DNA of 64,000 nucleotides, taken from NCBI GenBank assembly GCA_020831805.1, contig JAFIFX010000014.1, positions 1-64,000 of the forward strand, given 5' to 3'. Positions within the stretch are counted from its first letter, which is position 1. Every line of letters starts with the position of its first letter. The position numbers and the translations under genes were made by a program. This document shows, piece by piece, positions 1 to 64,000 of this stretch. The stretch comes from Planctomycetota bacterium. Lineage in GTDB: Bacteria; Planctomycetota; Phycisphaerae; Phycisphaerales; UBA1924. The notes beneath the pieces are model-generated. The model had not been told where the DNA came from. It saw only the letters and a list, made by a program, of their open reading frames with translations, and made no database searches.

Positions 1-80
1 AGAGGAGCGCAGAGAGATCCAGGGATCCTGTTCCGATCCTCTGCGGACCTCTGCGTTCCTCGGCGATCCTCTGCGTTGAA
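1..80. repeat. CGCAGAGG-type intergenic repeat island
   Basis: This stretch repeats the core CTCTGCG three times on the + strand (near 39, 49 and 71) and carries its complement CGCAGAG near the left edge, so it can fold on itself. The same kind of sequence occurs near 7741-7790, 48767-48800 and 54090-54135. No gene is supported in 1-234. The left end is cut by the window edge. Confidence 0.6.
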
Positions 81-234
81 CCAGGCCGACACACAGGAAC
101 GCGCTGCGCTCATGCCGCGCCAAGCGCCACGCACTCGACCTTGCAATGACGTGAGCGCGTCGGCGGCAACGGTCGTGCGCTCCGGAGACGAAGAGCACAG
201 AACCGGTCACGCCCGGTTTCAGATGGGATCCGTA

Positions 235-642
235 TCAGTCCCGCAGCGCCCGCTCGCGCAGCTCGCCGGCCCGATCGATCAACTCCAGCCGCACCGTCTC
301 GGGCTCCAGAGTCGATTCCGGCGTGGGGCTCAGCTCGATGTGCCACTCGACCAGGTGTCGGATGTTCGCCGGGATCGCCGCCGCGACCAGGTCCGGCCCG
401 GGGTACTCGTGCAGCGGGGCGCGGGCGGTGTGCCGGGCGTGGTACGGCTCGTGCCCTTCCAGCTCCAGGCGCAGGTCGTAATGCCCGTAGAAGGTGAACC
501 GCGCCTCGGTCGGCGTCCGCCCGATGTCCTCGTCGTTGAGCCACACCCGCGCCCCGGGCGGCTCGCTGGTCACGCGGATGCGCCGCTCCGCGCAGGCCGG
601 CAGCAGCAGCAACGCGACGATAAGCAAGGCGGCGCTACGCAT
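235..642 (-). CDS. PEGA-domain lipoprotein
   Basis: This 135-aa protein starts with a hydrophobic segment ending in LLLLPACAERR, a lipoprotein-type signal with the lipidated cysteine near residue 17. A PEGA-like segment follows (VTSEPPGARVWLNDEDIGRTP), a small beta domain found in surface proteins of several phyla. Its ATG overlaps the end of lptB by eight bases (ATGCGTAG), so the two are probably co-transcribed and translationally coupled. That places it next to the LPS-export ATPase, but a role in LPS export is only inferred from position. It ends without an obvious terminator. Confidence 0.75.
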   Translation of the reverse strand: MRSAALLIVALLLLPACAERRIRVTSEPPGARVWLNDEDIGRTPTEARFTFYGHYDLRLELEGHEPYHARHTARAPLHEYPGPDLVAAAIPANIRHLVEWHIELSPTPESTLEPETVRLELIDRAGELRERALRD

Positions 643-1405
643 CGGCGTGCTCCTCCTTCAGGCGCACCAGGTCATCGAACTCGTCCCCCCGGAACAGTGA
701 GCCGAGGTACACCCGGCGCACCATCGGGTCGTTGATCAGGTCCCGCGGCGTGCCCTCGGCCAGCACGCGTCCCGCGTCGATGATGTACGCCCGGTCGCAC
801 ACGCGCAGCGTCTGCTGCACATTGTGGTCCGTGATCAGGATCGAGATGCCCCGGTCCGTCAGCCGCCGGATCTCGTCCTGCAGGTCCTCCACCGCGATCG
901 GGTCCACGCCGGAGAACGGCTCGTCGAGCAGGATCAGCTTCGGGTTGGTCACCAGCGCCCGCGCGATCTCCAGCTTGCGCCGCTCCCCGCCCGAGCAGGT
1001 CCGCGCCTGGTCCTTGGCCTTGTGCGTCAGCCCGAACTGCGCCAGCAGCTCCGCCGCCCGCTTCTTGCGCTCGGCCCGGGACATGTCCAGCGTCTCGAGG
1101 ATCGCCAGCAGGTTCTGCTCGCAGGTCAGGCGCTGGAACACCGAGGGTTCCTGGCTCAGGTAGCCCATGCCAAGGCGCGCGTGCCGGTACATCGGCAGCC
1201 CCGTCACCTCGGTCCCGCCGAACATCACCCGCCCGCCGTCGCGCTCGATCATGCCGATCGTCATGCGGAAGGTGGTCGTCTTGCCCGCGCCGTTGCGCCC
1301 GAGCAGGCCCACGATCTCCGCGTGCTCGACATCGAACGACACGCCGTCGACCACCACCCGGTCGTTGTACGACTTCTTCAGGTTGATCGCCTCGAGCAGG
1401 GGCAC
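635..1405 (-). CDS. lptB: LPS export ABC transporter ATP-binding protein LptB
   Basis: This 256-aa cytoplasmic ATPase energises extraction of lipopolysaccharide from the inner membrane together with LptF/LptG. Visible motifs are Walker A GRNGAGKTT (about residues 36-44), the Q-loop region with SQEPSVF, the signature CSGGERRKLEIARAL, Walker B LILLDEPFSGVDP and the H-loop ITDHN. LptB proteins normally have LSGGE, so the leading Cys is a small oddity. The spacing and the sequence SGVDPIAVEDLQ fit LptB rather than a generic ABC protein. The start is GTG, placed by a TACACT hexamer five bases upstream, which implies a leaderless message. Five tandem 14-mers lie just upstream. The PEGA lipoprotein gene overlaps its 3' end. 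Confidence 0.9.
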   Translation of the reverse strand: MPLLEAINLKKSYNDRVVVDGVSFDVEHAEIVGLLGRNGAGKTTTFRMTIGMIERDGGRVMFGGTEVTGLPMYRHARLGMGYLSQEPSVFQRLTCEQNLLAILETLDMSRAERKKRAAELLAQFGLTHKAKDQARTCSGGERRKLEIARALVTNPKLILLDEPFSGVDPIAVEDLQDEIRRLTDRGISILITDHNVQQTLRVCDRAYIIDAGRVLAEGTPRDLINDPMVRRVYLGSLFRGDEFDDLVRLKEEHADA

Positions 1406-1410
1406 GCCGG

Positions 1411-1416
1411 AGTGTA
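1411..1416 (-). promoter_or_regulatory. -10 hexamer of lptB (leaderless start)
   Basis: Read on the minus strand this is TACACT, followed by five bases (CCGGC) and the GTG of lptB. A transcript starting about seven bases after the hexamer would begin at or next to the start codon. No good -35 is visible. Confidence 0.6.
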
Positions 1417-1444
1417 GGTGAACGCGTGCGCCCCGGGCCGCGCT

Positions 1445-1514
1445 GGGATCAGTCGGATGGGATCAGTCGGACGGGATCAGTCGAACAGCACCAGTCGGAG
1501 GGCATCAGTGGGGG
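1445..1514. repeat. five tandem 14-bp repeats upstream of lptB
   Basis: The unit GGGATCAGTCGGAT occurs at 1445, then GGGATCAGTCGGAC at 1459, GGGATCAGTCGAAC at 1473, AGCACCAGTCGGAG at 1487 and GGCATCAGTGGGGG at 1501. A further partial match, GGGATCAG, at 1530 covers the stop codon of the LuxR-type gene. The array fills the space between that gene and the lptB promoter. Confidence 0.8.
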
Positions 1515-1533
1515 GGGCAACGGCGCTGGGGGA

Positions 1534-2319
1534 TCAGCCCCGGCGACGCTTGACCGCCTTGGCCCCCTCGATGATCGCTTCCCACTGCGACTCCTCGAAG
1601 GCCTGCAGCCCGCGCTCGGTCGCCAGGCGGACGATCTCCGCCCGCGACGAGGTCCGCAGCTTGCGGTGCAGCGATTCGATGTGCTTCTCGACCGTCTTGG
1701 TCGCCCGGCACAGCCGCTCGGCGATGTCCGCCGTCGAAAGGCCCTTGGCGATGTAGTACAGGGCCCGCAGCTCGGACGGGGACAGGGCGCCGAGCTGGTC
1801 CAGGCAGGGCGTCGTCAGCACCGGCAGCGGCTCGGACGACCGCAGGGCCGAGCCCACCGGGGCCTCCTGCACCATCGCCAGCACCGCCGGGCAGCCGAAG
1901 GCCTCCGGGTCGCAGGGCAGCACCCGGCACAGCATCCGCTTGTCCGCCCCGAACTGGTAGTACGCCTCGGGCTCCCCGCTGCGCAGCACCCGGGAGAGCA
2001 CCAGCCCACGCTCCTCCGCCGCCGCCTTCGGCAGGAAATCGTCCATGGTCGTGCCGATCAGGTCCGAGACGGGCCGGTCGCAGAGCCGGGCGTAGGCGTC
2101 GTTGCACCAGAGCACCCGCAGCCGCTCATCGCGGATGACGCACGCGACGCCGCAGAGCGTCTCGAGCAGCCACAGCGCGTCCCGCGTGATGCGGTTCGCC
2201 GGGCCGAATCCCGCCGCGGGCGCGGAAAGGCGACCGCCCTCGGCATCGCCGGCCGCGTCCTGAACGAGCACCGCGGCACGGCCTGCGGTTGACACAGGCT
2301 TCTCAAACAATGCTGTCAC
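1534..2319 (-). CDS. PAS-LuxR family transcriptional regulator
   Basis: From the chosen GTG this is 261 aa. A PAS-like sensor region spans roughly residues 45-150 (VIRDERLRVLWCNDAYARL is typical of the PAS core). A LuxR/GerE helix-turn-helix lies near residues 180-240 (LSPSELRALYYIAKG, then TADIAERLCRATKTVEKH). It should bind DNA in response to a signal sensed by the PAS domain; the ligand is unknown. An upstream in-frame extension exists, but it runs through non-coding-looking and repeat-derived sequence, so GTG at 2319 (VTALFEKPVS) is preferred. A likely promoter lies at 2414-2443, leaving a leader of about 90 bases. Whether it controls lptB is not shown by the sequence. Confidence 0.8.
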   Translation of the reverse strand: MTALFEKPVSTAGRAAVLVQDAAGDAEGGRLSAPAAGFGPANRITRDALWLLETLCGVACVIRDERLRVLWCNDAYARLCDRPVSDLIGTTMDDFLPKAAAEERGLVLSRVLRSGEPEAYYQFGADKRMLCRVLPCDPEAFGCPAVLAMVQEAPVGSALRSSEPLPVLTTPCLDQLGALSPSELRALYYIAKGLSTADIAERLCRATKTVEKHIESLHRKLRTSSRAEIVRLATERGLQAFEESQWEAIIEGAKAVKRRRG

Positions 2320-2413
2320 CTCAGACCGGGGAGGAAGAGGTCCGAACACGGCAACGACCGCACACGCAGGCCCGCCACCCACATCATACCACGGGGACCC
2401 GCAAGTGCGACAT

Positions 2414-2443
2414 ATATAACGCCTCGGGGCCAAAAAAAGACAA
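2414..2443 (-). promoter_or_regulatory. promoter of the PAS-LuxR gene
   Basis: In an unusually AT-rich patch, the minus strand reads TTGTCT, 18 bases, then TTATAT. It is the best sigma-70-like promoter in this interval and points into the LuxR-type gene. Confidence 0.5.
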
Positions 2444-2491
2444 TTTGGTGGGCAAATACCCTTCCATAATGCGAAATTCTTGCCAATCGAG

Positions 2492-2590
2492 GACAGCACG
2501 CGATGAAGCCCTCGAGGCGAATGGCCAGATCGAGGAAATTCAGCCATGTGCCCCGGTCCAGTCTGTCACCGGGTCACCCCGCGGGCAGTC
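2492..2590 (-). pseudogene. decayed GC-type dockerin fragment
   Basis: The minus strand here aligns with the 3' end of the dockerin-anchored gene at 3471-3560. About two thirds of bases match by eye over roughly 90 positions, with one single-base deletion that breaks the frame. Readable pieces are a GDPVTDWTG-like stretch and an FLDLA-like stretch matching GDPAADWTGDG and NFFDLAAYL of the intact copy. No open gene leads into it. It looks like the remains of a second anchored protein. Confidence 0.5.
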
Positions 2591-2634
2591 AAACCATCTC
2601 CAGGGATCCCGACATGCAGAACATGCCGACGACA

Positions 2635-2640
2635 TAATCT
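2635..2640 (+). promoter_or_regulatory. -10 hexamer deciding the DUF2262-like start
   Basis: TAATCT is followed by CGTCC and a GTG at 2646, the same five-base spacing seen before many genes here. It argues against the longer open frame, which would read through the decayed dockerin fragment. Confidence 0.5.
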
Positions 2641-2645
2641 CGTCC

Positions 2646-3464
2646 GTGACCGAAGCAGACTACTTTGAGCAAGAGGCCCGTTTGTACGCCGAGTTCCTCG
2701 AACGGCTTGAGCATAAGCCCACGGTTGAAATCTCCGGCATGATCAGACCGAACGGGGCGGCCCTGATCTCCTCAGGCGTTCTGCCGCAATGGACGACGGT
2801 GTTCTTCGCGATCGCATGGAGAATCGCAGGCGGTGAGATCCAGAACATACCGCTGCGTGTCGAGTATCCGGCCGAGATCGACATCTCCAAGCATTTCCGT
2901 TCCCGCTCGTTCTTTGTGGCTCGCGGACGCATCGCCGAGCACCCCAGAGCTGGCCTGACGATGATGGCTTCAGGTCTGGAGGAATGGCACACCATCCCCG
3001 AGATCGAAGCGATCGGGGAAAGGTTGCTTCGGCCGATCGAGATCGACCATCCAGTCGTCGGCAAGATGAAGATTGATCACGGGATCAATGTGTTTGAAGG
3101 GGAGATGCGGGTAGGGGCGACAAAGGTACGGATCATGCTGGACGCGAACGGCGATCAACCGGACGCACAGTCGGATCGATCCCTCGTGGCCATCGCGAAA
3201 GACTTTGCTCTATTTCTGGACCAGGCCCGAGGGTTCGCCGCCGATAAGTTGCTCGCACTACGAAACTCATCATGGGCGGAACCCGGGGAACCGCCGACAA
3301 CCCGGGACCAGTTCATCAGCAAGCTGACCGACCCGACAATCTCGTTGTATCCCGATGGGACACTCACGCTTGACTTTGAAGCCGGTGATCTATTTTGGGG
3401 CCACGGTGTCGAGATCAGCGGCACGCCGGATGGCGCGTTCGACGAGGCTTCTCTTTGTGGTTGA
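2646..3464 (+). CDS. DUF2262-like protein
   Basis: This 272-aa protein starts at GTG 2646 (VTEADYFEQEARLY). The C-terminal half resembles the DUF2262 family: an Asp-rich stretch (IMLDANGDQPD), a helical region (IAKDFALFLDQARGF), then a TLTLDFEAGDLFWGHGVEI core with the characteristic GDLFWGH. The N-terminal half (FRSRSFFVARGRI) is not recognised. Family function is unknown. Base composition is visibly less GC-rich than the neighbours and the gene lies between an intact dockerin gene and a decayed dockerin copy, so it may have arrived by insertion. It is convergent with the gene at 3466, with one base between the stops. Confidence 0.65.
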   Translation: MTEADYFEQEARLYAEFLERLEHKPTVEISGMIRPNGAALISSGVLPQWTTVFFAIAWRIAGGEIQNIPLRVEYPAEIDISKHFRSRSFFVARGRIAEHPRAGLTMMASGLEEWHTIPEIEAIGERLLRPIEIDHPVVGKMKIDHGINVFEGEMRVGATKVRIMLDANGDQPDAQSDRSLVAIAKDFALFLDQARGFAADKLLALRNSSWAEPGEPPTTRDQFISKLTDPTISLYPDGTLTLDFEAGDLFWGHGVEISGTPDGAFDEASLCG

Positions 3465-3465
3465 C

Positions 3466-4257
3466 TCACGGGCAGCCGGCGTTGAAGTCTTCGAGATACG
3501 CCGCCAAGTCGAAGAAGTTCAGCAGCCCGTCCCCGGTCCAGTCCGCCGCCGGGTCGCCCGTATTGAACAGGTCGAGGTAGGCCGCGACATCGAAGAAGTT
3601 GAGCTGACCGTCCCCGGTCAGGTCCGCCGGGCAGCCCGCCGCCGGCTCGGTGCCCAGGGCCCGCACCATCCACGCGCCCTGGAAGGGCGAATCGCCCATC
3701 CGCAGGATGTACGGCGAAGAGCCGAGATCCTCCAGATTCGGTTCCGGGTTGAAGAACAGCCAGCTCTGCATGCCCGAGCCCGGGCCCTGGGGGTCCATCC
3801 GTGCCGGGTTGGCCCCCTGGCGGACATCCATCATCACGGCGACGAAGAAGGTTCCTTCGACCGTCACCGGCTCGTCGAGGTCAAAGTCCAGGAAGACATT
3901 GGGCGACTGGGCGGTCCAGACCCCCGTGCCGGTGCCCAGCAGCACCGCGTCGGCCGGGTGACCGTCGTTGGACGGGTCGTTGAGCACGGCGACGGTCACT
4001 TGGTCCGATCCCGCCACGCCCCCGTTGTCCACGATGCTGGCGAACGACACCCGCACGCGGGTGATCCGCTCGCGGCCCGGCACGGCCTCGAAGGTGTTCA
4101 GCCAGGTCATGTTGGCGTCGAACTGGCTGGGCCCGAGGGTGGAGCTGCCCGTGCCGTCGTCGAGCAGGTACTCGTAGGGTTCGGGTGTTCCCCCGTGTGC
4201 GGCGGGCACGATCGAGAGGGCGGCGAACAGAGACATGGCTCGAAGGGCGGTTCTCAA
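3466..4257 (-). CDS. secreted protein with C-terminal GC-type dockerin-like anchor
   Basis: This 263-aa protein has a signal peptide at residues 1-22 (LFAALSIVPAAHG), a beta-rich body of unknown function and a C-terminal pair of repeats. The repeats begin at CPADLTGDGQLNFFD and end at LNFFDLAAYLEDFNAGCP. Each has the DxTGDGxLNFFD form of a calcium-binding dockerin half, matching the GC-type dockerin anchor used by planctomycetes for exported proteins. The start is TTG at 4257, supported by AAAGGA eight bases upstream; ATG at 4236 is the alternative. Export is likely; the partner of the anchor is unknown. Confidence 0.75.
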   Translation of the reverse strand: MRTALRAMSLFAALSIVPAAHGGTPEPYEYLLDDGTGSSTLGPSQFDANMTWLNTFEAVPGRERITRVRVSFASIVDNGGVAGSDQVTVAVLNDPSNDGHPADAVLLGTGTGVWTAQSPNVFLDFDLDEPVTVEGTFFVAVMMDVRQGANPARMDPQGPGSGMQSWLFFNPEPNLEDLGSSPYILRMGDSPFQGAWMVRALGTEPAAGCPADLTGDGQLNFFDVAAYLDLFNTGDPAADWTGDGLLNFFDLAAYLEDFNAGCP

Positions 4258-4565
4258 GGCGGAATCCTTTCCGTGGGGTTGGCTTTGGGTGCGGGCGTGG
4301 CGTTCTGGAAAACATAGCCCTTGAACGGTTCATCCCCAATCCGGCGGGCCGGGTTGACGCGGGGCGTCGTTGCCCAGACACTTCCCAGCCCCGGGCCGGG
4401 TCTCGGGCCGGGGTGTGCCGGGCACGGAAGTCCGGCCCGGCCATCGTTCGTCCTTGCTTGGGGCGAACCGGTGGCACGGACCGTGCGAACAGTGGTGTCC
4501 GGGTCGGTGGTCCCGCCGTCCCCCGTGTCGATTCCTTCGTTTCTTGATATGGAGCGTGACTGAAC
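4258..4565. other. 308-base gene-free divergent region
   Basis: The region separates two divergent genes and is rich in short GC palindromes (several GGGCCGGG/CCCGGGCC blocks near 4388-4440). No convincing promoter hexamers are visible. For the + strand gene a GGAG lies 11 bases before its ATG. Confidence 0.4.
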
Positions 4566-5942
4566 ATGGCAGCCCGCACCGGAGCCAGCGTCGGCGTCGC
4601 CGTCACCATTACGATCCTCGGGCTGCTCTCCGTCGCCCTGTTCGTGACGACCATGGTGTTCTACGGCAACGCCCAGCGTGCCCGCCAGGACCTCAACCAG
4701 GCCCGCGACGACTACGCCCGGTTCGTGTCCGACGCCCAGCGTGAGCACGCGTCCGTCCGGGCGGTCGTCACCGCCGCCGAGCGTCAGAACCGCTCGGTCG
4801 TCGAGCACCTGATGCTGACCCGGGCCGAGTTGCTGAACCTGCTCACCGGCGATCAGCAGGCCCCGATCGACGCCGTGCGTCAGCGCGTGGCCACCATCGA
4901 CGGCGCCGACACCATGCCGCTGTTCGACCTGATCGGCCAGCGGGTCGGGCGCATCGCCCAGCTCGAGGAGCGGGTCCGCGTCGCCGAGGCCGACCGCCGG
5001 GCCGCCCAGGCCGAGGCCGAGGCCGAGGCGCGTCGCATCGCCCAGATCGAGGCCGCCTTCAACACCCGCGGCAGCCAGCTCCAGGGCAATGTCAGCGACA
5101 TCATGTCCCAGTTGAACCTCACCCGCGACCGCTTCGGCGAGATCGAGAACCGCTACGCCCGCGATGTCGAGCAGCTCGAGTCGCGCTTCTCCGGCCAGGT
5201 CAGCGACCTGCAGACCCGCGTCGACCAGCTTACCCAGGAGAACATGGTCCTCCAGGATCAGCTCATCCGCGCCCGCGCCGCCGGCGCCGGCGACCGCGTC
5301 ATGCCCCGCGACGAGGCCGCCCTGGTCGACGGACGCATCGACGCCGTGGACCGCGCCGCCAACGAGGTCGTCCTGAGCATCGGCCGTCGCGACAAGGTCG
5401 TCCTGGGCATGACCTTCGCCGTCTACTCCAGCCCCACCGACATCCGCATCGACGAGGTCACCGGCGAGTACGCCCCCGGCAAGGCCGCCGTCGAGGTCGT
5501 CCGCATCGAGGAGGGCTTCAGCCGCGCCCGCGTCATCTCCGCGTCCGAGGGCAACCCGATCATCCGCGGCGACGTCATCGCCAACGCCGTCTACGACCCC
5601 AACAAGACCTACAAGTTCGTCGTCGACGGGCTGTTCGACATCAACGGCGACGGCCGCGCCACCCGCTTCGAGCGTGATGAACTGGCCGCGCTGATCGAGC
5701 GCTGGGGCGGCACCGTGGTCGACGAGGTCACCGGCGACCTGGACTTTATCGTCCTCGGCGCCCGCCCGGTCCTCCCGCCCGAGCCCGGCCCGGGTGCGCC
5801 CATCGCGGTGATCAACGAGTACAACCGCCTGCAGCGCGAGATCCAGCGCTACAACGACCTGCTCGCCGCCGCCGAGGCCACCTCCATCCCCCTGCTCAAC
5901 GCCAACCGCCTTCAGACCCTCATCGGCACCTTCCCCAACTGA
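4566..5942 (+). CDS. membrane-anchored coiled-coil protein with BRCT-like C-terminus
   Basis: This 458-aa protein has one N-terminal membrane segment (about residues 9-33, VAVTITILGLLSVALFVTTM). A long coiled coil follows (about 35-250), rich in Ala, Arg and Glu (AEADRRAAQAEAEAEARR), then a globular beta region (DKVVLGMTFAVYSS). The C-terminal part, GLFDINGDGRATRFERDELA, looks like a calcium-type loop or helix pair and leads to WGGTVVDEVTGDLDFIVLG, which resembles a BRCT fold. Similar proteins recur in planctomycetes without a known role. It precedes the acyltransferase by 28 bases and may be co-transcribed with it. Confidence 0.65.
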   Translation: MAARTGASVGVAVTITILGLLSVALFVTTMVFYGNAQRARQDLNQARDDYARFVSDAQREHASVRAVVTAAERQNRSVVEHLMLTRAELLNLLTGDQQAPIDAVRQRVATIDGADTMPLFDLIGQRVGRIAQLEERVRVAEADRRAAQAEAEAEARRIAQIEAAFNTRGSQLQGNVSDIMSQLNLTRDRFGEIENRYARDVEQLESRFSGQVSDLQTRVDQLTQENMVLQDQLIRARAAGAGDRVMPRDEAALVDGRIDAVDRAANEVVLSIGRRDKVVLGMTFAVYSSPTDIRIDEVTGEYAPGKAAVEVVRIEEGFSRARVISASEGNPIIRGDVIANAVYDPNKTYKFVVDGLFDINGDGRATRFERDELAALIERWGGTVVDEVTGDLDFIVLGARPVLPPEPGPGAPIAVINEYNRLQREIQRYNDLLAAAEATSIPLLNANRLQTLIGTFPN

Positions 5943-5970
5943 TCCGCCCCCGGACGCAAGGACCCCCGCC

Positions 5971-7071
5971 ATGGGAGACTCGCGCTCCGTCCGCGCACGC
6001 ACCGCGAAGCAGCGCTTGCTCGACCCGGTGCTCTACGCGCTGCTGCGCGGCGCCATCACCCCGGTCCACCTGGCCGACCCGCCCGTGGCCCTCCACGCGG
6101 CCCGCGCGCTCGGGCGTCGTTTCGCCCGGATGCCTTTCAACCGCAAGCGCGTGGACCGCGCCGACGAGCGTCTGACCGTCGCGATGCCGGATCTCGACGC
6201 CGCTCAGCGGCGCGAGCTGGTCCTCAACGCCTACGAGCACCTGGCCATGCTCGGCGTCGAGCTGGCCATCGCCCCCCGCCTGATCACCGAGGACGCCTGG
6301 ACCGAGACCGTCGAACTCGGCGACATCCGCCCCGCCATGCGGTCGCTGATGTCCGACGGGCCCACCGTCCTGATCACCGGCCACTGCGGCAACTGGGAGA
6401 TCCTCGGCTACACCATGGCCATGCTCGGCTACCGCATGCACGCGCTCTACCGGCCCCTCGACCTCAAGCCCGCCGACAACTGGGTCCGCCAGACCCGCTC
6501 CCGGCGCGGGCTCTACCTGCTCGACAAGTTCGGCGCCATGCACCAGCTGCCCAAGCTCATGCAGCAGGGCGAGTCCGCCGGCTTCGTCGCCGACCAGAAC
6601 GCCGGCGACCGCGGCCTGCATGTCCCCTACTTCGGACGCCTCGCCTCGTCCTACAAGTCCATCGCCCTGCTCGCCGCCCAGCACAACGCCACCGTCATGG
6701 TCGGCCAGGCCCGCCGCCTGACCGCCGCCTCCGGCGAGCAGCGCAGCGTCCGCTACCGCATCGAACTCCAGGACATCTTCGGCCCCGACGACTGGGCCGG
6801 TCAGCCCGACCCGATGTTCTACATCACCGCCCGCTACCGGCGCGGCCTGGAACAACTTGTCCGCTCCGCGCCGGAACAGTACCTCTGGATGCACCGAATC
6901 TGGAAGAGCCGCCCGAGGCACGAACGCCTCAACAAGCCGTTCCCCGAGCCGCTCAAGGACAAGCTCCGCAGCCTGCCCTGGATGACCGAGGACGAACTTG
7001 CGGCCCTGATCGACCGGTCCGACCGCGACCGCGCCATGCTCGCCGAACTCGGCGTGCAACAGATGCCCTAA
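5971..7071 (+). CDS. LpxL/HtrB-like lipid A acyltransferase family protein
   Basis: This 366-aa protein belongs to the lysophospholipid/lipid A acyltransferase superfamily, which transfers acyl chains at the inner membrane. The catalytic HX4E motif is GHCGNWE with His138 and Glu143, followed by typical blocks (SRRGLYLLD, GFVADQNAGDRGLHVPYFGR). The C-terminal part carries YLWMHRIWKSRP, matching the W-x-H-R-x-W-K signature of LpxL proteins. AAGGA lies nine bases upstream of the ATG. With LptB and an O-antigen-ligase-like gene nearby, this region looks envelope-related. The exact substrate cannot be read from sequence. Confidence 0.85.
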   Translation: MGDSRSVRARTAKQRLLDPVLYALLRGAITPVHLADPPVALHAARALGRRFARMPFNRKRVDRADERLTVAMPDLDAAQRRELVLNAYEHLAMLGVELAIAPRLITEDAWTETVELGDIRPAMRSLMSDGPTVLITGHCGNWEILGYTMAMLGYRMHALYRPLDLKPADNWVRQTRSRRGLYLLDKFGAMHQLPKLMQQGESAGFVADQNAGDRGLHVPYFGRLASSYKSIALLAAQHNATVMVGQARRLTAASGEQRSVRYRIELQDIFGPDDWAGQPDPMFYITARYRRGLEQLVRSAPEQYLWMHRIWKSRPRHERLNKPFPEPLKDKLRSLPWMTEDELAALIDRSDRDRAMLAELGVQQMP

Positions 7072-7073
7072 CT

Positions 7074-7098
7074 CCTCCCCCGTCGCCGACGGGGGAGG
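7074..7098. terminator. 11-bp-stem hairpin after the acyltransferase gene
   Basis: CCTCCCCCGTC, a three-base loop and GACGGGGGAGG form a perfect 11-bp stem directly after the acyltransferase stop codon. There is no T-tract, so it may end transcription only partially or protect the mRNA end. Confidence 0.55.
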
Positions 7099-7101
7099 AC
7101 C

Positions 7102-7127
7102 TTGACCCACCGGCACGGCTCTACCAT
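7102..7127 (+). promoter_or_regulatory. candidate promoter of the response regulator
   Basis: TTGACC at 7102 and TACCAT at 7122 are separated by 14 bases, shorter than ideal. AGGAG at 7138-7142 gives the ribosome site for ATG 7150. Confidence 0.4.
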
Positions 7128-7149
7128 CCCCCGCCACAGGAGTCCCTCC

Positions 7150-7554
7150 ATGCCCAAAGCCCAACGCCTCCAGGACATCCGCGTGCTCATCGTCGACGAT
7201 GACCGCGACATCCTCGAATCCATCGAGGCCGCCTTCCTCTCCGAGGGCGCCCTGACCCTGACCGCCTCCGACGGCGACGAGGCCATCCGCATCTGCCACG
7301 AGGACCCGCCCGACCTGGTCGTCCTCGACATGATGCTCCCCAAACGCTCCGGCTTCATGGCCCTGGAGAAGATCAAGGGCAACGAGGACTCACCCCTGGT
7401 CATCATGGTCACCGCCAACGAGGGCAAGCGCCACCAGGCCTACGGCGAGTCCCTGGGCGTCGACGCCTACATGATCAAGCCCGTCCCTCTCGGCCGCCTG
7501 CTCGACAAAGCCGTCGAACTCATCGAGGCCGAAGACGCCGAGGACGACGACTAA
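7150..7554 (+). CDS. single-domain response regulator
   Basis: This 134-aa CheY-like receiver has no output domain. The acidic pocket is VDDDRD (residues 15-20), the phosphorylated Asp is Asp60 in VVLDMMLP, the switch Thr lies in IMVTANEG and the conserved Lys in MIKPVPLG. It ends in an acidic tail (EAEDAEDDD). The ATG at 7150 is preferred over an upstream in-frame start because AGGAG sits seven bases before it. The partner kinase is not in the window. Confidence 0.88.
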   Translation: MPKAQRLQDIRVLIVDDDRDILESIEAAFLSEGALTLTASDGDEAIRICHEDPPDLVVLDMMLPKRSGFMALEKIKGNEDSPLVIMVTANEGKRHQAYGESLGVDAYMIKPVPLGRLLDKAVELIEAEDAEDDD

Positions 7555-7587
7555 ATCCCGGCGGGACGAACTCCAGATACCCCAAAC

Positions 7588-7725
7588 AGCCCCGAACGCC
7601 AGTGAGTGGGCGGGCCGAGCCGCGATCGTCGCGGGGCCGCACACAGTGCTTGCCCGAACGAGCCAAGGCCGAAAGAGGCCGAGCAAACACCGACGCCACC
7701 GCCCCATCGCTCACGCTCCGGGCTC
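7588..7725. repeat. facing pair of REP-like repeats
   Basis: The + copy at 7588 reads AGCCCCGAACGCCAGTGAG. The inverted copy at 7697-7725 reads CCACCGCCCCATCGCT then CACGCTCCGGGCT. Together they form an inverted pair about 138 bases long between two genes. The same sequences recur at 16428-16568, 49297-49495, 50057-50086 and 51310-51412. Confidence 0.7.
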
Positions 7726-7739
7726 CATGGCTTCCGCCA

Positions 7740-7790
7740 TCCCACCCCTCCGCGTCCTCTGCGAGACCTCAGCGTCCTCCGCGTACAAAA
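7740..7790. repeat. CTCTGCG/CTCCGCG repeat island
   Basis: Short imperfect repeats (CCTCTGCGAGACC, CAGCGTCCTCCGCGT) of the same type as at the left window edge. They lie just upstream of the O-antigen-ligase-like gene and are not part of it. Confidence 0.5.
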
Positions 7791-7822
7791 CCTCTTTCTC
7801 CCCCGCCCCCCAATCATCCCCC

Positions 7823-9148
7823 GTGCCCCGCCCCCTCCACACCCTCGCCCGCTTCGCCGACGGCCGCTACATCGACCGGCCCGCCTGCGACGCCGCCTTC
7901 ACCCGCATGCATCGGCGCGACCGCGTCGGCGACCGGCTCCACCTCGCCTTCGCGTGCCTGGGACTGTTCCTGCTGGCCGGACCGGTCACCGTCACCGAGC
8001 TGGCCTTCGCCCCGCTGCTGGTCTTCTTCTTCGTGCGTGTGGTCAACACCGGGCCGCTGTGGGTCCACGCCTTCGGCCAGCCGCTGATCCTCGCGGCCCT
8101 GGCGCTGATGGCCTGGATGCTGGTCACGCTCGCCTGGTCGCCCGATCGCGCCAACGGGCTGGACGAGATCGGACGCCTGCGCTGGCTCGTGCTCGGCGCG
8201 CTGATCTACCCAGCCATCGGGCACCGTCGGGCGCTCACGCTCGCCCTGGCCCTGGGCCTGATCGTCGGCGGCATCGCCCAGCTGCTCTCCGGCCTCGACG
8301 CCCTGCGCCCGCCTTTCGAGACGCGCGCCCCCGGACGCATCACCGGCTGGTGGAACCCCGTCATCGCCGGCTCGATCCAGTGCGCCGCGCTCGGCCTGTT
8401 CCTCCCCGGCGCGATCCGAGGCGTGGGGCGCGAGCGGTGGATCGGCGTGCTCGGCCTGGCGATCGCCCTGGCCGGCCTGCTCGCCAGCGGCACCCGCGGC
8501 GCGTGGATCGCCGGGGCGATCCTTCTGGCGGTGGGGGTCCCGCTGATCCTCCGCGGCTCGGGCCGGGGGGGCGGGGGGGCTTGGCGGGCCGCGGTCGGGA
8601 TCGGCGTAGGCGCGGTTCTGCTGCTCGCGGTCGTGGCGTTCGTGCAGCGTGACGGCCTGGCGTACCGGGTGCAGGAGGCCCGCGCCGAGCTGGCCGCTGC
8701 GGCGGATGGCGATCTGGACACCTGGACCGGGGCCCGTGTCGCGGTCATGGGCTTCGCGATCGAATCAGGCCTGCGCCATCCCTGGGGCCTCGGCGCCGGC
8801 GGCCTGCGGGCGTCTGTGGAGCGCCAGCTCGGCCCCGACCACCCGGCCGCCCTGCCCCACGCCCACTCGGCCCCGCTGCACCTGTTCGCCACGCTCGGCT
8901 GGCCGGGCCTGTGCCTGGGCGTGCTGGTCGCCTGGATCGCCCTGCGCCACGCCCGGCGTGACCAGCCGCCGGACCCCCGCCGGGCCCTCGAGGCGGGCCT
9001 GCCCTACGCCATCGCCGGCCTGCTGCTCGCGGGCCTGTTCGACGCGGTCCACATCAACACGCAGACTTGCGCGATGCTGGGCGCCCTGGCCGCCCTGAGC
9101 CCGGCGTACCGGCCGGAACGCGAGCCGACCGCCGAGGTCAGTGGTTGA
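7823..9148 (+). CDS. O-antigen ligase family membrane protein
   Basis: From GTG 7823 this is a 441-aa protein with about ten membrane segments. The Wzy_C-type signature is visible: a large periplasmic loop after the RxG region (ASGTRGAWIAG) and, towards the C-terminus, ALPHAHSAPLHLFATLGWPG, matching the H-N/S-x-L-G-x-G pattern of O-antigen ligases. Such proteins join polysaccharide to lipid A or act as polymerases or glycan ligases. The longer open frame runs through repeats and is rejected. AATCAT five bases before the GTG is an imperfect version of the leaderless signal; ATG 7907 is an alternative start. Confidence 0.75.
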   Translation: MPRPLHTLARFADGRYIDRPACDAAFTRMHRRDRVGDRLHLAFACLGLFLLAGPVTVTELAFAPLLVFFFVRVVNTGPLWVHAFGQPLILAALALMAWMLVTLAWSPDRANGLDEIGRLRWLVLGALIYPAIGHRRALTLALALGLIVGGIAQLLSGLDALRPPFETRAPGRITGWWNPVIAGSIQCAALGLFLPGAIRGVGRERWIGVLGLAIALAGLLASGTRGAWIAGAILLAVGVPLILRGSGRGGGGAWRAAVGIGVGAVLLLAVVAFVQRDGLAYRVQEARAELAAAADGDLDTWTGARVAVMGFAIESGLRHPWGLGAGGLRASVERQLGPDHPAALPHAHSAPLHLFATLGWPGLCLGVLVAWIALRHARRDQPPDPRRALEAGLPYAIAGLLLAGLFDAVHINTQTCAMLGALAALSPAYRPEREPTAEVSG

Positions 9149-9428
9149 TCGTCTCCGGGCCTTCTTTGCCCGCCACCCGCGTCATCTGCCCGTCCCCGGT
9201 GCGCTGGTACTTGGTAAAGCCCATCCGTTCGAGGTTCTCGTTGGACAGGTTGCTCTTGGCCTTCATGTCCGTCCACTTGCCGGCGATGTTGGGCGCCTGC
9301 GGCACGCGGTGGACGGGCCGGCCTTCGTGTTCGGTCAGGGCGTCGGCGGACATCGGCTGGACGAGCTCGAAGCTCTCCCCGGTGCCCTGGCCTTGTTCGT
9401 CCAGATACTCGTAGACATAGATCGGCAT
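9138..9428 (-). CDS. FmdB-like small protein lacking the zinc-ribbon cysteines
   Basis: This 96-aa protein begins MPIYVYEYLDEQ and continues ESFELVQPMSADALTEHEG then PVHRVPQAPNI, which follows the FmdB/CxxC-CxxC family plan. No cysteine is present where the family has its CxxC pairs, so it cannot form the usual zinc ribbon. The family's function is poorly known. TAGAAT lies five bases before the ATG, implying a leaderless transcript. Its stop overlaps the convergent O-antigen-ligase gene by about ten bases. Confidence 0.75.
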   Translation of the reverse strand: MPIYVYEYLDEQGQGTGESFELVQPMSADALTEHEGRPVHRVPQAPNIAGKWTDMKAKSNLSNENLERMGFTKYQRTGDGQMTRVAGKEGPETINH

Positions 9429-9486
9429 GGACGATTCTATCGGCCGGGGGCGGGGTTTGGTTCGGCCGCAGGGCCGGAAAGGGCCT

Positions 9487-9822
9487 TTACCCGAACATCT
9501 GCCCGGACTCGGTGTCCTGCATTTTCCAGCCGTTCCGGCGGCACATGCGGCTGAGCACGGGCCAGGCGAAGTCTTGGTCGTTGACCACGATCATGGCCTG
9601 GTTCAGCTCGTCCAGGCTCGAGGCGTACTCGACGGTGAACCCCGGCCCGTGGAGCACCGCTGTGCCCAGGGCCTTGCGTTCCGAGCCGTCCGGGGCCACA
9701 TTGAAGCCCGCCAGTTGCTCGACGAGGTCCTTGGGCGTGCCCAGCGGGAGGGTGCCCGCGGCCGGGTCCTCGGGGTCCCGCGGCTTGATCAGCACCAGAA
9801 TCCGTTTTTTCCGCTTGGACAT
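9487..9822 (-). CDS. conserved hypothetical small protein
   Basis: This 111-aa protein starts at ATG 9822 (MSKRKKRILVLIKPRD). It is mixed alpha/beta with a basic N-terminus, a middle stretch LGTPKDLVEQLAGFN and a C-terminal WPVLSRMCRRNGWKMQD. No family is recognised. TACCCT eight bases upstream fits a leaderless start. It precedes the FmdB-like gene on the same strand, 58 bases apart, so the two could share regulation. Confidence 0.6.
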   Translation of the reverse strand: MSKRKKRILVLIKPRDPEDPAAGTLPLGTPKDLVEQLAGFNVAPDGSERKALGTAVLHGPGFTVEYASSLDELNQAMIVVNDQDFAWPVLSRMCRRNGWKMQDTESGQMFG

Positions 9823-10026
9823 GGAGGGCAAGGGTAGGGTGGGTCCCGAGCGAGGGCCTTCCCGGCGGCCTGGGGCAACCACCCCCCGCCTGTGCGGGTA
9901 CCATCATTGGTCCGACCCCGGGTTTTTCCGAACCCGGGGCGTCCCGGCGGCGTCCGGGACCGAATAGAAGAGTGTCGGGGGCGATTGGTCCCCGTGGCCG
10001 GGCGGCCGCCCGGCGGGAGGTGCTGC

Positions 10027-11733
10027 GTGGACACGATTCGACAGGTCATCGCTCGGGCGGGTCGGCGCATGCTGCTCGCCGCGTGGATCCGCAACGCGGT
10101 GGTGCTGCTGACCGCCGTGATCTTCCTGAGCGTGCTGGCCCGCGGGGCGCAGAAGCTCTTCCCCGTCATCGTGATCGACTGGTCGCTGGCGCTGCCCATC
10201 GCGGCGGGCGTCGCGGTGCTGCTGGCCCTGGTTATCGCCTGGGTGCGCCGGCCGGACGAGCTGGCGATCGCGCGGGTGATCGACGAGCGCTCGGGCCTTC
10301 GTGAAACACTCTCCACCGCGTTGTGTGTGGAGCGCGACGCCGGGCCGTGGTCCAAGGCCGTGGTCGACGACGCGGGGCGCAAGGCCGGGCGCGTGGTCGT
10401 GCGCGACGCCGCGCCGATCGAGGCGCCGGGCAACTCGTGGTGGCCGGTGGCGGCGTGCGCGGCGTTGCTGGCCGTCTGGTGGCTGCCCGCCTACGACATG
10501 GCCGGGCTGCTCTCGGACCGCGAGGCCCGCGAGGACGAACGCCGCCAGGTCCGCGAGGTCGCGGCCATCGCCGAGGAAACCAAGCGCGACATCCAAGCCC
10601 TGCTCGCCGAGGCCGGGCTGGAGATGGCCGACGCGGACGATCCCGACGCGGACAACCCGTTCGACCCGTCCCGCCTCGATCAGCTCACGCCCGAGGAGAT
10701 GCGTCGGGCCGCGATGAAGCAGCTGACCAACCTCTCCGACCAGCTCGAAGAAAGGCTCCGCAGCGCCGAGTCGATGACCTTCGACGCGATCGAGGACGCC
10801 ATGCGCCGCATGGAGCAGCCCGGCCCCGGCCCGCTGACCGAGATGGCCCGCGCCATGTCCCGCGGCGACTTCGCCGAGGCCAACCGCATGCTCCAGGAGG
10901 CGATGGCGAAGATCCAAGCCGGCGACATGAACGACGCCGATAAGGACGCGATGCAGGAGCAGCTCGAGGCGATGGCCGAGACCCTCCGCGAGCTGGCCGA
11001 GAACCGCGAGCGTCTCGAGGAGCAGCTCCAGTCCGCCGGCATGAGCGCGTCCGACGCGTCCCGCATGGCCGCGGACCCCGAGGCGCTCGAGCAGGCCCTG
11101 CGCGAGATGGGGCTGAGCCAGAACCAGATCGATAACCTGCGCAAGCAGGCCGAGGCGCAGCAGGGCGCGTGCGACGCGGCCTCCGCCATGTCCCAGGCCA
11201 TGAGCCAGATGGCCGAGGCCATGCCCGCCGGCTCGTCGGCCGAGCTGGGCGAGTGCGCCGCCAATCTCGGCGATCAGCTCTCGTCCCTCGAAGCCATGAA
11301 GGCCGAGCGGATGTCGCTCCAGGCCGCCCTGAGCATGTGCCAGAACGGGATGGGCATGTGCGCCAACCCGGGCATGCGTCCGGGCCAGGGCAGCAGCGGC
11401 GGCATGCAGGCCGGCATCGGCAGCATGCAGCGCGAGTTCGGTGATGGCCCGGACGAACCCACCATCGACTTCCAGACCGAGATGTACAAGGCCGAGAACA
11501 ACGCCAACCGCGGCGGACCGGTCATCGCCTCCACGCTGGTCTACGGCACGCAGGTCCGCGGCGAGTCCACCGCCGCGTTCTCCGAAGCCGTCCGCAGCGC
11601 CGAGACCGAGGCCGCTGAGGCCATCGAATCACGCCGGGTCCCCCGCGAGCACGAGGCCGCGGTCAAGGCCTACTTCGGCCGACTCAAGCAGGCGGCCGAG
11701 CAGCCCCCGGCGCAGGGATCTTCCGACGACTGA
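10027..11733 (+). CDS. membrane protein with long Met/Gln-rich coiled-coil region (DUF4175-like N-terminus)
   Basis: This 568-aa protein has two membrane helices near residues 18-38 and 53-73 and a third near 140-158. The block RRPDELAIARVIDERSGLRE followed by STALCVER resembles DUF4175-type proteins. The rest is a charged helical region with many Met and Gln residues (AMSQAMSQMAEAMPAG) and a C-terminal IDFQTEMYKAENN segment. GTG 10027 is chosen because GGGAGG sits six bases before it. It probably spans the inner membrane with a large extracytoplasmic or cytoplasmic helical part; function unknown. Confidence 0.7.
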   Translation: MDTIRQVIARAGRRMLLAAWIRNAVVLLTAVIFLSVLARGAQKLFPVIVIDWSLALPIAAGVAVLLALVIAWVRRPDELAIARVIDERSGLRETLSTALCVERDAGPWSKAVVDDAGRKAGRVVVRDAAPIEAPGNSWWPVAACAALLAVWWLPAYDMAGLLSDREAREDERRQVREVAAIAEETKRDIQALLAEAGLEMADADDPDADNPFDPSRLDQLTPEEMRRAAMKQLTNLSDQLEERLRSAESMTFDAIEDAMRRMEQPGPGPLTEMARAMSRGDFAEANRMLQEAMAKIQAGDMNDADKDAMQEQLEAMAETLRELAENRERLEEQLQSAGMSASDASRMAADPEALEQALREMGLSQNQIDNLRKQAEAQQGACDAASAMSQAMSQMAEAMPAGSSAELGECAANLGDQLSSLEAMKAERMSLQAALSMCQNGMGMCANPGMRPGQGSSGGMQAGIGSMQREFGDGPDEPTIDFQTEMYKAENNANRGGPVIASTLVYGTQVRGESTAAFSEAVRSAETEAAEAIESRRVPREHEAAVKAYFGRLKQAAEQPPAQGSSDD

Positions 11734-11959
11734 TCCCGACCGTTCACCGGGGCGGTAAAGCACGGGACGCGGCGCGTTCTCGGACGCGATCAGCCCGCCC
11801 GCCCGGCCGTGAAACAATTTCGGTCGTTCCCAGCCGCACGCACGGCCCAGAGCGCAGGAGTTGCGGGCATTTTGTCCCGGATTCGGTTGACCCAACCAGC
11901 CGCACCGCTCCGGCGGGCCGATGTGCGTGCTCGTGGAGCGAGAGCGGGACAACCCGTCG

Positions 11960-12994
11960 ATGTCGGACCGGAACCAGGCCCGGCCCGGCCGGATCGAGTG
12001 GTCCTTCCGGCCGCGCTCGCGGGCGGCGTTGTTCGCTGGCGTGCTGCTGTTCCAGGCGGCGGTCCTGCTCGGGGGCGAGCTGCTGGCCGACTACTGGCTG
12101 CGTTCCAACGCCGATCTGGCGGGCGTGTGGGCCGACCGGCTGCTGGTCTTCCGCCTGTCGGTGGCGCTGGGCGTGTTCCTGCTGACCGCGGCCATCCTCT
12201 TCATGGCCTCGCGTCGGTATCAGGACACCGTCGAACACGCCAACACCGAACTCCAGGCCGAGGTCGCCCGCCAGGTCCGCGATGGTCTGGCCAAGCGCAA
12301 CGCGCTGATCTTCGGCCTGGCCAAGCTCGCCGACTACCGCGACACCGACACCGGGGCCCACCTCGAACGCATCGGGCTCTACGCCCGCCTGCTGGCCAAC
12401 CAACTGCGCCCGACCAACCCCGGGATCGACGACGCGTGGACCGAGCGCCTGGTCCTGGCCAGTTCGCTGCACGACATCGGCAAGGTCGGCATCCCCGACC
12501 GCATCCTGCTCAAGCCCGGCCGCCTCGACGACGCCGAGCGCGCCGAGATGGAAAAGCACACCCTGATCGGCGCCGACACGCTCATCGCCATCCGGCAGAA
12601 GCTCGGCCCGGACCCGTTCCTCGACATGGGCGTCGAGATCGCGCTGCAGCACCACGAGAAGTGGGACGGCACGGGCTACCCCTTCCGCCTGGCGGGCGAG
12701 GAGATCTCGCTGGCGGCTCGCATCGTGGCGATGGCCGACTTCTACGACGCGGTGACCAGCGAGCGGGTCTACAAGAAGGCCATGACCCACGCCGAGACGC
12801 ACGAGCTGATCCTCTCGCTCCGCGGCACGCACTTCGACCCGGCGGTGGTTGACGCGTACCTGGCCTGCGCCGACCGCTTCGACCGCGTCCGCGGGCGCGC
12901 CTGCCGCGACCTGACCCACCCGGGCTCGGAGAGCCTCGAGTCGATGGCGCGGGAGTTCATGGCCGAGCAGGATGGGCTGCGCCTGGCGGCGTGA
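11960..12994 (+). CDS. membrane HD-GYP domain protein (candidate c-di-GMP phosphodiesterase)
   Basis: This 344-aa protein has two N-terminal membrane helices (about residues 22-43 and 61-83), a short coiled coil, then an HD-GYP domain. Key residues are intact: H171-D172 in SSLHDIGKVGIP, and HHEKWDGTGYP near 231-241, the family's defining motif. Such domains hydrolyse cyclic di-GMP. No separate sensor domain is seen beyond the small loop between the helices. ATG 11960 (MSDRNQARPG) is preferred over the upstream in-frame ATG. TTGACC near 11888 could be a -35 but has no clear partner. The M20 gene starts 48 bases after its stop. Confidence 0.88.
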   Translation: MSDRNQARPGRIEWSFRPRSRAALFAGVLLFQAAVLLGGELLADYWLRSNADLAGVWADRLLVFRLSVALGVFLLTAAILFMASRRYQDTVEHANTELQAEVARQVRDGLAKRNALIFGLAKLADYRDTDTGAHLERIGLYARLLANQLRPTNPGIDDAWTERLVLASSLHDIGKVGIPDRILLKPGRLDDAERAEMEKHTLIGADTLIAIRQKLGPDPFLDMGVEIALQHHEKWDGTGYPFRLAGEEISLAARIVAMADFYDAVTSERVYKKAMTHAETHELILSLRGTHFDPAVVDAYLACADRFDRVRGRACRDLTHPGSESLESMAREFMAEQDGLRLAA

Positions 12995-13041
12995 GGCGGC
13001 ACCAAGCGGTGGACACCGACCGGGTGCCCATACACTTACCA

Positions 13042-14271
13042 ATGCCCACCACCGCCCCAGATCTGGCCGGTCTCGCGGCCCGCCTTGCCGCCGAGATCGA
13101 TGACCTGACCCGCATCCGCCGGGATCTGCATGCCCACCCCGAGGTCCGGTTCGAGGAGCATCGGACCGGCCGGGTGGTCCAGGACGAGCTGGCCCGCCTG
13201 GGCATCCGGTTCGTCGCCGGGCTGGGGGGGCACGAGCCGGGGCAGGGGACCGGCGTGCTGGCCCACCTGCCCGCGACCGTGGACCGGCCCGGGCCCTGCA
13301 TCGGGCTGCGGGCCGACATGGACGCGCTGCCCATCGCCGAGCGGACCGCGGCGGCCTGGGCGTCGACCATCCCCGGCCGCATGCACGCCTGCGGGCACGA
13401 CGGGCACACGGCCATCCTTCTGGGGGCCGCCCGGGTGCTGGCCGCCACGGAGCACCGGCCCAACCCCGTGACCTTCGTCTTCCAGCCGGCCGAGGAGGGC
13501 GGGGGCGGTGGGGAACTCATGTGCCGCGACGGCTGCCTGACCGGCGGGCCGGACGGCGACCTCGGCCCGCCCGTGACGCGGATGTATGGCCTGCACGGCT
13601 GGCCGGGCCTGCCCTTGGGCGTGATCGGCACCCGGCCCGGGCCCCTGCTGGCGGCCACCGACGAGCTGCACCTGACCGTCCGTGGGCGGCAGGCCCACGC
13701 GGCCTACCCCCACCTGGGGGCCGACCCCATCGTGGCGGGGGCCCACATCGTGGCCGCGGTCCAGACGCTGGCCAGCCGCACCGTCTCGCCGCTGGACTCG
13801 ATCGTGGTGACCTTCGGGACCTTCCACGCGGGGACGGCGACCAATGTGATCCCGGAGACGGCCACCCTGACCGGGACCCTGCGGACGCTCCGGGCCGAGA
13901 CGCGGGTCCTGGCCAAGGCCCGGCTCAAGGAACTGGCCGAGTCGGCCGCCCGGGCCCTGGGCTGCGAGGCGGAGCTGAGGATCGAGGAGGGCTACCCGGT
14001 GACGCTCAACGACCCCGGCGAGGCGGCCCGGGTGCTGGAAGTGGCCCGGGAGGCAAATCTTGCGCGGGGGGCCGTGGAGGTGCCCGAGCCGAGCATGGGC
14101 GGCGAGGATTTTGCGTATTACGCGAACCGGGTCCCGTCCTGCTTCTACTTATTGGGTTTGCGGCCCGATGGAGCCGATGGAATGCCCGAGCTGCACCAGC
14201 CGGAGTTCGATTTCCCCGATGGGGCGATCGGGCCGGGGGTGGAGATGATGTGCCGCCTGGCGCTGCGCTAG
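13042..14271 (+). CDS. M20D family amidohydrolase
   Basis: This 409-aa metal-dependent hydrolase resembles hippurate/N-acyl-amino-acid hydrolases. Visible blocks are RRDLHAHPEVRFEE near the N-terminus, GLRADMDALPI, the metal ligands in HACGHDGHTA, the catalytic FQPAEEGGGG, the dimerisation-lid motif RGRQAHAAYPHLGADP, and the C-terminal ligand in GGEDFAYY. It should cleave an amide bond of an acylated amino acid or related compound in the cytoplasm; the substrate cannot be named. TACACT at 13031 followed by TACCA and the ATG marks a leaderless start. Confidence 0.88.
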   Translation: MPTTAPDLAGLAARLAAEIDDLTRIRRDLHAHPEVRFEEHRTGRVVQDELARLGIRFVAGLGGHEPGQGTGVLAHLPATVDRPGPCIGLRADMDALPIAERTAAAWASTIPGRMHACGHDGHTAILLGAARVLAATEHRPNPVTFVFQPAEEGGGGGELMCRDGCLTGGPDGDLGPPVTRMYGLHGWPGLPLGVIGTRPGPLLAATDELHLTVRGRQAHAAYPHLGADPIVAGAHIVAAVQTLASRTVSPLDSIVVTFGTFHAGTATNVIPETATLTGTLRTLRAETRVLAKARLKELAESAARALGCEAELRIEEGYPVTLNDPGEAARVLEVAREANLARGAVEVPEPSMGGEDFAYYANRVPSCFYLLGLRPDGADGMPELHQPEFDFPDGAIGPGVEMMCRLALR

Positions 14272-14356
14272 CATGGGACCAAACCCCGGACCCGCCCGAT
14301 CCCCGGAAACGGGAATGGGCTGCAGCCGGGGCGTCCGGGAACCGATGGGAGTGTCT

Positions 14357-14782
14357 ATGAGCCTTCGCAAAATGATTCTGATGGGACTGGCCGGCCTGGC
14401 CGTCGTGACTGTCCTGAGCGGTTGCCGCGTCGAACGCACGCAGGGGCAGCGTCACCAGGCCCGGGCGATCGACAGCATCCTCCGCGCTGAGGCGATGCGG
14501 CTGAACGACGCCCCGCTGAGCGAGGAGACGCTCGAGGACTACGCCCGCCTGAACAACCTGTACCAGGAGCTGCTCCACGCCGCCGTCCGCTCGGGCGAGG
14601 CCGAGCCGCTGACGGTGCAGGAGGCCGAGGACAAGCTCCGCGTGATCGCCTCCGAGGCCCGGCTGCTGCCGGCGTATCAGGATTGGTCGCCCGAGGCCCA
14701 GAAGAACTTCGAGGAACAGTTCTGGCGTTTCCGCCTGCAGAAGTGGCAGCAGTGGCGCGGGCCGGGCTACATCTTCGAGTGA
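14357..14782 (+). CDS. putative lipoprotein
   Basis: This 141-aa protein has a lipoprotein signal (MILMGLAGLAVVTVLSGC, lipidated Cys near residue 22) and a wholly helical charged body with WQQWRGPGYIFE at its end. No family is recognised. GGGAG lies four to five bases before ATG 14357. A strong rho-independent terminator follows at 14811-14833, so this is the end of a transcription unit. Confidence 0.7.
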   Translation: MSLRKMILMGLAGLAVVTVLSGCRVERTQGQRHQARAIDSILRAEAMRLNDAPLSEETLEDYARLNNLYQELLHAAVRSGEAEPLTVQEAEDKLRVIASEARLLPAYQDWSPEAQKNFEEQFWRFRLQKWQQWRGPGYIFE

Positions 14783-14810
14783 GTCGGAGTCCAACCGATC
14801 GATCAACGAA

Positions 14811-14833
14811 CCGGCCGCGAGGCCGGTTTTTTT
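14811..14833 (+). terminator. rho-independent terminator
   Basis: CCGGCC, GCGA, GGCCGG and a run of seven T form a classic stem-loop with U-tract, about 30 bases after the lipoprotein stop codon. Confidence 0.85.
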
Positions 14834-14840
14834 GTTTGCG

Positions 14841-14922
14841 CGGTGCCGTGCTCTTCGTCTTCGAAGAGCACGAACAGGGGTCGCGGGGAGCGTGCTCTTC
14901 GAAGACGAAGAGCACGGCACCG
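14841..14922. repeat. perfect 32-bp inverted repeat upstream of uvrC
   Basis: The arms 14841-14872 and 14891-14922 are exact reverse complements around an 18-base loop. Each arm also contains its own palindrome (GTGCTCTTC, six bases, GAAGAGCAC). GACGAAGAGCAC recurs once more near 188-199. It sits between the lipoprotein terminator and the uvrC promoter. Confidence 0.85.
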
Positions 14923-14954
14923 GGCGATGTATCCGGGCTTTGTGTGGTCACGAA

Positions 14955-14960
14955 TACAAT
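14955..14960 (+). promoter_or_regulatory. -10 hexamer deciding the uvrC start
   Basis: TACAAT is followed by CTTCG and GTG 14966. The longer open frame upstream would translate the inverted repeat and is rejected. Confidence 0.6.
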
Positions 14961-14965
14961 CTTCG

Positions 14966-16429
14966 GTGCCCGACGATCCGGACCACATCCCGCTCGATGA
15001 GGAGGGTTTCCAGCCCGCCGATGCGCCGCCGGCGTGGGGGACGGAGTCGCGTGACGAGCGGCTGGGGCGGTTGCTCAGGTCGGCCCGGGGTCTCCCGCCC
15101 GCGCCCGGGGTGTACCTGATGAAGGACCACAAGGGCGTGGTGCTCTATGTGGGCAAGGCGGCCAGCCTGCCGGACCGGGTGGCGTCGTACTTCGTGCCGT
15201 CGGCGGACCTGGGCCCCAAGAAGGGCCGGATGCTCGACGAGGTCCACTCGTTCGACTACCTGCTGACCGAGACGGAGTGGGAGGCGCTGCTCACCGAGAA
15301 CCGGCTGATCAAGGACATCCGCCCCCGGCACAACGAGCGGCTGGTCGACGACAAGTCCTTCCCCTACCTCGTGGTCACCCGCAACGAGGACTTTCCCCGC
15401 GTCTTCGTCACACGCAACCCCGCCGGCATCGACGAGAGGACCGGCGAGCAGTACCCTGAGATGCGCAACGCCCGGGTCTTCGGCCCCTTCGCCAACGCGG
15501 GGGCGCTGCGCGAGGCGGTCCAGACGCTCCAGCGCGTGTTCAAGTACCGCACCTGCAAGCTGGACATCGTCGCCGGCGACCCCAAGAACCGCTACTTCCG
15601 CCCGTGCCTGCTCCACGCGATCGGGCAGTGCACCGCGCCGTGCAACGAGTCGGTCTCGGTGCGGGTGTACGGGCAGGACATCGACCGGTTCGTCAAGTTC
15701 CTGGGCACGAAGCGGTCGGTGATGCTCCGCGAGATGCGGGCCGAGATGGAGGAGGCGTCGGAGAAACTCGAGTTCGAACGGGCCGCCGCGCTGCGCGACC
15801 AGATCGTCGCCATCGAAAAACTCTCCGAACGCGGCCACCGCTCCGACCGGTGGCAGCCCGAGACCGAGATCGGCTACACCGACCCGATCAAGGGCACGCA
15901 GGCCCTGCAGAAGGCGCTGGGCATGGACCGGGCCATCCGCTGCGTCGAGGGCTTCGACATCGCCCACCTCCAGGGCGGCGAGACGGTGGGCAGCAAGGTC
16001 TGCTTCATCGACGGCAAGCCGTTCAAGGACGAGTACCGGCGCTACCGCATCAAGAGCTTTTCCAACCTGCCCGGTGGGCGGGCCAACGACGACTACACCG
16101 CGCTGGCCGAGGTGGTGTCACGGCGTTACCGCGAGGCCGGCGCGGGCCACGAGCTGTACCCCGATGTGATCCTGATCGACGGCGGGCTCGGCCAACTCCA
16201 CGCCGCGCTGGAGGCGTTCGAGACGCTCGATGTCCAGCCGCCGATGGTCATCTCGATCGCGAAGAAGGAAGAGCTGGTGTATGTGCAGCGGGAAAAGGAG
16301 CCGATCCGCCTGAGCCGCAACAACGCGGGCCTGCGGCTGCTCCAGCAGGTGCGGGACGAGGCGCACCGCTTCGCGCAGCACTACCATCACATTCTGCGCC
16401 GAAAGAAGACGCTGGGGGAAGAAAAGTAG
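14966..16429 (+). CDS. uvrC: excinuclease ABC subunit C, short form
   Basis: UvrC makes the two incisions of nucleotide excision repair together with UvrB. This copy is 487 aa. In order: a GIY-YIG nuclease (PGVYLMKDHKGVVLYVGKAA, about residues 40-60), a Cys-bearing middle (YRTCKLD, RPCLLHAIGQCTAPC), a UvrB-binding helix pair (LEFERAAALRDQI), and the RNase H-like 5' nuclease domain with EGFDIAHLQG and LIDGGLGQL. The protein stops after HHILRRKKTLGEEK and has no room for the C-terminal helix-hairpin-helix DNA-binding pair of standard UvrC (about 600 aa). The TAG stop lies inside the start of a REP-like repeat. Confidence 0.9.
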   Translation: MPDDPDHIPLDEEGFQPADAPPAWGTESRDERLGRLLRSARGLPPAPGVYLMKDHKGVVLYVGKAASLPDRVASYFVPSADLGPKKGRMLDEVHSFDYLLTETEWEALLTENRLIKDIRPRHNERLVDDKSFPYLVVTRNEDFPRVFVTRNPAGIDERTGEQYPEMRNARVFGPFANAGALREAVQTLQRVFKYRTCKLDIVAGDPKNRYFRPCLLHAIGQCTAPCNESVSVRVYGQDIDRFVKFLGTKRSVMLREMRAEMEEASEKLEFERAAALRDQIVAIEKLSERGHRSDRWQPETEIGYTDPIKGTQALQKALGMDRAIRCVEGFDIAHLQGGETVGSKVCFIDGKPFKDEYRRYRIKSFSNLPGGRANDDYTALAEVVSRRYREAGAGHELYPDVILIDGGLGQLHAALEAFETLDVQPPMVISIAKKEELVYVQREKEPIRLSRNNAGLRLLQQVRDEAHRFAQHYHHILRRKKTLGEEK

Positions 16430-16568
16430 CCCGGAGCGTGAGCGACAGGGTCGGTTGCGAAGGTTGTTGGCTCGGTCTTTTCAACCGTCGCCGTCCAAGG
16501 GCGTGAACGGACTTTGGAGTGCGAAACGGCTTTGGCCCGGCCCGCCCGCTCGCTGACACTCGGGGCTT
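16428..16568. repeat. facing pair of REP-like repeats after uvrC
   Basis: The + copy at 16428 reads AGCCCGGAGCGTGAGCGAC and covers the uvrC stop. The inverted copy at 16541-16568 reads CCCGCCCGCTCGCTGACACT then CGGGGCTT. The arrangement matches the pair at 7588-7725. Confidence 0.65.
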
Positions 16569-16586
16569 CTTTTTGTTCGTTCGCGG

Positions 16587-17180
16587 TTATCGCCGCCGCA
16601 GGTAGTACACGACCCACGCATACTCGTCCGCGTCGACGCTGACGGGCACATACACCGTTCTCGTCCACACCCCGGTGTGGCGGCCGCGGCGGGAGCCGTA
16701 GCCGAAGCCGACGCCGTGCTGCTGCACCGGCCGGTCGCGGGCGACGCGCCGGGTGCCGACATAGTGGGCGGACCACACGGCGTAGTCCGCCCCGATCGAG
16801 CGGGCGAAGCGTTCGAGCGACCCGTCCTCTGGGCTGAGGTGGCTGGTGGAGCGGAAAACGCTGCGGCCAATGACGATGATGTCGTCGGGATGCTCGGAGA
16901 TCTGCAGGCCGCGGAGCAGCTCGGCCTGCTCTTCGAGGTGTTGTTCGCGGGTCCATTCCTCCCAGTGGATGTCGGAGTCGGCCCGGCGTTCCTCGATCGC
17001 GTGCAGGGTTTCGTCCAGGCGCGACCAGGGGACCTCGCGGATGACGACGGCGTCGGTGGGGGTGTATGACCCAGCGGGCGCGCCGCGGTAGTGGTCCTGC
17101 CATGTTGTCCTGCAGGCGGGCAGGGCCGCCAGCATGGCCAGCAGGAGCAGCATCAGCGGGCGGGCGGGGCTGGGGGTCAT
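16587..17180 (-). CDS. putative lipoprotein
   Basis: This 197-aa protein starts at ATG 17180 and has a lipoprotein signal ending MLAALPACRTTW (Cys near residue 23). The body includes a REQHLEEQAELLRGLQISEHP helix and a beta region near HYVGTRRVARDRPVQQHG, ending DEYAWVVYYLRRR. The middle segment VIGRSVFRSTSHLSPEDGSL then FARSIGADYAVWS resembles lipoproteins that hold a conserved hydrophobic pocket, but no family is certain. TAGGGT lies five bases before the ATG. It is the last gene on this strand before uvrC. Confidence 0.65.
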   Translation of the reverse strand: MTPSPARPLMLLLLAMLAALPACRTTWQDHYRGAPAGSYTPTDAVVIREVPWSRLDETLHAIEERRADSDIHWEEWTREQHLEEQAELLRGLQISEHPDDIIVIGRSVFRSTSHLSPEDGSLERFARSIGADYAVWSAHYVGTRRVARDRPVQQHGVGFGYGSRRGRHTGVWTRTVYVPVSVDADEYAWVVYYLRRR

Positions 17181-17233
17181 CTTAAACCCTAGACCGCCCG
17201 GGCCCGGGCCGGGCTGACGCGAAAACCTGGCGA

Positions 17234-17923
17234 TTAGGGCGAGCCGGCGGCCTGGGCTTCCAGACGCCGGCGCAGCTCCTCGGGCTCGAGCCGCTCGACA
17301 TGGCCGTCGGCGTAGAGCACTGATCGATTGCCCGGGGCCTGCGGGGCGTCCTCGTACACGATGATGCGGTTGGGGTCCCCGTCGGCGGGCCCGGCCCCGA
17401 TGTACACGAAGGTGGAGCCGTGCCGGGCCGGGTCGAAGCCGCCGTACTGGACGAACGCCTCGTTCAGCAGGAGTTGCTGCCAGTCGGCCTCGGGCGGGAA
17501 CTGGTCGTCGTTGCGGGCGGCGTACTGCTGCAGGCCCACGCCGATCTCGCGGAGCTTGGTCTGGGCGTTCAACTCCGCGGCGGTCATGCGGGCCTTGCCG
17601 ATGGCCGGCAGCAGGATGCCGATCTGAAGGCAGGTGCTCATGATACCGATCGCGCCCAGCGTCGTGCCCGCGATGGCGAAGCCAAGACCGCTGGGTCCGT
17701 CGGGCTTGGAGGTGCGGGTGATCGCGATGATGCCCATCACGACGGCCGCCACGCCGATCGGCCCGATGCACAGCGACAGGATCCCCACGATCATCGACCA
17801 CAACGCGAGCTGCGACAGCGGGCGGCTCTGGTCGTGCCCGCCGCCCCCGGGCCCGTGCGGCCCGCCCGGCGGCGGGGGAGGCGGGGGGTGCATCGGCGTC
17901 GGGTGTGTGGTGTGCTGGGTCAT
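17234..17923 (-). CDS. DUF4190 membrane protein with H-X9-DG-like ending
   Basis: This 229-aa protein has a Pro/Gly/His-rich cytoplasmic start, two membrane helices of DUF4190 type (SLCIGPIGVAAVVMGIIAIT and GLGFAIAGTTLGAIGIM), then a third hydrophobic stretch that reads LLPAIGKAR. The following region (LREIGVGLQQYAARNDDQFPP) and the ending RSVLYADGHVERL follow the pattern of planctomycete DUF1559-type pseudopilins, here without a prepilin cleavage site. AAGGA sits nine bases upstream of ATG 17923. It lies downstream of the methyltransferase on the same strand. Confidence 0.75.
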   Translation of the reverse strand: MTQHTTHPTPMHPPPPPPPGGPHGPGGGGHDQSRPLSQLALWSMIVGILSLCIGPIGVAAVVMGIIAITRTSKPDGPSGLGFAIAGTTLGAIGIMSTCLQIGILLPAIGKARMTAAELNAQTKLREIGVGLQQYAARNDDQFPPEADWQQLLLNEAFVQYGGFDPARHGSTFVYIGAGPADGDPNRIIVYEDAPQAPGNRSVLYADGHVERLEPEELRRRLEAQAAGSP

Positions 17924-17987
17924 CCCGTGTTCCTTGTGCGCGCTGGCGGCGTGGGTGGACCGGCCATCGAGGTTGATTGGAAAGCGA

Positions 17988-18923
17988 TCAGCCTGATTTC
18001 CGGGCGGCGATGACGGACTGGTCGAACTTGCCGTGCTTCTCGGCAGGGGTGAACCGGATCTGCGTGAAGAACCGCGACCATTTCGCGCTCGCGAATCCCT
18101 CCGGCACGACCGCCTCGCCGTAGTAGTCGTCCGGCCAGTGCTGGCCGTTGTTCGCGCCGTCGAAGCAGAACTCGCCGCGGTCGTAGCGCTGCTTCCAGGC
18201 CTCGGGATCCCGGAACGACGCGGCCGTGCCGAGCGCATGGGGTGGGATCTCCGGCTGCCGTCGGACGGATTCGGTATAGTCGATGAATGCCCGGCATCGC
18301 GTCGTCACGACCAGCACGCCGCCGGGTCGCAGCACGCGGGCCAGTTCCTCCACCCAGGCCATGTGCGCGTCCTCGCTGAGGTGGCTGAAGACCGAGTACG
18401 CGACGATCAGATCCGCCGATGCTTCGGAAAGCTCGGTCGGCGGCAGGTACGGGATCTTGATGAGTTCGCAGCCGAGCCTTGTTTCGCGGCAAATCGCCAA
18501 CGCCTGGTCGGCCACATCGCAGCCGGTGATCCGGGCGGGGTCGAAATCCCGGAAGAGCGTCTGCGTGATCCGGCCCCAGCCGCAGCCGAAGTCGAGGACC
18601 TCCAGCCCGGGCCGGTCCAAGTCCAGCCCGAGGGCGCGCGCCTCGCCCAGGAACAGGTTCGTCGCGTCGATGGCCTGCGTGAAGGTGTCCCGGTTGCTGC
18701 GCCCGGTGAACTGCTTCTGGAACTGTTCCTCGGGCAGCGCCGGAAACAGCCTGCGCAGGCACGGGTGCTCGGCCCGCCCGTCGGTCAGCGCCCAGAGCCA
18801 CTCGGCGTCCGGGCACCCGCGGAACAGCTCGCGCAGGGTTGTGCTATCGCTGGCGGTGTCCAGCCCGACGCGGCCGGGTCCGGCATCCGTCCGGGACTGA
18901 CTGTGAATAAACGGGATCTTCAT
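17988..18923 (-). CDS. class I SAM-dependent methyltransferase
   Basis: This 311-aa cytoplasmic enzyme carries the SAM-binding motif I VLDFGCGWGRI (about residues 108-118), an acidic motif II region (ITGCDVADQAL) and ADLIVAYSVFSHLSEDAH, typical of methyltransferase type 11/25 folds. The C-terminal part has HWPDDYYGEAVVPEGF. The substrate is unknown. A GGAGG eight bases upstream supports ATG 18923. The gene starts 15 bases after leuS and is probably co-transcribed with it. Confidence 0.82.
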   Translation of the reverse strand: MKIPFIHSQSRTDAGPGRVGLDTASDSTTLRELFRGCPDAEWLWALTDGRAEHPCLRRLFPALPEEQFQKQFTGRSNRDTFTQAIDATNLFLGEARALGLDLDRPGLEVLDFGCGWGRITQTLFRDFDPARITGCDVADQALAICRETRLGCELIKIPYLPPTELSEASADLIVAYSVFSHLSEDAHMAWVEELARVLRPGGVLVVTTRCRAFIDYTESVRRQPEIPPHALGTAASFRDPEAWKQRYDRGEFCFDGANNGQHWPDDYYGEAVVPEGFASAKWSRFFTQIRFTPAEKHGKFDQSVIAARKSG

Positions 18924-18938
18924 GGCCGGTACCTCCGC

Positions 18939-21812
<2,874 letters not shown>

Positions 21813-21886
21813 GGTGTCATTGCCCTGCGGGAAGCCCGAACGAAGATACCCGGAATCACCCGGGCTGTTGTGCCGGTTTCAGCAAA

Positions 21887-21908
21887 AGGCCCCGCCGACG
21901 CGGGGCCT
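21887..21908 (-). terminator. terminator of the folC operon
   Basis: AGGCCCCGC, four bases and GCGGGGCCT form a 9-bp stem. On the minus strand it is followed by TTTT. It lies beyond the stop of the last gene of the operon that ends at 22025. Confidence 0.65.
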
Positions 21909-22024
21909 CCGGAAAGCCTGAGCGGGGGAGGAGCGCAGCGTCAGCGGGGGCCCAAGCCCCTCCGAAGCCGCGAGATGGACCCTCCCAGGAGAATCATCCG
22001 CCGACTATAGGGAGCGATCCCGGA

Positions 22025-22498
22025 TCAGGGTTCGGCGCCCGGGCCGGCCGCCCACTTCACCGCCCGCCCGACCAGCACCACCCGGTGCACCGGGCGCGTC
22101 GCGTAGGCCGCGCCGCCGGGCCGCTGGCGGTTGCGGTCGTCTTCCAGCCCGCCCAGGGGTGGCTCGATACCCCCGCCGTCCAGGTCCATCACGAACGCCT
22201 CGTCGATCAGGACCGCGTCGGCCCCGACCGAGGCGCCCTGGCGATGCAGCGCCCGCTCGGCCGCCCGGCGGGCCTCGTCGATGCGGCCCTCGAACCGCGC
22301 GTCCGCCGTCGCCCGCACCCGTCCGACCACGGTGTATGCCCGCTCGGGCTCCCCGCTGAGGACCCCGACCGCGTCGGCGGGCACCCCCTCGACCATCTCA
22401 ACGCCCGGCGCGGGCCGCACCGAGCCGTGCCCGGTCTCGCACGCGGGCAGACCGCACCCCGCCAGCATCAGCACCACACCCGCACGCCAACGGCTCAT
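22025..22498 (-). CDS. putative lipoprotein, last gene of the folC operon
   Basis: This 157-aa protein starts MSRWRAGVVLMLAGCGLPAC, a lipoprotein signal with two candidate cysteines (residues 15 and 20). The body contains AYTVVGRVRATADARFEG and ALHRQGASVGADAVLIDE, resembling small envelope proteins with a 'Gly-Ala-Asp-Ala-hydrophobic' strand. Its ATG overlaps the stop of the gene before it in the arrangement ATGA, so translation is coupled. A terminator follows at 21887-21908. Function unknown. Confidence 0.7.
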   Translation of the reverse strand: MSRWRAGVVLMLAGCGLPACETGHGSVRPAPGVEMVEGVPADAVGVLSGEPERAYTVVGRVRATADARFEGRIDEARRAAERALHRQGASVGADAVLIDEAFVMDLDGGGIEPPLGGLEDDRNRQRPGGAAYATRPVHRVVLVGRAVKWAAGPGAEP

Positions 22499-23628
22499 CA
22501 CGGCACCTCCCGTGCGGGATTGAAGACCCGGTCCCCGGCCCCGTCCGGATCCATCGCGGTCCCCCCGTCGTCGATGCGGTTCGGCCCCATCGACCACAGC
22601 CGGTAGCCCGATTCCGGCCGCTCGGCCCGGGCGTCGATCAGCCGGTAGCCGAATAGTTCCCCGAACCCGAACGGGTCCACCGGCACGCGCCCGAACTCGA
22701 TCGGGACCAGTTCCCCGAGCCGTTGCGGATAGCCCCCGGTCCGGGCCCGGAAGCGTTCCAGGCCGAGCATGACCGCCAGGCCCACCCGCTCGGCCCGGGC
22801 CGCCCGGCGGGCGTCGATGACGGCGTCGATGTCGGGTAGGAAGGCCATCGCCTCGGGGTGCTCGCCGCGGCGGAGCGCGTCGGCCGTGGCCTCGACCCGG
22901 GCCGCCGCCCCGGGCCGGCCGCGGGCGGAGAGGTCCAGGTCCGTGTACAGCCGCCCGATCAGCCGGGCCGCGCCGTGCGCGCCCGCCTCGGCGCACGCGC
23001 GCAGGGCCCGTTCCCGCTCCACGCGGATGGCCCAGTCGATGCCGAAGCCCGCGGCGTCGTCGTTGAGCGCGGTCAGCATCGCCAGCCCGGGGTCGCCCGG
23101 CCCGAAGACCCCGCGCGAGACGGCATCCTGCAACGCCCGGTCCACCGCCGCCCCGGCCGCGAACCGCTCGACCGCCCCTTGCAGGCCGGCGTCCACGCCC
23201 ATGCCCGCCTCGATCCGCCCCGCCAGCGCGGCCAGCGCGATGACCGCGTGCCCGTCGGCGCGGTCCGAGGCCGCACGCACCGCGTCGGCGATCGTGTGCA
23301 TCGCGTCGGGCCAGCGCGCGTCGGGCGCCGCCGCGTGCGCCGGCGGCGTGATCTGCTCGGGCCAGCCGTCCTCGGGCACGATGTCCATCAATCGTTCGAT
23401 GGTCAGCGGGCCGTGCGAACGGGCTTCGCGCAGCGTGGCGCCGGCCGCCACCCATTCCGACCAGCCCTCTCCCGGGGTGCGTCCGACCTCGTCGGCCTCG
23501 GCGTGCCAGCGGGCGGCCCAGCCCGCGTCGGAGGTGGGCAGGCCGGTCGGTCGAAGCGACCACCACGCCGCCAACGCCAGCAGGATCGCGCCGACCAGCA
23601 GCACGGCCACACCCGCACGCCGGTTCAT
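22498..23628 (-). CDS. pseudopilin-like membrane protein, paralogue 2 of the folC operon
   Basis: This 376-aa protein has one N-terminal membrane helix (VAVLLVGAILLALAAWWSL), a long helical Ala-rich region and a C-terminal domain resembling that of type II secretion pseudopilins: LERFRARTGGYPQRLGEL, then VPVDPFGFGELFGYRL and YRLWSMGPNRIDDGG. There is no prepilin peptidase site. Its start overlaps the preceding gene by ATGA and its stop overlaps the next gene the same way. The C-terminal domain is shared with the gene at 23625-24854, so the two arose by duplication. Confidence 0.7.
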   Translation of the reverse strand: MNRRAGVAVLLVGAILLALAAWWSLRPTGLPTSDAGWAARWHAEADEVGRTPGEGWSEWVAAGATLREARSHGPLTIERLMDIVPEDGWPEQITPPAHAAAPDARWPDAMHTIADAVRAASDRADGHAVIALAALAGRIEAGMGVDAGLQGAVERFAAGAAVDRALQDAVSRGVFGPGDPGLAMLTALNDDAAGFGIDWAIRVERERALRACAEAGAHGAARLIGRLYTDLDLSARGRPGAAARVEATADALRRGEHPEAMAFLPDIDAVIDARRAARAERVGLAVMLGLERFRARTGGYPQRLGELVPIEFGRVPVDPFGFGELFGYRLIDARAERPESGYRLWSMGPNRIDDGGTAMDPDGAGDRVFNPAREVP

Positions 23629-24854
23629 GGCCCACCGCCCCCGGCGGCCGGCGGGGTGGCGCGCTGGTTGAACACATAGTCTCCCGGATAGTTCGGCGTG
23701 GTCAGGCCGGCGTCGGGGCCGAATGGGTCGACGACACCGCCGTTGTCCGTGCCGTTGGCGCCGACGGAATACAGCAGGTACGCTTCGGCCGGATCGTCCG
23801 ACCCGGGGTCGATCACGCGGTATGTCAGCGGTCTCGCGGCGTATCTGTCGTCCGGCACAGCGCCGAGATACCCGGGCGCCAGCGCTCCCAGCGTGTCGGG
23901 ATAGATGCCGTGCTCGATCCGCCACCGCTCCAGCGCGATCATGACCAGCAGGCCGTCGCGCCGGGTGCCTGGGGCCCTGAAGTGCAGGCCCGCCCGTTCC
24001 ATCGACGGAACGAGCATCTCCAGCATCGGCCGGCGCATCGCGTAGATGCGGTCGTGCTCCAGCCGATCCCCGATCCGCCTGGCCCGGTCCCTGGCCGCAC
24101 GATCCCCGTCCCGTTCGTACGCGACCCAGTCCTGAAGAATCCGCTCGTAGATTCGCGGTTCATCGCGGGCGCCGAACACGGCGCGTTGCTCCATGTGCTC
24201 GCTGATGATGCCCAGCCCCAGCTCCCGCTCCATCCGCAGCGACCAGGCGATGTCCGGGAGCGGGGCCGCCTCAAGGAGCGCGATGATCCGCGCGCCGTCC
24301 GAAGCGGCGATGACGCCGGTGTGATCGCCCGCGGTATCGAGCACCTGCGTGACGATGTGACCCTGAATCATCCCGGCGAACAGCGTGCCGGAAGCCTCTG
24401 AGACGCGGGCCAGCGCCCAGGCGCGTTCGATCCACGCCGCCGCGGCATCCGTGTCGCCCGCGTCGAGCGCGTCGGAGAGGCCCGGAATCACGAACTCCTG
24501 CATCAGACGGCGCATGCCCATGAGCTGCGGCGTGACCTGGTCGTATGCGGCCTCGGTGCCGGCCAAGGCCGGGGCCGGGACCGTGAACCGCCCGACCGGG
24601 ACCAGCCGGTCGAGCAGCACGGCCGCGTCGTCCCGCACCGTCGCGGTTTCCAGGTCGGGCGAGATATCGAGCCAGGTATCCCACCCCTCCCCCGGCATGC
24701 GGTCAAACTCCTGCGCCGCGGCGTCCCAGCGTTCGGTCCACCCCTGGGTGGTGCTCGGGTATGACGGGGTGTCCAGGGAACACCGGGCCGTCGTGATGAT
24801 CAGGGCAAGGGCCACGGCGGCGATCGACGCGATCAGCGCGCGCCGGCGTGTCAC
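23625..24854 (-). CDS. pseudopilin-like membrane protein, paralogue 1 of the folC operon
   Basis: This 409-aa protein starts with GTG that overlaps the folC stop as GTGA. It has one membrane helix (LIASIAAVALALIITTARC), a helical middle (ALDAGDTDAAAAWIERAWAL) and a C-terminal domain with LERWRIEHGIYPDTLGALAP, VPDDRYAARPLTYRV and YLLYSVGANGTDNGG. The last motif matches its downstream paralogue and the calcium-binding end of GspG-type pseudopilins. It is probably anchored in the inner membrane facing outward. A link to folate metabolism is suggested only by the overlapping genes. Confidence 0.7.
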   Translation of the reverse strand: MTRRRALIASIAAVALALIITTARCSLDTPSYPSTTQGWTERWDAAAQEFDRMPGEGWDTWLDISPDLETATVRDDAAVLLDRLVPVGRFTVPAPALAGTEAAYDQVTPQLMGMRRLMQEFVIPGLSDALDAGDTDAAAAWIERAWALARVSEASGTLFAGMIQGHIVTQVLDTAGDHTGVIAASDGARIIALLEAAPLPDIAWSLRMERELGLGIISEHMEQRAVFGARDEPRIYERILQDWVAYERDGDRAARDRARRIGDRLEHDRIYAMRRPMLEMLVPSMERAGLHFRAPGTRRDGLLVMIALERWRIEHGIYPDTLGALAPGYLGAVPDDRYAARPLTYRVIDPGSDDPAEAYLLYSVGANGTDNGGVVDPFGPDAGLTTPNYPGDYVFNQRATPPAAGGGGP

Positions 24855-26299
24855 GCACCGGCTCCCGTGCCGCCGGCCCGCAGCTTCCTCGCCTCGAACA
24901 GCGCCTTCGCCTCGCCGGCGAGGTAGAAGCTGCCCAGGACCAGGACCACATCGCCCGCCTGCACCGCGCGGGCGGCGGCGTTGATCGCGTCCTTGAGCGT
25001 CGGCGCGGTCTGGGCCATCGGCCCGTCGGCGTGCTCGGCGAACCGGGCGGCCAGCTCATCGGGGTCCATCGCCCGCGGGTTGACCGACGATTTCGTGAAG
25101 ATCACCTTGTCCGCGCCCCGCGACAGCTCGCGGAGCATGCCCTCCACATCCTTGTCGGACGCGCAGCCGAAGACGACCACCATCGAGTCATACTTCATGT
25201 GCGCCCCGGCGGCGCGCAGCGTGGCCCGCACGCTCTCGGGCGTGTGCGCCCCGTCGACGATGATGCGCGGCGGGGCATGGATCTCCTCCAGCCGCGCCCG
25301 GCGCGGCGTGCGCTCCAGACCGGCCGCCACCGACCGCTCGGGCAGGTCGAAGCCGCGCTCGCGCAGCTCGCAGAGGATCGCCAGCGCCAGGCCGCAGTTG
25401 ACCGCCTGGTGCTCGCCCAGCAGCGGCACGGACAGGTGCTCGAACCCCTTGCCCTCCTCGCCCACGCAGACCCTCGGGTGCGGCCCGCGCCCGTGCGCCG
25501 CCTCGAACCGGCACGAGTACACGACCTCATCGCCCAGCACACGGAACAACGCGCCGACCTCCGCGGCCTTCTCGCGGAAGACGCCGACGACCGTCTCGCC
25601 CTGCGGCACGCTGATCGCGACGACACCGGGCTTCATGATCCCGGCCTTCTCGCCGGCAATCTTTTCGACGGTGTCGCCGAGGATCTGGACATGCTCGAGC
25701 TGGATCTGGGTGAGCCCGACGATGGCGGGCTTGACGATATTCGTGCAGTCCAGCCGCCCGCCCAGGCCGACCTCCATGACGGCCACATCCACGGCCTGCT
25801 CGGCGAAGACCAGCAGGCCCAGGGCCGTCATAATCTCGAAGAAGGTGGCCGGGCCGTGCTCGTCCACGATCGCCCGCTCCGCGTCGCACACGCGGGCCAT
25901 GGCCTCGGCAAACAGCGTTTGCGAGACCAGCTCCCCGCCGATGCGCACCCGCTCGCGCACGTCCACGAGGTGGGGCGAGGTGAACAGCCCGGTCGTGTAG
26001 CCGCACGCCTCCAGGCAGCTTGCCACCATCTCGCACGCCGACCCCTTGCCCTTCGACCCGGCGATGTGCACCACCGTCAGCGTGTCCTGCGGATTCCCGA
26101 GCGCCGAAGCGAGGGCGTGCATCCGATCGAGCTTGAACTGATCGGCCAGCACGCGGTCCTGGCGCGCCTTCTCCAGATTCGTCCGCTGATTCAGGTATAC
26201 CAGCGCGGCATCGTAATCCACAAAAACACCGTCGCCTTCCGTCCTTGTCGCCGTCGCCGTCATCGTGCCCCCAATCGGCGTTGCGGTACGATCGTCCAT
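24851..26299 (-). CDS. folC: bifunctional folylpolyglutamate/dihydrofolate synthase
   Basis: This 482-aa Mur-ligase-family enzyme adds glutamate to dihydropteroate or folates using ATP. The P-loop is HIAGSKGKGSACEMV, followed by the substrate loop FTSPHLVDVRERVRI, the metal-binding Glu/His block VMEVGLGGRLDCTN, and the C-terminal Asp of IIVDGAHTPESV. Length is at the upper end of the family (420-480 aa), mainly from the N-terminal extension. ATG 26299 is preceded by TACACT with seven bases between, and TTGGAT 16 bases further up. Its stop overlaps the next gene as GTGA, heading a four-gene coupled operon. Confidence 0.92.
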   Translation of the reverse strand: MDDRTATPIGGTMTATATRTEGDGVFVDYDAALVYLNQRTNLEKARQDRVLADQFKLDRMHALASALGNPQDTLTVVHIAGSKGKGSACEMVASCLEACGYTTGLFTSPHLVDVRERVRIGGELVSQTLFAEAMARVCDAERAIVDEHGPATFFEIMTALGLLVFAEQAVDVAVMEVGLGGRLDCTNIVKPAIVGLTQIQLEHVQILGDTVEKIAGEKAGIMKPGVVAISVPQGETVVGVFREKAAEVGALFRVLGDEVVYSCRFEAAHGRGPHPRVCVGEEGKGFEHLSVPLLGEHQAVNCGLALAILCELRERGFDLPERSVAAGLERTPRRARLEEIHAPPRIIVDGAHTPESVRATLRAAGAHMKYDSMVVVFGCASDKDVEGMLRELSRGADKVIFTKSSVNPRAMDPDELAARFAEHADGPMAQTAPTLKDAINAAARAVQAGDVVLVLGSFYLAGEAKALFEARKLRAGGTGAGA

Positions 26300-26306
26300 C
26301 CGGCTC

Positions 26307-26334
26307 AGTGTACGCGCGAACCGCCCCGATCCAA
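26307..26334 (-). promoter_or_regulatory. promoter of the folC operon
   Basis: On the minus strand: TTGGAT, 16 bases, TACACT, seven bases, ATG. This is the only leaderless-type promoter in the window with a fair -35. Confidence 0.6.
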
Positions 26335-26374
26335 TCGGGAATCTCCCGGAAAAGATCGCGCGAACGCGCCGCGG

Positions 26375-27139
26375 TCAGCCGGCCGATTCGACCATGATCC
26401 GCTTCATCTCCGCAACCGCGCCCCGCATCCCCGTGTACACCGCTCTGGACACGATCGCGTGCCCGATGTGCAGTTCCTCGATGCCCTCGAGGGCCGCCAC
26501 CGGGCGGACATTGTGGTAGTTCAGCGCGTGCCCCGCGTTGAACCGCATGCCCATTTCCCGGATACGGCGTCCGGCCTGCTCCACCGCCCCGAGCGCGTCG
26601 ATCAGTTCGCGCCGGCGCATGTCACCCCCACAGGCGGCGAACGCCCGGGCGTACGGCCCCGTGTGTACCTCGCACACATCGAACCCCAGCGCCGCCGCCG
26701 CCTCCACCTGCGCCGCCTCCGGGTCGATGAACGCGCTGACGATCATCCCCGCGTCCTTCAGCGACGCCACCACCCCCGCCAGACGCGCCCGCTGCCCGGC
26801 CACATCCAGCCCCCCCTCGGTCGTGACCTCGGCGCGGCCCTCGGGCACCAGCATCGCCGTGTGCGGCCGGACCTCGCACGCGATCCGGACCATCTCGTCC
26901 GTCGCGGCCATTTCCAGGTTCAGCTTGACCTTGACCAGCCGGTGCAGCAGCTCGACATCCCGGTCCTGGATATGCCGCCGGTCCTCACGCAGGTGCACCG
27001 TGATCCCGTCGGCCCCGCCCAGCTCGGCCTCATGGGCCGCCCGCACCGGGTCCGGCTCCCCGTCGTCGTGGCCGAAATCCCGGTACCGGGCCTGGCGGAC
27101 GGTGGCCACATGATCGATGTTCACGCCGAGCTGGATCAT
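26375..27139 (-). CDS. pdxJ: pyridoxine 5'-phosphate synthase
   Basis: This 254-aa TIM-barrel enzyme joins 3-amino-2-oxopropyl phosphate and 1-deoxyxylulose 5-phosphate to make pyridoxine phosphate in vitamin B6 synthesis. Family hallmarks are the start MIQLGVNIDHVATVRQAR, HLREDRRHIQD, NLEMAATDEMV, VPEGRAEVTTEGGLD and NAGHALNYHNVRP. ATG 27139 is preferred over the longer open frame: TACGAT lies five bases before it. The preceding gene on the strand is a hydroxyacid dehydrogenase, 52 bases upstream. Phosphohydroxythreonine for this pathway comes from a related class of dehydrogenases, but that link is inference. Confidence 0.95.
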   Translation of the reverse strand: MIQLGVNIDHVATVRQARYRDFGHDDGEPDPVRAAHEAELGGADGITVHLREDRRHIQDRDVELLHRLVKVKLNLEMAATDEMVRIACEVRPHTAMLVPEGRAEVTTEGGLDVAGQRARLAGVVASLKDAGMIVSAFIDPEAAQVEAAAALGFDVCEVHTGPYARAFAACGGDMRRRELIDALGAVEQAGRRIREMGMRFNAGHALNYHNVRPVAALEGIEELHIGHAIVSRAVYTGMRGAVAEMKRIMVESAG

Positions 27140-27191
27140 GGCCCATCGTAGGTGGGACCCACCCGGTTCCGGGCCGACGCCGCCCCCCCGG

Positions 27192-28130
27192 TCAGGCCCT
27201 CGCGGGCGCCCCCGCCAGCACCGCCCACACATCCCGCACCACCCAACTCATCGCGTCCTTGGCCCGCAGCGTGGCCGAGGCGATGTGCGGCGTCAGGTAC
27301 ACATTCGGCATCATCAGCAGCGGATACTCCACCGGGATCGGCTCGGGCTCGTGCACATCCAGCAGCGCCTGGGCCTCCGGGCGCGCCCGCATGAAGTCCG
27401 CGCACGCCCCCGGGTCCACCACGAACCCGCGGCTGGTGTTGATGAACACCACATCCTCTTTCATCCGCCCGAACGCCTCGGGCCCGACCAGACCCCGGTT
27501 GGTGGCCCGCCCGTCGACATGCACGGTCAGGAAGTCGCTGCGTTCCAGCAGTTCGTCGCGGGTCACGGGCTCGGCCCCCTCCCGCTCGCCCGCCGGGATG
27601 TCGCGCAGGTCGTGGTAGAGCACGCCCATCCCCAGCGCCCGCCCGGCCCGGGCCACCCTCGACCCGATCCGCCCGAACCCCCAGACGCCCAGCGTCGAAC
27701 CGGCCAACTGGCGCGGCGCAACCAAGTCCGCCCGCAGCGAGGTCCAGGCCTCCGGGTCCAGCGCCCGGTCCAGGTATCCCCGGGGTCGTGTCGCGTCGAG
27801 CATGCTCGCCAGCACGAACTCGACCACCGCCGCCGTGTTCGCGTCCGGCGTGCTGCACACCGCCACGCCCCGGGCCGCGCACGCGTCCTGGTCGATGTTG
27901 TCCAGCCCCACCCCCGCCCGGCCCACGACGCGCAGGCGCGGCATCCGCTCCAGCAGCGCGCCGTCCACCCGCGTGTAGGTCCGCACCACCAGGCCCTCGG
28001 CCCGGACCGCCGCCTCGGCGAAGCCGTCCTCGCCCGGGGCCGCGAGCACCACCTCCGCCCGCTCGCCCAGCCAGGCCAGAGGCCCGGGGGTCAGGGGTTC
28101 GGTCACCAGCACGGCGGGGCGGTCAGGCAT
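27192..28130 (-). CDS. D-2-hydroxyacid dehydrogenase (phosphoglycerate-dehydrogenase-like)
   Basis: This 312-aa NAD-dependent enzyme has the glycine-rich NAD fold (LGVWGFGRIGSRVARAGRAL, about residues 147-166), the signature INTSRGFVVD, the catalytic Arg region (VHVDGRATNRGLVG), Glu of DVHEPEPIP and the catalytic His of LTPHIASAT. It lacks the C-terminal ACT domain of many SerA enzymes. Candidates for its role are serine biosynthesis or, given pdxJ directly downstream, the 4-phosphoerythronate step of the B6 route. Neither is shown. AATGAT five bases before the ATG is an imperfect leaderless signal. It is divergent from the HU gene. Confidence 0.85.
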   Translation of the reverse strand: MPDRPAVLVTEPLTPGPLAWLGERAEVVLAAPGEDGFAEAAVRAEGLVVRTYTRVDGALLERMPRLRVVGRAGVGLDNIDQDACAARGVAVCSTPDANTAAVVEFVLASMLDATRPRGYLDRALDPEAWTSLRADLVAPRQLAGSTLGVWGFGRIGSRVARAGRALGMGVLYHDLRDIPAGEREGAEPVTRDELLERSDFLTVHVDGRATNRGLVGPEAFGRMKEDVVFINTSRGFVVDPGACADFMRARPEAQALLDVHEPEPIPVEYPLLMMPNVYLTPHIASATLRAKDAMSWVVRDVWAVLAGAPARA

Positions 28131-28273
28131 GCCGGATCATTGCGGGCCGGCCCCCCCGAAAACCGGCGGCGGCCCGGAAAATTGAACCATCCGGCCCCAA
28201 CCCGCCGATCGACAGTCCGGACCGGGAACCCCTCCTCCCCCCCGGACGACCCACAGACCGGAGACCAGCGGCC

Positions 28274-28567
28274 ATGAACAAGACCGACCTGATCGAAGTC
28301 GTCGCCTCCCAGCTCGAATCCAGCAAGTCCGAGGCGTCCAAGGCCATTGAGGCGGTGATCGCCGCGATCTCCGACGGCCTGACCAAGGACGAGAAGGTCG
28401 CCATCTCCGGATTCGGCACCTTCACCAAGAAGAAGCGGGCCGCCCGCACCGGCATGAACCCCGCCACCAAGGCGCCCATCCAGATCGACGAGTCGACCAC
28501 CTGCTCGTTCCGGCCCAGCCAGCAGCTCAAGGAAGTGCTGCACACCCGCTCCCAGCAGCCCGTCTGA
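28274..28567 (+). CDS. HU family DNA-binding protein
   Basis: This 97-aa histone-like protein starts MNKTDLIEVVASQLESSKSE and contains the family core ISGFGTFTKKKRAARTGMNP with the beta-arm after it (PATKAPIQIDESTTCSFRP). It compacts and bends DNA as a dimer. GGAGA lies about ten bases before the ATG. The frame is open far upstream, but that part is the antisense of the dehydrogenase gene and is rejected. Confidence 0.93.
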   Translation: MNKTDLIEVVASQLESSKSEASKAIEAVIAAISDGLTKDEKVAISGFGTFTKKKRAARTGMNPATKAPIQIDESTTCSFRPSQQLKEVLHTRSQQPV

Positions 28568-28629
28568 CCCGGGCGACGCGGCCGGCCGGCCCACCCGGTC
28601 GTCTTGCGCCCGTTCAGACAGGATTCTTC

Positions 28630-28782
28630 AACGCGAAGACCGCGAAGATCACGAAGCGGCTCCCGTTAGGCTGATCCGCGCCGGCTCCGACACCACAACA
28701 CAAATCCACATTGGATCCGGCCAAAGCGTCCGACGCCGCATCGGCAAACAGATCGCTTCGAGTCCTTCGCGATCTTCGCGTT
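28630..28782. repeat. short element with inverted ends (AACGCGAAGACC)
   Basis: AACGCGAAGACCGCGAAG at 28630 faces AACGCGAAGATCGCGAAG read on the other strand at 28765-28782, with one mismatch in 18. The element fills the HU-trpE intergenic space and resembles a miniature inverted-repeat element. Nothing in it codes. Confidence 0.55.
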
Positions 28783-28807
28783 AAAAAAAGATCCCCCCGT
28801 CACACGG

Positions 28808-30433
28808 TCAGAAGGCCCGCTCCGCCAAGTCGATCGCCCGGCCCAGGGCCGCCGCCTTGTTGACCGTTTCCTTGAACTCAAGCTCGGGCACGGAGTCGGC
28901 CACGATGCCGCCGGCCGCCTGGATGTGGTATAGCCACGCGCCGTCCGGGTCGGACGGGTCGTGCCGGTCGACCGGCACCACGATGGTGCGCAGCGCCAGG
29001 GCCATGTCCATCTCGCCGTCGAGGCTGACCCAGCCCAGCCCGCCGCCGTAGGGACCGCGCCGGACTTTTTCGAGTTCGTCGATGATCTGCATCGCCCGGA
29101 TCTTGGGCGCGCCCGAGATCGTGCCCACCGGCAGCGTCGCGCGCAGCGCGTCCCAGCAGTCCAGCCCGTCGCGCAGCACGCCCGTCACCGTCGACGAGAT
29201 GTGCATCACATGGCTGTACCGCTCCACACTCATCACATCGGCCATGGTCACCGTGCCGGGACGCGCCACGCGCCCGACATCGTTGCGGCCCAGGTCCACC
29301 AGCATCGCGTGCTCGGCGATCTCCTTGGGATCCGCCAGCAGCTCGGCCTCCAGCGCCTTGTCTTCCTCCGCCGTGCGCCCACGCCGGCGTGTGCCCGCCA
29401 GCGGGCGGTTGGTCAGCACCAGCCCCCCCTCCCCGCCCTCGCCGCCCGCTGTCTCTCGTCGCACGCGGCAGAGGATCTCCGGGCTCGACGCCACCAGGAT
29501 CGCCCCGCCCGTCTGCATGTAGACCATGTAGGGCGACGGGTTCACCGCCCGCAGCGCCCGGTACACCGCGAACGGGTCCGCGTCGCTGCGCCGCTCGAAC
29601 CGCTGGCCGACCACGACCTGGAAGATGTCCCCCGCGCGGATGTATTCCTTCGCCCGCTCGACCATGGTCGCGTGCTCTTCGCGCGTGGTGTTGCTGGGCA
29701 TCGGCGTGTTGCGGACCTCGTCGACGCGCTCGATCACGCCGCTGCCCAGGGTCTTCTCGCGCGCCAGGATCTCGGCGACGAATCCGCGCAGGTCTTCCGC
29801 CGCCGCGTCGTACGCCGCGCCCGGATCGTCGCCATCGCCCACACGCACCGACCGCACCAAGTGCACCACCCGGTCCACATGGTCGAACACCGCCACCCGG
29901 TCGTATAGCCCCAGGCTCAGCTCGGGCAGGCCGCGGTCGTCCGGCGGCGCGTGCGCGGGATCGAGCTTGCCCGGCTCGGCCGCACGCACCGTGTCGTACG
30001 CCGCGTACCCGAACCACCCGCCCACTACGCACCGCGGCAGCAGCCCCCGCTCGTGGGCCTCCGCCGGCACGACCACCCGCCACCCGGCCGTCAGCCCGCG
30101 CACCAGCGCGATCAGGTCCGGGCAGGCCTCGTCGCGGTCCGTGCCGGCGCGGTGATCGACCACCCGCGCCCGCCCGTCCCGGATCGCCACCTCCACCGCC
30201 GGCCGCGAGCCCAGGATCGAGTACCGCCCCTGGCGATCGCCCCCCTCGACCGATTCGAGCAGGAACGACGGCGCGGTCCGCTCGTCCGTGTCCACCAGCC
30301 GCCGGTACGCCAGGATCGGGGTGATCACATCGGCCAGCACCCGCAGGCCCACGGGGACGACGCACACCGACGCCCCGCCCGCCCGGGCCGCGTCCACCAA
30401 CCCCACAAACTCGTCACGCGTCACGCTCGGCAC
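28808..30433 (-). CDS. trpE: anthranilate synthase component I
   Basis: This 541-aa enzyme converts chorismate to anthranilate with the ammonia-supplying component TrpG, the first step of tryptophan synthesis. The tryptophan-feedback motif LLESVEGG is present near the N-terminus. The chorismate-binding domain shows IFQVVVGQRFER, LAGTRRRGRT, LLADPKEIAEHAMLVDLGRN, TLPVGTISGAPKIRAM and YGGGLGWVSLDGEMD. The start is GTG 30433, placed by TACAGT six bases upstream. Other trp genes are not adjacent, so it is not in a classical trp operon here. Confidence 0.93.
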   Translation of the reverse strand: MPSVTRDEFVGLVDAARAGGASVCVVPVGLRVLADVITPILAYRRLVDTDERTAPSFLLESVEGGDRQGRYSILGSRPAVEVAIRDGRARVVDHRAGTDRDEACPDLIALVRGLTAGWRVVVPAEAHERGLLPRCVVGGWFGYAAYDTVRAAEPGKLDPAHAPPDDRGLPELSLGLYDRVAVFDHVDRVVHLVRSVRVGDGDDPGAAYDAAAEDLRGFVAEILAREKTLGSGVIERVDEVRNTPMPSNTTREEHATMVERAKEYIRAGDIFQVVVGQRFERRSDADPFAVYRALRAVNPSPYMVYMQTGGAILVASSPEILCRVRRETAGGEGGEGGLVLTNRPLAGTRRRGRTAEEDKALEAELLADPKEIAEHAMLVDLGRNDVGRVARPGTVTMADVMSVERYSHVMHISSTVTGVLRDGLDCWDALRATLPVGTISGAPKIRAMQIIDELEKVRRGPYGGGLGWVSLDGEMDMALALRTIVVPVDRHDPSDPDGAWLYHIQAAGGIVADSVPELEFKETVNKAAALGRAIDLAERAF

Positions 30434-30439
30434 GGGCCG

Positions 30440-30509
30440 ACTGTAGCAACCCACGCGGCGGACCAGCCCCGGATCGCGATGAACGCCCCGCCGCCCGAAC
30501 CCGTACAGT
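30440..30509. promoter_or_regulatory. divergent leaderless promoters of trpE and the 680-aa gene
   Basis: On the minus strand TACAGT (30440-30445) is six bases before the trpE GTG. On the plus strand TACAGT (30504-30509) is five bases before ATG 30515. The two -10 hexamers are identical and 58 bases apart, so their -35 regions overlap. Confidence 0.6.
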
Positions 30510-30514
30510 CTCAC

Positions 30515-32557
30515 ATGCCATTCCCGCGAAAACTCGGCGTGATCCTCTCGGTCCTGCTCCTTGGCGTCCCGGCGGCCCACGCCGGCGCCCCGACGCAGGA
30601 CGCCGGGTCCGAAGCCCGGCCCGCGGCCGAGCCTGAGCCGCGGACCATGACCCTGACCGAGGCCTTCGCCCAGGTCCGCCGCGTCGAACCGATCCGGCGT
30701 GCCGGCCTCCGCGCCGACCTGCTCCGGCGCACGCAGCAGGTCGTCCCCGCCGTCGTCATCGTGACCGACGCCCGCGGCTACCTCGCCGCCATCGCCGGGT
30801 GGGACGGCCAACGCCGCTACCCCGTCCTCTGGGACGACGGGTCCGTCCAGGCCCGCGAGGACATCGCCCGCTTCGTCCGCGCCTTCGAGCCCGAGGCCGT
30901 CTACCGCCTCGAGGCCGGCCGCGAGAGCCCCGCCTGGCCCCGCGCCCGCGCCGACCGCGAATCCGTCTTCCGCCAGACGCTCGCCCATGCCGCCGGGGAT
31001 GCCGCGGACGACTTCAACGCCGTCCTCACCGCGCTGCGGGACCAGGGCGTCGTCTCCCCCGGCATCGTCCTGACCGATGTGGACGACCCCGCCTGGCCCG
31101 CCGCGCTCGCCCTCTCCGCGGCCCGCTACCAGCCCATCGGTTTCATCGAACGCCCCTCGACCCTCAACCCGCCCCTCACGCCCGACCAGGCCGACCTGCT
31201 CGAGACCGCCGCACAGCGCCTGGCCGAGTCCACCGGCCTGTCCTGGACCGGCATCGGCGACGACATCGACGCCATCACGCTCTGCCTGAACACCGGCACC
31301 CGCATCAAGACCGGCGAGGGCGCCCGCGACATCCTCGCCACCACCGACCGCGTCGGGCGCCTCGGCGACAACGGCTCGGGCCGACGCTGGGCCTACACCG
31401 GGCAGATCTTCGGCTCCTTCGCCCAGTCCACCTACCGCGCCATGTGCGCCGTCTTCCTCACGCCCTCCGAGGCGTTCATCTTCGACGGCTACGAGGACAC
31501 ACAGCCCTGGATCACCTACTCCGGACGCGAGGCCGCCGGCGTGCTCGCCGAGATGAACATCCGCGCCCATGTCCACGCCAAGCCCGGCAACACCACCACC
31601 CACTGGCTCGCCCTGACCGCCCGGCCCGTCCGCGCCGGCCTGATCATGATCAACAGCATGGGCGGCCAGGCCGTCCTGACCTTCCCCGGCGGCACGGTCC
31701 GCGGCGGCAACGCCCCCATCCTCGAACACCCCGCCATCGCCCACATCGTCCACTCCTTCTCCATGGCCAACGCGCCCAACCGCGCCACCGTCGGCGGCGC
31801 GTTCCTCGACCGCGGCGTCTACGCCGCCCTCGGTTCCGTCGACGAGCCCTACCTCCAGGCCTTCGTCCCCACGCCCATGGTCGCCCGGCGCCTCGGCGCG
31901 GGGCTGAACTTCGCCGCCGCCGCCCGCCTCGACGACGCCCCGGTCTGGAAACTCACCGTCCTCGGCGACCCGCTGATCACCCTCGGCCCGCCCGGCACGC
32001 GCCTAGACGCCCAACGCCCGGAGCCCGCCGGCACGCTGACCAGCCTCGACGAAACGCTCAAGTCCGCCCTGTCCGACCGCGAGCTGGCCCGCGCGGCCGA
32101 GATCCTCACCCTGCTCGGACGCGACGCCGATGTCGCCCGGATCGCCGCCGCCGTGCTCGACGACCCCGACGAGGCCATGACCCCCGACCTCGCCGCCGCG
32201 GCCATCCCCGCGCTGTTCCGCCAGAGCCGACACGAGCAGGTCGTCGACGCCTACACCCGCCTCGACGAATCGCGACGCGAGGACCCCGTCCTCTCGGATT
32301 GCTTCTGGTACGCGGGCCGCTTCCTGCTCGGATCCTCCACCGACGCCGACCGCGTCGAGCTGATCATGCGCACCAACCCCCGCCCCGGCGGCCAGCGCAT
32401 CGACGACGCCGAGGAGATCGCCCGACGCATCCAGCGCCGCAGCTCCACCGAGAGCGCCGTCGCCTACCTCGAGTCCCTGCGCTCCTCGATGACGCAGGCG
32501 TGGGAACTTCGCACCCTCAACGCCGCGGTCGACCGCATCCGTACCGGCGGACGCTGA
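30515..32557 (+). CDS. large secreted protein, TIGR03790/C25-peptidase-like C-terminal region (tentative)
   Basis: This 680-aa protein has a signal peptide (LGVILSVLLLGVPAAHA) and an alpha/beta body. The segment ATVGGAFLDRGVYAALGSVD then EPYLQAFVPTPMVARRL and WKLTVLGDPLITLGPP follows the pattern of TIGR03790 and gingipain-like proteins, where the last motif (GDPL) closes the caspase-like domain. A catalytic His-Cys pair is not evident, so peptidase activity is not claimed. A helical TPR-like tail (about residues 510-680) includes ARAAEILTLLGRDADVARIA. It is divergent from trpE and convergent with comEC. Confidence 0.6.
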   Translation: MPFPRKLGVILSVLLLGVPAAHAGAPTQDAGSEARPAAEPEPRTMTLTEAFAQVRRVEPIRRAGLRADLLRRTQQVVPAVVIVTDARGYLAAIAGWDGQRRYPVLWDDGSVQAREDIARFVRAFEPEAVYRLEAGRESPAWPRARADRESVFRQTLAHAAGDAADDFNAVLTALRDQGVVSPGIVLTDVDDPAWPAALALSAARYQPIGFIERPSTLNPPLTPDQADLLETAAQRLAESTGLSWTGIGDDIDAITLCLNTGTRIKTGEGARDILATTDRVGRLGDNGSGRRWAYTGQIFGSFAQSTYRAMCAVFLTPSEAFIFDGYEDTQPWITYSGREAAGVLAEMNIRAHVHAKPGNTTTHWLALTARPVRAGLIMINSMGGQAVLTFPGGTVRGGNAPILEHPAIAHIVHSFSMANAPNRATVGGAFLDRGVYAALGSVDEPYLQAFVPTPMVARRLGAGLNFAAAARLDDAPVWKLTVLGDPLITLGPPGTRLDAQRPEPAGTLTSLDETLKSALSDRELARAAEILTLLGRDADVARIAAAVLDDPDEAMTPDLAAAAIPALFRQSRHEQVVDAYTRLDESRREDPVLSDCFWYAGRFLLGSSTDADRVELIMRTNPRPGGQRIDDAEEIARRIQRRSSTESAVAYLESLRSSMTQAWELRTLNAAVDRIRTGGR

Positions 32558-32561
32558 CCCG

Positions 32562-35078
32562 TCAGTCCAGGAACCCGCCGACCTGCACCCACCCGTCCGC
32601 GCGCAGCCACGCGTGCACCGCCCCGCGCTCCGCCGTCGTCAGCCACGCCGACCGCGCCCGAGCCTCCGTCCACCGCTCGTCCCCCGCACGCGACGGCCCG
32701 GTCGACTGCAGCACCACCGCCGGCCCGACCCGCTCCACGAACGCGAACGCCGCCGGGATCGCGCTGCCGTGGTGGGGGACCTCCATCACCGTGGCGCGGA
32801 CCTCCGCGCCCGACGCCTCCAGCCCCGCGATCCCCGCCCGCTGGATGTCCCCGGTCAGCAGCACCGCCCGTTCCCCGGCCGGCGTGTCCAGCGACAGGCG
32901 CAGCACCAGCGAGTGCTCGTTGAAGATCAGCCGCTCGTCCCGCTCCTCCGGCGGCCAGAGCACCTCGCCCCGCGCGGCGCCCAGATCGAACCGGTCCCCG
33001 ATCCGAAGCCCGTGGAAGGTCACGCCCATCGCCTCCAGCCGCGCCCTCGTGTCGCCCCACCCGCCGCCGCGGTGCTCCATGAACGCCTGCGGGATGTACA
33101 CCCGGCGCAGCCCCATCCGCTCGCCCACCGCCAGCAGCCCGTTGAAATGGTCCATGTCCGGGTGCGTGATGACCACCGCGGGAATCCGGCGCACGCCCAG
33201 CGCCAGCGCGCCGTCCACCACCCGGTGGCCCACCTCGCGGTGCAGGCTGCCGCAGTCCCACAGGATCACATCCCCCCGCGAGCGCACCAGCATCGCCGTG
33301 CCGTCGCCCACATCGAACGCGTCGACGCGCACCCCGTCCACGCGCCCGGCCACGGCCCCCATCGCCGCCGCGTAGCACACGCCCAGCAGCACCAGCAGGC
33401 CGAACACCCGCCGGTGCTCCGGCCGGAAGATCCACCCGACCACCGCCGCCGTCGTGAATGCGGCCCACGCCCACCCCACCCCCGGCACCAGCACCGAGGA
33501 CCCCGGCAGCCCGTCGAACCAGCCCGCCACCGTGCCCGTCAGCACGCCGAACCCGTCCACCGCCGGGCGTGTCCACGCCGCCCCGTCGGCCCACGCGACG
33601 CCCAGGATCGCCTGCCCCCAGCCCATCACCAGCAGCACCCCCGCGAAGGGCACGATCACGATCGTCGCGATCGGCGCCAGCAGGCTGAACACGCCGGTCG
33701 CCACCACGATCGTCGGCGTCGACGCCGCCCAGCACGCCGCGTTGAGCTTGAACAGCGCCCACACCCAGCCCAGCGTGGTCCCCGCCACCGCCCGCACCGG
33801 CCCCGGCTTCGGGTCGGTCGCCTGGTTTGACAGCAGCCACCAGCGGCGCTGCCGCTGGTTCTCGGCCATCCCGATCAGCAGCGCGGTCACGCCCACGCTG
33901 AGCAGGTAGCCCAGCGAGAACGCCTCGCTCGGCTTCCAGACCAGCAGCGCCACGCCCGCCCACGCCAGCACCGCCAGCCGGTCCCACCGGCGCCCGAGCA
34001 GGTCGCCGAGCACCAGCGCGAGCGCCAGCACCCCCGCGCGCACGATGGGCGACCGCGCCGGCACGAACAGCAGCAGCGTCACGACCACCAGCACCACCGC
34101 TAGCGTCTCCAGCCGCCCGCGCTCCCCGGTGGCCCGCACCGCCACCGCCGCCAGCCCGCACAGCAGCGCGACATGGAACCCCGAGATCGCCAGCACATGC
34201 GCCACCCCCGCCCGCTGGAACACCCGGTACAGCCCGTCGAACGACGCGTCCCGCTCGCCCAGCACCAGCGCGCCCACCACGCCCCCGCCCGTCTCGTCCC
34301 CCGCCCCCACACCCAGCGCGTGCAGCGCCCGCCCCCGCAGCGACTCACGCGCCCGCCACAGCCCGGCCCACGCGGCGTCGATCCCCTCCGGCCCGCCGAC
34401 ACTGCGCACCAGCGACCCCTCGCCCACCGACACGCTCCCCGCCCGCCCGCGCTCGTTGCCCAGGCGCAGCCAGTCCGGCTCGCCCGGGTTCGTCGGCCCG
34501 CCCGGGCGGCCGAACACGCCCGTGAGCACCACCCGCTCGCCCACCCGCACCCGCTCTTCCAGCCCCACCCGCCCGAGCACGCGCACCGTCCCCGTCGCCG
34601 CCCGCTCGCCCTCCGTCCCGAGCACCGCCGTCGCCCGCGCTTCGAAGTGGACCGAGTCGCCCCGCCAGTGCCCCGGCGCCGCTGGCCCGCTCGGCGGCCC
34701 GCGTCGCGAGGGCGTGGTCTTCACCACCGCCCGCACCGTCACGATCGACCCCTCCGCCACCAGCCGGTCCAGCCGGTCCGGCGCCGGCTCGCGGAACCGC
34801 ACCGCCGCCCAGCCCCCCGCCAGGCACACCGACGCGCCGAGCGCCGCCGCCCACCACCACCGCGGCCGGGCCGGCGCCGCCCCGGCGCAGGCCAGCACCC
34901 CGAGCACCCCGCCCACGCCGAACCACCACGCCGATCCGCCCCCGAACCGCTCCGAAACCCAGACCCCGATCAGGCACGCCGCCAGCGCCCCCCACGCCAG
35001 CGCCCGGGCGCGCACAAACGCGGGCGCCGTCTCCGGCGCCCGCGTGGGGACTCCCGTGCTGTCCAGGCCGTCGCGCAT
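32562..35078 (-). CDS. comEC: ComEC/Rec2-type DNA uptake channel protein
   Basis: This 838-aa protein has N-terminal membrane helices, an OB-like extracytoplasmic region, the competence core (AGVAHVLAISGFHVALLCGL, about residues 290-310, and a further group of membrane segments) and a C-terminal metallo-beta-lactamase domain with VVITHPDMDHFNGLL and VMEVPHHGSAIP. ComEC forms the inner-membrane channel for single-stranded DNA during transformation, so the host may be competent. The intact HxDxDH motif suggests the hydrolase part is active. TAGGCT seven bases before the ATG is a possible leaderless signal. Confidence 0.9.
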   Translation of the reverse strand: MRDGLDSTGVPTRAPETAPAFVRARALAWGALAACLIGVWVSERFGGGSAWWFGVGGVLGVLACAGAAPARPRWWWAAALGASVCLAGGWAAVRFREPAPDRLDRLVAEGSIVTVRAVVKTTPSRRGPPSGPAAPGHWRGDSVHFEARATAVLGTEGERAATGTVRVLGRVGLEERVRVGERVVLTGVFGRPGGPTNPGEPDWLRLGNERGRAGSVSVGEGSLVRSVGGPEGIDAAWAGLWRARESLRGRALHALGVGAGDETGGGVVGALVLGERDASFDGLYRVFQRAGVAHVLAISGFHVALLCGLAAVAVRATGERGRLETLAVVLVVVTLLLFVPARSPIVRAGVLALALVLGDLLGRRWDRLAVLAWAGVALLVWKPSEAFSLGYLLSVGVTALLIGMAENQRQRRWWLLSNQATDPKPGPVRAVAGTTLGWVWALFKLNAACWAASTPTIVVATGVFSLLAPIATIVIVPFAGVLLVMGWGQAILGVAWADGAAWTRPAVDGFGVLTGTVAGWFDGLPGSSVLVPGVGWAWAAFTTAAVVGWIFRPEHRRVFGLLVLLGVCYAAAMGAVAGRVDGVRVDAFDVGDGTAMLVRSRGDVILWDCGSLHREVGHRVVDGALALGVRRIPAVVITHPDMDHFNGLLAVGERMGLRRVYIPQAFMEHRGGGWGDTRARLEAMGVTFHGLRIGDRFDLGAARGEVLWPPEERDERLIFNEHSLVLRLSLDTPAGERAVLLTGDIQRAGIAGLEASGAEVRATVMEVPHHGSAIPAAFAFVERVGPAVVLQSTGPSRAGDERWTEARARSAWLTTAERGAVHAWLRADGWVQVGGFLD

Positions 35079-35113
35079 GCGCGAAAGCCTACCCGATCAC
35101 CGGCGCCCGCGGC

Positions 35114-36289
35114 TCAGCCGCCCACGCCGACGATGATGTCGTTGAACTCTTCGACCAGATCGATGTTGGTGAACCCGCCGCCCCTTGGGGCCTCGAACCG
35201 CTGGCCGTCCTGACCCTTGAACGAGCTGCCGTAGTACATCCGGAACTCGCTGCCGCTGACCCGCGCGTTCGCGCCCCAGCCGCTGTCCGTTGTGCCCAGG
35301 AACAGCCCGTCCGCGCCGGCGGAATGCACGATGAACCGCCCGCGCGGACGCGAGGGGTAGATCTGGTTGAAGGGCGCGGTCTGCAGCGACTGGCCCGCGC
35401 GCACCAGCGGGGCCGACGGGCTGCCCAGCACCGCCGTCAGCGTCCTGATCCGGTCCTCGTTCGTGATGCCGTCCCCGTCGCCGATCGCGCTGGTCTGGCC
35501 ACCGGCCCGTGACGCAGCCTGACTCTGCGCGCTCTGGCCCAGTGAGGTCGACTTCAACAATCCGGCGTTCGATGCCAGGTAGAACCACGCCTGATTCTGG
35601 CTATGGGGTTGCGCGAACTGTGCGAACGGATCCGTGCTCGAATCCGGATTGATCGATCCCCGCGCGCTGAAATCCTGCACCCACACCGCGATCGGGTTCC
35701 CGAACGCATCGACCAGATCGGGCATCGTCGGCCTGTTCTGCGCCGTGAAGCCGATGTCCTGGTCCGACGCCTGGCCGAACTGCTGGCTGTCCATCGCCAT
35801 CTCGACGAAGTTCTCGGAGCTGGGCGTGAAATAGGCGCCGCGTTCGGTGCCGATCAGCCTGGGGTTGACCCAGACACGCCGGTTCGGGTCCGAGATCGGG
35901 CCGACCCGGATGGCGGCGTCCACGCCCGCCGGCGGGCTTGAGCCGGTGCCGTACACCGCGTTGCTGCCGCCCAGATCCAGCATGGCGTTCTCCGCCGCGG
36001 TGAAGCCCCAGGTGTTCTGGTTCTGCTGCGACCCCATGTCCTGCTCGGAGAAGTACCCCGGCATCCGGTCGTTGTTGTCGTTGCCGAACCGCACCGCGGC
36101 CGTCGAGAAGTCATTGAGCAGCGCCTGCGTCGCCGTCACCCGCGCCGCCCGACGCACCCCGCCCAGCGCCGGCACCAGGATCGCGATCAGCACCACGATG
36201 ATGGCCACGACCACCAGCAGCTCGATCAGGGTGAACCCGCGGGCGCGCCGCGGGGCATGGCCGCCTGGCGACCGGAAGTGGGGGATCAT
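35114..36289 (-). CDS. type II secretion/type IV pilin-like protein
   Basis: This 391-aa protein starts at ATG 36289, supported by AAGGAG nine bases upstream. The prepilin peptidase site is RARGFTLIELLVVVAIIVVL, with cleavage before Phe and the conserved Glu five residues later. The rest has Ser/Gln/Asn-rich stretches and an extracytoplasmic domain unlike the standard DUF1559. TATAGT at 36360-36365 suggests a promoter with a leader of about 65 bases, so unlike many neighbours it is not leaderless. It is divergent from the TsaC-like fusion gene. Confidence 0.82.
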   Translation of the reverse strand: MIPHFRSPGGHAPRRARGFTLIELLVVVAIIVVLIAILVPALGGVRRAARVTATQALLNDFSTAAVRFGNDNNDRMPGYFSEQDMGSQQNQNTWGFTAAENAMLDLGGSNAVYGTGSSPPAGVDAAIRVGPISDPNRRVWVNPRLIGTERGAYFTPSSENFVEMAMDSQQFGQASDQDIGFTAQNRPTMPDLVDAFGNPIAVWVQDFSARGSINPDSSTDPFAQFAQPHSQNQAWFYLASNAGLLKSTSLGQSAQSQAASRAGGQTSAIGDGDGITNEDRIRTLTAVLGSPSAPLVRAGQSLQTAPFNQIYPSRPRGRFIVHSAGADGLFLGTTDSGWGANARVSGSEFRMYYGSSFKGQDGQRFEAPRGGGFTNIDLVEEFNDIIVGVGG

Positions 36290-36487
36290 GCGTGTCGCTC
36301 CTTCGCTGTCCGGACCGTGTCCCCGGCCTCTCGGAGGGCCTCCGGCTCGGGCGTGGTTCACTATACGGGCCCACCCCGCGCCCGGATGCCGAGCGAGCGC
36401 CCAAACCCCGCACACATCCCCAACCCGCGTCCCAACCCCCTCCCCGGACCGGATTTCTCGCTGATCGTCCCCGCCCCGTTCCGCCGA

Positions 36488-36493
36488 TATCCT
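36488..36493 (+). promoter_or_regulatory. -10 hexamer of the TsaC-like fusion gene
   Basis: TATCCT followed by five C and ATG 36499: same layout as the other leaderless starts. Confidence 0.5.
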
Positions 36494-36498
36494 CCCCC

Positions 36499-37626
36499 AT
36501 GCCCCCCTCCGGGCCCATCACCGGCAAGAACCCCGCGGACCGCGACCGCGCCATCGCCGACGCCGCCGAGGCCCTTCGCGAGTCCGGCGTGGTCGTGCTG
36601 CCCACCGAAACCGTCTATGGCCTGTTCACCCGGGCCACGCCCCAGGCCGTCGATCACCTCGACTCGTTCACCGTCAAGCCCGAGCCCGGCCTCGGCCCCC
36701 GCGTCACGCTGCACCTGGCCGACATCGAGCCGCTCCGAACCCTGCTCGACCTGCCCAGCGCGACCGCCCGGCGTCTGACCGCCCGGCTCTGCCCCGGCCC
36801 GGTCCGCTTCGTGCTCGACCAGCCCGAGGCCGCCCTCGCCCGCGTCCGCCAGGAACTCGGCCTCGAGCCCGGCCTGATCGACGACGGCGAGCGCATCGCC
36901 TTCCGCGTCCCCGACCACCCCATCGCCCGGCGCGCCCTGCGCGAGGCCGGCGTCCCCTGCATCGGCCGCCGCCTCGGGGCGGCGTACTGGTCCCTCGGCG
37001 ACGACCCCGGCACCACCGCCGCCATCATCCCCGACGAGGCCAAGCCCGCCCCGGCGGTGATCATCGACGACGGCACCACCCTGCACCGGGCCTCCTCGAC
37101 CACCGTCCGCATCTCGCTCGAAGGCCGCCTGCGCGTGGATCCGGGCGGCGCGATCAGCGAACGGGAAGTCATGGAGCACCTCGACCGGCTGATCCTGTTC
37201 GTTTGCACCGGCAACACCTGCCGCAGCCCCATGGCCGAGGCCATCGCCCGCGCGGTCGAGGCCGAATCCCCCCCATCCGGGGTCACGACCCGCTTCGCCT
37301 CCGCCGGCATCGCCGCCGGCGAGGGCATGCCCGCCACGCCCGAGGCCGTCAAGAGCCTCAAACGCCGCGGCATCAACCTCGAAGACCATCGCTCCCGCCC
37401 CGCCACGCCCGACCTCATCGACGAGGCCGAGGTGATCTACACCATGACCCCCTCCCACGCCGAGGCGATCATGCACGCCGCCCCGGACGCCGCCCACAAG
37501 GTCTTTCCCTTGGGCGAGGCCGAGGTCGTCGTCGACCCGATCGGCCACCCGCAGGCCGTCTACGACGAAACCGCCGAGCAGATCGAGCGACTGGTCCGCG
37601 CCAGACTCGCTACGATCGCGCCATGA
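36499..37626 (+). CDS. TsaC/YrdC-like domain fused to low-molecular-weight protein phosphatase
   Basis: This 375-aa fusion has a YrdC/Sua5-like domain (about residues 15-215) and a low-molecular-weight phosphatase domain (228-375). The first half keeps VLPTETVYGLF and STTVRI, but the usual KxRP motif reads VKPEPGLGP and the SxNxSG region reads IGRRLGAAYW, so carbamoyl-AMP synthesis may be lost. The phosphatase loop is VCTGNTCRSPMAEA with catalytic Cys236 and Arg242, and Thr240 where tyrosine phosphatases usually carry a bulkier residue. The Asp of VVDPIGHPQAVYD is present. Bacillus has the separate genes ywlC, ywlE and ywlF (rpiB) in this order. rpiB follows here by an ATGA overlap. Confidence 0.85.
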   Translation: MPPSGPITGKNPADRDRAIADAAEALRESGVVVLPTETVYGLFTRATPQAVDHLDSFTVKPEPGLGPRVTLHLADIEPLRTLLDLPSATARRLTARLCPGPVRFVLDQPEAALARVRQELGLEPGLIDDGERIAFRVPDHPIARRALREAGVPCIGRRLGAAYWSLGDDPGTTAAIIPDEAKPAPAVIIDDGTTLHRASSTTVRISLEGRLRVDPGGAISEREVMEHLDRLILFVCTGNTCRSPMAEAIARAVEAESPPSGVTTRFASAGIAAGEGMPATPEAVKSLKRRGINLEDHRSRPATPDLIDEAEVIYTMTPSHAEAIMHAAPDAAHKVFPLGEAEVVVDPIGHPQAVYDETAEQIERLVRARLATIAP

Positions 37627-38102
37627 GCACACCCGCCCGAGTCGCCGTCGGCGCCGATCACCGTGGGAGCGATGCCGCCCAGGCCATCGCCGAGGCCCTC
37701 CGCCGCGCCGGCCACGAGGTCACCATCTTCGATTCCAACCCCGACACGCCCTGCGATTATCCTGAGCCCGCCTGGAAGGTCGGGCAGGCCATCCGCCAGG
37801 GCCAGGCGGACCGCGGCGTGCTCATCTGCGGCACCGGCATCGGCATGTCCATGGCCGCCAACAAGATCCACGGCGTCCGCGCCGCCGTCGTCCACGACGA
37901 GATGACCAGCCAGCTCTCCCGGGCCCACAACGACGCCAATGTCATCTGCCTCTCCGCGGATCTGCTCGGCGCGCGCCTCATGGACAAGCTGATCGAGGTG
38001 TTCATGAACACCGAGTTCGAGGGCGGCCGCCACGCCCGGCGCGTCAACAAGATCAACGCCATCGAACAGAACAACGACCCCGCCGCCACGCCGACCTGCT
38101 GA
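37623..38102 (+). CDS. rpiB: ribose 5-phosphate isomerase B
   Basis: This 159-aa enzyme interconverts ribose 5-phosphate and ribulose 5-phosphate. It starts VAVGADHRGSDAAQAIAE, with ADHRG typical of the RpiB/LacAB family; the catalytic Cys lies in LICGTGIGMSMAANK and the phosphate-binding His and Arg in AHNDANVICLSADLLGARL. The ATG overlaps the stop of the fusion gene as ATGA. TACGAT six bases before the ATG could also provide a separate leaderless transcript from inside the preceding gene. Confidence 0.93.
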   Translation: MSTPARVAVGADHRGSDAAQAIAEALRRAGHEVTIFDSNPDTPCDYPEPAWKVGQAIRQGQADRGVLICGTGIGMSMAANKIHGVRAAVVHDEMTSQLSRAHNDANVICLSADLLGARLMDKLIEVFMNTEFEGGRHARRVNKINAIEQNNDPAATPTC

Positions 38103-38123
38103 TCCCACGGGCAGCCGGGGGCC

Positions 38124-39845
38124 TCACGCCGGCGCCGCCTCCGCCGCGTCGGCCCGCATGAACAACCCCTCGCCCTTGGCGATCCCCTGCCCGGCCTGGA
38201 TCGAGTGCGCCCCGCCCCACGCGGCCAACTCGGCCAGCGGCGCGACGAAGCCCGAGTTCGGATCCGCCGGGTCGTTCAGGTGGGCGCAGTTCCAGTCCCG
38301 CCACAGGGCCGCGGTCTTCTCCGGCATCGCCGGCGATAGCAGCAGCGACGCGATCCGCAGCGCCTCGGCGCACGAGTACAGGATCGCGCCCAACGCCCCT
38401 TCGGCGTGCTCGATCTGGCCGAACTTCTTCGCCAGCGTGAACGGCGCTGAATAGGTGATGAACTCGTCCACCGCCCGCACGATCCCCAGCCCCTCGCCCA
38501 TCGCCGCCTCGAGGTCCACGGCCTCGAGCGCGTGCCGGTACCGCTCGACCGCGCCCGCCGTCAGCGCCGCCAGGTCGAAGGTCCGCGACTCACCCTCGGC
38601 CGGCTTGCCCGTCGAAGCCCGGGCCGCCAGCGCCGCCTGCAGCGCGCGGCCCCCCTCGAACCCGAACCGCCCGTCGCAGGTTTTCGGCATCACCCCGTCG
38701 AAGTACTTGCCCACCATGTTCCCCACCCGGCTGGCCGAGTTGCCGACGCTGTTGGCCAGGTCGCTGTTGTACACCTCCACGAACCGCGCGTGCGCGAAGT
38801 CCGCGTCGTTGGCCCCCAGCGGCCCCTGCGTCGCCAGGAACCACCGCACCGCGTCCAGGCTGTACTTCTCGGCGTACGCCTTCAGCGTGTCGATCTCGAT
38901 GAAGTTGCCCAGGCTCTTGGACATCTTCTTGCCCTCGGCGATCCAGTACGCGTGGGCGTACACCGTCGCCGGCGGCCGCTCGCCGAGGGCGTGCAGCATC
39001 GCCGGCCAGATCACCGCGTGGAACCACAGGATGTCCTTGGCCATCAGGTGCACCGCCAGCGGCTCGTCCCTGGGCCAGAACCGCCGCCGGTCCGGCTGGT
39101 CCACCATCGTCAGGTAGTTGCACAGCGCCTCGATCCACACATAGACGCGGTGCTCGGGGTCGTTGGGCATCACAACCCCCCAGTCCGGGTCGCCCGGCTT
39201 GATCTTCCGCGACACCGGCACCCGGTTCAGCCCCGTTCGGATCCGCCCGAGCACCTCGTTCTTCCGCGCCTCGGGCAGCACCCGCACCGCGCCGGATTCG
39301 ATCTGCGCCTTGAGCCACCCCTCGTACTTGTCGAGCCGGAAGAAATAGTTCTGCTCGACCCGCTTCTCCAGCGGCCGGCCCGTCACGGGGCTCTTGTAGT
39401 CGTGCTCCTTCGCCGCCGTCTCGGTGACATACTCCTCCTGCGAGCCGTCCCACCAGCCCTCGTAGTCCCCCAGCTCGATGTCGCCCGAGTCCACCAGCCG
39501 CTGGATGTACGCGCTGGCCCGGTCCTTGTGCCGGTCCTCGGTCGTGCGGACGAAGTCGTCGTGGCTGAAGTTCATGAAGGCGAAGGCCTCCTTGAACCGC
39601 TCGGCGTTGATCGTCGCCCACTCCATGGGCGTATGGCCCTTCTCCTTGGCCGTCGTCACCACCTTCTCGGCGTGCTCGTCCGTCCCGGTCAGGAAGAACA
39701 CCTCCCGCCCCATCAGCCGCTGGGCCCGCGCCGCCACATCCGCCACCAGCGTCGTGTAGCAGTGCCCGATGTGCGGCCGGTCGTTGACATAGTAAATCGG
39801 CGTCGTGATGTAGTACGGATTCTGATTGGTCGAGGCGTTACTCAT
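38124..39845 (-). CDS. metG: methionyl-tRNA synthetase
   Basis: This 573-aa class I synthetase charges tRNA-Met. It shows YITTPIYYVNDRPHIGHCYT with HIGH at residues 25-28, the tRNA-acceptor part (GTDEHAEKV), WWDGSQEEYV in place of the zinc-knuckle region, and KMSKSLGNF. No zinc-binding cysteines are present, so it belongs to the zinc-free type, and it lacks the C-terminal dimerisation domain. ATG 39845 (MSNASTNQNP) is preferred over the upstream start because TACAAT lies eight bases before it. Confidence 0.94.
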   Translation of the reverse strand: MSNASTNQNPYYITTPIYYVNDRPHIGHCYTTLVADVAARAQRLMGREVFFLTGTDEHAEKVVTTAKEKGHTPMEWATINAERFKEAFAFMNFSHDDFVRTTEDRHKDRASAYIQRLVDSGDIELGDYEGWWDGSQEEYVTETAAKEHDYKSPVTGRPLEKRVEQNYFFRLDKYEGWLKAQIESGAVRVLPEARKNEVLGRIRTGLNRVPVSRKIKPGDPDWGVVMPNDPEHRVYVWIEALCNYLTMVDQPDRRRFWPRDEPLAVHLMAKDILWFHAVIWPAMLHALGERPPATVYAHAYWIAEGKKMSKSLGNFIEIDTLKAYAEKYSLDAVRWFLATQGPLGANDADFAHARFVEVYNSDLANSVGNSASRVGNMVGKYFDGVMPKTCDGRFGFEGGRALQAALAARASTGKPAEGESRTFDLAALTAGAVERYRHALEAVDLEAAMGEGLGIVRAVDEFITYSAPFTLAKKFGQIEHAEGALGAILYSCAEALRIASLLLSPAMPEKTAALWRDWNCAHLNDPADPNSGFVAPLAELAAWGGAHSIQAGQGIAKGEGLFMRADAAEAAPA

Positions 39846-39853
39846 CGTGGCCG

Positions 39854-39859
39854 ATTGTA
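39854..39859 (-). promoter_or_regulatory. -10 hexamer deciding the metG start
   Basis: TACAAT on the minus strand lies inside a longer open frame and points to ATG 39845, eight bases downstream. Confidence 0.5.
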
Positions 39860-40086
39860 GTGCCGGTCGTCCGATGCTCTCGGCCAACCCGGACCCCCGC
39901 CGGCATCTCCTGGTTCATCCTCCAACGAACCCCGATCGAGCCCGCGTGCAACATCCCGCTCTGCTGGGCCATACACCAAGCGGAGCTCTCCCGGCCAACA
40001 CCGGGACGATCGTGGGGTGGTCCTGCCACGCTCTGAAGCATGATCCTGGAAACTTTGATGAGACCCGTGATGAAAGGCGGCCCAGA

Positions 40087-40878
40087 GTGATCAGGCGATG
40101 GTCCGGGACGCTGGCCGCGCCCACGCTTGTCGCGTCTTCCCTTCTGGCCGGATACGCGATCGGCACGGCCACCATCCTCGCGTGGTTGGATTCCCGATTT
40201 GACAGCTCGGAAAGCCTCTCGGAGCCGATTGAACTCTTTGCAGCCGACATGCTCTTCTGGAGATATAAGTTCGAAGGGTTCGACCAGAGGTACTCCGATA
40301 CCGTTCACTACTCGATCACCGCTTCCGTGCTCTTTGTGCTGTTTCTGGTCTTCGGCCTGCGGTTTATCGCCCGAACAGACTCGATGTGGTTTGTTCCGGT
40401 TGTTGTCCGGAAGGCGGACCGGTTCGGTCGGGTTCGCAAGAAGCGTGTCTGGCGCGGAGCAATCCAATCGACGCGCCATTCGCCGTCTCTGAACTGGCTC
40501 GTAACACTCTTCCTGATTTCGATGATCGGCGCGTGGATCTGCTTCGCCGCGGACAGCCTCGTCATGGAAGTCCGCCGCCAACTGTGGATGCGAAGCCCAG
40601 CCCAGAACCCGTGGTTCAATCCCACCCCGATCCCGGTCGTCGGCTGGTTCACCTGGGCGGATGTCGTCTGGATCACCGCGTTGACGCTCGTCGCCGGGTT
40701 CTACTTGGTGGTTCGTGAGGCCAGGAGCCGGGTCGACCGATCGCCGTTCATCCGCAAGCGATGGTGCCGCTGGTGTGCGTACCCGCTCACGGGGACCAGT
40801 GCGGCCGTGCCAACAGGCTCATCCTGCGGCCGCCCGCACCCAACTTGTCCCGAATGCGGAGCGAATCCACTGGAATGA
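40087..40878 (+). CDS. membrane protein with C-terminal zinc ribbon
   Basis: From GTG 40087 this is a 263-aa protein with about four membrane helices (LAAPTLVASSLLAGYAIGTA, VLFVLFLVFGLRFIA, WLVTLFLISMIGAWICFAAD, VVWITALTLVAGFYLVV) and a C-terminal CRWCAYPLTG then CPECGANPLE, a two-CxxC zinc ribbon. Two other genes in the window end or begin with the same type of ribbon. GAAAGGCGG lies about six bases upstream of the GTG. The sequence is less GC-biased than its neighbours. Function unknown. Confidence 0.7.
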   Translation: MIRRWSGTLAAPTLVASSLLAGYAIGTATILAWLDSRFDSSESLSEPIELFAADMLFWRYKFEGFDQRYSDTVHYSITASVLFVLFLVFGLRFIARTDSMWFVPVVVRKADRFGRVRKKRVWRGAIQSTRHSPSLNWLVTLFLISMIGAWICFAADSLVMEVRRQLWMRSPAQNPWFNPTPIPVVGWFTWADVVWITALTLVAGFYLVVREARSRVDRSPFIRKRWCRWCAYPLTGTSAAVPTGSSCGRPHPTCPECGANPLE

Positions 40879-41007
40879 CAGGCACACAAGGGTCGCGGCC
40901 CCGGCGTGTTTGCTTCCCAATCCCCTGCCCCTGATCCCGTTCCCTCCTACTACACTTGCCCTCACGCATGGCCCGGGGTTCGCCCCCGCCCTTCCACCGA
41001 GGTTCTC

Positions 41008-41610
41008 TTGGAACGATCCAAGTTCGAAACCCTGGCCCTCGAGCACCTCGACGCGGTGTACCGCATGGCCCTGCACCTCACCCGCCGCCCCGAGGCCGCC
41101 GAGGACCTCGTTCAGGAGGTCTACGCCCGCGCCTTCCGCCCCAACACCATCGACCGCTTCGTCGACATGTCACCCGACGACGACCCCACCTCCGGCTCCG
41201 GCGGCATGCGATCCTGGCTCTTCGCCATCACCCACAATGTCTTCTACTCCAAGGTCAAGCGCGAGGCCCGCCAGCCCACCGCCGTTGGGGAGTTCTTCGC
41301 AGAGGAAGGCTCCGAAACCCCGCCCGACGAAGCTCCCCCCGCATGGTCCCGCGCCGAGCTGGACTGGGAGCATGTCGACGGGCGCCTCAAAGCCGCCATC
41401 GAAGAACTCAAGGACGAATACCGTGAGGTCCTGCTCATGTGGGGCGTCGACGGGCTCAAATACCGGGAAATCGCCGAGATCCTCGGGGTCCCCATCGGCA
41501 CCGTCATGTCCCGGCTCCACAGGGCCCGAAAACTCCTCGCCGACCGGCTCACGGAGGATCCCGACGCCGCCGACGAAATGGGCCTGAGAATGTTCGAAGA
41601 CCGGGAATGA
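41008..41610 (+). CDS. ECF-type RNA polymerase sigma factor
   Basis: This 200-aa protein starts at TTG 41008 (LERSKFETLALEHLDAVYR), the form this family usually takes; no in-frame ATG or GTG fits better. Region 2 is visible in AVYRMALHLTRRPEAAEDLV and the core-binding QEVYARAF. Region 4 has YREVLLMWGVDGLKYREIAE and VPIGTVMSRLHRARKLL. It directs RNA polymerase to a small regulon, usually held back by an anti-sigma factor. The next gene begins 89 bases downstream and has the build of such a partner. A linker between regions 2 and 4 is longer than usual (about 40 residues). Confidence 0.87.
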   Translation: MERSKFETLALEHLDAVYRMALHLTRRPEAAEDLVQEVYARAFRPNTIDRFVDMSPDDDPTSGSGGMRSWLFAITHNVFYSKVKREARQPTAVGEFFAEEGSETPPDEAPPAWSRAELDWEHVDGRLKAAIEELKDEYREVLLMWGVDGLKYREIAEILGVPIGTVMSRLHRARKLLADRLTEDPDAADEMGLRMFEDRE

Positions 41611-41699
41611 CAACCACCCAAACCCGGTTCACCCATCCGGAGACACCAGCAATCGGCCGCTAGGGAATCTGATCCACCGCGGCCCCGGAACAAACGACG

Positions 41700-42689
41700 A
41701 TGCGTGGAGAACACCTCAATCCCGAAGGTCACGACGACCGCACGCCCCACTCCGTCGGCGCCCTCATCCGCGCCGCCGCCGATGGTGAGCTCACCGACGA
41801 GCAGATTGCCGCCTTCGAGCGCCTCTGCGCCCAGCGCGACTGCACCGAGGACCGCGTGAAGTTCGAGCAGACCCTCCGCGCCACCTGCGGCCGCGTCATG
41901 CAGGCCCCCGCCTGCCCCGAGGCCCTCCGCGCCCGCATCCTCACCCTCGCCGCGGCGGATCAATCCGGCCAGACCCAGGCCGCCCAGACCCACGCTGCTG
42001 AAACCCAGCCCGCCGCCGACGGCCCCGAGGCCATCGCCCCGTACACGCGTCAGCGTTCGTTCTGGCTCCGTTCCCCCGCCATGGCCGCCGCGGCCGTGGT
42101 CCTGCTCTCCGTCGCCGGCGTCCTCATCTGGCAGGCGGCCAACATGCCCGGCCTCCAGCCCCCCGCCGGCATGACCACCCAGCAGGTCGACTTCCGCGAC
42201 CGCGTCGCCGGTTTCGTCGCCGAGGAACACAACCGCTGCTGCCGCAGCGACAAGTCCGCCACCGACAAGCTCGTCTACCGCGACATCGAAGCCGCCCGCG
42301 ACCACCTGACCGAGGTGTTCGGCCGGTCCGACTTCACCCTCCGCCCCGTGGCCGACGCCCCGGCCGGCTCGCGCATCGAGTTCTGGGGTGGCGGCGACTG
42401 CCGCGTCCCCGGCTACGAACGCTCCGCCCACCTCCGCTTCGACGCCACCGACCCCGCCGGCAACGACATCCGCCTGAGCCTCTTCATCATGCCCGACAAC
42501 CAGCGCCTGCCCCTCAAGGACGGCGTCACCTACCGCCTCAACGCCGAGGCGTGCAGCAAGGCCGGCGTCCGCGCCTACGCATGGCGCGCCGACGGCCTCA
42601 TCCACCTGCTCGTCTCCGAGGCCAGCGGCGACTTCTGCTCCGCCGTCCGCAACCTCTTCCAGGCCCCCCGCACGCTCGCCGGCCTCTGA
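41700..42689 (+). CDS. candidate membrane anti-sigma factor
   Basis: This 329-aa protein has a helical cytoplasmic N-terminus (GALIRAAADGELTDEQIAAF, then cysteines at LCAQRDC and ATCGRV), a Gln/Ala-rich linker, one membrane helix (AMAAAAVVLLSVAGVLIW, about residues 125-142) and a globular extracytoplasmic domain with CCRSD and GGGDCRVPGYERSAHL. The order and position after the ECF sigma gene match anti-sigma factors of planctomycetes. The N-terminal His/Cys pattern is not a clear zinc-binding anti-sigma domain, so the call rests on context. Confidence 0.6.
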   Translation: MRGEHLNPEGHDDRTPHSVGALIRAAADGELTDEQIAAFERLCAQRDCTEDRVKFEQTLRATCGRVMQAPACPEALRARILTLAAADQSGQTQAAQTHAAETQPAADGPEAIAPYTRQRSFWLRSPAMAAAAVVLLSVAGVLIWQAANMPGLQPPAGMTTQQVDFRDRVAGFVAEEHNRCCRSDKSATDKLVYRDIEAARDHLTEVFGRSDFTLRPVADAPAGSRIEFWGGGDCRVPGYERSAHLRFDATDPAGNDIRLSLFIMPDNQRLPLKDGVTYRLNAEACSKAGVRAYAWRADGLIHLLVSEASGDFCSAVRNLFQAPRTLAGL

Positions 42690-42702
42690 TCCATCGACAC
42701 GG

Positions 42703-42727
42703 CCCCCGAACGCCAACGAGGGTATGG
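42703..42727 (+). repeat. degenerate REP-like repeat
   Basis: GCCCCCGAACGCCAACGAGG then GTATGG is a mutated copy of the AGCCCCGAACGCCAGTGAGG repeat found around the transposase gene at 49.5 kb. Confidence 0.5.
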
Positions 42728-42834
42728 ACTGATCACACGGGCCCGATGTCCCCACGGCATCAGATTGATCTGGCCGGACCAATGCGGTCACCGGTGTTCC
42801 GGTTCCTGCTGATAGTTCACTGGTTTGTCACATA

Positions 42835-43581
42835 CTACGGGGACGCCTCTTCTCGCGGTTGTCCGCACTCCGGACACACACCGAGCCGCCCCACGCCGTA
42901 CCCGCAACGAACGCAGAGCCCCTGTCGGATCCGACGCTGCAACCGCTTGTCCCGAAACCTGTCCCGGCGGGCGAGCGCGATATGCCAGAAGATCCACGCG
43001 ACAAGGCCCCAAATGAGCGTGTTGCCGGCAAGACCAATCGGCAGGGGCCTGATCGGCACCTCGAACGAAGGGATGAACAAAACACGCGGAATCCGCAACA
43101 GCCCGGACCTGTCAAAGGGCAGTTGGCCCGAGCCGGATACGACGGCGCGGACCCGGTATGTGTGCGACTCAAACGGAAATCCAATCCGATAGATTTCCTC
43201 AGAGACAGAAACAACCGTCTGTCCTTGCTCAGTGATGCTCATCCACGATGACGCTCGCGCTAAAACATTTCCATCGTTCGGCCGGGAGTCCGGCCGTGCA
43301 GGCCAGAAGGCCCCGGAGTAAGTCCCGACGCGGGGGAAATGAAAGCTGAGGGGGAATCCGCTCAGCCTGTTGTCCCAGGCAAGATACATTGGCGTCGGCG
43401 GCGTCTGACTCCACGATTTCCCACTGTCGCCGGACACCAGAACTGTGTGAGGTTGGGAAAACCCCGACCAGCGGACAAGAACCACGCTCACGCACCACGC
43501 AACGCAGAGCCCAAGCACCAAGCACCAAATGCATTGGATACGAAGCCGGGGCAAAGCAGTTGGAGAACCGATCCGTGCCAT
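42835..43581 (-). CDS. membrane protein with C-terminal zinc ribbon
   Basis: This 248-aa protein has an N-terminal membrane helix (CIWCLVLGLCVAWCVSVVLV), an extracytoplasmic domain and a second helix (LPIGLAGNTLIWGLVAWIFW). It ends in a short basic stretch and a zinc ribbon, CVRCGYGVGRLGVCPECGQP. The ribbon and layout match the protein at 40087-40878, though the rest is not alike by eye. Composition is less GC-biased than the surrounding housekeeping genes. Function unknown. No strong ribosome site is visible before ATG 43581. Confidence 0.65.
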   Translation of the reverse strand: MARIGSPTALPRLRIQCIWCLVLGLCVAWCVSVVLVRWSGFSQPHTVLVSGDSGKSWSQTPPTPMYLAWDNRLSGFPLSFHFPRVGTYSGAFWPARPDSRPNDGNVLARASSWMSITEQGQTVVSVSEEIYRIGFPFESHTYRVRAVVSGSGQLPFDRSGLLRIPRVLFIPSFEVPIRPLPIGLAGNTLIWGLVAWIFWHIALARRDRFRDKRLQRRIRQGLCVRCGYGVGRLGVCPECGQPREEASP

Positions 43582-43796
43582 TCATGACTTTCATCTGGCA
43601 CCGTCGTCAAGCAGGGCGGCGGTCAGTAGCAAGTGCCCGGTTGCAAGCAGTACCCAGTCCAGTGGGTAAATTACCATACTTCAGCGTGTTGCATCAAGGT
43701 CGGGTGTGGGATAAACCTGCCTCCCCACCCCGGGATTCTGCGAACCCACCCCCAGCCCGACCGAATAGAATGGGAGACAACCCCAAGGAGAGTCCC

Positions 43797-45686
43797 ATGA
43801 CACCCGCCCGCACCGCCCGGTCCGTTGCCGCCCTGATCGCGCTCGCCGGCACTTCGTGGGTTGTTTCCCCGGTGGCCGCCCAGACCGCCCTCGGCGACGG
43901 GACGGCCCTCGACGCCAGCCCCAGCTCGCAGGGCCGCGTCAACCCCGCCCGCCCCAGCTTCTCCCGAGAACTCCAGTTCCGCAACGCCATCGTCACCGGC
44001 AACGCCCCCGGCGGCCTGAGCTTCCGCGGCGACCTCGGCTACCGCGCCCCCGGCGAGTTCACCGGCCAGCTCGGCTCCGACGAACTCTTCTCCTTCCGGC
44101 GCGACTCGCTCGGCTCCGGCCTGGCCGGCATGGGCATCCGCGGCACCGACGCCCTCCAGTACCAGTTCAGCCTCTCCACCGGCGCCCAGCCCCCGCGCAA
44201 CCTCATGGGCGACCTCAGCTTCACGCGCGACGCCCAGTACCAGACCTCCGCCGCCTTCAGCGGCCTGCCCTCCACCACCGGCGCCACCGGCCTCCAGCGC
44301 GACCCGAGCGACCCCGACCCCCGCGGCCTGAACCTCTACCAGCCCTCGCCCCAGGAAACCGACCTCGCCGACGCCCTCATGGGCGCGATGCGCAGCGCCT
44401 CCACCTACTCGACCACCAGAAACCTCTCGCCCGTCATCCTCGCCACCTACGAGGAGGGCTTCGACCGCGACCCCTTCGGCCTGACCGCCTCGGTCCTCAC
44501 CGGCGTGACCTCCGTGCCCATGCGCCGCCCCGACGATCCCACCCGCCGCCCCGGCATGCCCGCCGGGCAGCCCGGCATGCAGCCCGGGGTCCAGCCGGGC
44601 TTCCAGCCCGGTGCCGGCGAGCAACGCGGCCAGGTCCGCGGCCAGGCGCGCGACCCCACCCGCGTCCGCACCGCCTACGACGAGATCGTCGAACGCGTCC
44701 AGCAGCGCGCCGCCGTCCAGGCCGAGCGCAGCGTCCGCCCCGGCGCCGACGAAGGCGCCGAGCAGGCCCAGACCATCCGCGACCGCATCGAGGCCGTCCG
44801 GCGCGGCATGCTCGGGAGCGATCAGCAGCCCCAGCAACCCACCGATCCGGCCCAACAGCGCGACCAGCAACCCGGCCAACAGCCGAGCCAACAGCCGGGC
44901 CAGCGCCCCGGCATGACCGAGCCAACCCGGCCCGGCGCCATCCCGGGCCTCGAAATGCCCGACATCGTGCCCCCCGGCGCGCTGCCCGACCTCGGTCAGC
45001 CCGACCCCGACCGCGCCGGCGAGCCCGCCACCGACCGGACCCGCATCGAGCAGGACCCCCGCCGCTTCGCGATGGACCCCGACACCCTCGAACTGATCCG
45101 CGCCCTCGAGGCCCCGCTGACCAGCTTCGTCGCGCCCGACAGCGACTCCCGGGATCTCTACAGCGAGCACATGCGCACCGGCGAGCGCCTCATCGCCGCC
45201 GAGCGCTACTTCGACGCCGAGGAGCGATTCGCCCGCGCCCTCTCCATCCGCCCCGGCGATCCCACCGCCCAGGTCGGACGCGCCCACGCCCAGCTTGGCG
45301 CGGGCCTGCTGCTCTCCGCCTCAGTCAACCTCCGCTCGCTCTTCTTCCTCAACCCCGAGGTCCTCGGCGCCCGCTACGCCGGCCGCCTGCTCCCCAGCCC
45401 CGACCGCATCGACCAGCTGATCGAGATCCTTAAGGAGCGCGCCGGCGTCGTCCGCGTCCCCGGACGCCCGGCCGAGGACGACGCCACCCGCGTCGCCGCC
45501 GGCTTCACCCTCGCCTACCTTGGCTACCAGAACGGCCGGGCCGACATCACCCGCCAGGGCCTCGATGTCATGCGCGAGATCGGCTCCGACGAGGATGTCC
45601 GCGCCGCCTCCATCTTCGAGCAGGTCTGGCTGCCCGAGGACGACCGACCCGATGACGCACCCAACGCCGGAGCGGAAGACCGGTGA
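43797..45686 (+). CDS. secreted protein with Pro/Gln-rich repeats and TPR-like C-terminus
   Basis: This 629-aa protein has a signal peptide (VAALIALAGTSWVVSPVAAQ). A body rich in short RELQFRNAIVTGNAPGG-type segments follows (about residues 50-220), then a low-complexity stretch of Pro, Gly, Gln and Met (MPAGQPGMQPGVQPGFQPG). The C-terminal helical region has DSRDLYSEHMRTGERLIAAE and EERFARALSIRPGDPTAQ, a tetratricopeptide unit. AAGGAG lies about seven bases before ATG 43797, and TAGAAT at 43766 may be its promoter. The GAF-SpoIIE gene follows within a few bases. Confidence 0.7.
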   Translation: MTPARTARSVAALIALAGTSWVVSPVAAQTALGDGTALDASPSSQGRVNPARPSFSRELQFRNAIVTGNAPGGLSFRGDLGYRAPGEFTGQLGSDELFSFRRDSLGSGLAGMGIRGTDALQYQFSLSTGAQPPRNLMGDLSFTRDAQYQTSAAFSGLPSTTGATGLQRDPSDPDPRGLNLYQPSPQETDLADALMGAMRSASTYSTTRNLSPVILATYEEGFDRDPFGLTASVLTGVTSVPMRRPDDPTRRPGMPAGQPGMQPGVQPGFQPGAGEQRGQVRGQARDPTRVRTAYDEIVERVQQRAAVQAERSVRPGADEGAEQAQTIRDRIEAVRRGMLGSDQQPQQPTDPAQQRDQQPGQQPSQQPGQRPGMTEPTRPGAIPGLEMPDIVPPGALPDLGQPDPDRAGEPATDRTRIEQDPRRFAMDPDTLELIRALEAPLTSFVAPDSDSRDLYSEHMRTGERLIAAERYFDAEERFARALSIRPGDPTAQVGRAHAQLGAGLLLSASVNLRSLFFLNPEVLGARYAGRLLPSPDRIDQLIEILKERAGVVRVPGRPAEDDATRVAAGFTLAYLGYQNGRADITRQGLDVMREIGSDEDVRAASIFEQVWLPEDDRPDDAPNAGAEDR

Positions 45687-45687
45687 C

Positions 45688-47415
45688 ATGAACCCCCCGC
45701 ACACGACCCCCACGCCCCCCACGACCGCACCGCCCGCGACAGTCCCAGCCACGACGCCGCACCCGGCCAGCAGCACCGACGCCCGCGAGCCGCGCCAGCG
45801 CCCCATCGGCTCGTCCATCCGCGACTACTGGACCGACGGCTCCATCAGCGCCCTCTGCGCCCGCATCTCCGAACTCAGCGCCGTCCCCGTCGAACTCCGC
45901 GACGAACGCGACCTTGTCCTCCCGCCCGGCTCCTCCCCCGACGCGCCCGGCATCGCCGCGCCCATCCCCGAAGGCTCCACCGTCATCCCCATCGTGATCG
46001 AGGACGAGCACATCGGCTCCGTCGTCGTCCACCCCGCCCCGCCCGACCGGCACCAGCCCGCCGCCGCCGCCGGACGCCTGATCGCCAACGCCACCCGCGA
46101 GATCTGCACCGATGTCTCCGAGCTGCGCCACCGCGTCGCCGAGATCGACACCCTCTACCGGCTCAGCGCCATGCTCGTCAAGGGCGGCGATGTCGAGGAC
46201 ACCCTCGACGCCGCGCTCCGCTCCGCCCTCGAAGTCCTCGAACTCGACGCCGGCTCGATCATGCTCCTGCCCGAGGACGCCGACGGCCTGGCCAAGGGCG
46301 AGTCCGAGGCCGACCTCGAACGGTCCGTCTCCGTCAACCTCTCCGAGCACTGGCTGTCCAACCCCCTGCCCCTCAGCCGCGACCGCGAGTTCGACCGGCG
46401 CGCCCTGGCCGGCGAGGTCGTCGTCTCGGAGAACCTCGCCGACGACCCCCGCGTCCTCCTGCCCGAGCAGTGCGTCGAGGAGGGCCTGGGCGCGTACATG
46501 GGCGCGGGCATGGTCTTCGACAAGCGCCCCATCGGCGTCATCCGCGTCTACGACCGCGAGCCCCGCGAGTTCTCCCGCGCCGAGCGCCGCCTGCTCCGCT
46601 CCATCGCCCAGTCCGCCGCCGCCAGCATCGAGCAGGCCCGGCTCATCCGCCTGCGCGCCCGCGAGCGCCGCACCCAGCGTGCCCTGCGCATCGCCGGCGC
46701 GGTCCAGCAGCGCATGATGCCCGACAAGGTCCCCGTCGTCCCCGGCGTGGATCTCGCCGCACGCTACCGGCCCAGTCACGAGATCGGCGGCGACTTCTAC
46801 GACCTCTTCGAGTCCCACGGGCGCTTGGCCGTCGTCGTCGGCGATGTCGTCGGCAAGGGCGTCGCCGCGGGCCTGCTCATGAGCGCCGTCCGCGCCACCA
46901 TGCGCGCCTACGCCGAGCTGTCCGACGACCTCTCCCGTGTCCTCGCCCGCACCAACGACGCCCTCTGCCGCGACACCACCGTCAACGAGTTCGCCACTAT
47001 CTGGATGGGCACCATCGACCCGCACACCCGCGAGCTGCGCTATGTCTCCGCCGGGCACGACCGCCCGCTGCTGTTCCGGCGCGACGAGCACGGTTTGTGG
47101 ATCGGCCGCACGCTCGAAGGCGGCGGGCTCGTCGCCGGCGTCTCGTCGGGCGAGTCCTACCCCGTCCAGATGGAAAAGCTCATCCCCGGCGATGTCCTGA
47201 TCGCCTACACCGACGGCATCACCGACGCCCAGTCCTTCGGCAACGAGCGCTTCGGGCGGCCGCGTCTGGTCAGCGCCATCGGGTCGACCCTCAGCGCCGA
47301 GCCGGGCCTGTCCGCGGCCGAGCTGGTCGAGCGGGTCTTCTGGGCCGTCCGCCAGTTCACCGGCCTGCATCAGCAGGCCGACGACGAGACCCTGGTGGTG
47401 GCCCGGATCGTCTGA
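45688..47415 (+). CDS. GAF domain / SpoIIE-type PP2C phosphatase
   Basis: This 575-aa cytoplasmic protein has a Pro/Thr-rich start, a GAF-like sensor region (about residues 150-310, with RHRVAEIDTLYRLSAMLVKG and LLRSIAQSAAASIEQARLI) and a C-terminal PP2C/SpoIIE domain. The metal ligands are in EIGGDFYDLF, VVGDVVGKGVAAGLLMS and IAYTDGITDAQ. Such proteins dephosphorylate anti-anti-sigma factors in partner-switching pathways. ATG 45688 directly follows the previous stop codon; ATG 45652 inside that gene is an alternative. It is likely co-transcribed with the secreted protein before it. Confidence 0.88.
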   Translation: MNPPHTTPTPPTTAPPATVPATTPHPASSTDAREPRQRPIGSSIRDYWTDGSISALCARISELSAVPVELRDERDLVLPPGSSPDAPGIAAPIPEGSTVIPIVIEDEHIGSVVVHPAPPDRHQPAAAAGRLIANATREICTDVSELRHRVAEIDTLYRLSAMLVKGGDVEDTLDAALRSALEVLELDAGSIMLLPEDADGLAKGESEADLERSVSVNLSEHWLSNPLPLSRDREFDRRALAGEVVVSENLADDPRVLLPEQCVEEGLGAYMGAGMVFDKRPIGVIRVYDREPREFSRAERRLLRSIAQSAAASIEQARLIRLRARERRTQRALRIAGAVQQRMMPDKVPVVPGVDLAARYRPSHEIGGDFYDLFESHGRLAVVVGDVVGKGVAAGLLMSAVRATMRAYAELSDDLSRVLARTNDALCRDTTVNEFATIWMGTIDPHTRELRYVSAGHDRPLLFRRDEHGLWIGRTLEGGGLVAGVSSGESYPVQMEKLIPGDVLIAYTDGITDAQSFGNERFGRPRLVSAIGSTLSAEPGLSAAELVERVFWAVRQFTGLHQQADDETLVVARIV

Positions 47416-47443
47416 ACAGCTCCCAAAACAGTCCAAAAGGGCG

Positions 47444-47474
47444 GACGCCCGGCGGCTTGCGCACACCGGGCGTC
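47444..47474. terminator. bidirectional hairpin between convergent genes
   Basis: GACGCCCGG and CCGGGCGTC pair across 13 bases between the SpoIIE-type gene and the small gene on the other strand. No T-tract follows. Confidence 0.5.
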
Positions 47475-47498
47475 TGGGTTGGGGTCGGCTGTTGGGAC

Positions 47499-47738
47499 TC
47501 AGGCGGCCCAAGGGCCGTCATCATCGTCCATGCGCCCGGGGAAGGGTAGCGGTTCCGCCTCGTCGAGCTGTTCGCTCAGGCGGTCCAAGGCGCGCTGGGC
47601 CCGGTCGAAGGCGTGCTCGACGGCCTCGATGGCGTCGAGGGCTTCCTCGGAGCGGCGCCATTCGCGGATGGGGAAGGGCGCCGGCGGCTCGGTCTCGGGT
47701 TCGTCGATGGTGAGTCGCAGATGGGGTGTTCGGGGCAT
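47499..47738 (-). CDS. small acidic helical protein
   Basis: This 79-aa protein reads as one helical region (EEALDAIEAVEHAFDRAQRA then LDRLSEQLDEAEPLPFPG) after a short start MPRTPHLRLTIDEPE. No family is recognised. The perfect AGGAGG six bases before ATG 47738 makes it a convincing real gene despite its size. It lies 157 bases beyond the 3' end of plsY on the same strand. Confidence 0.65.
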   Translation of the reverse strand: MPRTPHLRLTIDEPETEPPAPFPIREWRRSEEALDAIEAVEHAFDRAQRALDRLSEQLDEAEPLPFPGRMDDDDGPWAA

Positions 47739-47895
47739 GGCTTGCCTCCTTTTTCCGGATGGAAGCGTGCCAAATGCCATCGACCGGTGGTTGCCCTTCC
47801 TTGATCGGATGTTGCGCGTGCGGGTGCGTTTGTGCGGGTTGTGCGGGTCTGACCACCTCATGGGGACAGATATCGGGCGGTTGTCGCTTGACGGA

Positions 47896-48717
47896 TCAGT
47901 CTTTGGGGGGTGTCGGCGTGGATTGCGCACCACCGCTTTGGGGTGGTTTTTCGGGCGTTTCGGGCGCGACGCCGGGGAAGGCCTCGTCGGGCGTTCGGTG
48001 GGCGCGGTCGCCCAGGCGGGGCTCGGTGCGGTTGAAGAGGCGTTCGATGTTGGGCCGGTGCTTGTAGACGACGAGGAGGCCCATGACCGCCGCGACGGCG
48101 ACGAAGGGCCAGCCCATGTAAGGCACGACGAGGGTGACGGCGTCGGCCTCGCGCTGGCCGGGGCCGGAGCGGGCGATGAGGTCCTGCTCGCGCAGGTTGC
48201 GGAACTGGGCGTGGGCGTACCAGGTCCACAGGGGCAGGGCCAGGGCCGCGGCGATCGACGCGGCCGAGACATACCGCCACAGCGCCAGCACCATCAGGAA
48301 CACCACGAGCGAGCCGATCCCGGGCAGCGCCAACGCCGGGAAGATCCCCAGCAACGCCCCCAGCCCGGTGGCCACGCCCTTGCCGCCCTTGAAGCCCAGC
48401 CAGGGCGTAAACATGTGCCCGAGCACGGCAGCGACCAGCACCGCCAGCCACCACGCGGCCTGCCCGGGGGGCACGGCCAGCTCGCCGATCAGCCCGGCCC
48501 GGTGCCCGGCGATGAAGGCGGGCACGAAGCCCTTGGCCATGTCGAGCAGGAAGCAGACGAAGAACCACCGAGACCCCAGCATCCGGCCGAGGTTGGTGGC
48601 CCCGATGTTCTTGCTGCCGACGGTGCGCAGGTCGATGCCGTTGGCCTTGCCGAGCAGATAGCCGAACGGGATCGACCCGATCAGGAACGCGGCGATGACG
48701 GCGAGGGGCCAGAACAT
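47896..48717 (-). CDS. plsY: glycerol-3-phosphate acyltransferase PlsY
   Basis: This 273-aa inner-membrane enzyme transfers an acyl group from acyl phosphate to glycerol 3-phosphate, the first step of phospholipid synthesis. Family motifs are IGSIPFGYLLGK with SKNIGATNLGRMLG, the middle LGHMFTPWLGFKGGKGVATG and the later VVYKHRPNIERL. It has the usual five-helix plan plus a hydrophilic C-terminal tail of about 45 residues (PEKPPQSGGAQSTPTPPKD). TACCCT lies five bases before ATG 48717, implying a leaderless message. Confidence 0.93.
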   Translation of the reverse strand: MFWPLAVIAAFLIGSIPFGYLLGKANGIDLRTVGSKNIGATNLGRMLGSRWFFVCFLLDMAKGFVPAFIAGHRAGLIGELAVPPGQAAWWLAVLVAAVLGHMFTPWLGFKGGKGVATGLGALLGIFPALALPGIGSLVVFLMVLALWRYVSAASIAAALALPLWTWYAHAQFRNLREQDLIARSGPGQREADAVTLVVPYMGWPFVAVAAVMGLLVVYKHRPNIERLFNRTEPRLGDRAHRTPDEAFPGVAPETPEKPPQSGGAQSTPTPPKD

Positions 48718-48766
48718 GCGGGAGGGTAGGGAGATGTGGGGACGGGGGGCGGGGGGGGAAGGTGGG

Positions 48767-48800
48767 TACGCGGAGATCACGCGGAGGACGCGGAGGGGGG
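48767..48800. repeat. ACGCGGAG repeat island
   Basis: ACGCGGAGATCACGCGGAGG then ACGCGGAGG: same template as the repeat islands at 1-80, 7740-7790 and 54090-54135. It lies just upstream of plsY. Confidence 0.6.
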
Positions 48801-48976
48801 GAGGGGGGTTTGCAGGATCGGGGGTTGAGGGACGGCGCCACACATGCCCAGGCCACACAAAGTCAGTTTTGGCACTTATCGCGGATGAACGGCAAATCTG
48901 AGTCGATGGCTCGTTGTTTTCGTGGCGAAGTCGATGACTAGACTGGTCAGTTCGACGGCTATTCCGGCGGCCTTGA

Positions 48977-49180
48977 ATGGTGTATTACCTGTGGATGCAA
49001 GTTTGGTTTTGGGGGACCTTTGTGTTCGGGCTCGTGCTCGGAGGTTTTTGTCTGAAGGCTTTCTTGCACTCTGAAAAAGGCTCCACAAGGTACAAGCTCG
49101 CTCTGGCATCCTTCATTACAGTTATGGCGTTGGCCATCGGGTCATTTCTCATCAGATACTTGATCCTGTTTTTCAGCTAA
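48977..49180 (+). CDS. small two-helix membrane protein (tentative)
   Basis: This 67-aa frame encodes two membrane helices (WFWGTFVFGLVLGGFCL and ALASFITVMALAIGSFLI) joined by a short charged loop (HSEKGSTRYK). Composition is less GC-rich than the surroundings. There is no clear ribosome site or TAnnnT hexamer at the usual spacing. The clean double-helix pattern argues for a real gene, but it could be a decayed remnant. No family is recognised. Confidence 0.45.
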   Translation: MVYYLWMQVWFWGTFVFGLVLGGFCLKAFLHSEKGSTRYKLALASFITVMALAIGSFLIRYLILFFS

Positions 49181-49296
49181 GCATTGCTGCGGCCAAGTTC
49201 ACGCGTGGCCTTGGCTCGGAGGGCGAAGGCGGGCATCGGGAGCAGCTCGCGGAGGATCGTGCAGAAGGCTGCGCCGTCTGCACGGCACCCAGAGAG

Positions 49297-49434
49297 AAGC
49301 CCGGAGCGTCAGCGATGGGGCGGTGGCGTTGTAGGGGAGGGGGTCGCTTTCAGTCTTCACTTGCGCGGGTATGAACGGGTGTTGGTGGCGTGGTGGTTGT
49401 GGCTTGGCCTGCCCGCTCACTGGCGTTCGGGGCT
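49297..49434. repeat. facing pair of REP-like repeats before the transposase
   Basis: The + copy at 49297 reads AAGCCCGGAGCGTCAGCGAT then GGGGCGGTGGCG. The inverted copy at 49410-49434 reads TGCCCGCTCACTGGCGTTCG then GGGC. Same two-armed design as at 7588-7725. Confidence 0.7.
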
Positions 49435-49465
49435 TTTGGCCCGGTTGCATCGCCTCGTTACGAAT

Positions 49466-50086
49466 TAGCCCCGAACGCCAGTGAGGGGATGGGTTGTGCG
49501 TGGTGAGCGCCAATGATGCCGCGGGTTCCCATGGGCGACACGCCGACTTACTTCATGACATGGACCACCTACGGCACATGGCTGCCCGGGGATGCGCGTG
49601 GGTCGTTCGTCGATGACCGCGAGCTGGGGCGTGGGTTGAGCGGGCCCAAGCCTCGGCTGGAGCGGGCCGCACGCGGGTTGTTGCGGCATGATCCGGTGGT
49701 GCTGGGCGACGGAGCCCGCGCGGCGGTCGATCAGGCGATCCGGCAGCACGCGTCGTTCCGCGGGTGGGCGTTGGCGGCATTGAATGTGCGGACGAACCAT
49801 GTTCATCTGGTTGTGACGGCCGAGCGGGAACCGGGGCGGGTGATGAGCGAGTTCAAGGCGCGGGCGACGCGGGCGACGCGGGCGGTGCGGGAGGCGGGGT
49901 TGGTGGCGGACGGGCTCACGCTCTGGACGCGGCACGGGAGCACGCGGCATCTGCACACGGACGAATCGAGGGTGCGGGCGATTCGGTATGTGTTGGATTG
50001 TCAGTGAGTGGCGGGGGTGTTGGGCCACTGGGGAGGGGGTTCGGTCATGGGCGTGGAACCCATCCCCTCACTGGCGTTCGGGGCTA
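49466..50086 (+). mobile_element. REP-associated transposase unit bounded by perfect 30-bp inverted repeats
   Basis: The left end 49466-49495 (TAGCCCCGAACGCCAGTGAG then GGGATGGGTT) is the exact reverse complement of 50057-50086. The 621-base unit encloses one Y1 transposase gene and little else. The ends are copies of the REP-like repeat scattered through the window, which is how REP-associated tyrosine transposases and their repeats are usually arranged. Confidence 0.75.
49513..50007 (+). CDS. REP-associated tyrosine transposase (Y1/HUH, RAYT-like)
   Basis: This 164-aa protein begins with PTYFMTWTTYGTWLPGDARG, the start of the IS200/Y1 fold. The metal-binding HUH pair is H96-V-H98 in RTNHVHLVVTAE, and the candidate catalytic Tyr159 lies in AIRYVLDCQ. 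These enzymes cut and join single-stranded DNA at palindromic REP sequences. All key residues are present, so it is probably functional. ATG 49513 and ATG 49516 are adjacent, and 49531 is also possible. The gene sits inside the 30-bp inverted repeat unit. Confidence 0.82.
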   Translation: MMPRVPMGDTPTYFMTWTTYGTWLPGDARGSFVDDRELGRGLSGPKPRLERAARGLLRHDPVVLGDGARAAVDQAIRQHASFRGWALAALNVRTNHVHLVVTAEREPGRVMSEFKARATRATRAVREAGLVADGLTLWTRHGSTRHLHTDESRVRAIRYVLDCQ

Positions 50087-50181
50087 CTTGTGGTGGGCGG
50101 ACACCCTTTGGGTGCAGCAAACTTTACGGCCGCGAGTGAGCGGGGTGCGGTGCAGTACCGTCTATTCAATCAGATTGTTGC

Positions 50182-50187
50182 TATCTT
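50182..50187 (+). promoter_or_regulatory. -10 hexamer before the 33-codon frame
   Basis: TATCTT, then ACCGGC and ATG 50194, in an AT-rich patch. Spacing is six bases, as in other leaderless starts here. Confidence 0.4.
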
Positions 50188-50193
50188 ACCGGC

Positions 50194-50295
50194 ATGGCGT
50201 CGATGCTTGCCAAGCCAAGGTTGTGGCGGCCCGCATCAGCGGGGGTGATTGGGGGCTTGGCGTTCGACCGTGCGCGTGATCGGCGGCGGGCGTGA
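50194..50295 (+). CDS. 33-codon leader reading frame coupled to the next gene (tentative)
   Basis: This frame encodes a 33-residue basic peptide (MASMLAKPRLWRPASAGV then IGGLAFDRARDRRRA). Its TGA overlaps the next ATG as TGATG, so a ribosome finishing here could restart on the membrane protein gene, which has no ribosome site of its own. The TATCTT hexamer six bases before its ATG fits a leaderless transcript. It may serve only to deliver ribosomes to the next gene. Confidence 0.4.
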   Translation: MASMLAKPRLWRPASAGVIGGLAFDRARDRRRA

Positions 50296-51311
50296 TGCCC
50301 GGCCAGGACATCCTGGTGGTGGCAGGGATCGTGCTGGTGCTGCTGGCGCCGGCGGTGTATGTCCATGCGTGGGCGGAGCAGGAGCGGGTGCGGGGGTTGG
50401 TGCGGCGGCGCGGGGGGCGTGCTTTGTGTGTTGGGTGTGGGTACCCGGTACGGTCGGACGGCGCGGGTGCCTGTCCTGAGTGCGGGTTGGCGGCCGGGGC
50501 GTTGCCGCGGGCGCGGGCGTTGGTGCGGTTTTACAGCGTGCCGGGGCTGGTGGTGCTGGCGTTGACGGGGGCGGCGCTGGTTCCGGTGCTGCGGATGCTG
50601 GATGTGGCGCACGATCTCGGCTGGGCGCGGATCGAGGCGACGGGGCGGTTGGACGGGATGGATGCGTCGTATGTGCTTGAGGCGCACGCGTGGCCGCGGG
50701 GCGGGGTGGTGTTCCTGCGGGCGCCGGGGAATGCGGTGGTCGTTTCGTCGGGGGGTGGGGGTGGGGGGGAGCGGCCGCGATGGCCGCCGGGATCTGGGCT
50801 GCGGCTCGGAGACGCGGTGCGGATCGATGTGCATCTGCGTGTCGGGGGGTCTGAGCTGGTCGGGTTTGTGTCCGCTGTGCCGGATGATGCGTTCGAGACG
50901 GTGGTGGACACGGGCTCCGGGGGCGAGTCGATCCGGGCGTTCCTGCTGCGGAGCGGGGTTTCGCCGGCGTGGATCGATGAGCGGGCGGGGCTGGACCGGC
51001 GGGCGGCGATGCGGCACGCGGCGCCGGATCTCGGCGTGACCCTGCCGCTGAATCTGCGGTGGCTGGATCCGGCGGAGGCGACGCGCAACGAGTTCGGGCG
51101 GCTGGGGCGCTCGCCCGGTCTGGGCTACATCAACAGTGACTGGTTGGGAACGCCGGGTGTCGAGGGCGTCCGGTTCATCTCCGGCAGCGCGGGGGTCCGG
51201 CGATTTCTGCCGGTGTGGGCGTGCTTCGTGATCGGGGTGGTGCTGGCGCACCCGGCGCGGCTGGCGGGGGTGTGGATCGCGGGGCGGATGGCGATTGATC
51301 CTGGCAAGTAG
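50295..51311 (+). CDS. membrane protein with N-terminal zinc ribbon
   Basis: This 338-aa protein has an N-terminal membrane helix (ILVVAGIVLVLLAPAVYVHAW), a zinc ribbon soon after (CVGCGYPVRSDGAGACPECG, about residues 45-65), a second helix (VPGLVVLALTGAALVPVL), a long extracytoplasmic domain and a C-terminal helix (VWACFVIGVVLAHPARLAGV). The ribbon is the same CxxCGY/CPECG type as in the proteins at 40087 and 42835, but here it lies between two membrane helices. Function unknown. The start is ATG 50295 (GTG 50292 is one codon upstream), coupled to the small frame before it. Confidence 0.65.
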   Translation: MPGQDILVVAGIVLVLLAPAVYVHAWAEQERVRGLVRRRGGRALCVGCGYPVRSDGAGACPECGLAAGALPRARALVRFYSVPGLVVLALTGAALVPVLRMLDVAHDLGWARIEATGRLDGMDASYVLEAHAWPRGGVVFLRAPGNAVVVSSGGGGGGERPRWPPGSGLRLGDAVRIDVHLRVGGSELVGFVSAVPDDAFETVVDTGSGGESIRAFLLRSGVSPAWIDERAGLDRRAAMRHAAPDLGVTLPLNLRWLDPAEATRNEFGRLGRSPGLGYINSDWLGTPGVEGVRFISGSAGVRRFLPVWACFVIGVVLAHPARLAGVWIAGRMAIDPGK

Positions 51312-51413
51312 CCCCGAACGCCAGTGCGGGGATGGGTTGTGCTCGGGCGTTTCGGAGGTTGGGGAGAGATTCGTTCGTGGGCGTGCATACCCCCTCACTG
51401 GCGTTCGGGGCTA
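51309..51413. mobile_element. miniature REP-type element without transposase
   Basis: TAGCCCCGAACGCCAGTG at 51309 and its inverted partner CACTGGCGTTCGGGGCTA ending at 51413 bound about 105 bases with no coding capacity. The ends match those of the transposase unit at 49466-50086, so this looks like a shortened copy moved in trans. The left end overlaps the stop codon of the zinc-ribbon gene. Confidence 0.65.
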
Positions 51414-51452
51414 TTTGGGTTTGTGGGTGCATGGGATGCGGCGGCGGTGCTG

Positions 51453-51983
51453 TTATGCGTTGGTCATGCGCGGGTCGTCGTGGAAGATGAAGTCGATGAC
51501 CGGGGCCTTGATGCTCGTTCGGTAGCCGCCGGGCTTGTTTGTTTCTTCGCGGCCTGCGTGGGGCGTCACGCCGACCGCGTCGCGGATGTCGTAGTCCGGA
51601 GGGAGATCTGGGAAATCGAGGTAAAAGTTGTCGCCGACGATGACCAGATCCGGTTTGCGGCGGAAGTGGAGTTTGTAGAGCAGGTAGCCCATGCCGGACT
51701 CGCCGGCGCTGTAGAGCGTTCGGGCTATCGCGATCGGGAGGCGGTGCGGGCTCTCGCGGATGGCGGTGACGCGCTCGGGGTTGATCCAGTCGCCCGCGTC
51801 GGAGTATCGGGCGAAGTGGTTGCAGTAGGCTCGCTCGCGGACCGTGCCGTCGGCGAGCGTGACGGCGCAGGGGTAGTACAGGGTGTGCTCGGAGCCGTGA
51901 TGCTTGTCGTAGGAAGGCTCGATGGCGCGGATGGCCGCGGATTGGGCGGGGGTGGTGGCGTTGATGGGGCGGAGCGACGGCAC
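51453..51983 (-). CDS. hypothetical protein
   Basis: From GTG 51983 this is a 176-aa protein of mixed alpha/beta character with a Cys-containing stretch (RERAYCNHFARYSDAGDWI), a middle ESGMGYLLYKLHFRRKPDL and a C-terminal VIDFIFHDDP. No family is recognised. The GTG is placed by TACTGT five bases upstream; a longer open frame up to 52193 would run into non-coding sequence and a hairpin near 52003-52025. It is divergent from the EVE-nuclease gene. Confidence 0.55.
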   Translation of the reverse strand: MPSLRPINATTPAQSAAIRAIEPSYDKHHGSEHTLYYPCAVTLADGTVRERAYCNHFARYSDAGDWINPERVTAIRESPHRLPIAIARTLYSAGESGMGYLLYKLHFRRKPDLVIVGDNFYLDFPDLPPDYDIRDAVGVTPHAGREETNKPGGYRTSIKAPVIDFIFHDDPRMTNA

Positions 51984-51988
51984 GGGGG

Positions 51989-51994
51989 ACAGTA
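51989..51994 (-). promoter_or_regulatory. -10 hexamer deciding the start at 51983
   Basis: TACTGT on the minus strand, five C, then GTG. Confidence 0.45.
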
Positions 51995-52182
51995 TCGCGT
52001 GTGCGGGGGAGGTTTCCCCCCGCACCCCCTCTGAGCATGGCGTGCTCCGGCCCGGATGGTGAAGCATGCGGGATTGGGCGTGTGGGGCGAAGGCGGGCAA
52101 CGGGGCGGAATATGGAGTCGAAGTGCGGCGCGAGGCGCACGCTCGTTTTCTGGAGACTGGCTCCTGCTTGATGCGCATGCGA

Positions 52183-52188
52183 TAAGAT
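52183..52188 (+). promoter_or_regulatory. -10 hexamer of the EVE-nuclease gene
   Basis: TAAGAT, AGCAC, ATG 52194. No recognisable -35. Confidence 0.55.
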
Positions 52189-52193
52189 AGCAC

Positions 52194-53300
52194 ATGCAGT
52201 TTTATACTCAGTTATATACCCCAGAAACCTTTGTGGCATTTTCCGAAACCGACCAGCGGCTCACGGGAGTGCGTCCGACACAGGGCTCGATGGCCGACAG
52301 GCTTCAGCTCGGGGATCTCCTTCTCTGCTACATGACGGTATTCTCACGGTGGGTCGGGGCGCTTCGAGTGACCGGGCGTCCATACTTCGACGAGCACCCA
52401 ATACTATTTGAAGGTGATCCATTTACGCTACGGATTCCAGTAGAACCGATTTGCTGGCTTGATCGAGATCAGACTGTTCCGATCCAAGATCCAATCCTTT
52501 GGAATCACCTTTCGTTCACGAGAGAACTTCCGATCGGCTCAACGGCATGGACCGGAAAAGTTAGACGAAGTCTTTATGCTATCGATGTTCCAGATGGAAC
52601 TATATTGCTTGATGTTTTGAATCAGCAGGTCGGCAAACAAGGGGAGTATCCGATTGATCCTGATGAGTTCAATCGATCCATGAAACAAAAAGTTCGTAAA
52701 GCGACAGGGTCAGTTCTCGTATCAATTCCTGAAGAGAACAATTCCGAGTCCCAGACGTCCTCGGATGTATGCCCTACTGATGAGGCGCGTTCGGCGCATC
52801 GCATGCAGGCGACGCTGGCCAGAATCGGTGAGGCAACCGGTCATCAAATCTGGATACCCGCTAACGATCGAAGCCGAGTGCAGGCACATTGGGATCCAGA
52901 GACCGGTACACTGCTCAGTTCGCTTCCATTGAGCTACGACGAGGCGACAATCAAGACGGTTGAGCAGATCGATGTGCTTTGGATCAGAGGTCGCTCAATT
53001 CGCCGTGCGTTCGAGGTAGAGCACACGACTGCGATTTACTCTGGTTTGCTTCGGATGGCCGATCTTTTGGCTTTGCAGGGCAACATGCAAATTGCCTTGC
53101 ATATTGTAGCGCCGCTTGAACGAAGAACCTCCGTACTTAATCAAATTAACCGCCCTGTTTTTTCCTTGCTTGAGAATGCACCGCTCTCGGAGCGATGTTC
53201 ATTTTTGTCGTATGACGACATTGAGGAAATCGGTAATCTTCGGCATCTCGACCGTATGCGCGATGAAATTCTTGACGACTACGCAGATATGGCTAATTGA
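52194..53300 (+). CDS. EVE-like domain fused to PD-(D/E)XK-like nuclease domain (candidate defence protein)
   Basis: This 368-aa protein has an N-terminal EVE/PUA-like region (about residues 1-145: YTPETFVAFSETDQRLTGVR, LLCYMTVFSRWVGALRVTG, then FTLRIPVEPICWLD). A polar linker follows (150-200) and then a C-terminal domain with IGEATGHQIWIPANDRSR, Asp260 in EQIDVLWIRG and the pair Glu274/Glu276 in RAFEVEHTTAIYSGLLRMAD, a layout of restriction-type nuclease folds. EVE domains read modified bases in known systems, so a modification-dependent nuclease is a fair inference, not shown. The gene is clearly AT-richer than its neighbours, stands alone, has its own leaderless promoter, and lies beside mobile repeats. 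Confidence 0.65.
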   Translation: MQFYTQLYTPETFVAFSETDQRLTGVRPTQGSMADRLQLGDLLLCYMTVFSRWVGALRVTGRPYFDEHPILFEGDPFTLRIPVEPICWLDRDQTVPIQDPILWNHLSFTRELPIGSTAWTGKVRRSLYAIDVPDGTILLDVLNQQVGKQGEYPIDPDEFNRSMKQKVRKATGSVLVSIPEENNSESQTSSDVCPTDEARSAHRMQATLARIGEATGHQIWIPANDRSRVQAHWDPETGTLLSSLPLSYDEATIKTVEQIDVLWIRGRSIRRAFEVEHTTAIYSGLLRMADLLALQGNMQIALHIVAPLERRTSVLNQINRPVFSLLENAPLSERCSFLSYDDIEEIGNLRHLDRMRDEILDDYADMAN

Positions 53301-53364
53301 TCCGCTGTGGAATGATTAAAGACGGCGGTTGATGTCCTGGCAGATGTCGATGTTGACGATGCGC

Positions 53365-54060
53365 CTAAGTCGATTTGAGTTCTGCGGTGAGAATCTGGAG
53401 GATGTTGGCGAACACCTCGTCGGGGGCACCTCGGGCATCGACGGGTTGGTACGCCCCGCCGCGGGCGATGAGGGTTTTGTAGCCGGCGCGGACCTTGGCG
53501 TGGAAGTCTTCGCCCTTGGATTCCATGCGGTCGAGCAGGGGGTTGAGGCGGCTGGCGGCGGTCTGCTGGTCGATGTCGAAGATCAGGGTGGCGTCGGGGG
53601 TGACGCCCTGGGTGGCGATGCGGCCGGCGGCCTCGATCTCGGCGGCGGGGATGCCGCCCGCGTGGCCCTGGTAGACGAGCGTGGAACTGATGAAGCGGTC
53701 GGCGACGACGAGCTTGTTCTGTTTGAGCGCGGGGCCGATGACGCGCTCGCAGAGCTGGGCGCGGCTGGCCATGTAGAGGAGCATCTCGCAGCGGAGGGAC
53801 ATCTCGTCGCGTTCGAGGTGGTCGAGCAGGGCGCGGCGGATGCGTTCGCCGACCTCGGTGCCGCCGGGCTCGCGGACCTCGATGGTCTCGATGCCGGCGG
53901 CGCGGGCGGCGGCGACGAAGCGTTTGTGCTGGGTGGATTTGCCGGAGCCGTCGGGGCCGTCGAAGACGAGAAACTTGCCGCGCAGGGCCTTGGCGAGGGC
54001 GGGGGGGATGGTGTCGGCTTGGCGCGGGGTGGTGGTCACGGCGGTGGTTTGGGCGGGCAC
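53365..54060 (-). CDS. tmk: thymidylate kinase
   Basis: This 231-aa enzyme phosphorylates dTMP to dTDP. The P-loop is FDGPDGSGKST (residues 33-43), the DRX motif lies in VVADRFISSTLVYQG, and the substrate region in REPGGTEVGERIR. The C-terminal lid segment is short (LDRMESKGEDFHAKVRAGY). The start is GTG 54060, placed by TACACT six bases upstream; another in-frame GTG follows 21 bases downstream. It is convergent with the EVE-nuclease gene and follows the VWA-like gene on its strand. Confidence 0.93.
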   Translation of the reverse strand: MPAQTTAVTTTPRQADTIPPALAKALRGKFLVFDGPDGSGKSTQHKRFVAAARAAGIETIEVREPGGTEVGERIRRALLDHLERDEMSLRCEMLLYMASRAQLCERVIGPALKQNKLVVADRFISSTLVYQGHAGGIPAAEIEAAGRIATQGVTPDATLIFDIDQQTAASRLNPLLDRMESKGEDFHAKVRAGYKTLIARGGAYQPVDARGAPDEVFANILQILTAELKST

Positions 54061-54066
54061 GAAGCG

Positions 54067-54072
54067 AGTGTA
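54067..54072 (-). promoter_or_regulatory. -10 hexamer deciding the tmk start
   Basis: TACACT on the minus strand, six bases (CGCTTC), then GTG 54060. Confidence 0.5.
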
Positions 54073-54089
54073 GCGGATGGGGAGAGAAG

Positions 54090-54135
54090 AGGTACGCAGA
54101 GGTGCGGAGGTCACGCAGAGGGCGCAGAGGGTGGC
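54090..54135. repeat. ACGCAGAGG repeat island
   Basis: ACGCAGAGGTGCGGAGG and ACGCAGAGGGCGCAGAGGG: the clearest copy of the CGCAGAGG template, between tmk and the VWA-like gene. Confidence 0.65.
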
Positions 54136-54168
54136 ATGGGTTTGAAACAGAGAGCCGATGCGAAGGCT

Positions 54169-56865
54169 TTATGGCGTGGAGAGTTGCGTGCGGAGGGTTC
54201 GGAGGCGGTCGGACCAGGGGTGGCCGCCGAGGTTGGGGTCGAGCAGTTCGAGGCGGGCGAGGTGGGCGCGGGCGGCGGGGGGGTCCTGGGGGCCGGCGGT
54301 TTCGAGCAGGAGGGTCCAGGCTTCCCAGAAGTGGGCGGCGTCGGACTGTTCGTCGGCCTGGACCTCGGTCTGCACATCCGTCTGCACCACAAGGCGGGCG
54401 GCCAGGGGGGTGAGGGTGCGCAGGGCGTTGTCGGTGCGTCGGGCGCGGAGCTGGGCGCGGGCCAGGGCGAGTTCGGCGCGGGCGGTGGGCTGCGCGAGCG
54501 CGCGGGCGCGGGCGATGGACTGCTCGGCGAGTTCGATGGCGCGGACGGGCTCGGCGTCGGTCAGTGCTTCGGCGGCGCGGGTCAGCCAGCGCGGGGCGTC
54601 GGGGCTGTCGTGGCGCGCGAGGTAGGCGGCGGTGCGCACGGCGAGGGCGCGCTGCGCGTCGGGCTCGACGGATGCGTGCAGCGGCTCGGCGGTCTCGGCG
54701 TAGAGCGCGCGGGCGAGGGTGGACTCGCGGGTGCCGGGGGCGATGGGCTCGAGCGCATCGAGGCGGGCGGGGCCTGCGAGCAGCTCGGCCAGGCGCAGGC
54801 GCCAGAGGTCGATCTCGGGCCGGTCTGGGAGCGACTGGGTGGCGCGATGGAGGAGGGCGAGCAGGGCGTTCTCGTCGGTGGTCAGGGCGATCGCGCCGGC
54901 GAGGGCATCGGGGGCGTTGGGGTCGTCCGGGTGGTCGGCGGCGAGGGTGGCGAAGAGGTCGGCGGCGCGGGCGCGGGAGGCGGGGGTGTCTTCGGATCGT
55001 TCGAGCAGGGCGAGGCGCCAGAGGGCCTCGGGGCGGTGGGGGGTGTGGGGGTGTGGGGGGGCGGACTCGGTGAGGGTTTCCAGCAGGCGGCGTGCGTCGG
55101 CGCGGGTGGCGGGGCTGCGGGACCAGTGGGTCGCGATGATCAGGCGGGCGCGGGCCGGGGCGTGGTCGGCGGAGGGCGGGCGGAGGTCGGCGGCGCGGGC
55201 GATGCGGTCGGTGAGGATGGGGGGCCAGGCGTCGGCGCGTTCGCGTTCGGCGCGGTCGAGCAGGCGGAGGAGGGGTGCGTAGGGGTCGGAGGCGTGGTGG
55301 CGCAGGCGGCCGCGGGCGAGGGCCTCGGTCAGGGCGAGGGTCCAGTAGGGGTCGGTGGTGCCGGTGTCGTCGGTGAAGGGGGACCGCTGGAGGGTGTCGT
55401 CGGGGTCGGTCGGTTCGCGGCCGAGGGCGGCGGCGGTGGTGGCGATGCGGGCGCGGGTGGGGCGTGAGACGGGCAGCTCGAGGGCGTCGGCCTGGAGGGC
55501 GGCCAGTTCGTCGCGGGCGTCGTCGAAGCGTTCGATGAGGGTGAGGGCGTCGACCAGGGCGAGGCGGCGCCAGGCGTCGGCGTCGGCGTCGTGGAGGAGT
55601 TCCTCGGTGAGGGTGTGGATGGCGGCGTCGAGCGCGGCGCGGTCGGCGGTGAGGGTCTGGGCGCGGGCGAGCAGGACGCGGGCGCGGGCGTCGTCGGGGG
55701 TGCGTGCGGCGAGGTTGGCGGCGCGGGCGGCCTGCTCGTCGGCGCGGGCGCGGTCGGCCGCGTCGGGCAGGCCGTGGAAGAGACGGAGGGTCACGCCGGT
55801 GTCGTCGAGTTCGGCGAGGATGGCGGCGGCGGCGTCGATGGTGTGGGTGCGGGCGGCGCCGGCGGCGCGGGGCAGGCGCGGCTGGATGGAGGCGAGGTTG
55901 TCGGCGGTGACGACGCGGTAGTCCGAGACGCCCTGGCCGTGGCGGGCGGCGATGGCGGGCATGATGCCGGTGGGGTCCTCGTCGAGGAGCTGGACGGCGG
56001 CGATGGCGCTGCGGCGGCGGCCGGTGCGGTCTGTCGGGTTGAGGGCGTCGAGTTCGGCGAGGGTCTCGTGCAGGCCGTCGCCCCAGGCGGCGTCGGGGCC
56101 GGTGCGCTCGATCGAGCGGGTGATGAGCATGACGATGTCGGGCTGGAGCGCGAGGGCGTCCTTGAGGCCGGCGAGGGGCTTGGACTGGCCGCGGGGGCGG
56201 AAGGTGGCCATCCACTCGGCGACGGCGCGTTTGGCGGCGGGGGTGGCCAGGGCGAGGCGGCCCCGGTTGATGGGGGCGGTGACGGGGGGCGAGTTCTCGG
56301 GGCCGGGGAAGACGATGACCTGGAAGCGCTGGGTGGGGCTGAGCTGGTCGATGGCGCGGAGCAGTTCCTCGCGGACGAAGGTGAACGCGCTGGCGACGGC
56401 GCCGGAGGCGTCGACGACGAAGACGACGGTGCGGGCGGGGGCGGCATCGATCTCGGCGAAGCGGACGGAGGGGGAGGCGGCGTTGGCGGGGGCGAGGATG
56501 GCGTCGGTGACAGGGGCGGGGGCGAGCTGGGTGGGCGCGGCGGCGCGGGCGGCGCCGCGGCCGGTGGTGGCGTGGCCGGCGAGGGCTTCGGTGATGGCGG
56601 CCGGCTCGGTGATGGCCAGCGGGGCGGGTTCGCCCTGGCCGGGCCCGGGTGCGGGCTGGGCCTGGGCGCTCTGGCCGGCGGGGCCCGGCGTGGCGGGGGC
56701 GGCGAGGGTGACACGCTGGGGGCGCGGCTCGGGCCGGTCGCGGGCGACCTCGATGGTCACGGCGGTCAGGGCGATGAGCAGGCCAGCGTGGACGGCGATC
56801 GAGGCGGCGGGGGGGAGGATCCAGCGTGCCCTGGAGCGTCTGGGTGTGGCGTCGGGCTCGGCCAT
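54169..56865 (-). CDS. VWA-like domain protein with TPR-like repeats
   Basis: This 898-aa protein has a membrane helix near the start (AASIAVHAGLLIALTAVTIEV), a Pro/Ala-rich linker, a von Willebrand A-like domain (about residues 145-270) and a long helical region of repeat units (ADADAWRRLALVDALTLIER and similar) to the end. The metal-site motif of VWA domains (DxSxS) reads VVDASGAVA, with the second Ser missing, and the later Asp is replaced in VMLITRSIERTG, so metal binding may be lost. It probably faces the periplasm. TAGCGT six bases before the ATG is a possible leaderless signal. Confidence 0.7.
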   Translation of the reverse strand: MAEPDATPRRSRARWILPPAASIAVHAGLLIALTAVTIEVARDRPEPRPQRVTLAAPATPGPAGQSAQAQPAPGPGQGEPAPLAITEPAAITEALAGHATTGRGAARAAAPTQLAPAPVTDAILAPANAASPSVRFAEIDAAPARTVVFVVDASGAVASAFTFVREELLRAIDQLSPTQRFQVIVFPGPENSPPVTAPINRGRLALATPAAKRAVAEWMATFRPRGQSKPLAGLKDALALQPDIVMLITRSIERTGPDAAWGDGLHETLAELDALNPTDRTGRRRSAIAAVQLLDEDPTGIMPAIAARHGQGVSDYRVVTADNLASIQPRLPRAAGAARTHTIDAAAAILAELDDTGVTLRLFHGLPDAADRARADEQAARAANLAARTPDDARARVLLARAQTLTADRAALDAAIHTLTEELLHDADADAWRRLALVDALTLIERFDDARDELAALQADALELPVSRPTRARIATTAAALGREPTDPDDTLQRSPFTDDTGTTDPYWTLALTEALARGRLRHHASDPYAPLLRLLDRAERERADAWPPILTDRIARAADLRPPSADHAPARARLIIATHWSRSPATRADARRLLETLTESAPPHPHTPHRPEALWRLALLERSEDTPASRARAADLFATLAADHPDDPNAPDALAGAIALTTDENALLALLHRATQSLPDRPEIDLWRLRLAELLAGPARLDALEPIAPGTRESTLARALYAETAEPLHASVEPDAQRALAVRTAAYLARHDSPDAPRWLTRAAEALTDAEPVRAIELAEQSIARARALAQPTARAELALARAQLRARRTDNALRTLTPLAARLVVQTDVQTEVQADEQSDAAHFWEAWTLLLETAGPQDPPAARAHLARLELLDPNLGGHPWSDRLRTLRTQLSTP

Positions 56866-56882
56866 GTCATGACGCTAGCCGG

Positions 56883-57794
56883 TCACGGGGTGTCGGTGGG
56901 CTGGCGGTCGAAAGTACTGCGCTGCTTGGGCGGCGGGGCGGTGCGTTCGAGGCGTTCCGGCGGGCGGAAGAGGGCCCGGTCGAAGCCGATGGGCCCGGAT
57001 CCGAGCAGGGCGACGGCGGTGGCCATGGTCAGGCAGGCGAGCTGGAAGAAGAGGGTCTGGAAGGTGGGCGGGGCCCAGGGATCCCCTGTGGCGGGGATGA
57101 AGCCGAGGTAGCTGTCGACGCGGCCGACCATGGCGGGGCCGATCTGGGTCAGCCACATGGCCTGGAGCATGATGCCGATGATGATCATCGCGCCGAAGCG
57201 GGTGAGTACGCCGAAGAAGAGCATGGCGGCGGCGAGCAGTTCGGCGCCGGCGGCGGTCCAGGCGAAGTACACGGGCCAGCGGTCGGCGCTGACCCACGCG
57301 GGCATGGTGGGGGGGACGGGCTCGGAGTTGTTGGTCAGGCCGGGGTTGCCGGCGTAGGAGAGCAGCAGGGCGATGCCGTAGACGCGCTGGACGCGGTGCT
57401 CATCCGGGAAATCGGCGGCGGTGGGGGGCGTGACGACGGTCTGGGCCAGACGCCAGTGGACGGCGTGGGCGCCTTGCGCGGCGGTGCGATTCTCATCGGC
57501 CTGCGGGTCGTCGGCGTCGCCGTTGTCCGGAATGATCAGCTCGGTGGGCGGGTCGAGGGGGGGCAGATCCTCGTTGGGGTCGGGGAGGGCGCGGGGCGGG
57601 GCGGCGGGGGTTTCGGCCGGTGGCGTGTGCGGGGTCAGCCGGAGGCCCATGGCGTGGAGGCGTGCGGCGTCCTCGCCGGTGACGGTCGTCTCGCCGAGGA
57701 TTTTGCCCAGACCGGCCCAGAGGAAGATCAGGCAGAGGGCCAGGCGGAGGAGCAGGGCGGGCAGCGTGAGCGCCACTTGGTCGCGGAATCGCAC
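56883..57794 (-). CDS. DoxX-like membrane protein
   Basis: This 303-aa protein has an N-terminal helix containing LCLIFLWAGLGKILG, the typical DoxX start, then a long Pro/Asp-rich extracytoplasmic insert (about residues 55-150), then three helices (VYFAWTAAGAELLAAAMLFF, AMIIIGIMLQAMW, FFQLACLTMATAVALLGS). DoxX-type proteins are small redox-associated membrane proteins; the large insert is unusual. The start is GTG 57794 with GGGAGA eight bases upstream. The VWA-like gene follows 17 bases downstream on the same strand, so the two are probably one operon. Confidence 0.72.
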   Translation of the reverse strand: MRFRDQVALTLPALLLRLALCLIFLWAGLGKILGETTVTGEDAARLHAMGLRLTPHTPPAETPAAPPRALPDPNEDLPPLDPPTELIIPDNGDADDPQADENRTAAQGAHAVHWRLAQTVVTPPTAADFPDEHRVQRVYGIALLLSYAGNPGLTNNSEPVPPTMPAWVSADRWPVYFAWTAAGAELLAAAMLFFGVLTRFGAMIIIGIMLQAMWLTQIGPAMVGRVDSYLGFIPATGDPWAPPTFQTLFFQLACLTMATAVALLGSGPIGFDRALFRPPERLERTAPPPKQRSTFDRQPTDTP

Positions 57795-57965
57795 GGTGGA
57801 TCTCCCGGTTGGGCCCGGAGGGCGTGTGGAGGCTGAAAAGATGATATCGGATGGTTCGGGGTCTCCGGGCCGAAGAATCGGGCCCGCGGGGGGCCTGAAT
57901 GGGCAACAATGGTGCGGTCTGGTGCGGATGTCCGGTGTGGGGCCGGGTGTTCGGGCCGGGCGGCC

Positions 57966-58047
57966 ACGGGCGTGGCGGAACTGGTAGACGCGCGGGATTT
58001 AGGTTCCCGTGGGGCAACCCGTGCAGGTTCGAGTCCTGTCGCCCGTA
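57966..58047 (+). tRNA. tRNA-Leu (anticodon UAG)
   Basis: A class II tRNA with acceptor arms ACGGGCG and CGCCCGT, D-arm GGCGGAACTGGTAGAC, anticodon loop TTTAGGT on a CGGGA/TCCCG stem (anticodon at 58000-58002), long variable arm and T-arm GGTTCGAGTCC. The anticodon UAG reads CUN leucine codons. CCA is not encoded. The first pair is A-U rather than the usual G-C. Confidence 0.93.
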
Positions 58048-58080
58048 TTGAGATCTGGTAGGGTTGAGGGGGTCAGCGGC

Positions 58081-58117
58081 TCGCCCCTTCGGGGCGACGG
58101 GGGGCTGGAAGCCCCCC
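58081..58117. terminator. two tandem hairpins after tRNA-Leu
   Basis: TCGCCCC/GGGGCGA and GGGGGGC/GCCCCCC are two perfect 7-bp stems in a row between the tRNA and the beta-helix gene. They may terminate or process the tRNA transcript; no T-tract follows. Confidence 0.5.
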
Positions 58118-58127
58118 ACTCCGGAGG

Positions 58128-60243
58128 ATGTCCATGCTGCACCTGATCGTGATGCTCGCGGGGATCGCGGCGGATCTGCCGGTGGTGGTGGTCGACCGCG
58201 ACGATGTGGTGATCACCGAGTCGAGCCTGGTGGTGATCCCGGAGGGGACGGTCATCCACGACGCGAACGGGGACGGGGATCGTGGTGCGTGGGCACACGG
58301 GCGTGGAGATCGTGGGCGCGCGGGTGCGCGGCTACCGGGTGGGGCTGCACGCGGAGGACGCGGGCGGGCTGGTGGTCGAGCGGGCGTCGTTCCGGGACCT
58401 GTGGCGTCAGCGGCTGGGCTCGACGGCGACGCGGGAGGACCCGGGGGATTGGCTGTGGCCGCACCGCAACGACAACGACGAGTGGCTGGAGCGGTACGCG
58501 GCGGCGGTGTGGATCAAGAACAGCGACGGCGTGCGGGTGACGGGAACGGAGGTCCGGCGCGGGCAGAACGGGATCGTGCTGAGCGGGTCCGACGACGGGG
58601 TGGTGCGTGGGAACGATTGCTCGTTCCTGTCGGGCTGGGGGTTGGCGATGTGGCGGGCGTCGGGGCATGAGATCACCGAGAACCGCTTTGATTTCTGCGT
58701 GCGCGGGCATGTGGAGGGTGTGTACAACCGCGGGCAGGACTCGGCGGGGATCCTGATGTTCGAGGCGTGTCGGGACAACCGCGTGGTCAGCAACTCGGCG
58801 ACGCACAGCGGGGACGGGGTGTTCGGGTTCGGGGGGAATGACGCGATCGAAACCGTGCAGGAGGGGCCGTGGGGGAACGCAAACAACCGGTTCATCGCGA
58901 ACGATCTGTCGTTCGCGCCGGCGCACGGGCTGGAGATGACTTTCAGCGAAGGAAACCTGATCGATTTCAATCTCTTCGAGGGCAACGCGATCTGTGGGAT
59001 CTGGGCGGGATACTCCCAGGACACGCGCATCCTCGACAACCTCTTCATCGCCAACGGCGGGATGGCCTACGGGCGGGAACGAGGGGGGATCAACATCGAA
59101 CATGGGGCCGGGAACACGATCTCGCGGAACAGGTTCATCAACAACAAGGTCGGTGTGCGCCTCTGGTGGGATCACGATGTTGGGCTGCTCGCTAAGCCGG
59201 GTGTGGTGGCGCGGTACCGGGGTGTGCGTGATAATGAGGTCTGGTGGAACCACTTTGTCATGCAGGCGGGTCATCCCTTCGCTCATGGCGGCATGGCCGG
59301 TGTCGAAATCGAGGATATTGGTGACGCCCCGGGCTATGACGGTCCGCGCGTGGGGTCCAACCTCTTCGAGCGGTCGCAGAATTTTTGGGAGATTGAAGAG
59401 GGCGCGGGGATTGATGTGGCAGCCGCGAGCGGGGAACTCCGGCCGAAGGAACTCCCCGAGGTCATGTTCGGCAGAGGTTTCACACCTGCGCGGCCAGAAC
59501 GTATCCACCCATCCGGGCGCGAGTGGATCGTGGTGGACGCGTGGGGGCCGTGGGATTTTCAGACGCCGCTGCTGCGCGAGCATGCGCGTTCGGGCGGGGC
59601 GGACCGGTTCGAGGTGTATGTGCCGGTCGGTTCGGATGTGGTTCCCGAGGTCGAGATCGAGGGGGCGGCGGTCGTGGTCGAGGCGCCGTCGGGCGACGAG
59701 GGCTGGCGGCCGTGGGTGGTGACGGTGACGCCCGAGCCGGGATCGGTGGTGTCGGCGTACCAGGGCGTGGTGCGTGTGGGGGACTGGTCGCGCCGGATCG
59801 ACGGGCGGCTGGTGGACGCGTCGTGGTCGGTGCGGGCGTGGGCGTGGGAGACGGACCCGCTGGCGGATGTCGACGCGTGGCGGGCGGAGGCGGCGGGGGT
59901 GGAGGCGGTGGAGCTGGGCCACCTTGATCTGCCGTTCGGGCACGGCGGGCCGGCGGGCGTGGAGCCGTTGCTGGGCGTGCGGGCGCGGGACCGGTTCGGG
60001 CTGCTGGCCGAGGCGCAGATCGCGCTGCCGGCGGGCAGGTGGCGGGTGCGGACGCTCAGCGACGACGGCGTGCGGGTGTTCGTCGACGGCGTGATGGTCA
60101 TCGAGCGGTGGGACATCCACGGGCCGACGGAGGACGCGGCCGAGTTCGAGGTGACGGGCGACGGGCCGACGCGGATCGGCGTCGAGTACTTCGAGAACGC
60201 GGGGTACGCGGTGCTGCGGGTGGGGATCGAAGCGGCGGAGTGA
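58128..60243 (+). CDS. secreted right-handed beta-helix protein, apparent frameshift near its start
   Basis: The protein starts at ATG 58128 (MSMLHLIVMLAGIAADLP), a signal peptide preceded by GGAGG. The first rungs read VVVVDRDDVVITESSLVVIP. In the run of four G at 58275-58278 the frame breaks: with three G the reading would pass straight into IVVRGHTGVEIVGARVRGYR and on to the stop at 60243. The main part (about 650 aa) has NosD/parallel-beta-helix repeats (NRFIANDLSFAPAHGLEMTF, GNTISRNRFINNKVGVRLW) and a C-terminal PA14-like end (RVFVDGVMVIERWD). It is either a broken gene or a sequencing error in a homopolymer. Confidence 0.7.
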
Positions 60244-60326
60244 CGCCGACGCAGCCCCGGCCCGTCGGGTGGTACCGTGGTGTGGGTCTGGTCCCCTGGG
60301 CCGGCGGCGCCGGCGGGAGGTGACGC

Positions 60327-62615
60327 GTGCGCACGGGATGGATGGCGGTGCTGCTGGCGGTTTTCACTGTGTGCGGGCTGGTCCGCGGTGCGGACGGGCC
60401 CGGGACGGCGTACCCGTTCGGCGTCGGCGGCGGCTCCCCCGGGACGGGGTGGTTCGTGCCCACGCCGGGGTTCCGGACGGCGGTGGAGGACGGGGTGCTG
60501 CGACTGGAGCCGGACCCGGACGCGGGCGAGGCGCGGGCGGGGTTCGGGAATGTCATGCGCCAGATCGCGGAGATGGATGGGCTGCGCGGGGTGCGGGTGG
60601 CGTTGACAGCGCGGGTGCGCGTCGTGGGTGGCGTGGGGCGGGCGCAGATGTGGCTGCGGGTGGACCGGCCGGACGGGCGCCGGGGCGCGTTCGACAACAT
60701 GGGCCACGACCCGGTGCTGCCCGGCGATTGGCGGGCCGTGCGGATCGAGGCGGACATCCACGCGGACGCCGAGTCGCTGAACATCGGGTTCATGTCGGTC
60801 GGCGGCGCGTCGGTCCTGGTTGATTCCGTGCGGGTGGAGGTGATCGGGGACGGGCGGCCGCTGCAGGAGGCGAGCAGGCCGGTGGTGCTGGATGAGCGGG
60901 CGCTCGCGCACGCCGAGGCGGCGGCGCGGCTGTTCGCGGTGGTTTGGTTGTTCGAGCCGTCGGACGCGGCGCGGGACACGAAGGCGTGGGCGCACCTGGC
61001 GGTAGACGCGATGGGGGCGGCGTTGGACGCGGGGGATGCGGCGTCGCTGGCGGGGGCGTTGGGCGATGTGTTCGCGCCGGTGTCGCCCGGCTTGCGGGTG
61101 TGGGCGGGCGCTCAGGACGACGCCGGGCCCGTGCCGGCGGTGGCGGAGGGCGCGACGCTGGGCCGGTTCTGGAAGCACCGCGGGGCGGGGCGGGCGCTCA
61201 CGCCGGGAACGCCGAATGTGTACAGCAGCTACCTCGACGCGGTGGTGCTGGACGCGGAAGAGGTGGGGCGGCAGCGGTCGGAGGCGTTCTGGGTTGGGGA
61301 GCTGGCGGAGGGCGTGTGGTGCCGCGTGCCGCTGTGGGCGGATCTGGCGCGGGGGCGGTCGGTCCCGGCGTCGGCGGATGCGGGCCGGTATGCGGATCCG
61401 GGCGTGCTGCCGGAGCTGACGGCGACGAATCACCTGACGAGGCTGGCGGGGGTGGCGATGGCGTGGGGGGTGCCGGAGCACTTCTACCCGTACTTCGATG
61501 TGGTGGACGCGGACTGGGACGCGGCGCTGCGGGACGCGCTGGCGGACGCGGCGGGCGCGGACGGCCCGGCGGCGTACGCCCGGGCGCTCCGCCGCATGAT
61601 CGCGCGGCTGGAGGATGGGCACGGCAGGGTGGAGTGGCAGGGGGGCAGCGCGGGGACCTACCTGCCGGTGCGTCCCGCGTGGGCGGGGGACGAGCTGGTC
61701 GTGGTGGGGGTGGCTGAGGCGGCGCGGGGCGAGATCGCGGTCGGCGATGCGATCGTCTCGATCGACGGACGCACCGCCGACGAGCTGCTGGATCGGGCGC
61801 GGGAGGAGATCTCGGGCGCGACGGACGGCTGGGTGCGGCACCAGTCGGGGGCGTGGCTGGTGTTCGACCTGGAGACCGCGGATCAGTTCACGATGGTGGT
61901 GCGGGGCGCGGACGGCGAAGAACGCGCGGTGTTGGTTTCACGATCATCGTCCTTCGCGCCGGACGAGCGGGGCGCGCCGCCGGAGAACGGTGTGGAGCTG
62001 GCACCGGGGATCGTCTACTTCAATCTCAACGGGACCGAGGAGGCGGAACTGGCGGCGCACCTGGACATGCTGGCTGCGGCGGAGGGGATCGTGTTCGACC
62101 TGCGCGGCTACCCGGACTCGGCGGCGTACGCGCTGATGGCCCACCTGACCGACGAGCCGGTCCGCAGCGCGCACTGGATGATCCCCGAGGTCACGCGCCC
62201 GGGTCGCGAGGGATGGTCGTGGGCGGAGCCCGGCCGGTGGCTGATCCAGCCGCGGGCGCCGCGGATCGGGGCGGAGACGGTGTTCCTGATCTCCGAGGGG
62301 GCGATCTCGTACGCCGAGTCGATCCTGGGCATCGTCGAGCACGAGGGCATGGGCACGCTGGTGGGCACGCGGACCGCGGGGACCAACGGCAACGTGCACC
62401 AGATCGATCTGCCCGACGGGTTCTGGGTGGCTTGGACCGGGATGAAGGTGCTCAAGCACGACGGCTCCCGGCACCACGGCGTCGGCATCGCGCCGCATGT
62501 GGAGGTCCACCCGACGGCGGCGGGGATCGCGGCGGGGCGGGACGAGGTGCTCGAGGCGGGCGTGCGGGTGCTGGTCCAGCGGTTGGCGGGGGTGGGTGGC
62601 GGCATCATGCCATGA
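60327..62615 (+). CDS. S41 family peptidase-like secreted protein
   Basis: This 762-aa protein starts at GTG 60327 with GGGAGGTGA six bases upstream. It has a signal peptide (WMAVLLAVFTVCGLVRG), a beta-sandwich-like N-terminal region (about residues 25-170, carbohydrate-binding-like), a helical region, a PDZ-like part (EIAVGDAIVSIDGRTADELL) and a C-terminal S41 domain (IVYFNLNGT, FDLRGYPDS, FLISEGAISYAESILGIVEH). Ser of ISYAES is in the place of the S41 nucleophile; the Lys partner is not certain. It probably acts outside the cytoplasm; substrates are unknown. Confidence 0.78.
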   Translation: MRTGWMAVLLAVFTVCGLVRGADGPGTAYPFGVGGGSPGTGWFVPTPGFRTAVEDGVLRLEPDPDAGEARAGFGNVMRQIAEMDGLRGVRVALTARVRVVGGVGRAQMWLRVDRPDGRRGAFDNMGHDPVLPGDWRAVRIEADIHADAESLNIGFMSVGGASVLVDSVRVEVIGDGRPLQEASRPVVLDERALAHAEAAARLFAVVWLFEPSDAARDTKAWAHLAVDAMGAALDAGDAASLAGALGDVFAPVSPGLRVWAGAQDDAGPVPAVAEGATLGRFWKHRGAGRALTPGTPNVYSSYLDAVVLDAEEVGRQRSEAFWVGELAEGVWCRVPLWADLARGRSVPASADAGRYADPGVLPELTATNHLTRLAGVAMAWGVPEHFYPYFDVVDADWDAALRDALADAAGADGPAAYARALRRMIARLEDGHGRVEWQGGSAGTYLPVRPAWAGDELVVVGVAEAARGEIAVGDAIVSIDGRTADELLDRAREEISGATDGWVRHQSGAWLVFDLETADQFTMVVRGADGEERAVLVSRSSSFAPDERGAPPENGVELAPGIVYFNLNGTEEAELAAHLDMLAAAEGIVFDLRGYPDSAAYALMAHLTDEPVRSAHWMIPEVTRPGREGWSWAEPGRWLIQPRAPRIGAETVFLISEGAISYAESILGIVEHEGMGTLVGTRTAGTNGNVHQIDLPDGFWVAWTGMKVLKHDGSRHHGVGIAPHVEVHPTAAGIAAGRDEVLEAGVRVLVQRLAGVGGGIMP

Positions 62616-62651
62616 GCGACCGGCCGCGCGAGTTCCCCGCCTGCGACCGGA

Positions 62652-64000
62652 TTACGGGCAGCCCTGGTTGAACAGGTTGAGGTAGGCGACGAAATCGAAG
62701 AAGTTGAACAGGCCGTCGCCGTTGAGGTCCGCGGCCGGGTCGCCGGACTCCCAGAGGCTGGTGAAGAAGAAAAAATCGAAGATATTCAGTTGGCCGTCGT
62801 CGTTCATATCGGCGACGCAGTGCAGGGTGACGGAAACGGATCGCGGGTCGTACTCAACGCGGTAGGCGAGCCTGGGATCGGGCGGGGTCGGGGTGACGAC
62901 GGTGTGGAAGCGGCCCTCGAAGACGCCGGGCACATTCAGGGGGCGCCTGATGATGGTGACGCGGTCCCCGGTCTGGGGCTCGTAGCCGTCGCCCACCGTG
63001 AGTACGAGGGTGCCGTCGAGTTGCTGCATTGCGTCGGGCTGGGTGAAGGTGTCCTGCTGGATGACGCGGCCCCTGCCGTCGAGGTGGGCGTCGAAGACGG
63101 TGGATTCGGTGAAGGTCAGTAGCCTCCTGGCGAAGAGCGTGCCGCCGGCGTTTTCGAAGCCCGGGGAGATGGTTCCCTCGATGATCAAGTCGGTATCGAT
63201 GGTTCCGGCGCCGGTGAGCCGCACGCCCGATCCGATCGGGATCGGCTCGCCGGGTCCCGCGGGACCGGTCACGATGATGGGGCCGAGCAGGCGGATCTCT
63301 CCCTCGCCGTGGACACCGATTCTGTCCTGGAACGCCAGCGTGTTGCCGCCGCTGACAGCGCCGAGATGGAGGATGCCCTGGTCGAGCGTGAGTCCATTGG
63401 CGATGCTGAGGGTCGAGCCGGCGAACAGTGTGAGCGGTCCGGAGAGTGTGACGGCGTCGAGGGTGGTGTCGCCGGGGGCCTTGAACTCGGCGCCGCCCGA
63501 AGCGCGCAGGGCGCCGGAGCGGATCGTGGCGTTGAACAGATTGGCGACGGTGTTGAAATCCTCAAGGACGATGAGCCCATCAGGACCCTGATCGACATCG
63601 ATGTTCAGGAAGCGCAGCAGGGCCCGGTTGCGCGCCTCGATGGTCCCGTTGTTGACGACGGGGTGGGTGGTGAAGATCAGGTCGCGGAATGTTCGGTCGG
63701 CGGAGATGAGGGCGTTGTTGACCAGCACGGCTTCGATGCGCCCGAAGCCGGCGATCGTGTGGGGCGGTTCGTGCGTGACGATCGAGGCGGCGGAGGTGGA
63801 CAGGATTCTGGCGCGGATGGTTTCACCGCCGAGGCGGATGAGGCCGCTGCCCGAGATCGAGGCGCTGGTGTGGAAACGCAGTGCTGAATCGAGGTCCGCG
63901 TTGGTGGGATTGATCTCGATCACCGCGTCGTTGACGACAGGTCCGAGCATGCCGAGGGTGCGTCCGGGTTGGATGACGAGCGTGGCCAGACTGTTCGGGA
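62652..64000 (-). CDS. secreted repeat protein with C-terminal GC-type dockerin-like anchor, 5' end outside the window
   Basis: The frame stays open to the window edge (coding strand reads ATLVIQPGRTLGMLGP at 63960), so the start lies outside. The visible 448 residues are beta-helix/autotransporter-like repeats (VVNNGTIEARNRALLRF, LTLFAGSTLSIANGL, IIEGTISPGFENAGG). They end in VADMNDDGQLNIFDFFFF and LNGDGLFNFFDFVAYLNLFN, the same anchor type as in the gene at 3466. It is convergent with the S41 gene, 36 bases apart. Confidence 0.78.
   Translation of the reverse strand, partial: PNSLATLVIQPGRTLGMLGPVVNDAVIEINPTNADLDSALRFHTSASISGSGLIRLGGETIRARILSTSAASIVTHEPPHTIAGFGRIEAVLVNNALISADRTFRDLIFTTHPVVNNGTIEARNRALLRFLNIDVDQGPDGLIVLEDFNTVANLFNATIRSGALRASGGAEFKAPGDTTLDAVTLSGPLTLFAGSTLSIANGLTLDQGILHLGAVSGGNTLAFQDRIGVHGEGEIRLLGPIIVTGPAGPGEPIPIGSGVRLTGAGTIDTDLIIEGTISPGFENAGGTLFARRLLTFTESTVFDAHLDGRGRVIQQDTFTQPDAMQQLDGTLVLTVGDGYEPQTGDRVTIIRRPLNVPGVFEGRFHTVVTPTPPDPRLAYRVEYDPRSVSVTLHCVADMNDDGQLNIFDFFFFTSLWESGDPAADLNGDGLFNFFDFVAYLNLFNQGCP

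Follow-up and report, generated by a model that had tools for sequence, protein, structure and literature searches.

A stand-alone gene for an EVE and a PD-(D/E)XK-type domain in a variable segment of a Planctomycetota genome, a predicted modification-dependent restriction endonuclease

The window, the whole stretch of DNA that was analysed (64,000 nucleotides of contig JAFIFX010000014.1 of a Planctomycetota bacterium), carries on the forward strand at 52194-53300 an intact open reading frame of 368 amino acids with an ATG start. The coordinates were exactly as given by an earlier reading made from the letters alone, referred to here as the sequence-only reading. The ATG start is supported by the alignments of the homologues, which begin at residue 1, with Met1 present in 66 of 75. 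The gene occurs once in its genome. Its neighbours are a divergent unknown gene upstream and a convergent gene downstream that by eye is thymidylate-kinase-like; no methyltransferase gene lies beside it. The following features were assigned:

48713..53397, no strand: variable 4.7-kb segment holding the gene (blastn against contigs of the genomes G001 and G002)
52194..53300, + strand: whole gene, EVE plus PD-(D/E)XK-type restriction nuclease domain, predicted (single open reading frame, 368 aa)
52194..52628, + strand: residues 1-145, EVE domain (PUA/YTH superfamily), predicted sensor of modified bases (profile, Pfam, NCBIfam, Foldseek)
52629..52766, + strand: residues 146-191, linker containing a small beta-hairpin and a helix, disordered in part (181-188; AlphaFold2 model)
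52767..53297, + strand: residues 192-368, predicted restriction-nuclease domain, PADLOC REase_II family, order alpha-beta-beta-beta-alpha-beta
52806..52808, + strand: codon of the invariant Gln205, first helix of the nuclease domain (75/75 and the 58-row alignment)
52971..52973, + strand: codon of Asp260, a residue at the foot of strand 261-265 and predicted to bind metal (invariance, DSSP)
53013..53021, + strand: codons of Glu274-Val-Glu276, E-x-E motif, predicted catalytic pair (Glu274 and Glu276 invariant)

In its host the gene is a foreign element. As already noticed from the letters, it is richer in A+T than its surroundings: the G+C content is 50.3 % against 70.0 % for the window, and third codon positions have 50 % G+C against 89 % (the downstream gene) and 83 % in its two neighbours. 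Of 1,258 equally long stretches, a single one was as low or lower in G+C, and it was positioned over the gene. Two genomes of the same genus (G001, G002) both lack the gene. In these, the flanks, which match the window up to position 48712 (in the second genome 48705) and again from position 53398, are separated by 84 bp and by about 250 bp in place of the 4,685 bp present here; the entire segment is thus variable among close relatives. Within the segment missing from the relatives are also REP-like repeats (window 49400-51420, core CCCCTCACTGGCGTTCGGGGCT, at least five copies in both orientations) and, amid them, at 49513-50007, the gene of a transposase of the Y1/RAYT type (Pfam Y1_Tnp 7e-4, below the cut-off). 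The proposal that the gene lies next to mobile repeats holds in part: repeats and transposase gene are present 0.8-2.8 kb upstream, but they are not directly adjacent.

Searched by itself, the window protein had no usable match in Pfam, NCBIfam or PHROGs, so profiles of homologues were needed. The full-length alignment comprised 75 homologues, the alignment of the C-terminal domain 58 copies from several architectures. Compared with the PDB, the 75-homologue profile found two EVE proteins of solved structure, PH1033 over residues 1-143 with E 4.7e-9 and MJECL36 with E 2e-8. Pfam EVE had no match to the window protein alone and matched 57 of the 75 homologues (best 1.2e-6); NCBIfam PRK00809 matched several homologues, the best with 7e-10, though short of the cut-off set for this model. 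The AlphaFold2 model of the complete protein had a pLDDT of 89.0, and a Foldseek search with it returned PH1033 at the top (1wmm, E 1.3e-6, TMt 0.74); after the PH1033 and MJECL36 structures the closest folds were many YTH domains, in line with a PUA/YTH-like fold. Since the profile, the Pfam and NCBIfam matches in the homologues and the fold search concur, the prediction of an EVE domain in residues 1-145 is secure, and the EVE-like character suspected for the N-terminal half was borne out. PH1033 and MJECL36 (UPF0310) are stand-alone EVE proteins, alike over residues 1-143 but without a nuclease domain. A separate protein of 185 aa in another genome of the phylum (L028) likewise has the same EVE domain without the nuclease. 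In the linker following the EVE domain, the pLDDT falls below 50 within residues 181-188.

The C-terminal domain is predicted from profiles and models to be a restriction-nuclease domain with the PD-(D/E)XK plan. The PADLOC profile REase_II for type II restriction enzymes matched residues 194-328 with 1.1e-10. In two AlphaFold2 models, the secondary-structure string, judged by eye, follows the core order alpha-beta-beta-beta-alpha-beta of the superfamily: a helix, a strand, a strand with D260, a strand with E274/E276, a helix and a strand. According to DSSP, D260 lies at the foot of strand 261-265, and strand 268-275 ends at E274/E276. The model of the isolated domain had a pLDDT of 89.5 and a pTM of 0.88, and its first six fold matches in the PDB were all restriction enzymes, namely BamHI, BsaWI and EcoT38I, with weak E-values of 0.04-0.3. 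D260, E274, E276 and also Q205 are invariant in 75/75 full-length homologues. Among the 58 aligned C-terminal domains only Q205, G212, D260, W263, E274 and E276 are invariant. The sequence-only reading had named Asp260 and Glu274/Glu276 as a nuclease-like pattern and had made its case depend on their conservation and on a nuclease-like fold; the residues are conserved, and the fold is predicted to be nuclease-like.

The usual PD-(D/E)XK active site is D...E-x-K. The active site here is predicted to be D...E-x-E, as in BamHI, with glutamate in place of the lysine, an accepted variant of the conserved residues; in BamHI the motif lysine is replaced by glutamate (PMC4081073). BamHI, a type IIP enzyme, resembles the C-terminal domain in the D...E-x-E site and as its best PDB match, with a weak E-value, but is sequence-specific and has no EVE domain. 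Membership of the BamHI family was not supported by sequence: hhalign, run with a BamHI sequence identical to PDB 1bam, gave a probability of 0.1 %, and in the weak local alignment the register was off by one residue at the E-x-E motif. As the sequence relation is not significant, the likeness is one of plan and motif and not a demonstrated family membership.

By alignment, the predicted nuclease domain is reused with N-terminal modules other than EVE. Proteins of about 430 aa, on plasmids and in Planctomycetes (L005-L010, L017-L018, L020-L021, L023-L027, L037-L039), carry the C-terminal domain with the invariant D/E/E and are automatically annotated as 'type II restriction endonuclease'. They have this domain in common with the window protein, but their N-terminal 250 aa are unrelated to EVE and, for the one protein searched, had no Pfam match; a helix-hairpin-helix-like stretch 'KGLGPAxAN' was seen there by eye. 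Proteins of this type are widespread on plasmids. In three plasmid copies viewed no cognate methyltransferase directly adjoins the gene; the Streptomyces copy among them has genes with methyltransferase domains of uncertain substrate 2 kb off. Short proteins with the nuclease domain showed a weak match to HARE-HTH below the Pfam cut-off, and in L019 and L022 the same domain stands behind another, unidentified N-terminus. One open frame (L029, contig C270 of genome G320) combines three parts, an adenine-methylase region with PADLOC matches to PglX/MTase_II, a middle stretch and this nuclease domain; judged from these matches, it is possibly a type IIG-like single-chain enzyme.

Each species was represented by one genome in a scan with patterns drawn from the nuclease half and thus without selection for EVE. 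It gave 176 places that encode a match; of these, the best 80, in a ranking that favours full-length matches, were full-length or nearly so. Homologues occur in 80 genomes or more, spread over many phyla of bacteria and including one Hadesarchaeon, and the carriers include the culturable genera Snodgrassella, Spirosoma, Variovorax and Chloroflexus. In a maximum-likelihood tree, which includes binned genomes and whose bootstrap values are not fully settled, the 18 phylum groups need 25 changes; the least possible number is 17 and the mean after shuffling 45. Several well-supported branches mix phyla, and the sequences of one Neisseriaceae and one Orbaceae bee symbiont form a sister pair with a support of 100/99. 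The tree pattern fits horizontal spread; as the phylum labels are clustered well below the shuffled mean, transfer was not rampant. Phage records gave no match to the protein and plasmid records no full-length match. A scan of viral contigs with one protein as query found nothing, and a scan with the alignment as query found two contigs (L120, L121); an alignment of the N-terminal part only was too variable for this purpose. L121 has a gene resembling a phage tail tape-measure protein (by eye), and L120 encodes a serine recombinase together with an amino acid:DNA transferase domain. The latter belongs to a protein of 711 aa (L120:1018-3150) with a PLP-enzyme region and a Pfam ADDT match of 1.5e-16 on the same contig as the EVE-nuclease gene, which suggests, from domain matches, base hypermodification near a modification-dependent nuclease.

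No recurrent partner gene was found across 82 loci. Type I restriction-modification genes adjoin the gene in six of them (L066, L084, L085, L101, L104, L106), type III genes in L040, and in the archaeal locus L048 an Eco57I-like methylase is nearby; some names of restriction subunits were assigned by eye. In three bee-gut symbionts from two classes of Proteobacteria, Snodgrassella, Gilliamella and Schmidhempelia (L066, L084, L085), the gene lies directly downstream of hsdR of a type I operon; the hsdR genes of L066 and L084 are 86 % identical, as though all this had been moved as one set. In the survey of homologue neighbourhoods for defence genes, suggested beforehand, about seven loci thus had restriction genes of type I or III as neighbours; only a minority of the loci adjoins defence genes, and a comparison of near and far neighbours by PADLOC, whose output counts families and not proteins, gave no clean enrichment. 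The link of the neighbourhoods to defence is modest and not decisive.

We consider the gene product, with a probability of about 0.72 and on the strength of domain assignments and models, to be a stand-alone, single-protein, modification-dependent (type IV-like) restriction endonuclease, in outline as proposed by the sequence-only reading. A predicted sensor domain is joined to a predicted nuclease, with no methyltransferase gene adjacent, which is the type IV arrangement. EVE-PD(D/E)XK type IV restriction endonucleases were predicted as a class by Bell, Wolf and Koonin in 2020 (Fig. 7, PMC7641849); the class has the same core architecture and predicted role and is itself a prediction. The one characterised EVE endonuclease, VcaM4I (EVE-HNH), acts on 5mC/5hmC DNA, and its EVE domain flips the base into a hydrophobic pocket (PMC7897488). 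Common to VcaM4I and the window protein is the N-terminal EVE sensor with a C-terminal nuclease in one chain, but the nuclease is of the HNH type there and PD-(D/E)XK here. We infer the following course, which covers the dependence on modification as well as base flipping, dimer formation, cleavage and the target. In foreign DNA, the EVE domain would flip out a modified base and hold it in its pocket, and the PD-(D/E)XK domain, probably dimeric, would cut near this base, the metal ions for cleavage being held by D260, E274 and E276 in an E-x-E site as in BamHI. Because the enzyme would attack modified DNA, it would need no partner methyltransferase, which suits a gene travelling alone. By analogy, a modified cytosine is the leading guess for the target, since VcaM4I reads 5mC/5hmC and the host has no detectable C5-cytosine methyltransferase. 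In the host genome PF00145 had no match (a control was positive in 10/14), and several N6/N4 methyltransferases are present, including PF01555 and PF02384; a modified cytosine would therefore be a safe 'foreign' mark, though at about 93 % completeness of the assembly an unseen methyltransferase is possible.

The PADLOC name 'type II' would imply unmodified targets and argues against a dependence on modification, as does the annotation of the plasmid relatives as type II restriction endonucleases; L029, moreover, has an adenine-methylase region and the nuclease domain in one frame. The protein may thus be a sequence-specific type II-like nuclease in which EVE is a DNA- or RNA-binding arm not reading modification, for example with a distant or orphan methyltransferase as guard. 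We regard this as unlikely, because a methyltransferase gene is neither adjacent nor recurrent, in the window or in most of the 82 loci, the label of the relatives is automatic with no cognate methyltransferase directly adjoining in the three plasmid copies, and EVE is a known reader of modified bases in restriction enzymes (PMC7897488, PMC7641849). Further points against a modification-dependent restriction endonuclease are the weak fold matches of the C-terminal domain (best E 0.038, BamHI), the profile alignment with BamHI that is not significant, and the minority of loci that adjoins defence genes with no clean enrichment.

Relatives in the EVE/YTH group bind RNA too. With YTH readers of RNA as the closest folds after PH1033 and MJECL36, and with EVE domains in predicted toxin-antitoxin settings (PMC7641849), an RNA-directed enzyme or toxin could be imagined, whose EVE/YTH-like domain would recognise modified RNA, be it tRNA or phage mRNA, for cleavage by the nuclease; this is very improbable, as the C-terminal domain resembles DNA restriction enzymes and no antitoxin-like partner recurs across the loci examined. 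The solitary position of the gene, often amid metabolic genes, would also suit a cellular enzyme of DNA repair or epigenetics without a role in defence. Such a role is quite unlikely for a gene that is patchy in occurrence, absent from both same-genus genomes, full-length in three copies among 150 relatives, of mixed phylogeny and of foreign composition. The preferred reading, a modification-dependent restriction endonuclease, may be extended to widespread, horizontally spread nucleases with a BamHI-type E-x-E site, in which the nuclease module was joined repeatedly to different sensor modules, EVE, HARE-HTH and others, and the EVE branch reads a mark other than 5mC/5hmC; this wider picture is tentative and, taken as a whole, rather doubtful.

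Enzymes that cut only modified DNA defend bacteria against phages which disguise their DNA, and they are used in the laboratory to map where DNA is modified. Beyond the prediction of 2020, the analysis adds the invariant E-x-E site, a nuclease module common to other N-terminal modules, the spread over species and the empty site in relatives. A limited literature search found no report of a purified and tested EVE-PD(D/E)XK enzyme; thus this compact one-gene family, with members in many phyla, culturable carriers and clear predicted catalytic residues to mutate, would directly test that prediction.
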